Source: an uncultured Actinomycetes bacterium
GTDB taxonomy: Bacteria; Actinomycetota; Actinomycetes; Nanopelagicales; Nanopelagicaceae
NCBI GenBank assembly: GCA_903844115.1
Contig: CAIMSI010000080.1
Location: forward strand, 1-34,957
Direction of reading: 5' to 3'
Length of the DNA: 34,957 bases
How positions within the stretch are numbered: the first letter of the stretch is position 1; each line of letters starts with the position of its first letter. The position numbers were made by a program, and so were the translations under genes. Under the pieces are notes generated by a model, which saw only the letters and a list, made by a program, of their open reading frames with translations, searched no databases and was not told the origin of the DNA. This document shows positions 1 through 34,957 of this stretch, piece after piece.

Positions 1-1419
1 CAGAGTTCCTTCGTGAAGTTGTGCATCCTCCAGCGCGATAGCCAGACCTAATCCGGTGCCACCACGCAAACGCGACCTTGATGGATCGGCGCGCCAAAAG
101 CGATCAAAAAGGCGCTCTCCTTCTCGTTCGCTAAAACCAATTCCATAATCACGAACACCAACTGCAACTTCATGATCTGTCTGAGCAATTTTTATAACAA
201 CGCCACGGCCTTCACTATGGTCAATGGCATTAGAAATGAGATTACGAAGAATTCGTTCAATTCTCCGTGGATCTACAGCTGCATTGGCAACTTCTTCGGG
301 TGCATCAATTCGCAGATCACCTGGTGCATGAAGTTGGTCAACGACTTGTCGAACCAGAGTAGTGAGGTTTACTTCGCGGGTTTCCAATATGGCAGCACGG
401 GCATCGAAGCGACTTACTTCAAGTAAATCTGTTAGAAGAGTTTCAAATCTTTCAATCTGCGCGATGAGGAGTTCAGCACTCCGAGACGAGGCTGGATCTA
501 GGTTTTTACGAGCCTCGTAAAGGATCTGAGAAGCCATGCGGATGGTTGTGAGTGGCGTGCGTAGTTCATGCGAAACATCTGAAACGAAACGCTGCTGGAG
601 ACGTGAAAGGTTTTCTAATCTTGAAATTTGTTGTTGGAGTGATACCGCCATTTCGTTAAAGGCGATAGCAAGTCGACCAAGTTCATCTTCACCTCGCACT
701 GCAAGGCGACGACCTAGGTCACCAGCTGTCAGCTCTTCAGCGATCTCGGCTGCTTCACGAACAGGCCTAACAATTCTTCCAGTGGCATACCAAGTTATCA
801 GTGCAATCAGGATGATGAGAATCGCTCCAAATATCCACAGCAGTACGCTAATCAATCCAATCAATTGCTGCTGCTGCGTTAAAGGAAAAAGATAATAGAT
901 TTCATACTCTTGATTATTTGGAATTATTATTGTCGATCCTACGGCGATACCATCAATCTGAACTCCAGTGAGATACTTAATTTTCAAATATTGCGATTGA
1001 ACTGCAAAATGTTTGCGCACTTTGACGCGAAAGTCATCCTTGATTATTGAGAAATCTAGAAAATTTGAACTTCCTTGATATAGATGAGATTTCATTGCAG
1101 TTTTTGGTGTTGGCAAAAGGATTACTTCACGTTGCATCAAATTGGAATTTGCCTCACCAACGTGAAAAAGATTATCGAGAACAGTCTTGAGTTTTAAATC
1201 GTTTCGGTAGGTAGTCGCATCTAATTGACTTTGGGTGTAATTAACTAGGGAGTCCGCCTCTGACATTGAGGCTGAAAGTTTTTCACGATAGACGCCTCGA
1301 GTAATTTGGTCTGAGAGAACTGTTCCTAAAACAAGGATAAGCACAGATGTAAGAGCGATTGTTAATACTGAAACACGAAAGAGAATTGAACGACGCCAGC
1401 TACGAAGTAGCTTTGTCAT
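1..1419 (-). CDS. mtrB: Sensor histidine kinase, MtrB-like (3' end runs off the window)
   Basis: Minus-strand translation starts MTKLLRSWRRSILFRVSVLTIALTS and contains the H-box VSHELRTPLTTIRM plus N/G boxes (LRNLISNAIDHS, GIGFSEREGERLFDRFWR). ATGA overlap with the downstream end of the MtrA-like regulator. Confidence 0.88.
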   Translation of the reverse strand, partial: MTKLLRSWRRSILFRVSVLTIALTSVLILVLGTVLSDQITRGVYREKLSASMSEADSLVNYTQSQLDATTYRNDLKLKTVLDNLFHVGEANSNLMQREVILLPTPKTAMKSHLYQGSSNFLDFSIIKDDFRVKVRKHFAVQSQYLKIKYLTGVQIDGIAVGSTIIIPNNQEYEIYYLFPLTQQQQLIGLISVLLWIFGAILIILIALITWYATGRIVRPVREAAEIAEELTAGDLGRRLAVRGEDELGRLAIAFNEMAVSLQQQISRLENLSRLQQRFVSDVSHELRTPLTTIRMASQILYEARKNLDPASSRSAELLIAQIERFETLLTDLLEVSRFDARAAILETREVNLTTLVRQVVDQLHAPGDLRIDAPEEVANAAVDPRRIERILRNLISNAIDHSEGRGVVIKIAQTDHEVAVGVRDYGIGFSEREGERLFDRFWRADPSRSRLRGGTGLGLAIALEDAQLHEGTL

Positions 1420-2114
1420 TTTTCAGATGTTCCTACAGATCCGGCTGATCCGGCTTTATATCCGACTCCTCGTACAGTCAGAATAAGTTCTGGATTGTCC
1501 GCATCTCGCTCAATTTTGGAGCGAAGACGCTGAATATGAACATTCACTAAGCGAGTATCTGTTGCATGTTGATAGCCCCAAACTTCTCCGAGAAGAGATT
1601 CGCGCGTAAAGACTCGGCCTGGTTCTTTTGCAAGTGCTACAAGCAAATCAAATTCCAAGCGAGTCAATGGAATAGTTTTTCCGCCACGTGCAATCGTATG
1701 TGCAACCTGATCAATAGCAAGGTCGCCAATTCGAAGTGAAGAAATTGGTTCAGAAACGCTCCGACGTAAACGTACTTTTATTCGAGCAACTAGTTCAGAA
1801 GGATTAAATGGCTTGACCATGTAATCATCTGCGCCGGCTTCAAGCCCGAGCACAACGTCGTTTGTATCCCCTTTAGCGGTGAGCATCACGATGGGAACCA
1901 TCGATTCTTGCCGAATTAGACGAGCGACTTCTATGCCATCAATTCCAGGAAGCATTACATCGAGCAAAACTAAATCTGGGGGGTTGGCGCGAAAGATATC
2001 CATCACGCCATCACCATCACTAACAAGATCTACTTCAAAACCAGCACCATTGAGGACGATGCCTAACATCTCTGCTAAATCTTGGTCGTCATCAACGACC
2101 ATGATGAGTGGCAT
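1416..2114 (-). CDS. mtrA: DNA-binding response regulator MtrA (OmpR family)
   Basis: ORF 1416..2132 with receiver domain (MVVDDDQDLAEML, LVLLDVMLPGIDGIE, TAKGD, KPF) and winged-helix C-terminus (VWGYQHATDTRLVNVHIQRLRSKIE). Start placed at ATG 2114, which overlaps the ahcY stop as TAATG; 2132 is the alternative. Confidence 0.92.
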   Translation of the reverse strand: MPLIMVVDDDQDLAEMLGIVLNGAGFEVDLVSDGDGVMDIFRANPPDLVLLDVMLPGIDGIEVARLIRQESMVPIVMLTAKGDTNDVVLGLEAGADDYMVKPFNPSELVARIKVRLRRSVSEPISSLRIGDLAIDQVAHTIARGGKTIPLTRLEFDLLVALAKEPGRVFTRESLLGEVWGYQHATDTRLVNVHIQRLRSKIERDADNPELILTVRGVGYKAGSAGSVGTSEK

Positions 2115-3400
2115 TAGGAGCCGTGTTCCCACGAATTCAAATAAAGCTCCTGAGCTGGAGTAAGTACATCAATATCTACGCCCATGCTTGCAAGTTTAAG
2201 ACGAGCTACTTCTTTGTCAATAACTGTTGGAACTTCATGCAAACCTGGAGCAAGGTCCTTAGCGGCTTTCAATAAGTATTCAGCAGTAAGGGCCTGATCT
2301 GAGAATGACATATCCATGACTGCTGCTGGGTGACCTTCTGCAGCTCCAAGGTTTACCAGGCGACCTTCTGCAATCAAGAGCAAGCGGTGACCGTTTGCCA
2401 TCACATATTCATCAGTTTGATGACGAATTTTTGAATTCTTTTGCTTTGCATTTTGTTCAAGCCAGGCGACGTCAATTTCGATATCGAAGTGACCTGAGTT
2501 CGCAAGAATTGCGCCATCTTTCATTACCTTGAAATGCTCTTCTCTCAATACATCACGGTTACCTGTGACAGTAATGAATACATCGCCAATTTTTGCAGCA
2601 TCAGAAGCTGGCATCACGCGGAAGCCCTGCATCAAAGCATCGAGTGCCTTTGTAGGATCAATCTCGGTTACGACGACATCTGCGCCCATTCCCTTGGCAC
2701 GTTCAGCAACACCCTTGCCACAATATCCGAATCCAGCAACAACAAAAACTTTGCCCGCAATAAGTTGGTTTGTTGCGCGGAAAATTGCATCTAGAGTGGA
2801 TTGTCCGGTACCAAAGCGATTGTCGAACATGTGCTTTGTATCAGTGTCGTTAACAGCAATCATTGGGAACTTCAGTGCTCCGTCTTTAGACATTTGAGCT
2901 AAACGGATAACGCCTGTTGTGGTCTCTTCGCATCCGCCAAGGATTCCTGGAAGTAATTCTGTTCGAGTTGTGTGAAGAGTATTGACTAGATCGCAACCAT
3001 CATCGAAAACAAAATCTGGCTTGATATCTAGAGCAGCATTGAGATGTGTGTAGTAACCATCACGGTCAACTCCATTTTTTGCGAAAACTGAAACGCCGTA
3101 CTCGTGAACAAGGGCTGCTGCAGTGTCATCTTGAGTTGAAAGAGGATTTGATGCACACAGGGCAAGTTCTGCGCCGCCAGCTTTAAGTGCAAGCATCAAG
3201 TTTGCTGTCTCAGTTGTGACGTGCATGCAAGCGGCAATTCGAATACCGGTAAATGGCTTTTCTTTTTCAAAACGAGCTTTTATTTGTTGAAGCACGGGCA
3301 TATTGCGCCCGGCCCATTCAATGCGCTTCTTGCCTTCGGCCGCCAATGCGGGGTTTGCGATATCAAATGAAACAGGTGAAACGGCTGCTTGTACAGACAC
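2114..3400 (-). CDS. ahcY: Adenosylhomocysteinase (S-adenosyl-L-homocysteine hydrolase)
   Basis: 428 aa; motifs ACMHVTTETANLMLALKAGGAE, SNPLSTQDDTAAAL, NDTDTKHMFDNRFGTGQSTLD, GFGYCGKGVA. Confidence 0.97.
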   Translation of the reverse strand: MSVQAAVSPVSFDIANPALAAEGKKRIEWAGRNMPVLQQIKARFEKEKPFTGIRIAACMHVTTETANLMLALKAGGAELALCASNPLSTQDDTAAALVHEYGVSVFAKNGVDRDGYYTHLNAALDIKPDFVFDDGCDLVNTLHTTRTELLPGILGGCEETTTGVIRLAQMSKDGALKFPMIAVNDTDTKHMFDNRFGTGQSTLDAIFRATNQLIAGKVFVVAGFGYCGKGVAERAKGMGADVVVTEIDPTKALDALMQGFRVMPASDAAKIGDVFITVTGNRDVLREEHFKVMKDGAILANSGHFDIEIDVAWLEQNAKQKNSKIRHQTDEYVMANGHRLLLIAEGRLVNLGAAEGHPAAVMDMSFSDQALTAEYLLKAAKDLAPGLHEVPTVIDKEVARLKLASMGVDIDVLTPAQELYLNSWEHGS

Positions 3401-3450
3401 GTGTGCTCCTAAAAAATTATCCGAGGCTTCGGTTGTTTGAGAGCGCTAGT

Positions 3451-4818
3451 TTACCCGATGAGTTCGAGGACCTTATCCCGGACTTTCTTCATAGTTGCCT
3501 CATTGCCCGCTTCAACATTCAGGCGTAGTAGAGGTTCAGTGTTGGACGGGCGCACATTGAACCACCATTCAGGCGCGGTCACTGTGACGCCATCGAGTTC
3601 ATCGATTTCATAATCCGATTTGAATGATTCACGAATGAGGGTCAGCGCAGCCTGAGTATCGGCAACACGAGTATTAATCTCTCCGCTCAAAACATAACGA
3701 TTGTATGGAGCAAGAAGTTGTGAAAGCTTCACTGTACTGGTCGAGAGTTCGGCAAGGGCAAAGAGTGCTGCCAGCATTCCAGAATCTGCTCTCCAAAAAT
3801 CTGTAAAGTAAAAATGGCCTGAATGTTCACCGCCAAATACTGCGCCAGTTTCTGCCATCATCGCTTTGATATAGGAATGTCCAACACGTGATCGAACTGG
3901 CTTGCCACCATTTTCAAGAATTACTTCGGAAACTGCTTTAGAAGAAATCAAGTTGTAAATTACAGGTGAACCTGGCTTACGTTTTAATTCACGAACTGCA
4001 ATTAATGCAGTAAGCGCAGATGGGTTAACGATGGCACCGTTTTCATCAACAAGAAAACAGCGATCAGCATCACCATCAAATGCCAACCCGATATCAGCTT
4101 TGTGTTTCTTTACCGCTTTCTGTAAATCAACCACATTTGCAGGATCAATGGGATTTGCTTCATGGTTTGGAAAAGTACCGTCTAACTCGAAATACATTGG
4201 AATGACTTCAACGTTGAGCCCCGCCATCACCGCTGGGGCGGTGTGTCCTGCCATGCCATTGCCGGCATCAATTACAACTTTTAGCTTGCGTTTGGCCGAT
4301 GTTAATTCTGTTCCAAATAGTGAAAGGAGAAAATCTACGTATTGGGTCAACATATCCTGGTCAGTGACTTTGCCAAGTGAGCGCGTTGAAAGTGGTACGC
4401 CTTCCAATATCAAATCACGAATACGAAGAAGTCCTGTTTCCGCACCTATTGGACGAGCCCCACTTTTGCAGAGCTTTATACCGTTGTACTCGGCCGGATT
4501 ATGGCTTGCCGTAAACATTGCGCCAGGAAGATTAAGTTTCCCAGAGGCGAAATAAGCCATATCTGTGGAAGCCAAACCTATTCGAATTGCATCGAAACCT
4601 TGTGAAGTAACACCATCTGCAAAAGCATGCGCCAAGAGCGGTGAAGAAGGACGCATATCTTCGCCAATAATTACTGTGGCGGGCTCACGCTCTTCTTGAA
4701 GGAATCTGGCAAAAGAAGCACCGAGGGCAAAAGTGAAGTCTGGAGTAATTTCTTTATCAACTAGGCCACGAACGTCGTACGCCTTCATTATTGTGTCAAG
4801 AAATTCTCGGGTAAACAT
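3451..4818 (-). CDS. manB: Phosphomannomutase/phosphoglucomutase
   Basis: 455 aa; AYDVRG start, TASHNPAEYNGIKL catalytic serine loop, DGDADRC metal loop, RPSNTEPLLRL C-terminal phosphate-binding motif. Confidence 0.94.
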   Translation of the reverse strand: MFTREFLDTIMKAYDVRGLVDKEITPDFTFALGASFARFLQEEREPATVIIGEDMRPSSPLLAHAFADGVTSQGFDAIRIGLASTDMAYFASGKLNLPGAMFTASHNPAEYNGIKLCKSGARPIGAETGLLRIRDLILEGVPLSTRSLGKVTDQDMLTQYVDFLLSLFGTELTSAKRKLKVVIDAGNGMAGHTAPAVMAGLNVEVIPMYFELDGTFPNHEANPIDPANVVDLQKAVKKHKADIGLAFDGDADRCFLVDENGAIVNPSALTALIAVRELKRKPGSPVIYNLISSKAVSEVILENGGKPVRSRVGHSYIKAMMAETGAVFGGEHSGHFYFTDFWRADSGMLAALFALAELSTSTVKLSQLLAPYNRYVLSGEINTRVADTQAALTLIRESFKSDYEIDELDGVTVTAPEWWFNVRPSNTEPLLRLNVEAGNEATMKKVRDKVLELIG

Positions 4819-4853
4819 ATTCCTAACTTACAGGACTCTTAGGATTAGTTGGA

Positions 4854-5231
4854 TTAGTTGGACGGGAGTGCGCGCAAATGACCTCTGCGACCTACTTCTG
4901 ACGCTGGAGCTTGGCGCACATCATGCTGCTGCGTATGTGCTTGAGCAACTTCTCTCACTGCATCAGCAATGGCCATTAAATCATCCTCGCTTGGTCCAGC
5001 GGTTTCACCCTCTGGCTCTTGCTTAATAAAATTCCAACCGTTTGGAACGGTCAGCGTCAAACTATGTTGCAAACAAAGATCGTACGAATGTGGTTCCGCA
5101 AATGTTGCCAACGGTCCTAATACGGCGGTTGATTCTGCGTAAATATAAGTGAGAGTCTTGCTGGCACTTGAGCGACAACTAGCCCGAGAGCAGGTTCGCC
5201 CTGTGCGTTGGAGATTTCTCATGCTCGCCAT
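4854..5231 (-). CDS. DUF3499 family protein
   Basis: CSRASCRSSASKTLTYIYAESTAVLGPLATFAEPHSYDLCLQH matches the actinobacterial DUF3499 pattern; syntenic next to manB. Start could be 5222. Confidence 0.85.
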   Translation of the reverse strand: MASMRNLQRTGRTCSRASCRSSASKTLTYIYAESTAVLGPLATFAEPHSYDLCLQHSLTLTVPNGWNFIKQEPEGETAGPSEDDLMAIADAVREVAQAHTQQHDVRQAPASEVGRRGHLRALPSN

Positions 5232-5271
5232 AATGAGAGGTTATCGCGTTCAATCCAGAAAGTTGTGGATT

Positions 5272-6609
5272 TCAGTGAGAAAGACTTCGCACGTCGACAA
5301 TTGGAAGCGTCGATTTTTCGAGCGCAGCACCTGCGCGAAGTGGTAAATATGCCAACTGGGAGCCCGAGCTATTACGGAGAATTGACCCGCCATAAACGGG
5401 GCTACGCGATTTATTTACAAAAGAAATAGTACGAACTCCGGTAGTGCCTGGATTCCAAAAAGCGATGTCGCTACCTACAAGATGAGCACTCATGCTCTTT
5501 CCGTTACCACTCTTCCAATTGATGCCCACATCAATATTGCTACCCGTAAAGACAAATTTTGGATTCAGGCCAGTAAAATTCAAAGAAAGCTGCGTTAATG
5601 GTGGCACTGGAATTGCCCAAGCAAAATCCGATCCTTTAAGAGATGTGAGAGCGGCAGCAACAAGCGGCTGATCTGATTCGATATGAATCGACATAGGAGT
5701 AGATGAGGTGAGGTCGGCCAGCGGAATATCAATAACTCTTCCGTGTGGAATCGTGCGTCCGTCAAATCCAATCGGAGTAAAAGCACCATCCCCTGAATTT
5801 ATTGTCAGCTTTATATTCGCATCAAGATTTCCGGGTACCAACACTCTGATCATCGATGAAACTCTGCCGTTACTTGATTGCATCAAAGCAGGAATGAGTA
5901 AATCTTTAGATGGGGCGCCTTGGGAATTAACAAAATCCGTACCGAGAGATGAAAGTCCTTTCTTTCGCTGGTCGAAGAGAAAGCTTGTTACTCGACCCGC
6001 ACGTGTAATTACATGTAAGGCAACACCATCTTCCCCTGGGACCAAGGCATCCAGAAATACGGTTCTATCTGAGTTTGCTGGTATCACGAGTGAGATGACA
6101 GGTAAAACTTGCTTGGATGAATAACCGACGATATCCACTTGTGCTGGGCTGAGACCACTGTTAACTATATCTAGTTGATCTTTACTCGTCAGTCCACCAG
6201 ATCCACCAACAAACCATTGGTCGGCATTACCTGACTCGCACAACACCGCACCGATTCCGTTTCCAGAATTATTAAGTGCGAATGAAGTTGCAGGGTTTCC
6301 CTCTACAAGTAAGGCGTTTGAAGAAATATTTTCAACAGTTGATGCAGATTTATAAAAGGAGAGGGATTTTTTAGCAACATGACGTACCAAACTTCTATAT
6401 TTGGGTAAAAAAGCAGTTGTTGTTCCATCGCCCATTTTTGATGGACATACAGTTGCAGGGAATGCACTTTGGGCTTTTCCAAGGCTTTGCGCCACCGGTA
6501 CTGCATAGGAAACGGTGAAAGCAACCAAAAGAACTGCAGCAACTCCAAATATTCGCTCATCAACGTGAACGCTTGAATTTCTCCATAGGGAGTGAAGTTT
6601 CTTTAACAT
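5272..6609 (-). CDS. DUF5719-like secreted/membrane-anchored protein
   Basis: 445 aa with N-terminal hydrophobic segment (FGVAAVLLVAFTVSYAVPVAQSL); position between DUF3499 and the giant GT2 gene matches actinobacterial DUF5719 proteins. TGATG coupling with the upstream GT gene. Confidence 0.65.
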   Translation of the reverse strand: MLKKLHSLWRNSSVHVDERIFGVAAVLLVAFTVSYAVPVAQSLGKAQSAFPATVCPSKMGDGTTTAFLPKYRSLVRHVAKKSLSFYKSASTVENISSNALLVEGNPATSFALNNSGNGIGAVLCESGNADQWFVGGSGGLTSKDQLDIVNSGLSPAQVDIVGYSSKQVLPVISLVIPANSDRTVFLDALVPGEDGVALHVITRAGRVTSFLFDQRKKGLSSLGTDFVNSQGAPSKDLLIPALMQSSNGRVSSMIRVLVPGNLDANIKLTINSGDGAFTPIGFDGRTIPHGRVIDIPLADLTSSTPMSIHIESDQPLVAAALTSLKGSDFAWAIPVPPLTQLSLNFTGLNPKFVFTGSNIDVGINWKSGNGKSMSAHLVGSDIAFWNPGTTGVRTISFVNKSRSPVYGGSILRNSSGSQLAYLPLRAGAALEKSTLPIVDVRSLSH

Positions 6610-9600
6610 CAGACTAACTCCTCAAGTGAAATTTCACGCCTGCGACGTCCAGCTGGAAGGGCAAGAACGATTACGGCAAGAAGAGCTATCAATTGAATTG
6701 AGATAAGGGTGCGGTGGCGAGTTCCATCGTGGAGCACGGTGATCTGACCAGCATGGGGAATAGTAAAGATAGGCAGTCCATTAGCAGCATGCTGCAGTGG
6801 CACCCGCTGTCCATCAAGAAGAAGTCTCCAATTTTGATCGTACTTTTCAGCAACGAGAACAACTCCTGGCTGAGTGAGATTTGCTTGCGCGCTAACATCT
6901 AATGACGGAACTACGAGTTGTACTTTATTTTGCCCTACAAATAAGACTCGTGGTGATGCTCCCATCACCTTCCAAACAATTCCACTTGGCGTCGATGACA
7001 TCCGCGTAAATCCGCCGCTTCCATCAATAATGCGAATAAGTGATTCGTTGTTTATGGCTTTAAGAAATAAGTATTGAATTCCAAACTGGCCTAGAATCTT
7101 TGAGGATGTGATTCCAGAACCCGCAACGAGGTCGCTCATAGTTTGAACTATTTCTTGGGGTGGAGCAATTGTTACATCGGCGTCGCCCAGTTGAAGATCA
7201 CTACCTCGAGATATCTCATACATTGTTTGTCCGTCAATTACATTGATGACCATCGTCTTTGGCTTAGCTGGAGTATCGGCAAGAGCTGTTACAAAAGCGG
7301 GAACAATTTGCTCTTGATTCGCCTTAACGAGGGATTGCGATCCGCCTGTAATAGCCCAGATAGGAGTACCGATAAGTGAAATTGCAGTTACTAAGGCAAT
7401 GAAACCTGTAACAAGGTGGCGCTTGCCTAAAGGAATTACCGTGAGAGTAGGTATGAAACTTTCTGCATATAAAAGAACTCCGGGAACGACAAGTGCAGTC
7501 GCAATTGCAATGAGAGGTCCCGTCCAAACATTGGCGAAGCTTCCGTGTCCTTGAATACTAAATGCGCTCAATGCTATTCCAGCGGCGATGGCAGAAGTTG
7601 CCATAAAACTAGATGTGCGTAGATTTTTAATAGTAAAAGCAGTCAGTGCGAAAAGTAAGACTGGAGAAATTAACCACAATGGTGGAGCACCAGGACCGCC
7701 AGGATTTGCTAAAAATTGTGGCCACCGAATTCCAGATTGAAGCGGAATTCCAGGTTCGAGAAAAAATTGGGTGGGGTGTAAAACCATTGCCAGTGACCAC
7801 GGAGTCACCAGGATCCAAGGAGTTATGAATAGTGCAAAGCGACGTTTGAGCGCTCCAGAAACAGGAGCCAATAGAAGTTTTTGAATTCCCATCTCGCGAT
7901 ATTGATGGCGCAGTTCGAAAATATTTATTCCAAGGCGATAGCCCTGAAGAATGAGCCAACCAGCTAGAACAATTGGATTAAAAGCGCAAAACAGTCCGAT
8001 CAAGAGCGAAATAGCAAAAATGCGGCGCCATGTGGCGTTTTCATTCTCGCGCGTAAAAGGCGCAATGAAAAATAGTGAAGGGGCTACCAAAATTATAATT
8101 AGTGTTCCAAGTCTTCCTTGATTCACTGATGCCCAAAGTACTGGAGAAAAAGCATAGATTCCTGCGCCCACCAGCGCGTAATAGCGTGAGGAACCGAGTT
8201 TTGTGAGAACTCTAAAGAAAATATAGAAGGCGAGAATTGGCGCTAGTAGAAATAGCAGCGTTATGAATAGCGGTAAATTAAAACCTGTCACGATACTTGC
8301 GAAGCCAATAATAGGAACCCACGGTGGCGTTATTGCAGCAGAGCCAAGACCAACCAAATGCCATGATTGTGCATATTGGCTGAGCAACGTCAAACCGCTC
8401 TGCGGTACAACCGCCAGGGCTCCCCCAGATAGGTTTCCAAAGCGTTGGCGCGCTGCGAGTAATGAGATTACTGACATGAGAAAGAAGAGAATGAAGTGAG
8501 GCTTTTTTGCAAGTATTTTCCATAGTGGATCATCTTTAATTGGAATTAAGTCAGGATCATCAAAACTGTCACCGATTACACCAATATCTGAATACGACTG
8601 TGGCGCGGCACGGTTATCTTCTTTCGCTGATGGTCGAATGGCCTGTGAAATAAGTGAGGCAATTCCTTCACTCGCCATACGAAATTGAGACCAGCGTGGA
8701 GGGATAAAACTTCTAATAATTCGAGGAGAGATCAGACGTGTCTTTTTGCGATATCTGCGAGCTTGAATGATTTCTCGTGGGTTAATAAGAAGCAGTCCCA
8801 CGGCAGCAATTTCATCGCCCGCATATCCTGGAAGTTTTGCAAGTAGATTCATAATTGCCCGAGCAACACTTGTCGTAAAGAGCTGAATTGAAATCCACGG
8901 CAAGGTCCACCATGAAGAGTTCACCAATAAGACATAGGCTGCGTTGCGCCGATCAAGTAAAAGTGGGCGGTGTAGAAATGCTTCAGATACATCAACCGGT
9001 CGACGCTCAGATGAAGATGCTTCGGCGTGATATGCCACAGCTTGAGGAACGACAATGACGGAGTGACCTGCAACGTATGCACGCCAACCTAAATCAATAT
9101 CATCTCTAAAAAGCGCTAGGTTGGTATCAAGGCCCCCGAGTTCTTCATAGACGTTTCGACGGATGAGTGCGCCGGCAGTACTAACAGCTAGTACTTCGCG
9201 AATATCATCGTGTTGTCCTTGATCTTGCTCGCGCCGTTCTAGTCCGGTCCACCTTGAACCATTTGATGCAATCGAAACACCAACTTCAAGGAGATGATCG
9301 CGGTCATACCAACCTCGAAGTTTTGGACCAGCTATTGCAACTTGAGGGCGATCTTCGACCGCTTCCAAAAGGTGAGCGAGCGCTTTTTTATCTGGGGCGC
9401 AATCATCATGGATTAACCAGATCCATTCATTCTCATCAACAAGCGGAGTGAGTTCCAATGCATGATCAATTGCATCCCCGTATCCCATTTCACGGTCTTC
9501 TTGAAAATAAGGGATTCCAGCAGATTTGAGTAGCTTGAGTGAATTATCTTTTGAACCAGTATCGACGGCGACAATTCTGTCGACCTTGCGACTTTGAGAT

Positions 9601-9683
9601 CCAATCGCGGCGATTACTTGAGGCAGCCATGTGGCACCGTCATGAGTCACAACTACTGCTGTGACGAAAAACTTATCTGCCAT
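6609..9683 (-). CDS. Giant membrane glycosyltransferase (GT2 N-terminal domain plus multi-TM C-terminal region)
   Basis: 1024 aa; N-terminal GT-A fold signatures (AVVVTHDGATWLPQVIAAIGSQ, VDTGSKDNS, WIWLIHDDCAPD) followed by many hydrophobic helices. Confidence 0.85.
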   Translation of the reverse strand: MADKFFVTAVVVTHDGATWLPQVIAAIGSQSRKVDRIVAVDTGSKDNSLKLLKSAGIPYFQEDREMGYGDAIDHALELTPLVDENEWIWLIHDDCAPDKKALAHLLEAVEDRPQVAIAGPKLRGWYDRDHLLEVGVSIASNGSRWTGLERREQDQGQHDDIREVLAVSTAGALIRRNVYEELGGLDTNLALFRDDIDLGWRAYVAGHSVIVVPQAVAYHAEASSSERRPVDVSEAFLHRPLLLDRRNAAYVLLVNSSWWTLPWISIQLFTTSVARAIMNLLAKLPGYAGDEIAAVGLLLINPREIIQARRYRKKTRLISPRIIRSFIPPRWSQFRMASEGIASLISQAIRPSAKEDNRAAPQSYSDIGVIGDSFDDPDLIPIKDDPLWKILAKKPHFILFFLMSVISLLAARQRFGNLSGGALAVVPQSGLTLLSQYAQSWHLVGLGSAAITPPWVPIIGFASIVTGFNLPLFITLLFLLAPILAFYIFFRVLTKLGSSRYYALVGAGIYAFSPVLWASVNQGRLGTLIIILVAPSLFFIAPFTRENENATWRRIFAISLLIGLFCAFNPIVLAGWLILQGYRLGINIFELRHQYREMGIQKLLLAPVSGALKRRFALFITPWILVTPWSLAMVLHPTQFFLEPGIPLQSGIRWPQFLANPGGPGAPPLWLISPVLLFALTAFTIKNLRTSSFMATSAIAAGIALSAFSIQGHGSFANVWTGPLIAIATALVVPGVLLYAESFIPTLTVIPLGKRHLVTGFIALVTAISLIGTPIWAITGGSQSLVKANQEQIVPAFVTALADTPAKPKTMVINVIDGQTMYEISRGSDLQLGDADVTIAPPQEIVQTMSDLVAGSGITSSKILGQFGIQYLFLKAINNESLIRIIDGSGGFTRMSSTPSGIVWKVMGASPRVLFVGQNKVQLVVPSLDVSAQANLTQPGVVLVAEKYDQNWRLLLDGQRVPLQHAANGLPIFTIPHAGQITVLHDGTRHRTLISIQLIALLAVIVLALPAGRRRREISLEELV

Positions 9684-9760
9684 TTAACGAGCCTATAGAT
9701 AGAGCGGTCAACGCTCCAACTAATCCAATTATTTCAACAAATCAAACTAGTAGTGAGGCG

Positions 9761-10030
9761 CTACGCGGTGCGACGCTTAAGGCGACGGCGCTCACGCTCA
9801 GAAAGGCCACCCCAAATGCCAAAGCGCTCATCGTGTTGGAGAGCATATTCAAGGCATTCTCCTCGGACGTCGCAGGACAGGCACACGCGCTTTGCTTCGC
9901 GAGTAGATCCACCTTTCTCAGGAAAGAATGCCTCTGGATCTGTTTGAGCACAGAGTGCTCGTTCTTGCCATGAAAGTTCTACGCCATCGTTGGCTGGTAA
10001 TGAGGAGAGCTCATTCTTGCGTTCAGTCAT
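9761..10030 (-). CDS. whiB2: WhiB-family iron-sulfur transcriptional regulator (WhiB2/WhmD-like)
   Basis: 89 aa; four-Cys pattern CAQT...CLSCDVRGEC, GIWGGLSERERRRLKRR turn and basic tail. Confidence 0.92.
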   Translation of the reverse strand: MTERKNELSSLPANDGVELSWQERALCAQTDPEAFFPEKGGSTREAKRVCLSCDVRGECLEYALQHDERFGIWGGLSERERRRLKRRTA

Positions 10031-10175
10031 AAAACAACTCCTAGTTCGGCCGGGCCTGCTCAGTGGCTTTCTTAAGGAGAATTACACGGGTGTAACCCCC
10101 TCCGAGTCAAGTCCTGAGGGGCACTATTTTCCCAATAAATCCCAATAAAAAAGCCTATTTTTTCAGCAATTTGGC

Positions 10176-11228
10176 TCAATTGTCGCTAAATGTTGCCTCA
10201 CTTGAAGGGGTAAATCCAAGAAAAATATTTTCTGCAAGAGTTGCTGGTGGCACTTGGAAACCAGAAGCGATAAAAGTATTGATTAATACTGACTTTGCGC
10301 CAATTACGGCGCCGCTACCAATAACGCAATTCGATAAAGTCACGTGAGGACCGATTACAACATCATCATCTATATAGCAACCTGAATCAAGGGTTGAGGG
10401 TTGATCAATAATTACATTTAACCCATGAATGAGCTCTGAATTCATTTGAAAAACACGACCTGAAGTCAGAGCCAGTGAAAGTGCATCGGAAGTTGCAACT
10501 CCAGAAATTAGATCTCGAGTCGCCCGAAGTAGCGCATCTGGATTTCCAATATCTAGCCAATACCCAGGATCAACGTATCCAAAAAGACGCATGCCTCGAG
10601 CAAGTACTTCGGGGAAAGTTTCGCGTTCTACAGAAACGACTTTGCCCGCAGGAATGGAATCGATCACTGATTGATTAAAGATATAACAACCGGCATTGAT
10701 GATGTTTGTCGGCGGGTGCTCCATCTTCTCGTTAAATGAGAGAATTTGATTTTCGCCATCGACTTCGACCACACCAAAAGCGCGAGCATCAGGGACTTCG
10801 GTGAGATAAAGAGTTGCATCGGCGCCGCGAGAAGAGTGAAACTTCATTTGTTCCCGAAGCTTATGACTACTTAAAACATCTCCATTGAAAATTACGACCG
10901 GCCCGCTTCCACTTAGCTTGGATGCGGCATTTTTAATGGCACCGCCAGTTCCTAGCGCTGTCTTCTCGACTGCATACGAAATCTTGATTCCAAAGCGCTC
11001 GCCATTGCCAAAATATGGCTCAAATATTTCTGCCATAAAACTTGTTGCCAGCACAATCTCAGTTATGCCAGCTTCACGCGCTTTAATTATTTGATGCTCG
11101 GTAAATGGAATTCCTGCTACTTTCAACATGGGCTTTGGTGTTGTCAATGTCAGTGGTTGCATGCGAGTGCCCATTCCGCCGACCAAAAGAATTGCCGAAG
11201 TTATTGGGTTACTCATGTTTTCACTCAT
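10176..11228 (-). CDS. Mannose-1-phosphate guanylyltransferase / sugar nucleotidyltransferase
   Basis: ILLVGGMGTRMQPLTLTTPKPMLKVAG nucleotidyltransferase loop; VIFNGDVL; C-terminal left-handed beta-helix-like repeats. Confidence 0.88.
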   Translation of the reverse strand: MSENMSNPITSAILLVGGMGTRMQPLTLTTPKPMLKVAGIPFTEHQIIKAREAGITEIVLATSFMAEIFEPYFGNGERFGIKISYAVEKTALGTGGAIKNAASKLSGSGPVVIFNGDVLSSHKLREQMKFHSSRGADATLYLTEVPDARAFGVVEVDGENQILSFNEKMEHPPTNIINAGCYIFNQSVIDSIPAGKVVSVERETFPEVLARGMRLFGYVDPGYWLDIGNPDALLRATRDLISGVATSDALSLALTSGRVFQMNSELIHGLNVIIDQPSTLDSGCYIDDDVVIGPHVTLSNCVIGSGAVIGAKSVLINTFIASGFQVPPATLAENIFLGFTPSSEATFSDN

Positions 11229-11232
11229 TTAA

Positions 11233-12297
11233 TTATTCACTTATTCGTTTCGCAGCTTGTGCGATATGCGCATCAGTTGAGGTGAGTGCTACGCGAATAT
11301 ATTTACTTCCAGCCTCGCCATAAAAGCTTCCGGGGGTTGCTAATACTCCCCTTTCAGCTAGCCACGCAACAGAATCCCAATCGCGCTCATTTCGCGTGCA
11401 CCAGATATACAACCCGGCATCGCTAAATTCCATAGTAAATCCTGCTTTTTCAAGGGCAGGTTTCAAGACTTTTCGTCTGGCTGCATATCTGGCAGCTTGC
11501 TCAGTGACGTGTACTTCATCGCCAAGGGCTACGGCCATCGCCCGTTGTACGGGCGCTGGAACCAACATTCCAGCGTGCTTTCTAATTTCGCGAATTTTCT
11601 CAATCAATTGTGGATCACCGACTACGACTCCAGCTCGATAGCCTGCCAAATTACTCCGCTTTGAAAGTGAGTAAACAGAAATCAGGTTTCGATTGTCCCC
11701 ATTGGCAACGTTGAGAAGAGAAATAGGTTCACTGACTCCGTCGGCTGGAAAATTGAGATAACACTCATCAGAGGCGATAACCGCATTATTTTCACGGCTG
11801 TAATTAATAACGGCTTGGAGTTCAGAGCGCGAGTGCACGCGTCCAGTTGGATTTGAAGGTGTATTTATCCAAGTGAGATCACTTTTGGACCAAGACTCTG
11901 GTGAGATTCCAACGGGTTGAGGTTTCGCCCCAGCAATGATTGCTCCGACTAAATAAGTTGGATATGCAACATCTGGAAAGTTAACGTTTTTTGCTTCCAG
12001 AAATGTTGGGAGCCAAGCCACAAGCTCTTTAGACCCGATAGTTGGGAGAACATCGTAATCTCCACTGACGCCGAGAATTTTTTCTGCCCATGTTCTTATG
12101 GCTGCACGTAAATCAGGTGAACCAATAGTGAGTGGATAACCAGGTGAGTTTGAAGCGCGAACTAATTCCTCTTGGATAAATGCAGGAGTTGCATCTACGG
12201 GCGTGCCAACAGAGAGATCGATTATTCCGTCAGGATGTTTCTTTGCCTTATCCCCATAGGGAGCAAGAGCGTCCCATGGAAAATCTGGCAGCTTCAC
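11233..12297 (-). CDS. dapC: Succinyldiaminopimelate transaminase (class I/II aminotransferase)
   Basis: PLP-aminotransferase signatures (NTPSNPTGRVHS, SDECYLNF, YSLSKRSNLAGYRAG). Follows fdxA with GTGA overlap, the usual actinobacterial order. Confidence 0.9.
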   Translation of the reverse strand: MKLPDFPWDALAPYGDKAKKHPDGIIDLSVGTPVDATPAFIQEELVRASNSPGYPLTIGSPDLRAAIRTWAEKILGVSGDYDVLPTIGSKELVAWLPTFLEAKNVNFPDVAYPTYLVGAIIAGAKPQPVGISPESWSKSDLTWINTPSNPTGRVHSRSELQAVINYSRENNAVIASDECYLNFPADGVSEPISLLNVANGDNRNLISVYSLSKRSNLAGYRAGVVVGDPQLIEKIREIRKHAGMLVPAPVQRAMAVALGDEVHVTEQAARYAARRKVLKPALEKAGFTMEFSDAGLYIWCTRNERDWDSVAWLAERGVLATPGSFYGEAGSKYIRVALTSTDAHIAQAAKRISE

Positions 12298-12608
12298 TTC
12301 GCAGGTGCTGCAACGACCTTTGCGTGGTCAGCATCAGTTGCGCCTACTTTGCTTGCTCCACCAGGAGAACCAAGTTCGACGAAAAATTCTGTATTAACGC
12401 CTTTGAATTCAGACCATTGTCCAGGAACGTCATCTTCATAGTAAATCGCTTCAACTGGGCACACTGGCTCGCAGGCGCCGCAATCCACACACTCATCGGG
12501 TTGGATGTAAAGCATGCGCTTGCCTTCGTAGATGCAATCAACTGGGCATTCCTCAATACAGGACTTGTCCTTAACGTCGATGCAAGGTTCTGCGATTATG
12601 TAGGTCAT
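12294..12608 (-). CDS. fdxA: Ferredoxin (7Fe-type)
   Basis: MTYIIAEPCIDVKDKSCIEECPVDCIYEGKRMLYIQPDECVDCGACEPVCPVEAIYYEDDVP; start set at ATG 12608 with AAAGG upstream. Confidence 0.95.
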   Translation of the reverse strand: MTYIIAEPCIDVKDKSCIEECPVDCIYEGKRMLYIQPDECVDCGACEPVCPVEAIYYEDDVPGQWSEFKGVNTEFFVELGSPGGASKVGATDADHAKVVAAPAK

Positions 12609-12753
12609 GGCACGCCTTTCAATCTGTAACGAAGAATCAAGAACAGGGTTGAATTCTAAACTCATTTAAAGTGATTCATAGCCATTTTGGTGCCCAATTT
12701 CACCGAGTAAGGACTAGGCGAGATTTAATGGAAATAATAGGCATAATAGAGAT

Positions 12754-14160
12754 ATGGAACTCCCAGGAAGCGATGCGATTGGATCCAAAGTCACCATCCG
12801 CCTCCATAACGAGAACCCGGCTGAAGGTCTCTTCCGAGACTTACTGGGGATTCTTGAGTCCACTACAACAGTTCGAAAGAAGAGTGGTGAAATCATCACT
12901 TTTGACCCTGCCCGAATAGCGCTCTGGAAGGCCATCCCTTCAACAGAGCAAGGCACCGGGCTTTTCCTTTACAACACCCAATCTCGTGAGGTCGATGAAG
13001 TAATTGCACGTATTGGCAAGCGAGTCCATATTTATTGCTGTGGACCTACCGTATATCGCGATGCACATGTGGGAAATTTACGAACTTTTCTTCTTCCTGA
13101 CCTTGTTTCGCGAATACTTCGCTTTGATCGGTGGCATCCCACAGTCGTACAGAACATTACCGATGTTGGGCATATGGCTGATAATTTTGAAGACAAAATT
13201 CTTGAGGAAGCCCACCGCGAGAAACGTGCGCCACTTGAGATTGCCCGTGAATTTGAAAGCAAGTTTTTTGATGATTTAACTCTTCTAAATATTGAGCATG
13301 CAGACAAATCACCACGTGCGAGTGAATCAATTGATTTAATGCAAGAAATGATTTCCACATTGATTACGGAGGGCTTCGCTTATGTCGGAGCCGATCAATC
13401 TGTATATTTTTCAGCAGAGAAATTTGTAAGTTATGGAGCAATTAGCGGCAATCGCCTCGATGCGTTAAAGCCAGGGCATCGATATGAATACAGTGATGAT
13501 GGCGAAAAGCGATTCCATGCTGACTGGGCGCTTTGGAAAGCAGCTGGAGAACGCACCGAGATGGTCTGGGATTCTCCATGGGGAAAGGGATTTCCAGGAT
13601 GGCATATCGAATGTTCTGCCATGTCAATGAAGTTTTTGGATTCACGAGTTGATATTCATATCGGTGGTATCGATCTTCGTTTTCCACATCATGAAAATGA
13701 AAGAGCACAATCAAATTCCGTAGCGCAACGTGAAGTCGTGGAATTATGGCTACATGGAGAACATCTTCTCTTCGAAGGTCGCAAGATGGCTAAGAGCACC
13801 GGAAATGTCGTTCTCGTACGGGATATCATTGAAAAAGGCTTTGATCCACTTGCTCTGCGTTTGGCATTTCTAGAGAGTAAATATCGAAATCAACTTGATC
13901 TCTCATGGGAATCTATCCGAGCGGCCGATAAAACTATCAAGCGATGGAGGTTGCGAATTTCTGAGTGGGGAGCTCCTGCTACCGAGATTGATATTAATAT
14001 TGAAGAATTTATGTCACTCATTCGCAACGACTTAGATTTTCCACGGGCACTTGTTAAATTGCGTGCCCTAGAAAAAGATAACTCAATTGATTCCTCAGTA
14101 AAAAGTGCAACTTTTATTGCACTCGATAAAATATTAGGGCTTAACCTGCAATCCCATTAA
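12754..14160 (+). CDS. Cysteinyl-tRNA synthetase/MshC-like class I ligase with N-terminal SH3-like extension
   Basis: CysRS core: [27 protein letters not shown] (HIGH-like), [49 protein letters not shown]. First ~65 aa are not CysRS. C-terminus is about 70 aa short of the E. coli CysRS length after KMSKS. Confidence 0.85.
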
Positions 14161-15016
14161 ATAAATCAGTTTCGCGGCCTTCAGAATCAAAAGGCGCAGC
14201 CTTCTCGCCTTTAACCAAGGTGTAGTACTCATCTCCCATTACTTCTGTTCCAAGATTATTTGAGAGCGCGAAAAATGGACCATCAAGTGCTATCTGTGTT
14301 GGATGTGCTTTCATCGCCTCAATTTTTTGAACTGCAAATTCTCCAGCGCTCACAAGAGTTGTGACCAACGAATCATCTTTCGCAAAAGGCAGATCGTCTG
14401 CAGAGTCCACTCCAAAGAAGTCAGATCCAAGTTCTTTCATTTTATCTATGCCTTTTTGAATTATTGAGCGAGGCATTGTGTTCCAATATATTTTTGAAAT
14501 ATTCCATTCAGGCGCTGCTAGTTCCGCCGCTCGCATTGCCACACGGTGTGCCTGAATATGATCTGGATGCCCGTACCCGCCCATTTCATCGTAAGTCACA
14601 AGTACTTGTGGTTTTACTTCTAGAATTATTTTCACTAGTTCAGCTGCTGCTTCATCTAGATTTGTTTGCCAAAAAACATCAGGGCGATTATTTTGTTCCA
14701 TCCCCATCATTCCGCTGTCGCGAAATTTGCGAGTTGGTGCACCGAGAAAACGAAAATCGCTCACGCCGAGTGCAGCCATTGCATTGGCTAATTCAGTTTC
14801 ACGATGGCGCCCCAGTTCATCAGTTGCATTACTAGCAAGATGTGCAAGCGCAGGTACAAGGACCTCACCCTCTTCTCCGCGGGTGCAGGTAACCAGGGTT
14901 ACTCCGATTCCATTGGCAACGTATTTGGCCATTGTGGCGCCATTGTTGATGGTCTCATCGTCTGGATGGGCGTGGACGAGAAGCAGGCGGCGGTTAATCG
15001 TTGAATTGGGTTTCAC
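14141..15016 (-). CDS. mshB: N-acetyl-1-D-myo-inositol-2-amino-2-deoxy-alpha-D-glucopyranoside deacetylase (mycothiol biosynthesis)
   Basis: [48 protein letters not shown] (LmbE/PIG-L Zn motifs with MshB-type context). GTG start. Confidence 0.92.
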
Positions 15017-15052
15017 GAGTGTATTTTGGTCGATTGCTCTACGATTCGTCCA

Positions 15053-15658
15053 ATGAGTACAGATTCGAAAAACCGGCTTCCACGAGATGAGCGCCGTGCC
15101 CAGCTTTTAAATGCCGCACTTGAAGTCTTCACCCAGGCTGGATACCACTCAGCCCCGATGGATGAGATTGCTGATCGCGCAAGTGTCAGTAAACCTGTTT
15201 TGTACCAACATTTTCCATCAAAATTGGATTTGTATCTTGCCGTTCTTGATCTTCACATTGACTCACTTCTTTTTGATATCCAAAAGGCTGTCGCATCCAA
15301 AAGCAATAACGGAGATCGAGTCTCAGCAACGGTTGCCGCTTACTTTGATTTCATCAATCATGAAGGTGAAGCATTTCGACTACTTTTTGAAAGTGATATG
15401 GCGGTCGAACCTAAAGTTCGCGAACGTCTCACACGGATGACATATGACTGCGCGGCTGCTTTCTCTGCTGTTATTTCTCTAGAGACAGGTATGAGCAAAG
15501 AAGTATCAATGATGCTTGCAACTGGCCTTATCGGAAATGTGCAATCAGCAGCTCGCCACTGGCTCGAGCGAGATCAAAAAGTCTCCCGCGAGGAAGCCGT
15601 GAAATTAGTTTCTGGACAGATTTGGCGAGGTATTTCTGGTTTCCCCCGTCAGGAATAA
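15053..15658 (+). CDS. TetR/AcrR family transcriptional regulator
   Basis: [52 protein letters not shown] TetR helix-turn-helix. Confidence 0.93.
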
Positions 15659-15674
15659 CCACTAAACTTTAATC

Positions 15675-15929
15675 ATGGCTACAAAAAAGAGTGACACTCA
15701 AAATACAGACGTTCGTATCGGCATCAGCGATAGTGCGACAGACCTTCGAATTGAAACTGTATTGTCTGCAGACCAAGTTCTAGCACTTGTGCAAGATGCG
15801 CTTAAAAATGACGCACCACTTGTTATCACGGACACAAAGAACCAAAGCACATTGGTTCCAGCGAAGAAGATTGCATTTGTTGAATTTGGCAGCGCCCCTG
15901 AGCGTCGCGTCGGCTTTACAACTCTTTAA
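15675..15929 (+). CDS. DUF3107 family protein
   Basis: VRIGISDSATDLRIETVLSADQVLALVQDAL...LVPAKKIAFVEFGSAPERRVGF matches DUF3107. Confidence 0.87.
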   Translation: MATKKSDTQNTDVRIGISDSATDLRIETVLSADQVLALVQDALKNDAPLVITDTKNQSTLVPAKKIAFVEFGSAPERRVGFTTL

Positions 15930-16774
15930 AAGACTCTTACAACCCGGCGATTATCCGCGCGAGCTTCAAGTGCTTGCCACTGATCTGGTTCTGTCGTATT
16001 TTCTGCTAATTCATTAATTTTCCCTGTGCCGTGATAATCACTAGACCCCGTGCGCAGAATGCCTAAGTCTTTAACAATATCTTTCAATAAGTTTCTTTGA
16101 TCAGCTGTGTGGTCGCGGTGAAATACCTCAATCGCATCTAAACCAGCATCTACATAAGAGCTAAAACTCTCGACGCCAACCGTGCGTCCGCGAAGTGAAG
16201 CCATCGGGTGCGCAATTACTGATACGCCGCCAGCTGCTTTAATCAAAGCGATTGCGCGCTCTGGGGTTGGTGAATAATGTGCGACATAGTACGGAGAATT
16301 ATTGTGTAACCATTTTTCGAAAATCTCATCCCGGCTTTTAGCCAAACCTTTTGCAACCATAGCATCGGCTAAGTGGGGGCGTCCTAAAGTTGCCCCATCG
16401 GAAAGTTGTGCAAGAACTTCCTCCATACTAATTTCAATCCCAGCACCATTCATACGGGAAATAATCCGCTCCATACGTCCAAAGCGATTATCGCGAGTTT
16501 GGGCTAAAACATCTTGAAGTTCTTGATTCTTTGAATCAAAGAGCAAGCCCAGCATGTGCACACTAATTCCATCTTCGGTCTGGCACGATATTTCCGATCC
16601 AAGTACCAAGTCCATCCCAGGTCGTAAATGTGCACTCGCCTCCTCCCAGCCCGCAATACTGTCGTGATCGGTGAGAGCAAGAACTTTGATTCCAGATGCG
16701 AGTGCTTTGTTGATTAATTGAGCCGGAGTATCCGTGCCATCGCTAATGGTTGTGTGGGTGTGTAGGTCAATCAT
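15926..16774 (-). CDS. PHP-domain phosphoesterase (YciV/RNase AM-like)
   Basis: MIDLHTHTTISDGTDTPAQLINKALASGIKVLALTDHDSIAGW; SSDYHG. Start moved to ATG 16774 (ATGA overlap with eamA). Confidence 0.9.
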   Translation of the reverse strand: MIDLHTHTTISDGTDTPAQLINKALASGIKVLALTDHDSIAGWEEASAHLRPGMDLVLGSEISCQTEDGISVHMLGLLFDSKNQELQDVLAQTRDNRFGRMERIISRMNGAGIEISMEEVLAQLSDGATLGRPHLADAMVAKGLAKSRDEIFEKWLHNNSPYYVAHYSPTPERAIALIKAAGGVSVIAHPMASLRGRTVGVESFSSYVDAGLDAIEVFHRDHTADQRNLLKDIVKDLGILRTGSSDYHGTGKINELAENTTEPDQWQALEARADNRRVVRVF

Positions 16775-17655
16775 CGCTTTCCACCAATAACAAATACCGT
16801 GCAGCCTGCCAAAATCCCAAGCACACCTACCCACAAACCTGCTGAAGGGGATTGATGGAGCCATGCCCAGGCCACAATTGCCGCAACAGGTACTTCGAAG
16901 AAAACAATTAATGAAACAACTACTGGTGAAACCCGCTTCAAAACTATATTAAAAAGTGTGTGTCCCATAAATTGGGCTCCCAGGGTAAGCAAGCCCAACA
17001 TTATCCATTCATTGCGGTCAAAGTGAATGAATTGCAATCCACCAAAAACTATAAATGGAACAGTCACAACGGCGCACATTCCATAGCAAACCGTGGTGTA
17101 TGTAGCAGTCGCAAGATTACGTTGCACTTTGGAACCAATTCCCAAATATGTTGCTGCTAAAACCGCACATACCAAGCCAAATAAATCGCCAACGAATGCT
17201 CGAAGGGAAAGTGATAGATCCACTCCGGTTATTACAAACACAGATGCAAAAGCAATAAACATCCCTACGATGGAGGTTGTAGAAATGTGTTCACCTTTGA
17301 AACGAACATAAAGAGCAGCAAAAATCGGTTGGAGAGCAGCAAGTGCTGTACCTGCAGCAACACTTGTAAAACGCATTGCCATAAAAAATGCGAGGAAATG
17401 AAAAGCTAGGAAGAGACCAGCTAAGGCTGATTGACGAATAAGTACGCGCTTCTCCGGATTTCGTAATTCACCTGTGCGCCAGGCAAAGGGAAACATAATG
17501 AGTGAACTAATTGAATTGCGCCAAAACACCATAGTTGGAACAGGCATCACGCTCTTTGCAATAAGGGGGCCTGAAGTACCAATTCCGATTATTCCTAGAA
17601 GAAGATAGGGAATATCTCTGCCCTTTGGAAGCGCAGCATGGTCTTGTTGTTTCAT
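16771..17655 (-). CDS. EamA/DMT-family transporter
   Basis: Ten-helix hydrophobic profile; paired EamA-like repeats; start at ATG 17655 in a TGATG overlap. Confidence 0.88.
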   Translation of the reverse strand: MKQQDHAALPKGRDIPYLLLGIIGIGTSGPLIAKSVMPVPTMVFWRNSISSLIMFPFAWRTGELRNPEKRVLIRQSALAGLFLAFHFLAFFMAMRFTSVAAGTALAALQPIFAALYVRFKGEHISTTSIVGMFIAFASVFVITGVDLSLSLRAFVGDLFGLVCAVLAATYLGIGSKVQRNLATATYTTVCYGMCAVVTVPFIVFGGLQFIHFDRNEWIMLGLLTLGAQFMGHTLFNIVLKRVSPVVVSLIVFFEVPVAAIVAWAWLHQSPSAGLWVGVLGILAGCTVFVIGGKR

Positions 17656-18890
17656 CAAGGATGAACAGTAAACCAGAGCAGGGCGATCACGCAGATTGAG
17701 ACGAGAGCGATGATGATGCCGTATACAAAACGCATCCGTTGAGTTGAGGCAAATTCGCCCATCAAACGCTTATCGCGTGAAATGCCATACATAAAGAAGA
17801 GAAGCGGAAGAAGCAGAACTGCATTCAAAATCTGTGTAAGAACCAAAACTCGAATAAGCGGCACCCCTGGCAGGAGAATTAATCCAGCTGCAAGAAAAGT
17901 CATCATTCCAAAAGTGGCGTAGAAAAGTGGCGCATCTTTTGGACCATCATCCAAAGCAGCTGGTTGTCCGGTGAGATCTCCAACTGAGTATGCTGTTGAG
18001 AGCGGCAGAATTGATGCAGCAAGTAGCGCTGCCCCTACAAGACCCACTGCGAAGAGCGCTTTAGCAAGAGTTCCAGCAAGTGGCTCGAGTGCTCGGGCTG
18101 CTTGCGCGGCATCCGTGATATTTGTTTGACCTTGCTTATTTAAAGTTGCGGCGCAAGTAACGATAACGAAAAATCCAATAATTCCCGTGAGCAATGAACC
18201 AGTCCACACATCGATACGCAACAGTTTGAGGTCATCGCGCGTAAGACGCTTATCAACTGCATAGGATTGAATAAATGCCAGCCCCCATGGAGCAAGCGTC
18301 GTTCCGAGAGTTGCTGTGGCGATGTAAATAGCATCGTGGTTAAAAGGCATGGATGGAACGACAACTCCATGTAGCGCTTTACCCCAATCCGGATGTGCCA
18401 TAAATCCAGCTATTACATATGCGATGAATACAGCAGATAGCCCAAAGAAGACTTTCTCAACTCGTGCAAAAGATCCACGTAAAACTAAAAATGAAACTAT
18501 GAGTGCGGCGGCAGGAACTGTAATGAAGCGCGAATAGCCAAAGAGTTGGCCGGCGGCAGCGATACCAGCGAATTCAGCAGTCAATGTGCCGAAGTTTGCA
18601 ATTAGAAGTGCTACTGCGCTGAGGGTTCCAGAACGAGCACCATACTTTTGTCGAACTAGACCGATAAGACCCTGGCGAGTAACAACGCCAATGCGGGCGC
18701 CAAGATCTTGAAAGAGAATGAGAGCGATTGTAGAAATAACGAGCACCCACAACATTTGGTATGCAAACTTCGCACCAAGTTGGGAGTAGGTGGTGATACC
18801 GGCTGGATCGTCATCTGAAAGTCCGGCGATAACACCAGGCCCCATAACTGAAAGAAGGGCAGCGAGTCGTATCTTGCGTTGGGTCGTCAC
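17655..18890 (-). CDS. Nramp-family divalent metal transporter (atypical subgroup)
   Basis: MGPGVIAGLSDDDPAGITTYSQLGAKFAYQMLW (TM1 region) and GTTLAPWGLAFIQSYAVDKRL (TM6 region). GTG start in GTGA overlap with the MgtE_N gene. Confidence 0.88.
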   Translation of the reverse strand: MTTQRKIRLAALLSVMGPGVIAGLSDDDPAGITTYSQLGAKFAYQMLWVLVISTIALILFQDLGARIGVVTRQGLIGLVRQKYGARSGTLSAVALLIANFGTLTAEFAGIAAAGQLFGYSRFITVPAAALIVSFLVLRGSFARVEKVFFGLSAVFIAYVIAGFMAHPDWGKALHGVVVPSMPFNHDAIYIATATLGTTLAPWGLAFIQSYAVDKRLTRDDLKLLRIDVWTGSLLTGIIGFFVIVTCAATLNKQGQTNITDAAQAARALEPLAGTLAKALFAVGLVGAALLAASILPLSTAYSVGDLTGQPAALDDGPKDAPLFYATFGMMTFLAAGLILLPGVPLIRVLVLTQILNAVLLLPLLFFMYGISRDKRLMGEFASTQRMRFVYGIIIALVSICVIALLWFTVHP

Positions 18891-20230
18891 GAAAGAGCAC
18901 CCGATCCCTTAGATAGCCCATGTTGCTCTTCTGGTTTTAAGGCATCCACCAAGTCATCGGCGAGGATTCGGCCGACCGGCTTTCCTTTTTCATCAATTAC
19001 AACAATGGATGCACCACGGTTATTTGAAAATTCTTCAATCACTTCCTCGAGCGGAGAATCAATATTCACTGCAGTTGGATATGGAGGACCAATTAATTTA
19101 CTCAACAAATCACTAGATTTAGCAGCTACTAATTCAATAATTTGAATGTGATCCATCAATTTGCCCTTGGCATCGACAATAACAACACCGTCGGAAATAT
19201 CACGATCTCGGCTTTCCACTAACATTTTAAGCGCTGAACCAACTGTGTCTTCCTCGTGCGCAATGACCATATGTGTTGTCATTATTCCACCAGCAAGGGT
19301 TTCATCGAAGGAAATCAATTGGCGCAATTGCTTCGCCATTTTAGAATCCATAGCCTTCAAAATATCTTCTCGGTGTTCATCATCAAGATCACGAAGGACC
19401 TCGGCAGATTCATCTGGTTCCATACGGCTAAGAAGTTCGGCCGCGCGATCTTCTGGAAGTCCACGCAAGAGACCTTGAAGTTCTTCATCTTCCATTTCTT
19501 CCAACGCATCGGCTGCAAGTTCTGGATCCAACATTTCAATAAGCGCGCTTTGCTCGCGTCCGGCAAGATCTTCAATCAAGTCAGCAAGATCGGCAGGACG
19601 AAGCTGTGAAAGGGCTGTCTTAGAACCAGAAGTTTTTACAACTCCGGAGGTATCGGCCAGTGAGGCCACTGTCGACCAATCCAAAACGTGTTGAGGCGTA
19701 GCACGGCGTCCAAGTGCACCAGGAAAGATGCGGCGTAAAAAAGTTACAAATGATATGTCTACACCGACGACTCGAATTTCCTTATCAAGTGGAGCCAAGT
19801 AAAGATCGGATGAACGAACTACTCGCAAGCCATTTACATCAACAATTTGGTGATCAAGAACATCGCCATCTAAGAGGGATTCACCTTCACGTCGCTTGTA
19901 ATCAGTGAGATTAATGGTGGTTGATGAAAGTCGAATTTCATTGTGTGTAAGTTTGGCGATACGCGCACCGTCAATAAAGGATTTGCGCTGTCCAACTTTT
20001 ACAATCAATCCGGAAACTGGTGGATAAGCATCTTCACCGTGACGCACAACTACATCAACAAGGCGACCAATTTCTCGCCCCTCTTCATTGCGTACTGGAC
20101 ACCCAATCAGACCGGCAAGTGAAACTAAAGAATCGCGGATACTTTTTCGGGCCAGTACGCGATCAATTTTTCCCGTCACCTGTGCTGCTTTTGCCACTCT
20201 GGCGAGTGGAAGCTTTGGTGACTTTTGCAT
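18887..20230 (-). CDS. Soluble PRC-barrel + MgtE N-terminal + tandem CBS domain protein (no MgtE pore)
   Basis: LRPADLADLIEDLAGREQSALIEMLDPELAADALEEMEDEELQGLLRGLPEDRAAELLSRMEPDESAEVLRDLDDEHREDILKAMDSKMAKQLRQLISFDETLAGGIMTT (MgtE_N and start of CBS); PRC-like N-terminus; no hydrophobic helices at the C-terminus. Confidence 0.9.
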   Translation of the reverse strand: MQKSPKLPLARVAKAAQVTGKIDRVLARKSIRDSLVSLAGLIGCPVRNEEGREIGRLVDVVVRHGEDAYPPVSGLIVKVGQRKSFIDGARIAKLTHNEIRLSSTTINLTDYKRREGESLLDGDVLDHQIVDVNGLRVVRSSDLYLAPLDKEIRVVGVDISFVTFLRRIFPGALGRRATPQHVLDWSTVASLADTSGVVKTSGSKTALSQLRPADLADLIEDLAGREQSALIEMLDPELAADALEEMEDEELQGLLRGLPEDRAAELLSRMEPDESAEVLRDLDDEHREDILKAMDSKMAKQLRQLISFDETLAGGIMTTHMVIAHEEDTVGSALKMLVESRDRDISDGVVIVDAKGKLMDHIQIIELVAAKSSDLLSKLIGPPYPTAVNIDSPLEEVIEEFSNNRGASIVVIDEKGKPVGRILADDLVDALKPEEQHGLSKGSGALS

Positions 20231-20251
20231 GGGTAAATCTTACGTGCCAGG

Positions 20252-21397
20252 TCACGTATGAAGCGAAAGGGGCACTCCAACGAGGGACTTACGTTGCTTC
20301 ATCAGTTGATCAACAATGGAATAGATGGCAAGGGATGCATGACTTTCAGGGGCTGAGAGGACGATAGGCGCACCATCATCGCCGCCCACACGAAGGGCAG
20401 GGTCAAATGGCACCGTTTCAAGAAGAGGCACATCAGCACCGACAAGAGTAGAAAGACGTTTTGCCGTTTCAGCTCCGCCACCACTTCCAAAGAGTGAAAT
20501 GGATGCACCGCAATTTGGACAATTAATATCTGACATATTCTCAACAACCCCAACAATGTGTTGTTTCAATTGATGAGCGATTCGACCAGCACGTTCTGCG
20601 ATTTCAGCAGCTGCGATTTGCGGAGTCGTTACTACCAAGATCTCAGAGCCTGGAATCAGCTGGCCTAAACTAATAGCAATATCTCCAGTGCCTGGTGGAA
20701 GATCAAGCAACAGCAAGTCAAGATCGCCCCAATATGCATCGCTGAGAAGTTGTTCTAGAACTTTATGCAAAAGAGGCCCACGATATGCCACCGGATCAGA
20801 GCGATCGGGTTTAAACATTTCCATTGAAACAACTTTGACTCCGTAACTTTCTAGCGGAATAAAAGTTTGATCAATGGCCGTTGGGCGTTGTCCAACAAGA
20901 TTCATAAGCCTTGGAATTGAATGTCCGTAAACATCGGCATCAAGAATTCCAACATTGAGTCCCCTGGTCGCCGCGGCTACTGCAAGGTTGACAGTAAGGG
21001 ATGACTTACCCACACCACCCTTGCCGGATGCAATTCCGATAACGCGTGTGAGTGAATCCGGTTGGGCAAACGGGATGACTTTTACAACTCCACCATGCAA
21101 AAGCTTTTTTACATTGTTTCGCTGCTCATCATTCATTACTCCAAATTCAAGTTCTACTTTTTTTACTTCATCGATACGAGCCAAGGCAGCTTCTACATCG
21201 TTTTTCAGGCGATCGCGCATAGGGCAACCAGAGATTGTTAGCAGGACTTTTACCTGGGCAATCCCCTCGGCAAAAAACACACTTTCAATCATTCCTAATT
21301 CTGGAAGCGGCCGACGAAGTTCTGGATCAATAACTGTCCCGAGTTCTACGTGGATACGTTCAATAATTTGATTTGTCATATTTTTCATATCTTTCAT
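20252..21397 (-). CDS. mrp: Mrp/NBP35-family P-loop ATPase with N-terminal MIP18/DUF59 domain (Fe-S carrier)
   Basis: GIASGKGGVGKSSLTVNLA Walker A, DADVYGHSIP, DLPPGTGD; CPNCG; DUF59 at N-terminus (VIDPELRRPLPELGMI). Confidence 0.95.
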   Translation of the reverse strand: MKDMKNMTNQIIERIHVELGTVIDPELRRPLPELGMIESVFFAEGIAQVKVLLTISGCPMRDRLKNDVEAALARIDEVKKVELEFGVMNDEQRNNVKKLLHGGVVKVIPFAQPDSLTRVIGIASGKGGVGKSSLTVNLAVAAATRGLNVGILDADVYGHSIPRLMNLVGQRPTAIDQTFIPLESYGVKVVSMEMFKPDRSDPVAYRGPLLHKVLEQLLSDAYWGDLDLLLLDLPPGTGDIAISLGQLIPGSEILVVTTPQIAAAEIAERAGRIAHQLKQHIVGVVENMSDINCPNCGASISLFGSGGGAETAKRLSTLVGADVPLLETVPFDPALRVGGDDGAPIVLSAPESHASLAIYSIVDQLMKQRKSLVGVPLSLHT

Positions 21398-21711
21398 AGG
21401 AGGTCAGGATCTATCTGCGCTTTCTTTTTATCGAGTGTGAGCCCTGTCGTCAATTCACTTGTTACATCATCAAAAGAGGTACCCAGAGTCTTCTTAATTA
21501 ATTTCTTTGGGTGCAAATCTGAGACTTGTAAGTCTTCAAAGCCTGGCCCAAGATTTTCTCGAAGTTCTGCTGTGGCGGTGTTAGCAATTACACGAATTCG
21601 CTTCACGAGCTTTGCAGCATCTTTAGCTACGTGCGGAAGTCGATCTGGGCCGATCAGAATAAATGCAAGGACTGTGAGAGTGAGCAGTTCTCCTGCGCCT
21701 ATGCCAAACAT
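21394..21711 (-). CDS. tatB: Sec-independent protein translocase TatB
   Basis: MFGIGAGELLTLTVLAFILIGPDRLPHVAKDAAKLVKRIR: N-terminal helix and GPDRLP motif. ATGA overlap with mrp. Confidence 0.9.
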   Translation of the reverse strand: MFGIGAGELLTLTVLAFILIGPDRLPHVAKDAAKLVKRIRVIANTATAELRENLGPGFEDLQVSDLHPKKLIKKTLGTSFDDVTSELTTGLTLDKKKAQIDPDLL

Positions 21712-21726
21712 AGTGAAAGCCTACCG

Positions 21727-22368
21727 CTAGCTGGCTGGTCCCTTAGTTGCTAAAAGCACGCCTTGGCCTACCGGGAGCAAGGTTGATGTCCATTGGGAAT
21801 CCTCTTTTACAAAGCGAATTCCATCTCTTCGCGAGATACTTTCAAAATCTCGTTGAGTCGGATCTGCGACTTTCCCACCACTCAATGCATGGTCAATAAA
21901 AAGTGTTCCCCCACTTCGAAGCAAGCGGTGAGCTTCTTGAACCAAATCCATTAAATCTGTTGCAGGACGAATCACCACAAGGTCATAGTTTCCATCGGCA
22001 AGTTTTCCTACAACTTCTAGCACATTTCCAGTTATGAGTCTGTACCTAGCTGCCGGAATTCCTGATTCTTCAAAGCTATCGCGTGCACTTGCCGAATGTT
22101 CGCGCTCTGTATCAATTGAGGTAAGTACAGCGTCCTTTGGTGCACCCTGAAATAACCACAATCCACTCACACCTGAACCAGTACCAATTTCAACGATGGA
22201 TTTTGCTGAAAGAGATTTTGCAACGTATTGCAACAACGCCCCAACTGCTGGTGATGGATCGGACGCGCCCATTTCAACGCCATTTGCACGTGCTTGCTGA
22301 AGATGTATTTCTTCGCGAGAAAAACTCTCAGCATATGCGGTCATATCTCCACGATTGTGCAAGGTCAT
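21727..22368 (-). CDS. Class I SAM-dependent O-methyltransferase (AdoMet_MTase family 3 type)
   Basis: SIVEIGTGSGVSGLWLF, LTSIDTEREH, YDLVVIRPA, GGTLFIDHAL. Start set at ATG 22368 (ATGA overlap with pepA); 22383 is the alternative. Confidence 0.9.
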   Translation of the reverse strand: MTLHNRGDMTAYAESFSREEIHLQQARANGVEMGASDPSPAVGALLQYVAKSLSAKSIVEIGTGSGVSGLWLFQGAPKDAVLTSIDTEREHSASARDSFEESGIPAARYRLITGNVLEVVGKLADGNYDLVVIRPATDLMDLVQEAHRLLRSGGTLFIDHALSGGKVADPTQRDFESISRRDGIRFVKEDSQWTSTLLPVGQGVLLATKGPAS

Positions 22369-23864
22369 AGCGATGTAATCCATTCGATGAGAATGCGGGG
22401 CCCAAATCCGGTTCCGCCTTTAACAAATTCACCAGCATCAACATCTGATCGACCAGAACCCGCGATATCTAAATGTACCCAATTGCTATTGCCCACAAAT
22501 TTTTCCAGGAAGAGCGCTGCTGTTATAGATCCCCCACCGAAGTGCCCTTTTGCTGCAACGTGACATACGTCGGCGATATCACTTTCAAGTCCAACCGAAT
22601 AATCATCAACGAGGGGCATACGCCAAACACGATCACCACACACGTTGCCAATTTCATGAAGTTTTTTAGCCAAACGATCATCGCGTGTGTACATCGCTGC
22701 ATGCTGGCGGCCCAGTCCCAACGTTGCCGCGCCAGTCAAGGTCGCAACATCTACAAGGTAGTCTGGATTCAATTCTAGATTTGCATATGCAAGACCGTCG
22801 GCTAATACCAAACGACCTTCTGCATCGGTATCAAGCACTTCAACAGTTGTTCCACCGTATTGGGTGATGACATCAGAGGGACGCTGAGCTGTACTCGACA
22901 TTGCATTTTCAGCACACATCATCAGAGCTGTGACTCGTACTTGTGGTTTGATTTCTGGCATCGCCATAACAGTTGCCATGACGGCAGCTGCTCCCGCCAT
23001 ATCACTCTTCATTGCAATCATGATGTCGTACGGTCGCTTTAGTGAAATTCCACCGGTGTCAAAAGTAATTCCTTTTCCAACGAGTACTACATGCGGCCAC
23101 TTACTTGAACCCTTAGGCGCATATGAAATTTCAATCATACGAGGACCGGGCTTTGGTGATGATCCACCGACTGCTCGTAATCCCCCAAATTGTGCGAGCT
23201 CCTTACCGGAGCGCACCTTCACAGTTAAGTCTTTCTGATTTGCAGCAGCCGCATTTGCTTGCGTCGCCATCCATGCAGGAGTTTTAATATTTGAAGGAGT
23301 GTGGATCAGATCTCGCGCGCTATAAACTGCGTTGACCAAAGTTTTAGACTTGATAATTTCTTCCTTGAAATTTCCAAAAATAGTAAAAGTACAAGGTTCT
23401 TTCTTTTCAGATTTTTTATCAGTTTTCAAATTCCATACATATTGTGAAAGAGCGAGCGCACCTGCATGCGCAACAACGTTTTCTTTTTTAGAAACCAATC
23501 CATCAAGTACATGAAAACCGGTACCTTTTATTTTGCGACCGAGGGCTGCTCCAGCCTTGCGTAATTCCTCGCGGGATTCGGTTCCAATCCCTACCAAATA
23601 CAGTCTTGCAATTCCGTCTTGCGCCCCCACAGGTAATTCAATAATCTCACCCGCTTTGCCAGAGAAATCTGGCCAGAGCGAAATTTCGGTTGCAAGGTTT
23701 ACATCGAAGTGTTCAATAACTGAATTGCTCACAGAATTTAACGAAGCAAGTGGGCCGCTATCGGTGGAATTCACTCCAATTGCTATGGCATCCAGACCAT
23801 TCCAGGAAGCGAGTAGCTTAGAATCATCGCTGGAAGTCAGTGTGGGAGAGATAGCTTTTTTCAC
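22365..23864 (-). CDS. pepA: Leucyl aminopeptidase (M17)
   Basis: VGKGITFDTGGISLK, NTDAEGRLVLADGL-type motif (LDTDAEGRLVLADGLAY), MKSDMAGAAAV. GTG start. Confidence 0.96.
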   Translation of the reverse strand: MKKAISPTLTSSDDSKLLASWNGLDAIAIGVNSTDSGPLASLNSVSNSVIEHFDVNLATEISLWPDFSGKAGEIIELPVGAQDGIARLYLVGIGTESREELRKAGAALGRKIKGTGFHVLDGLVSKKENVVAHAGALALSQYVWNLKTDKKSEKKEPCTFTIFGNFKEEIIKSKTLVNAVYSARDLIHTPSNIKTPAWMATQANAAAANQKDLTVKVRSGKELAQFGGLRAVGGSSPKPGPRMIEISYAPKGSSKWPHVVLVGKGITFDTGGISLKRPYDIMIAMKSDMAGAAAVMATVMAMPEIKPQVRVTALMMCAENAMSSTAQRPSDVITQYGGTTVEVLDTDAEGRLVLADGLAYANLELNPDYLVDVATLTGAATLGLGRQHAAMYTRDDRLAKKLHEIGNVCGDRVWRMPLVDDYSVGLESDIADVCHVAAKGHFGGGSITAALFLEKFVGNSNWVHLDIAGSGRSDVDAGEFVKGGTGFGPRILIEWITSL

Positions 23865-23896
23865 ATCTCTGAACTTAACGAATTTTGGAGGTGAAT

Positions 23897-24745
23897 GTGA
23901 ACTGGATGGACCCCGTGTGGCGAGACTGGTTACTCACATGGCCTCTACTTCTCTTCTTCTTTGCCATCGGGCAAGAACTGCGCATCGAGATTTCGCGTCA
24001 TACCGATCGCCGCCATCTCATTGCTCCAGTCTGTGCTGCTCTCGGGGGCATGCTCATCCCCGCAACGATTTACCTTGGATTCTCACTCTTTACTAGCGCT
24101 CCTAAGGCTGCATGGGGAGTTCCTATGGCTACGGACCTGCCCTTTGTTCTGCTGGCATTGGCAATCTTTCCATCTCACTTGCAGAAGAAAATTAGAATTT
24201 TTTTGCTGGCGCTCGCGATTGCCGATGACATCGGTTCAATTCTCGTTCTTGGCGTGGTGACTTCTACGCATGGGGGCATTCATCCCACAATCATCGGGGC
24301 GGTTCTGGGCCTACTTTGGGGTGCTCGCGGTTATTCGGTAATGAAGAAAATTGGTTACTACATTGCCCTTCCGCTATTTCTTGTAGCTTCGGTGTCAACT
24401 ACATTTATTTTCTCCTGGAAGTCGGTTTCCAATCCGCTCGTTTGGCAACTCATTCTTGCAAGATCATTTGGAAAGCCAATAGGAATTCTCATCGGGGCTC
24501 TTATTGGTTACGTAATCCTGCGGATGACACATGAGCATGCGATGAGGCTCAAGATTCGCGAATTGGTTATTGCAGGATTTATTGCAACTTTTGGATTAGA
24601 TGTTGCCCTGATATTTGCTAACGTCGCCCTGAGCAATCCAGATCAAAAAGCGTTGGCGATTATGGGGATTTTCTTAACTATTCCGGTCTCAATCACCGGA
24701 GTTTTATTTGCTCGTTACTTCTTGACGAGTGCTACTGCTGCCTGA
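23897..24745 (+). CDS. nhaA: NhaA-family Na+/H+ antiporter, unusually short
   Basis: FFFAIGQELRIEI, ALGGMLIPATIYLG, GVPMATDLPFVLLALAIF, LLALAIADDIGSILVLG, GKPIGILIG. Start set at GTG 23897, 5 nt after GGAGG; the ORF track uses TTG 23885. Confidence 0.85.
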   Translation: MNWMDPVWRDWLLTWPLLLFFFAIGQELRIEISRHTDRRHLIAPVCAALGGMLIPATIYLGFSLFTSAPKAAWGVPMATDLPFVLLALAIFPSHLQKKIRIFLLALAIADDIGSILVLGVVTSTHGGIHPTIIGAVLGLLWGARGYSVMKKIGYYIALPLFLVASVSTTFIFSWKSVSNPLVWQLILARSFGKPIGILIGALIGYVILRMTHEHAMRLKIRELVIAGFIATFGLDVALIFANVALSNPDQKALAIMGIFLTIPVSITGVLFARYFLTSATAA

Positions 24746-24894
24746 AGAACGTTTCCAAGGTTGGTCGCTTCTTCAAGATTAAGTTCAACAACAAGGCGTC
24801 CGCCGCCTTCAAGGGGAATGCGCATAACGTAGGAGCGAGCTTCCTTGGTAACTTCCATGGGTCCATCACCAGTGCGTGGTTTCATGGCTGCCAT
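24715..24894 (-). CDS. DUF3117 family small protein (59 aa)
   Basis: Not in the ORF track. Minus-strand translation MAAMKPRTGDGPMEVTKEARSYVMRIPLEGGGRLVVELNLEEATNLGNVLQAAVALVKK*, preceded by AAAGGAG. Matches DUF3117. Confidence 0.93.
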   Translation of the reverse strand: MAAMKPRTGDGPMEVTKEARSYVMRIPLEGGGRLVVELNLEEATNLGNVLQAAVALVKK

Positions 24895-24973
24895 GTGAAA
24901 CTCCTTTAATCAAAAAGAACTCTTTACTTGCGTGGTCCTGCGGAGGAGAAGTATCTCAAAGAATTGGCCTACA

Positions 24974-25005
24974 AGTGAAATCGAGTGAAATCGAGTGAAA
25001 TCGAG
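24974..25005. repeat. Three tandem copies of the 10-bp unit AGTGAAATCG (plus partial)
   Basis: Direct reading: agtgaaatcg agtgaaatcg agtgaaatcg ag. Confidence 0.97.
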
Positions 25006-25018
25006 AAAATGGCCCCTA

Positions 25019-25034
25019 ATTTCACGCTTGAAAT
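25019..25034. promoter_or_regulatory. Perfect inverted repeat ATTTCA-CGCT-TGAAAT (operator or weak hairpin)
   Basis: 6-bp perfect arms, 4-nt spacer; shares TGAAATC with the tandem repeat 14-45 bp away. Confidence 0.5.
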
Positions 25035-25040
25035 CAGGAG

Positions 25041-25220
25041 CTATTGCAGGGCTTTTAGGAGTTGTGCTTTGCCTTGTGCGATGACGCTTTCAACTGCTTT
25101 TTGTGGTACGCCTAGCGCCGTTGCAATCTCTTGCGAACTTTTACCCCGAAGATAATGCGCGGTGAGAATTATTCGCTGCTCCTGCGGAAGGCTGTCCAGC
25201 AGTTGCGCGAGAGTGGGCAT
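25041..25220 (-). CDS. Free-standing sigma-70 region-4-like helix-turn-helix protein (59 aa)
   Basis: Not in the ORF track. Translation MPTLAQLLDSLPQEQRIILTAHYLRGKSSQEIATALGVPQKAVESVIAQGKAQLLKALQ*; LPQEQRxIlxxhYLrGxSxxEIAxaLGvp resembles sigma region 4. Confidence 0.8.
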   Translation of the reverse strand: MPTLAQLLDSLPQEQRIILTAHYLRGKSSQEIATALGVPQKAVESVIAQGKAQLLKALQ

Positions 25221-25239
25221 AAGCCAAGTTTACTAGTCG

Positions 25240-25776
25240 CTACTTGCGAGCGCAGGCGTCGAGGGCTTCATTTACCTGAGTGGTCCATGAGACTAAGTGT
25301 GCCTGGCCAGTTTTCATGAAATTGAGCTTCGCCAAATGATCAAGAGCTACTTGTAGTGGAGCGTAAGCCCCGCTTGGATCGCAGACAGCAATGGGCTTTT
25401 CATGAAAACCTAAATATCGACCAACCCAGATTTCAAAGAACTCTTCAAGAGTGCCGATACCTCCGGGGAGTGCGATAAAGGCATCGCTCATTTCTTCAAT
25501 TTTCGCTTTACGAGTCCTCATGGAATCTACTTCAATAATTTCTGTTGATTCTTTATCTTCAAATTCTAATTTCAATAATTTTGTTGGGATAACTCCGAAA
25601 GTCTTTCCGCCATGATCGCGAGTTCCTCGGGCTACTGCTCCCATCATCGAAATGGAGCCGCCTCCCCAAACCAAATCCCAGCCACGTTCTCCAATGCCTT
25701 TGCCAATTTCATACGCGAGCTCAATATGAGCAGGGTCGATATCGGGGGCAGAGGAGCAATAAACAGAGATGCGCAT
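25240..25776 (-). CDS. LOG/TIGR00730 family Rossmann-fold protein (putative nucleoside monophosphate phosphoribohydrolase)
   Basis: VWGGGSISMMGAVA, SMRTRKAKIEEMSDAFIALPGGIGTLEEFFE (PGGxGTxxE). Confidence 0.92.
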   Translation of the reverse strand: MRISVYCSSAPDIDPAHIELAYEIGKGIGERGWDLVWGGGSISMMGAVARGTRDHGGKTFGVIPTKLLKLEFEDKESTEIIEVDSMRTRKAKIEEMSDAFIALPGGIGTLEEFFEIWVGRYLGFHEKPIAVCDPSGAYAPLQVALDHLAKLNFMKTGQAHLVSWTTQVNEALDACARK

Positions 25777-25810
25777 ACGAGAAGTGTAAGGAGTTTGCTA
25801 AGTTTGGCTA

Positions 25811-26776
25811 ATGAGCAACCAGGCAGAGCAGATACATGGGCAACAAGGGCAACAAGGGCATGGAACTGCATACGGATACGGCGTAGCTACTATCGCAGCA
25901 AACGGTGATGTCCTAGATACCTGGTATCTCTCACTTGGATTGGGAAATCTGCCCGCTTCTTCAAAACCAAATCGCTCCGAGTTCCTCAAGCCCGATTCTC
26001 TTCGTGGCGTCACAAAGCGAGAAGTGGATCTTGAAATTGAGATCTCTGTTGGTCCAAAGGATGCGACGGATGCTTACCTTCGTTTGCACCTGCTCTCCCA
26101 CCGACTTGTAAAACCTCACGGCATCAACCTTGATGGGATTTTTGGATTACTCACAAATGTTGCCTGGACATCTGCAGGTCCATGTTCGCTAGAAAATTTC
26201 ACCGTGACACAACAACGCCTTCGCGCCGCACTTGGAAATCTCACCGTCTTTAGTGTGGATAAATTTCCGCGCATGGTGGATTACGTTGTTCCTGAAGGTG
26301 TTCGTATCGCCGATGCAGACCGCGTTCGCCTTGGCGCACATCTAGCTTCAGGCACCACAGTGATGCATGAAGGTTTCGTTAACTTCAACGCCGGAACCCT
26401 AGGCAAGTCAATGGTGGAAGGTCGCATCAGTGCTGGAGTTGTCGTAGGAGATGGCAGCGACATTGGTGGTGGAGCTTCAATTATGGGAACGCTCAGTGGT
26501 GGCGGCAAGGCTGTAATTTCAATTGGTGAGCGTTCACTTCTAGGAGCAAATGCTGGTCTAGGTATTTCATTGGGCAATGAATGCGTTGTTGAATCAGGTC
26601 TTTACATAACGGCTGGATCTAAAGTGAGTTTGCCTGATGGCACAACAGTAAAAGCTCGCGAACTCTCCGGTGCTAATAATTTACTCTTCCGTCGAAATTC
26701 ACAGACGGGTGCGATTGAAGCAACTCCTAAAACTGGAGTATGGGAAGGTTTGAATTCAGTTCTGCACGCAAATTAA
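25811..26776 (+). CDS. dapD: 2,3,4,5-tetrahydropyridine-2,6-dicarboxylate N-succinyltransferase
   Basis: 321 aa; left-handed beta-helix region ISAGVVVGDGSDIGGGASIMGTLSGGGKAVISIGERSLLGANAGLGISLGNECVVESGLYITAG, actinobacterial DapD type. Confidence 0.93.
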   Translation: MSNQAEQIHGQQGQQGHGTAYGYGVATIAANGDVLDTWYLSLGLGNLPASSKPNRSEFLKPDSLRGVTKREVDLEIEISVGPKDATDAYLRLHLLSHRLVKPHGINLDGIFGLLTNVAWTSAGPCSLENFTVTQQRLRAALGNLTVFSVDKFPRMVDYVVPEGVRIADADRVRLGAHLASGTTVMHEGFVNFNAGTLGKSMVEGRISAGVVVGDGSDIGGGASIMGTLSGGGKAVISIGERSLLGANAGLGISLGNECVVESGLYITAGSKVSLPDGTTVKARELSGANNLLFRRNSQTGAIEATPKTGVWEGLNSVLHAN

Positions 26777-26777
26777 T

Positions 26778-27947
26778 CTAGCTAGTGATATCAAACCACG
26801 AAGCTGGAATCAGCAATTTCGTTTTAAATACTCCCACCTGTAACGCAGCGCTCACGCCCGCACTTGAAGTTGCCGTCAAAGATATTGCGCTATTTGAAGT
26901 GGTTCGAGCATCAATTTTGATTGTTGCAACATCCGGAAGCCCAAAAGCTTTGGCCATATCGCCTTGGCTAATGACGCGAAGCCAATGTGCATATTGCGGA
27001 TTGAGCACAACATCCAAGCTCCACGGATCGGCAACATTTGTTAGGTAAGGAAAATCTGTTCCCCACACATCGGAAGCTTTTTGAGTTATGCCGCCAGTAG
27101 AAGAAGAGAAATAAACATTAATCGGGCTGCCCTGATAAGTGATGACTTGCCCACTGGTCGCATCTACCGCAGCTTTCCAAAGAGCGCCATATTTTGCTTC
27201 CACTTCTTTGGAATATCCGGCATATGTTTGATCAAATTTTGTATTGTAAAGATTGCAATCACATTCCTTGCGGATGGACCCCATGCGGGACAATCCATAT
27301 GTGCGCGATGCGATTGCTTGCGATTGCATTGCTGCATCCGGCCACGATGATGACATTTCGCTGATGCCGTATATGTATTGATCATTGAGGCGCATGCTGG
27401 TGGTTAATTCAATCTTGTTTGCAACATCCTTCACATTGATTTGGCCATATGCCAACTTTGTTGTGCTGCCAGAATTGTTGACAGTTACAACACTTCCTGC
27501 ATCCCATGTGAGGTTCCATGCCGTAGCAGCTGGAATGACGAGTGGCTTTTGCTTTGGGGTTGTGACTGATGGAGATATTACTTTTGTGACAACTGAGAAT
27601 TTAAGTGCGCTTCCAATAGGCACAGTTGCAACCGCGGTTCCATCTGATTTGTTAAGAGTTATTACACCTGTTGGGTTTGTGATTGTTATGTACGTGGCCA
27701 AATGCGCGATATTTACTCGAATATTTCCAAGTTCAGTATTGGTCGTGATGCTCGTGCCTGGAAAAAAGTAATTAATAATGTCAGCCGCACTCTTGCCTTC
27801 AAGTGCCAATCCTTTTGCACCCATCTGGCTTAAACCCACACCATGACCAAATCCACTTCCGGAAACATAAAAACGTTCAGGCACGCCTGCCGCATGAGCG
27901 GATGCAGGTATTGCTAAGAGAAGAAGAACGAGAATTAGCTTTTTCAT
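26778..27947 (-). CDS. SpoIID/LytB-domain secreted protein
   Basis: Signal peptide MKKLILVLLLLAIPASAHA; GSGFGHGVGLSQMGAKGLALEGKSAADIINYFFPGT; QSQAIASRTYG; SSSTGG. Confidence 0.88.
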   Translation of the reverse strand: MKKLILVLLLLAIPASAHAAGVPERFYVSGSGFGHGVGLSQMGAKGLALEGKSAADIINYFFPGTSITTNTELGNIRVNIAHLATYITITNPTGVITLNKSDGTAVATVPIGSALKFSVVTKVISPSVTTPKQKPLVIPAATAWNLTWDAGSVVTVNNSGSTTKLAYGQINVKDVANKIELTTSMRLNDQYIYGISEMSSSWPDAAMQSQAIASRTYGLSRMGSIRKECDCNLYNTKFDQTYAGYSKEVEAKYGALWKAAVDATSGQVITYQGSPINVYFSSSTGGITQKASDVWGTDFPYLTNVADPWSLDVVLNPQYAHWLRVISQGDMAKAFGLPDVATIKIDARTTSNSAISLTATSSAGVSAALQVGVFKTKLLIPASWFDITS

Positions 27948-28945
27948 GCGATGAGATTACGAGGAGATGTTATATAGCCAATCCCCCAAGAAATATGCAT
28001 CGTCGCAAGAACTGAAGAAAGAGCTATTTTCTCAAAAAAAGATTTTCCAATAACTATTGAGCCAACCAGAATTGCTGCAGCATAAGTCAAGGCGGGAATA
28101 AAAAAGAGTGGATGAAACAGCGCACCGATAATGAGAGAGATTAGAATAATTGTGGTCGCAACCGGTGGCGCTAAGTAGCGGTAATTAGCCGTTCCTTTAT
28201 GGGTACGGACAACGGCATGACGCCAACGTCCGTATTCAAAATATTGCTTTGCAAGTGCTTTAATCGTTGGGCGAGGGCGATAAGTCACCACGAGCCTTGG
28301 ATCAAACCAAATAACACCGCCACTTTGCCGTAGACGATAGTTAAGTTCCCAGTCTTGTGCGCGCGTAAATCGTTCATCGTATAGGCCGACTGCAAGCAGC
28401 GCTGATTTTTTAAAGACTCCTAAATAAACAGTGTCTGCTGGTCCGGCGCTACCGCCGACGTGAAAGCGCGCGCCGCCGACACCAAGGGGCGATCGCATCG
28501 CTGTTGCAACTGCACCTTCAAAAGCACTTTGACCTACAGCCGCCATAATTCCACCAACATTGACTGCGCCAGTTTCTTGCATAATTTCTACCGCATCGAG
28601 AATATAAGTTTGTGAGATTTGTGCATGACCATCAATTCGACAAATTATTTCGTAACGGGCTTTGTGTACCGCAAGATTAAGTCCCACTGCTGTGCGACCC
28701 GTTGGACTATCAACTAGTACAACTCGGGAATCCTTTGCCGCCAAATCTTGTGCAATCTGATTTGTACGATCTTTTGAGGGCCCAAGGGCCAGAATAATTT
28801 CCATGTCACCGGGGTATTGCTGATGGAGTATCCCCTCAATTGCATGTGCCAGATAGCGCTCCTCATTCAAGATTGGGAGCACAACACTCACGCCAGGATA
28901 TTCCACGCTCCCACGGTACCTTTTTTTATGCCTATCTACGTGCAC
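27944..28945 (-). CDS. Glycosyltransferase family 2 with C-terminal TM helices
   Basis: VSVVLPILNEERYLAHAIEGILHQQYPGDMEIILALGPSKD; ICRIDGHAQ; RAQDWELNYRLRQSGG; hydrophobic C-terminus. ATGA overlap with SpoIID gene. Confidence 0.88.
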   Translation of the reverse strand: MHVDRHKKRYRGSVEYPGVSVVLPILNEERYLAHAIEGILHQQYPGDMEIILALGPSKDRTNQIAQDLAAKDSRVVLVDSPTGRTAVGLNLAVHKARYEIICRIDGHAQISQTYILDAVEIMQETGAVNVGGIMAAVGQSAFEGAVATAMRSPLGVGGARFHVGGSAGPADTVYLGVFKKSALLAVGLYDERFTRAQDWELNYRLRQSGGVIWFDPRLVVTYRPRPTIKALAKQYFEYGRWRHAVVRTHKGTANYRYLAPPVATTIILISLIIGALFHPLFFIPALTYAAAILVGSIVIGKSFFEKIALSSVLATMHISWGIGYITSPRNLIA

Positions 28946-28964
28946 TATCTATACTAGTTTCAAT

Positions 28965-30272
28965 ATGGCACTGAAATTGTCTGTAATCGGCACCGGTTAT
29001 CTGGGTGCGACTCATGCTGCCGCCATGGCGAGCCTGGGTTTTCACGTGGTTGGAATTGATGTTGATCCAGCAAAGATTGCCACCCTCTCTCGTGGAGAGA
29101 TTCCATTTTACGAACCGGGTCTTGAAACTTTACTTCAAGAGCAAGTGAAATCCGGACGACTAACTTTTTCTTCAAACTTTGATGACGCCAAGGACGCTGA
29201 TGTTCACTTCCTTTGTGTCGGAACTCCGCAAATCAAAGATGGATTGGCTGCTGACCTCACGTATGTCAATGCTTCGTTAGAAGCCGTTGCAGCAATTGCA
29301 AAAGATGGTGCCCTCATAGTTGGTAAATCAACGGTTCCTGTAGGAACAGCTGCGCGATTACGCGCGCGATTGCTGGAAATTAATCCACAAGCTGACCTTG
29401 CATGGAATCCTGAATTTCTTCGCGAGGGATTTGCCGTTGAAGATACTTTGCATCCCAACCGCCTTGTAGTTGGCGTGGCAAACGATCGCGCTGAAAATAT
29501 TCTCAAAGAAGTTTATGCTGCCAACCTTGCGGAAAATACTCCGTGGGTCCGCGCAGACCTCCCGACTTCTGAACTTGTAAAAGTTGCTGCCAACTCATTT
29601 CTTGCGACAAAAATTTCATTTATCAACGCAATGGCAGAAATTTGTGAAGCTGCTGGTGGTGATGTCACCATACTTGCCAAAGCAATTGGTTATGACCCTC
29701 GTATTGGAAATAGATTTCTACAAGCAGGCATTGGATTTGGTGGAGGATGCCTTCCAAAAGACATCAGGGCATTTATGGCCCGGGCTGAGGAACTTGGCGC
29801 CTCACAAGCCCTTGAGTTCCTTCGCGAAATTGATTCCATCAACATTCGTGCTCGCCAACGCGTGATTGAATTGGTGCGTAAAGATCTTTCAGAAGATTTA
29901 CGAGGCAAAAGAGTTGCAGTTCTGGGCGCAGCATTCAAACCAGATAGTGATGATGTGCGCGACTCCCCAGCACTTGATATTGCCGTACAAATTCAAGGGG
30001 CAGGCGCAATTGTTACAGTGCACGACCCAAAGGCAATGGAACCTGCATCTAAACGATTCCCAGTGCTCAATTTCGCGCAAAGTGTTGAAGAGTGTGTAAA
30101 GGAGGCCGATATCGTGTTGCATTTAACTGAATGGAAAATGTATCGCGAAATAGATCCGGTATCGCTCAAAAAATTGGTTTCTGGGGCCATCATGATTGAT
30201 GGGCGAAATGCGCTGGACCGCGAGAAATGGTTAGCGGCTGGTTGGAAATTTAGGGCTTTGGGACGCGCTTAG
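28965..30272 (+). CDS. UDP-glucose/GDP-mannose dehydrogenase family protein (UDP-glucose 6-dehydrogenase)
   Basis: [80 protein letters not shown]. Confidence 0.94.
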
Positions 30273-30735
30273 ACAAAGATTCATCTCGCGCTTCTTCCAT
30301 TAATTCTGCAACTTTTTTAGAGACAGACTCATCAAAACTTCCAATAATTCTTGCCGCAAGCAATCCAGCATTCTTGGCATTTCCAATTCCTACTGTTGCA
30401 ACAGGGATACCGGCAGGCATTTGAACGATTGATAGAAGTGAATCCATCCCGTCCAAGTATTTGAGCGGGACTGGAACGCCAATCACAGGGAGAGTAGTTG
30501 CAGCTGCAACCATTCCTGGAAGGTGCGCTGCTCCGCCAGCGCCAGCGATGACAACTTTAAATCCAGCTGCTGCTGCACCTTTTGCAAATGTCATCATCTC
30601 ATCAGGTGTGCGATGCGCACTTACAACGCTGGCTTCATATGAAATTCCACATTGATCAAGAATCAATGCCGCTGCTTCCATCACTGGCCAATCAGAATCC
30701 GAGCCCATAATGATTGCTACTTGCTTACTCATCAA
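30250..30735 (-). CDS. purE: 5-(carboxyamino)imidazole ribonucleotide mutase
   Basis: [56 protein letters not shown]. Confidence 0.96.
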
Positions 30736-31840
30736 TGACTCCGCTCAGATAGTCGAGTGCGTGCTGCACGTCATTTCGTAATTCTAGGAGGTCTTCGCCA
30801 AGAAGTGTGACGTGACCAATTTTGCGCCCAGGCCGTACTTCCTTGCGGTAATGGTGGAACTTGAGCGCAGGTGTTCTAGCCATCAAATGAAGGTAAGGCC
30901 TATACATGTCACTCTTTTCACCACCAAGGATATTTCCCATGACGGCCCACGTGGACGTCAAAGATGTATCACCAAGAGGAAGATCAAGTACTGCGCGAAT
31001 GTGTTGTTCAAATTGTGAAGTTTGCGCACCTTCAATTGTCCAGTGCCCTGAATTATGAGGCCTCATTGCAAGTTCATTAACAATTAATCGATCGCCGATA
31101 CGAAATAGTTCAACCGCCATTACTCCAACAAGTGAGACACCCTGCGCAATTTTTAGCGCGATATTGGCTGCTGCACTCGCTAATTCATCGGAAATGTCAG
31201 GTGCTGGTGTGACCGTGGAGGTACAAATTCCACCATCTTGCACTGTCCACGTGGGTGCCCATGTTGCTGCCTGGCCATGAGGTGAGCGAGCAACCATTAT
31301 TGCAATTTCAGAATCAAAATTTAGCTTTTCTTCAAGCAGAAGACTCTTCCCAATTTCTTTATGCAACTTTTCCAATTCAGCTTGGGAAGTAATTACGAAA
31401 ACTCCACGACCGTCATATCCACCGGTAATAGTTTTTGCAATCAATGGAAAAGCGATGTGTACATCCGCGCCATCATATTCTTGCCATTGTGGGTTAGGTA
31501 GACCTAGCTCATCCATCTTCTTACGCATCTCTACCTTGTTTTGAGAATAAATGAAGGTGTCAGATCGTGGATAAACTTTTACGCCATTATTTTCTAAATT
31601 CTTAATAACACTTTGTGGGACTTGTTCGTGCTCAAAAGTTACGACATCACATGTTCGAGCAAATTTAAGAACAGCTTCGACATCCGATGGATCACCGATA
31701 AAGTGGTCACAAATTTGCGCGCCACTCTCATGGGGATCAGTTGCCAACAAACGCAGATTTACTCCCAGCGCGGTTGCGGGTGCGACCATCATGCGTGCAA
31801 GCTGTCCTGCACCAATTACTCCTAAACGAGGGAATGCCAC
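30725..31840 (-). CDS. purK: 5-(carboxyamino)imidazole ribonucleotide synthase
   Basis: [33 protein letters not shown]-grasp [37 protein letters not shown]. Confidence 0.96.
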
Positions 31841-31849
31841 TGTGCAAGT

Positions 31850-33706
31850 TTACTTGCCAATTTCATGATCGTGTTCACTCAAATTCGCTAGGTAGCGGTT
31901 GTACTCAGCAAGGTCATCGTCCTCACCCATCGCATCGGCTCTTTGTGCAGCGCGGTCAATTCGATGCGCCTCGCGGGAATCATCTCGAACCCACTGAATA
32001 AAGGTTGCTACCAAAGCAATCAGAATTGGAATTTCGCCCATCGCCCAGCCAATTGATCCCCCTAAATGTTGGTCGACCAGCAAATCCGTATTCCACGTGC
32101 GATGCAAAGAGGCGAAATATCCTCCATCGAGTAGCGATGATGTTGAAAGAAGTGCGATTGAAAAGAAGGCATGAATGCTCATCGCTGCAAAAAGAATAAT
32201 GATGCGCACAATATGTGGCACCTTGCGAGGGTTGGGATCAATTCCAATGATTACGTGGAAGAACAGGTAACCAGAAAGCAAGAAATGCAGATCCATGACC
32301 ACATGTCCCGTATGGCTTTGCATAAGTGATCCAAAAAGTGGCGTCATGTACAACAAAAATAGAGAGCCGTCGAAAATCGCCAAGGCAACAATTGGGTTTG
32401 TGTAGAAGCCTAAAACTTTCGAATGAATGAGGGTAATAGCCGACCCACGAATTCCACGCTCTTCACTAGTACGTCCTATCGGTAAAGTGCGTAGCGCAAG
32501 TGTTATTGGTGCACTCAAAACGAATCCAATCGGTGCAATCATTGCAATAATCATGTGAGCAATCATGTGATAAGAAAAAGCATAGGTCGCATAGATGCCA
32601 ATGCCCCCACTTGTTGCATAATCAGTAAATCCAATTCCACAAGCGAAAGCAATAATGCGACCGACCGGCCACTTATCTCCGCGGCGCGCAAGAAGAACAA
32701 CTCCACGAATATAAAGCGCTGTTGCAAGAAGAAGGATTCCCAAAATCAAAGCATCTGGTGAATACCCCCAAATAAGTCGGCTAAGAGTTGGCGGCGCAGG
32801 AATGCCAGGCACTCCTGGATGTTCTGGCGGGCTCATTGTCGAGAGCCATCCACCTACGGCGATTGTCATTACCATCACAATAATTTCGAGAGCTAGAAGT
32901 GAAAAAGTTTCTTCGGGTTTCTTGGCAATGATGTATTTGCGGTGTTTGGCACCAAAGGCAATCAGTAGGCCCGTCAAAACTATTTTAAGCAATACGAGAG
33001 ATGCATAAGGAGAGTTCCATGCAGCAACAAAGTTAAGCCGACTAAAAGCATTTACTACCCCGCTAATCGAGACGATAATTGCTGCCCATAATGCAAAAGA
33101 ACTAAATCTCTTCAGTGAAGCGACTCGCTCCTGAGGTGCGATAACGATCAGGCCTAGAACTCCACCGACCCAGAGTGTTATGAAGATAACGTGAAAGACA
33201 AGTGAACCAATAGCCAGCGTGTGATTGCTCAGACCGCTGGAGTGACTTTGAAAAATCGGCAAAATGGTTGCAAGGAGAGTAATAACCAACACCCCATAGA
33301 TGGCTCCTACTTTTTTTGCCTTATTAAGAAGCGGGATTGCGATCAGACCAAAAATCAATTGTGCCAGGTATGAACGTCCAATTACTGTTTGCTGTAAGAA
33401 TGAGCGCAGAACAGTGGGATTAAAAGCTCCAACTAAACTCTCATCAAGAATGTTGGCAAGTTCAATAAAGATAGAACCAACAAGTGTCGAGATCCAAATG
33501 ACTGCAGATAATTGGGCCAACTTCTTGACTCGAAGGGCTTCTGGTTGCAAGTAACCTTTCTTCTCTTCAATGAAGAAAGCTATAGCAAAAAGTAATCCAA
33601 TAAGGAACGTTGTTGAAATGAGCGAAATATCTTTTACTATCGGAAAAAGAATTGCGACAAGCGAATTAGAACTCACATGTGAGTGTGTTACAACAGCTTC
33701 TAACAA
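31850..33706 (-). CDS. CopD-CtaG fusion: copper-resistance D domain plus cytochrome c oxidase assembly factor domain
   Basis: 618 aa polytopic; N-terminal CopD-like half (SHSSGLSNHTLAIGSLVFHVIFITLWVGGVLGLIV) and C-terminal CtaG-like half (YAFSYHMIAHMIIAMIAPIGFVLSAPITL, HVVMDLHFLLSGYLFFHVIIGIDPNPR). Confidence 0.88.
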   Translation of the reverse strand: MLEAVVTHSHVSSNSLVAILFPIVKDISLISTTFLIGLLFAIAFFIEEKKGYLQPEALRVKKLAQLSAVIWISTLVGSIFIELANILDESLVGAFNPTVLRSFLQQTVIGRSYLAQLIFGLIAIPLLNKAKKVGAIYGVLVITLLATILPIFQSHSSGLSNHTLAIGSLVFHVIFITLWVGGVLGLIVIAPQERVASLKRFSSFALWAAIIVSISGVVNAFSRLNFVAAWNSPYASLVLLKIVLTGLLIAFGAKHRKYIIAKKPEETFSLLALEIIVMVMTIAVGGWLSTMSPPEHPGVPGIPAPPTLSRLIWGYSPDALILGILLLATALYIRGVVLLARRGDKWPVGRIIAFACGIGFTDYATSGGIGIYATYAFSYHMIAHMIIAMIAPIGFVLSAPITLALRTLPIGRTSEERGIRGSAITLIHSKVLGFYTNPIVALAIFDGSLFLLYMTPLFGSLMQSHTGHVVMDLHFLLSGYLFFHVIIGIDPNPRKVPHIVRIIILFAAMSIHAFFSIALLSTSSLLDGGYFASLHRTWNTDLLVDQHLGGSIGWAMGEIPILIALVATFIQWVRDDSREAHRIDRAAQRADAMGEDDDLAEYNRYLANLSEHDHEIGK

Positions 33707-33721
33707 CTACTGCTCCTCTAA

Positions 33722-34306
33722 TTATGCGCGTGTACTTGGTGCTGACTTCTTCTTTGTTGCCTTACGTTTCTTGCGCTGAGTTTGGCGCCATAATGTGCGC
33801 GCATACCAAAGAAGGAATAGAAGTACTGCGCAACCAAGAAGGAAAATTACAACCACGAAAATAGCTGCTCCGTGGCTCGAGCTCGTTGCTCCACCTGTTT
33901 TAGATATTGTCGGAGTCGGAGTCGGTGAAGCAGATGCAGCAGCCATGTCAGCCGGTGCATTAAATAGGAATGTGTAAGAACCTTGAAGTGGTGCTTCTCC
34001 TGCGGCCAACAATGTATATGAAACTGTATAGACGCCAGCGGCAGTCAAGGGTTTAAGTCCGACGACAACGGAAGCATCAGTAACAGTTATAGATCCATCA
34101 TCCACAGGGTTGCCCTTGGGATCAATAACGGAAAGCTGGTTGCCATCTGCCTGCAAAGTAGATGCGCCAGTAATTGAAACTGCATTGGGGGCAATTCCCA
34201 ATACGGCCCCGGATGCCGGCGATGCTTCTACTAAAGAATTTGCATGCGCGGCGGTTGGGAGCAAAAGGAAAAGCGCGCTAGCTGCAGCGATTAAGCGCAA
34301 CTTCAT
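33722..34306 (-). CDS. CopC-domain protein (YobA/CopC-like) with C-terminal TM anchor
   Basis: Signal peptide MKLRLIAAASALFLLLPTAAHA; NSLVEASPASGAVLGIAPNAVSITGAS; VYTVSYTLLAAGEAPLQGSYTFLFN; TM AIFVVVIFLLGCAVLLFLLWYA and basic tail. Start set at 34306 (34312 possible). Confidence 0.85.
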   Translation of the reverse strand: MKLRLIAAASALFLLLPTAAHANSLVEASPASGAVLGIAPNAVSITGASTLQADGNQLSVIDPKGNPVDDGSITVTDASVVVGLKPLTAAGVYTVSYTLLAAGEAPLQGSYTFLFNAPADMAAASASPTPTPTISKTGGATSSSHGAAIFVVVIFLLGCAVLLFLLWYARTLWRQTQRKKRKATKKKSAPSTRA

Positions 34307-34360
34307 GGTCATTCTCCCTTCGATTAGGGTCAATCTTCTCACTTGCTTACAATACGCACT

Positions 34361-34564
34361 ATGCCTACGTATCAATACGCCTGCAACGCGTGTGAGCACC
34401 AGTTTGAGGTGGTTCAGTCCTTTTCAGAGGAGCCAATCTCAGTTTGCCCAGAATGCAAAGGTGAAGTTCGTAAGGTGTATGCGAATGTCGGAGTTGTATT
34501 TAAAGGATCTGGATTCTACAAAACGGATTCTCGGCCCAGTTCTAGCAAGCCTGCAACAGAGTAA
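34361..34564 (+). CDS. FmdB-family putative regulatory zinc-ribbon protein
   Basis: MPTYQYACNACEHQFEVVQSFSEEPISVCPECKGEVRKVYANVGVVFKGSGFYKTD, classic FmdB/CxxC_CxxC_SSSS. Confidence 0.95.
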   Translation: MPTYQYACNACEHQFEVVQSFSEEPISVCPECKGEVRKVYANVGVVFKGSGFYKTDSRPSSSKPATE

Positions 34565-34584
34565 ATCCAGAATAGTTATCTAAC

Positions 34585-34719
34585 TTATTCGTAATGCGGC
34601 GGGCGGTCGCCCTTAATTTCATCATCCCGAGAATTATCAAAAGAAACTTCAGCTGGAACTTTTTGTTCTTCATCAGCAGTTTTCGCTGGAATTAGCGGCT
34701 TTTTTGTATTCTCGGTCAC
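34585..34719 (-). CDS. Hypothetical 44-aa hydrophilic protein
   Basis: Not in ORF track. GTG-start translation MTENTKKPLIPAKTADEEQKVPAEVSFDNSRDDEIKGDRPPHYE*. Coding status rests on composition only. Confidence 0.4.
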   Translation of the reverse strand: MTENTKKPLIPAKTADEEQKVPAEVSFDNSRDDEIKGDRPPHYE

Positions 34720-34759
34720 ACATTAATTCTACTCTCTATCCCCGTGTAATAATTAATCC

Positions 34760-34957
34760 ATGTTTGAGAAACTTGGCCATTCAGTAGTTCGCCGCCGTAA
34801 ATCCGTATTAGCACTATTCATTGTTGCGCTCATTGGCCTGGGGGTGCTCGCAGGTCTAGCAGTACCACGCCTCTCTGGTGGCGGCTACTCAAACCCCAAC
34901 AGCGATTCAGCTAAAGTTTTTAAATATCTAACTGACACCTTCCACGTAAAAGATCCA
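34760..34957 (+). CDS. MMPL/RND-family transporter, N-terminal part (runs off the window)
   Basis: MFEKLGHSVVRRRKSVLALFIVALIGLGVLAGLAVPRLSGGGYSNPNSDSAKVFKYLTDTFHVKDP; open to the window end; typical MMPL start. Confidence 0.8.
   Translation, partial: MFEKLGHSVVRRRKSVLALFIVALIGLGVLAGLAVPRLSGGGYSNPNSDSAKVFKYLTDTFHVKDP

Follow-up and report, generated by a model that had tools for sequence, protein, structure and literature searches.

The window (the whole stretch of 34,957 nucleotides analysed here, from an uncultured actinobacterium) contains two genes that we read, with a probability of about 0.62, as a co-translated magnesium-uptake unit, formed by a Mg2+ carrier of the Nramp-related type (N) and a detached MgtE sensor (S), which may act on it by direct contact. 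Within the family Nanopelagicaceae this pair and a second cassette, in which a homologous S precedes a membrane protein of the DUF1003 family, exclude each other.

The idea of a detached sensor beside an Nramp was already published in 2014. Shin et al. (2014, PMC4072509) described a gene for an MgtE cytosolic domain beside most NrmT genes, noted control by the M-box and speculated on cytoplasmic feedback regulation by the MgtE fragment, so the central inference of the initial annotation, that the detached sensor gates the carrier in trans, is not new. The window holds a further pair of the same kind, i.e., an Nramp-related carrier gene with an adjacent and co-directional gene for an MgtE cytosolic-domain homologue. 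This pair differs from the published NrmT pairs in the PRC-like region of S, in its setting within an mrp/eamA operon devoid of an M-box and in belonging to a lineage where S-NRMT replaces S-DUF1003. The cassette exchange with DUF1003 is what is added here to the 2014 pairing, and we found no earlier report of it in the open-licence literature.

The locus and its two proteins

Both open reading frames are found where the initial annotation had placed them (Table 1), on the minus strand and coding for proteins of 447 aa (S) and 411 aa (N). The overlap that it described is also there: the stop of S at 18887 and the GTG start of N at 18890 form a GTGA junction of four shared bases, which makes translational coupling of the two genes likely. 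An overlap of the GTGA type recurs in 31 of 57 Nanopelagicales loci. The source of the pair is a small freshwater actinobacterium.

Table 1. Position in the window of the genes, domains and metal-site residues discussed in the text.
Feature	Position	Strand	Basis or remark
S, soluble sensor-like protein, 447 aa	18887..20230	minus	PRC-like + MgtE_N + CBS pair, pore-less
PRC-barrel-like region of S, ~residues 35-101	19928..20128	minus	weak profile match; clear in homologues; model beta-rich
MgtE_N domain of S, residues 210-310	19301..19603	minus	PF03448
CBS pair of S, ~residues 313-432	18935..19294	minus	second CBS: PF00571; both: MgtE 2yvx/2yvy alignment and model
D273 of S = TtMgtE D91 (Mg4 site)	19412..19414	minus	32/32 aligned S; site definition PMC5882242
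D426 of S = TtMgtE D247 (Mg4 site)	18953..18955	minus	32/32 aligned S; PMC5882242
GTGA 4-base overlap, S stop/N GTG start	18887..18890	minus	read in sequence
N, predicted Nramp-related Mg2+ transporter (NRMT), 411 aa	17655..18890	minus	profile, closest structure and motif
TM1 metal-site motif D28-P-A-G31 of N	18798..18809	minus	NRMT DxxG vs canonical Nramp DxxN (PMC8806188)
TM6 metal-site motif T197-T-L-A200-P-W202 of N	18285..18302	minus	NRMT TxxA vs canonical AxxM-P-H (PMC8806188)
TM10 Q353 of N = EleNRMT Gln379	17832..17834	minus	alignment; PMC8806188
mrp/apbC-like P-loop ATPase, left flank of exchange slot	20252..21397	minus	
TatA/B-like gene, outer left flank	21394..21711	minus	
EamA-family permease, right flank of exchange slot	16771..17658	minus	4-base overlap with the end of N
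PHP-domain phosphoesterase-like gene, outer right flank	15926..16864	minus	

The description of S as a soluble protein with the MgtE N and CBS domains and no membrane pore was confirmed. It matched the MgtE_N profile with 82 bits (E 5e-23) and the CBS profile with 45 bits (E 1e-11), the pore domain (PF01769) gave no match in S, the score against TIGR00400 was 87.7 for a cut-off of 232.75, and no 19-residue window of the protein reached transmembrane hydropathy. The PRC domain that had also been assigned to S stands in its relatives, which pass the cut-off, and falls just below it in S itself (19.7 against 21.2 bits). The AF2 model of S (pLDDT 82) is beta-rich over this region. The closest solved relatives were the cytosolic domains of MgtE (2yvy, E 4e-19 in the sequence search), and the model superposed on the same structure with Foldseek at E 1.9e-18, over 235 aligned columns with an rmsd of 2.7 and a TM-score on target of 0.82.

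The sites of Thermus thermophilus MgtE (TtMgtE; 2yvx/2yvy/2zy9) were mapped onto S through a HMMER alignment that included 32 S proteins. In TtMgtE the cytosolic Mg2+ sites are Mg4 (D91/D247), Mg5 (D226/D250), Mg6 (D95) and Mg7 (E59), and the plug helix contributes Mg2 (E258) and Mg3 (D259) (PMC5882242); the residues that contact ATP are defined in PMC5529423. The Mg4 pair, D273/D426, was invariant in the 32 S proteins, all of which also had D or E at positions 277 (Mg6; E277 in the S of the window) and 241 (Mg7; D241). Mg5 is half kept, with D429 present but Arg (R405) in place of D226. The residues of Mg2 and Mg3 have been replaced in the S of the window (E258 by H437 and D259 by G438), as have those of the ATP site (R187 by I365 and F227 by G406). 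Thus, S shares with MgtE the MgtE_N and CBS fold and the acidic residues of Mg4, Mg6 and Mg7, and differs from it by lacking the pore, the plug helix, the plug sites and the ATP-site residues and by carrying an extra PRC-like region. Since Mg4, Mg6 and Mg7 are kept and the plug-helix and ATP residues replaced, the Mg2+-sensing interface between the N and CBS domains is preserved in S, and the elements of MgtE that link sensor and pore are not.

For N, the assignment to the Nramp-related Mg2+ transporters made in the initial annotation was supported and sharpened. The protein matched the Nramp profile PF01566 with 277.7 bits (E 2e-82) and its closest structure was EleNRMT of Eggerthella lenta (7qia, E 2.5e-88), the next one being at 1e-23 and the MntH structures in the 1e-20 range; against the MntH model NF001923 it scored 133, with a cut-off of 430. 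TM1 reads SDDDPAGITTYS and TM6 reads GTTLAPWGLAF, as had been quoted, and the MPH motif is indeed absent. These are the defining signatures of NRMTs, DxxG in TM1 and TxxA/T in TM6, as opposed to the DxxN and AxxM of Mn/Fe transporters (PMC8806188). With EleNRMT, N shares the metal-site signature, the Glu of TM3, the Gln of TM10 (Q353) and the loss of the proton-pathway His: W202 aligns with the first of these His positions and the second is also non-His. The two differ in TM1, which has DPAG in N and DAGG in EleNRMT, and the study of the latter had no MgtE-like partner (PMC8806188). A canonical Mn/Fe Nramp is rejected by both the motif and the best relative, and judging from its sequence N is most likely a proton-uncoupled Mg2+ carrier of the NRMT type.

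Linkage of the pair and exchange with DUF1003 cassettes

The genes of the window from the TatA/B-like one to the PHP one are all on one strand with tiny gaps, therefore position alone proves little there, and S and N might be neighbours by ordinary operon hitchhiking and have no functional connection. The neighbourhood tally that the initial annotation had proposed as a check was run over 198 genomes of the phylum. Among the matches listed, 38 of 80 pore-less MgtE_N genes adjoined an Nramp gene, 37 of them on the same strand, against none of the 59 full MgtE genes (Fisher p = 8e-12, kinship ignored); these denominators are the listed matches, which include most but not all of the weak ones. 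The pairing is therefore not unique to the source genome. Besides, the linkage persists over many families even when all the other neighbours have changed, and in Nanopelagicales S and N stay side by side in each locus with room for both, even when the flanking genes are other than mrp, eamA and PHP. Hitchhiking or chance adjacency is effectively refuted by this census and we regard it as highly improbable.

Among 85 S-adjacent Nramps, which include many close Nanopelagicales relatives, 83 had DxxG-TxxA/T, two had GxxG and none had the canonical DxxN-AxxM, while the 60 non-adjacent ones comprised 17 canonical, 10 NRMT-like and 13 TxxS proteins, the remainder being of other types. Six "orphan" S of the NRMT clade (L144-147, 153, 154) are in genomes that hold an Nramp elsewhere, and the unlinked Nramp read for four of these six genomes (L199, L200, L202, L203) has the NRMT signature. 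No natural fusion of S and N was seen among the loci surveyed; one candidate in the same frame (G014) was discarded, there being a stop between the genes.

In 20 Nanopelagicaceae loci that we fetched, a DUF1003 protein with two transmembrane segments (PF06210, E 2e-36) stands where the NRMT does in the window, so that the arrangement TatA/B-Mrp, S-NRMT, EamA-PHP becomes TatA/B-Mrp, S-DUF1003, EamA-PHP. Over the phylum, the S-DUF1003 pair was found in 20 of 26 fetched loci devoid of NRMT. Both cassettes have a homologous pore-less MgtE_N/CBS gene directly upstream of a membrane-protein gene in the same mrp-linked slot; the partner is a different protein and the two kinds of S are only ~26% identical. 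Among 101 genomes of the family, 52 had DUF1003 (over the cut-off), 39 had S-NRMT, 10 had neither and none had both (Fisher p = 6e-19, a value inflated by shared descent). The exclusion is not universal, since one genome from outside the family (G094) carries both cassettes (L126, L129). CorA was rejected as exchange partner, being present in 11 of 39 S-NRMT genomes and 20 of 52 DUF1003 genomes.

The phylogeny of S follows the partner and not the family. In a tree of 94 rows, all 39 DUF1003-linked S fell on one branch (SH-aLRT 100), and the S of the window grouped with NRMT-linked S of other families, apart from the DUF1003-linked ones found in its own family. It follows that sensor and membrane partner were swapped as one. 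A tree of the flanking genes (Mrp and PHP, g148 left out) required three changes between cassette types, the direction of each being left unset by the tree. Two complete genomes (G296 and G260) have S-NRMT away from mrp, with an S 87-88% identical to that of the window; in both of them mrp and eamA are adjacent, with neither S nor DUF1003 in between (18 bp between match ends, L259), and DUF1003 is absent genome-wide. A sister genome (G247) keeps S-DUF1003 in the mrp/eamA slot. Such an empty slot is what the swap of one functional unit for another would leave, and linkage to a single slot as the sole cause of the exclusivity is weakened by these two genomes.

Because S-NRMT and S-DUF1003 exclude each other and share the slot (or leave it empty), DUF1003 is a candidate for the Mg2+ membrane partner of its own S and might be a transporter. 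Its model (pLDDT 77) matched nothing in the PDB at E<=10 and its profile matched only lactococcin immunity proteins at chance level; as neither found a match beyond chance, we make no claim of a likeness to CorA. It is conceivable, though on balance doubtful, that detached MgtE sensors serve interchangeable partners, that DUF1003 itself transports or channels Mg2+ under the gating control of the S encoded with it, and that S-NRMT and S-DUF1003 have displaced each other, in either direction, at least three times in Nanopelagicaceae, the two complete genomes with the empty slot included. The exchange points to DUF1003 acting in magnesium homeostasis and gives this conserved membrane family of actinobacteria, on which hardly anything has been published, its first functional clue.

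A possible feedback valve and other readings

The mechanism that we favour would work as follows. S would be the cytosolic N/CBS sensor of MgtE cut loose from its pore; at rising cytosolic Mg2+ levels the ion would fill the interface sites of S, which would then compact as MgtE does and dock on the inner face of N, most likely damping uptake in the manner of a feedback valve. Support for reading S as a sensor comes from the acidic residues kept at Mg4, Mg6 and Mg7, from a fold like that of MgtE and from the co-inheritance with NRMT. Transport of Mg2+ by N, binding of the ion by S, contact between the two proteins and an inhibitory outcome are what we infer, and the interpretation given in the initial annotation is, as a whole, partly supported. 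If so, the pair amounts to an experiment of nature, the sensor of a channel having been split from its pore and put to new use on a carrier of unrelated fold.

We found one published test of an NrmT-MgtE fragment pair in the open-licence literature, that of A. capsulatum, in which Mn2+ transport was rescued fully and the rescue of Mg2+ transport required Mg2+ in the low millimolar range; co-expression of the MgtE fragment did not improve the rescue and the carrier was mainly a Mn2+ transporter (PMC4072509). Together with the transport of Mn2+ by EleNRMT (Km ~120 uM, PMC8806188), the lack of an M-box in the window and of a second, canonical Nramp in the source genome, this would fit the reading that N carries mainly Mn2+, or divalent metals broadly, and that S senses Mn2+ or total divalent metal instead of Mg2+. 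We consider this unlikely, for the soft Met ligand is missing from the site of N, S keeps its Mg4, Mg6 and Mg7 acidic residues, the source genome has no CorA, MgtE pore or MgtA, and Mg2+ riboswitches precede nine of the sister cassettes. Similarly improbable, in our judgement, is that S does not gate N directly but serves some other process in a Mg2+-dependent way, as adaptor, chaperone or regulator, and lies beside transporters because it has to be co-expressed with them. S-type proteins do have two unrelated kinds of membrane protein as neighbours, NRMT and DUF1003, and six S loci adjoin neither of them (an S11 peptidase was next to S in the five that were read); moreover, the PRC-like region is missing from MgtE and a role of the MgtE fragment as metal chaperone was also raised by Shin et al. 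(PMC4072509). Yet the strict split of the S tree by membrane partner, with the 39 DUF1003-linked rows on one fully supported branch, is what one would predict for an S that has to match the protein it works with.

The observations that weigh against the Mg2+ unit are the Mn2+ result of A. capsulatum, the window having no M-box, the CNNM proteins of these genomes, the change of D226 to Arg and the lack of S-N fusions; those that weigh for it include, besides the sequence, linkage and exclusion results given above, the M-box before 9 of 34 cassettes and a source genome with no MgtE pore, CorA or MgtA. The Rfam search found neither an M-box nor any other element in the window. The M-box was located upstream of 9 of the 34 S/NRMT loci of the phylum and of none of the 40 DUF1003 loci.

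In the source genome (an assembly 98% complete in 144 contigs) the profile searches gave no match anywhere to the MgtE pore and none to CorA or MgtA, but two CNNM genes were present, so N may be its main Mg2+ importer and is not proven to be the only one. The pair suggests a route of Mg2+ acquisition for streamlined freshwater actinobacteria that have no MgtE and often no CorA. Proteins of the CNNM/CorC type were present in all 14 genomes checked.

Limits of the mutual exclusion

The separation of the two cassettes, in which the pore-less MgtE_N/CBS sensor-like protein (S) is paired with either the Nramp-related Mg2+ transporter (NRMT) or DUF1003, is not universal, because one genome from outside the Nanopelagicaceae (G094) carries both S-NRMT and S-DUF1003 (loci L126 and L129). 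Neither S-NRMT nor DUF1003 was found in 10 of the 101 Nanopelagicaceae genomes (G207, G220, G225 and G237 among them), which may reflect genome incompleteness or another Mg2+ route.

Variant arrangements of the S gene

The gene order is inverted at three loci of family f24 (L111, L118 and L124), where the M-box riboswitch is followed by NRMT and then by S. At L144, L145, L147, L153 and L154 an S gene of the NRMT clade adjoins a D-Ala-D-Ala carboxypeptidase (S11) gene; these S proteins are long, about 600–665 aa, with an extra C-terminal region, and the Nramp gene of the same genomes lies at another site, away from S.

Other Nramp-like groups

A separate TxxS-type group lacks the TM10 Gln and its genes are not adjoined by S; additional divergent PF01566 groups were also found.

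Nramp-like groups and their metal-site positions
Group	Loci	Site
TxxS-type	L218-L221, L223, L224 (Nanopelagicaceae); L208, L212, L213, L215	DPSG or DPGG/TTISPY
Additional divergent PF01566	L195-L197, L204-L206, L210; L217, L229-L232	GPGT/TTVVPY or TTIVPY; GAGD or GAAD/GVGG
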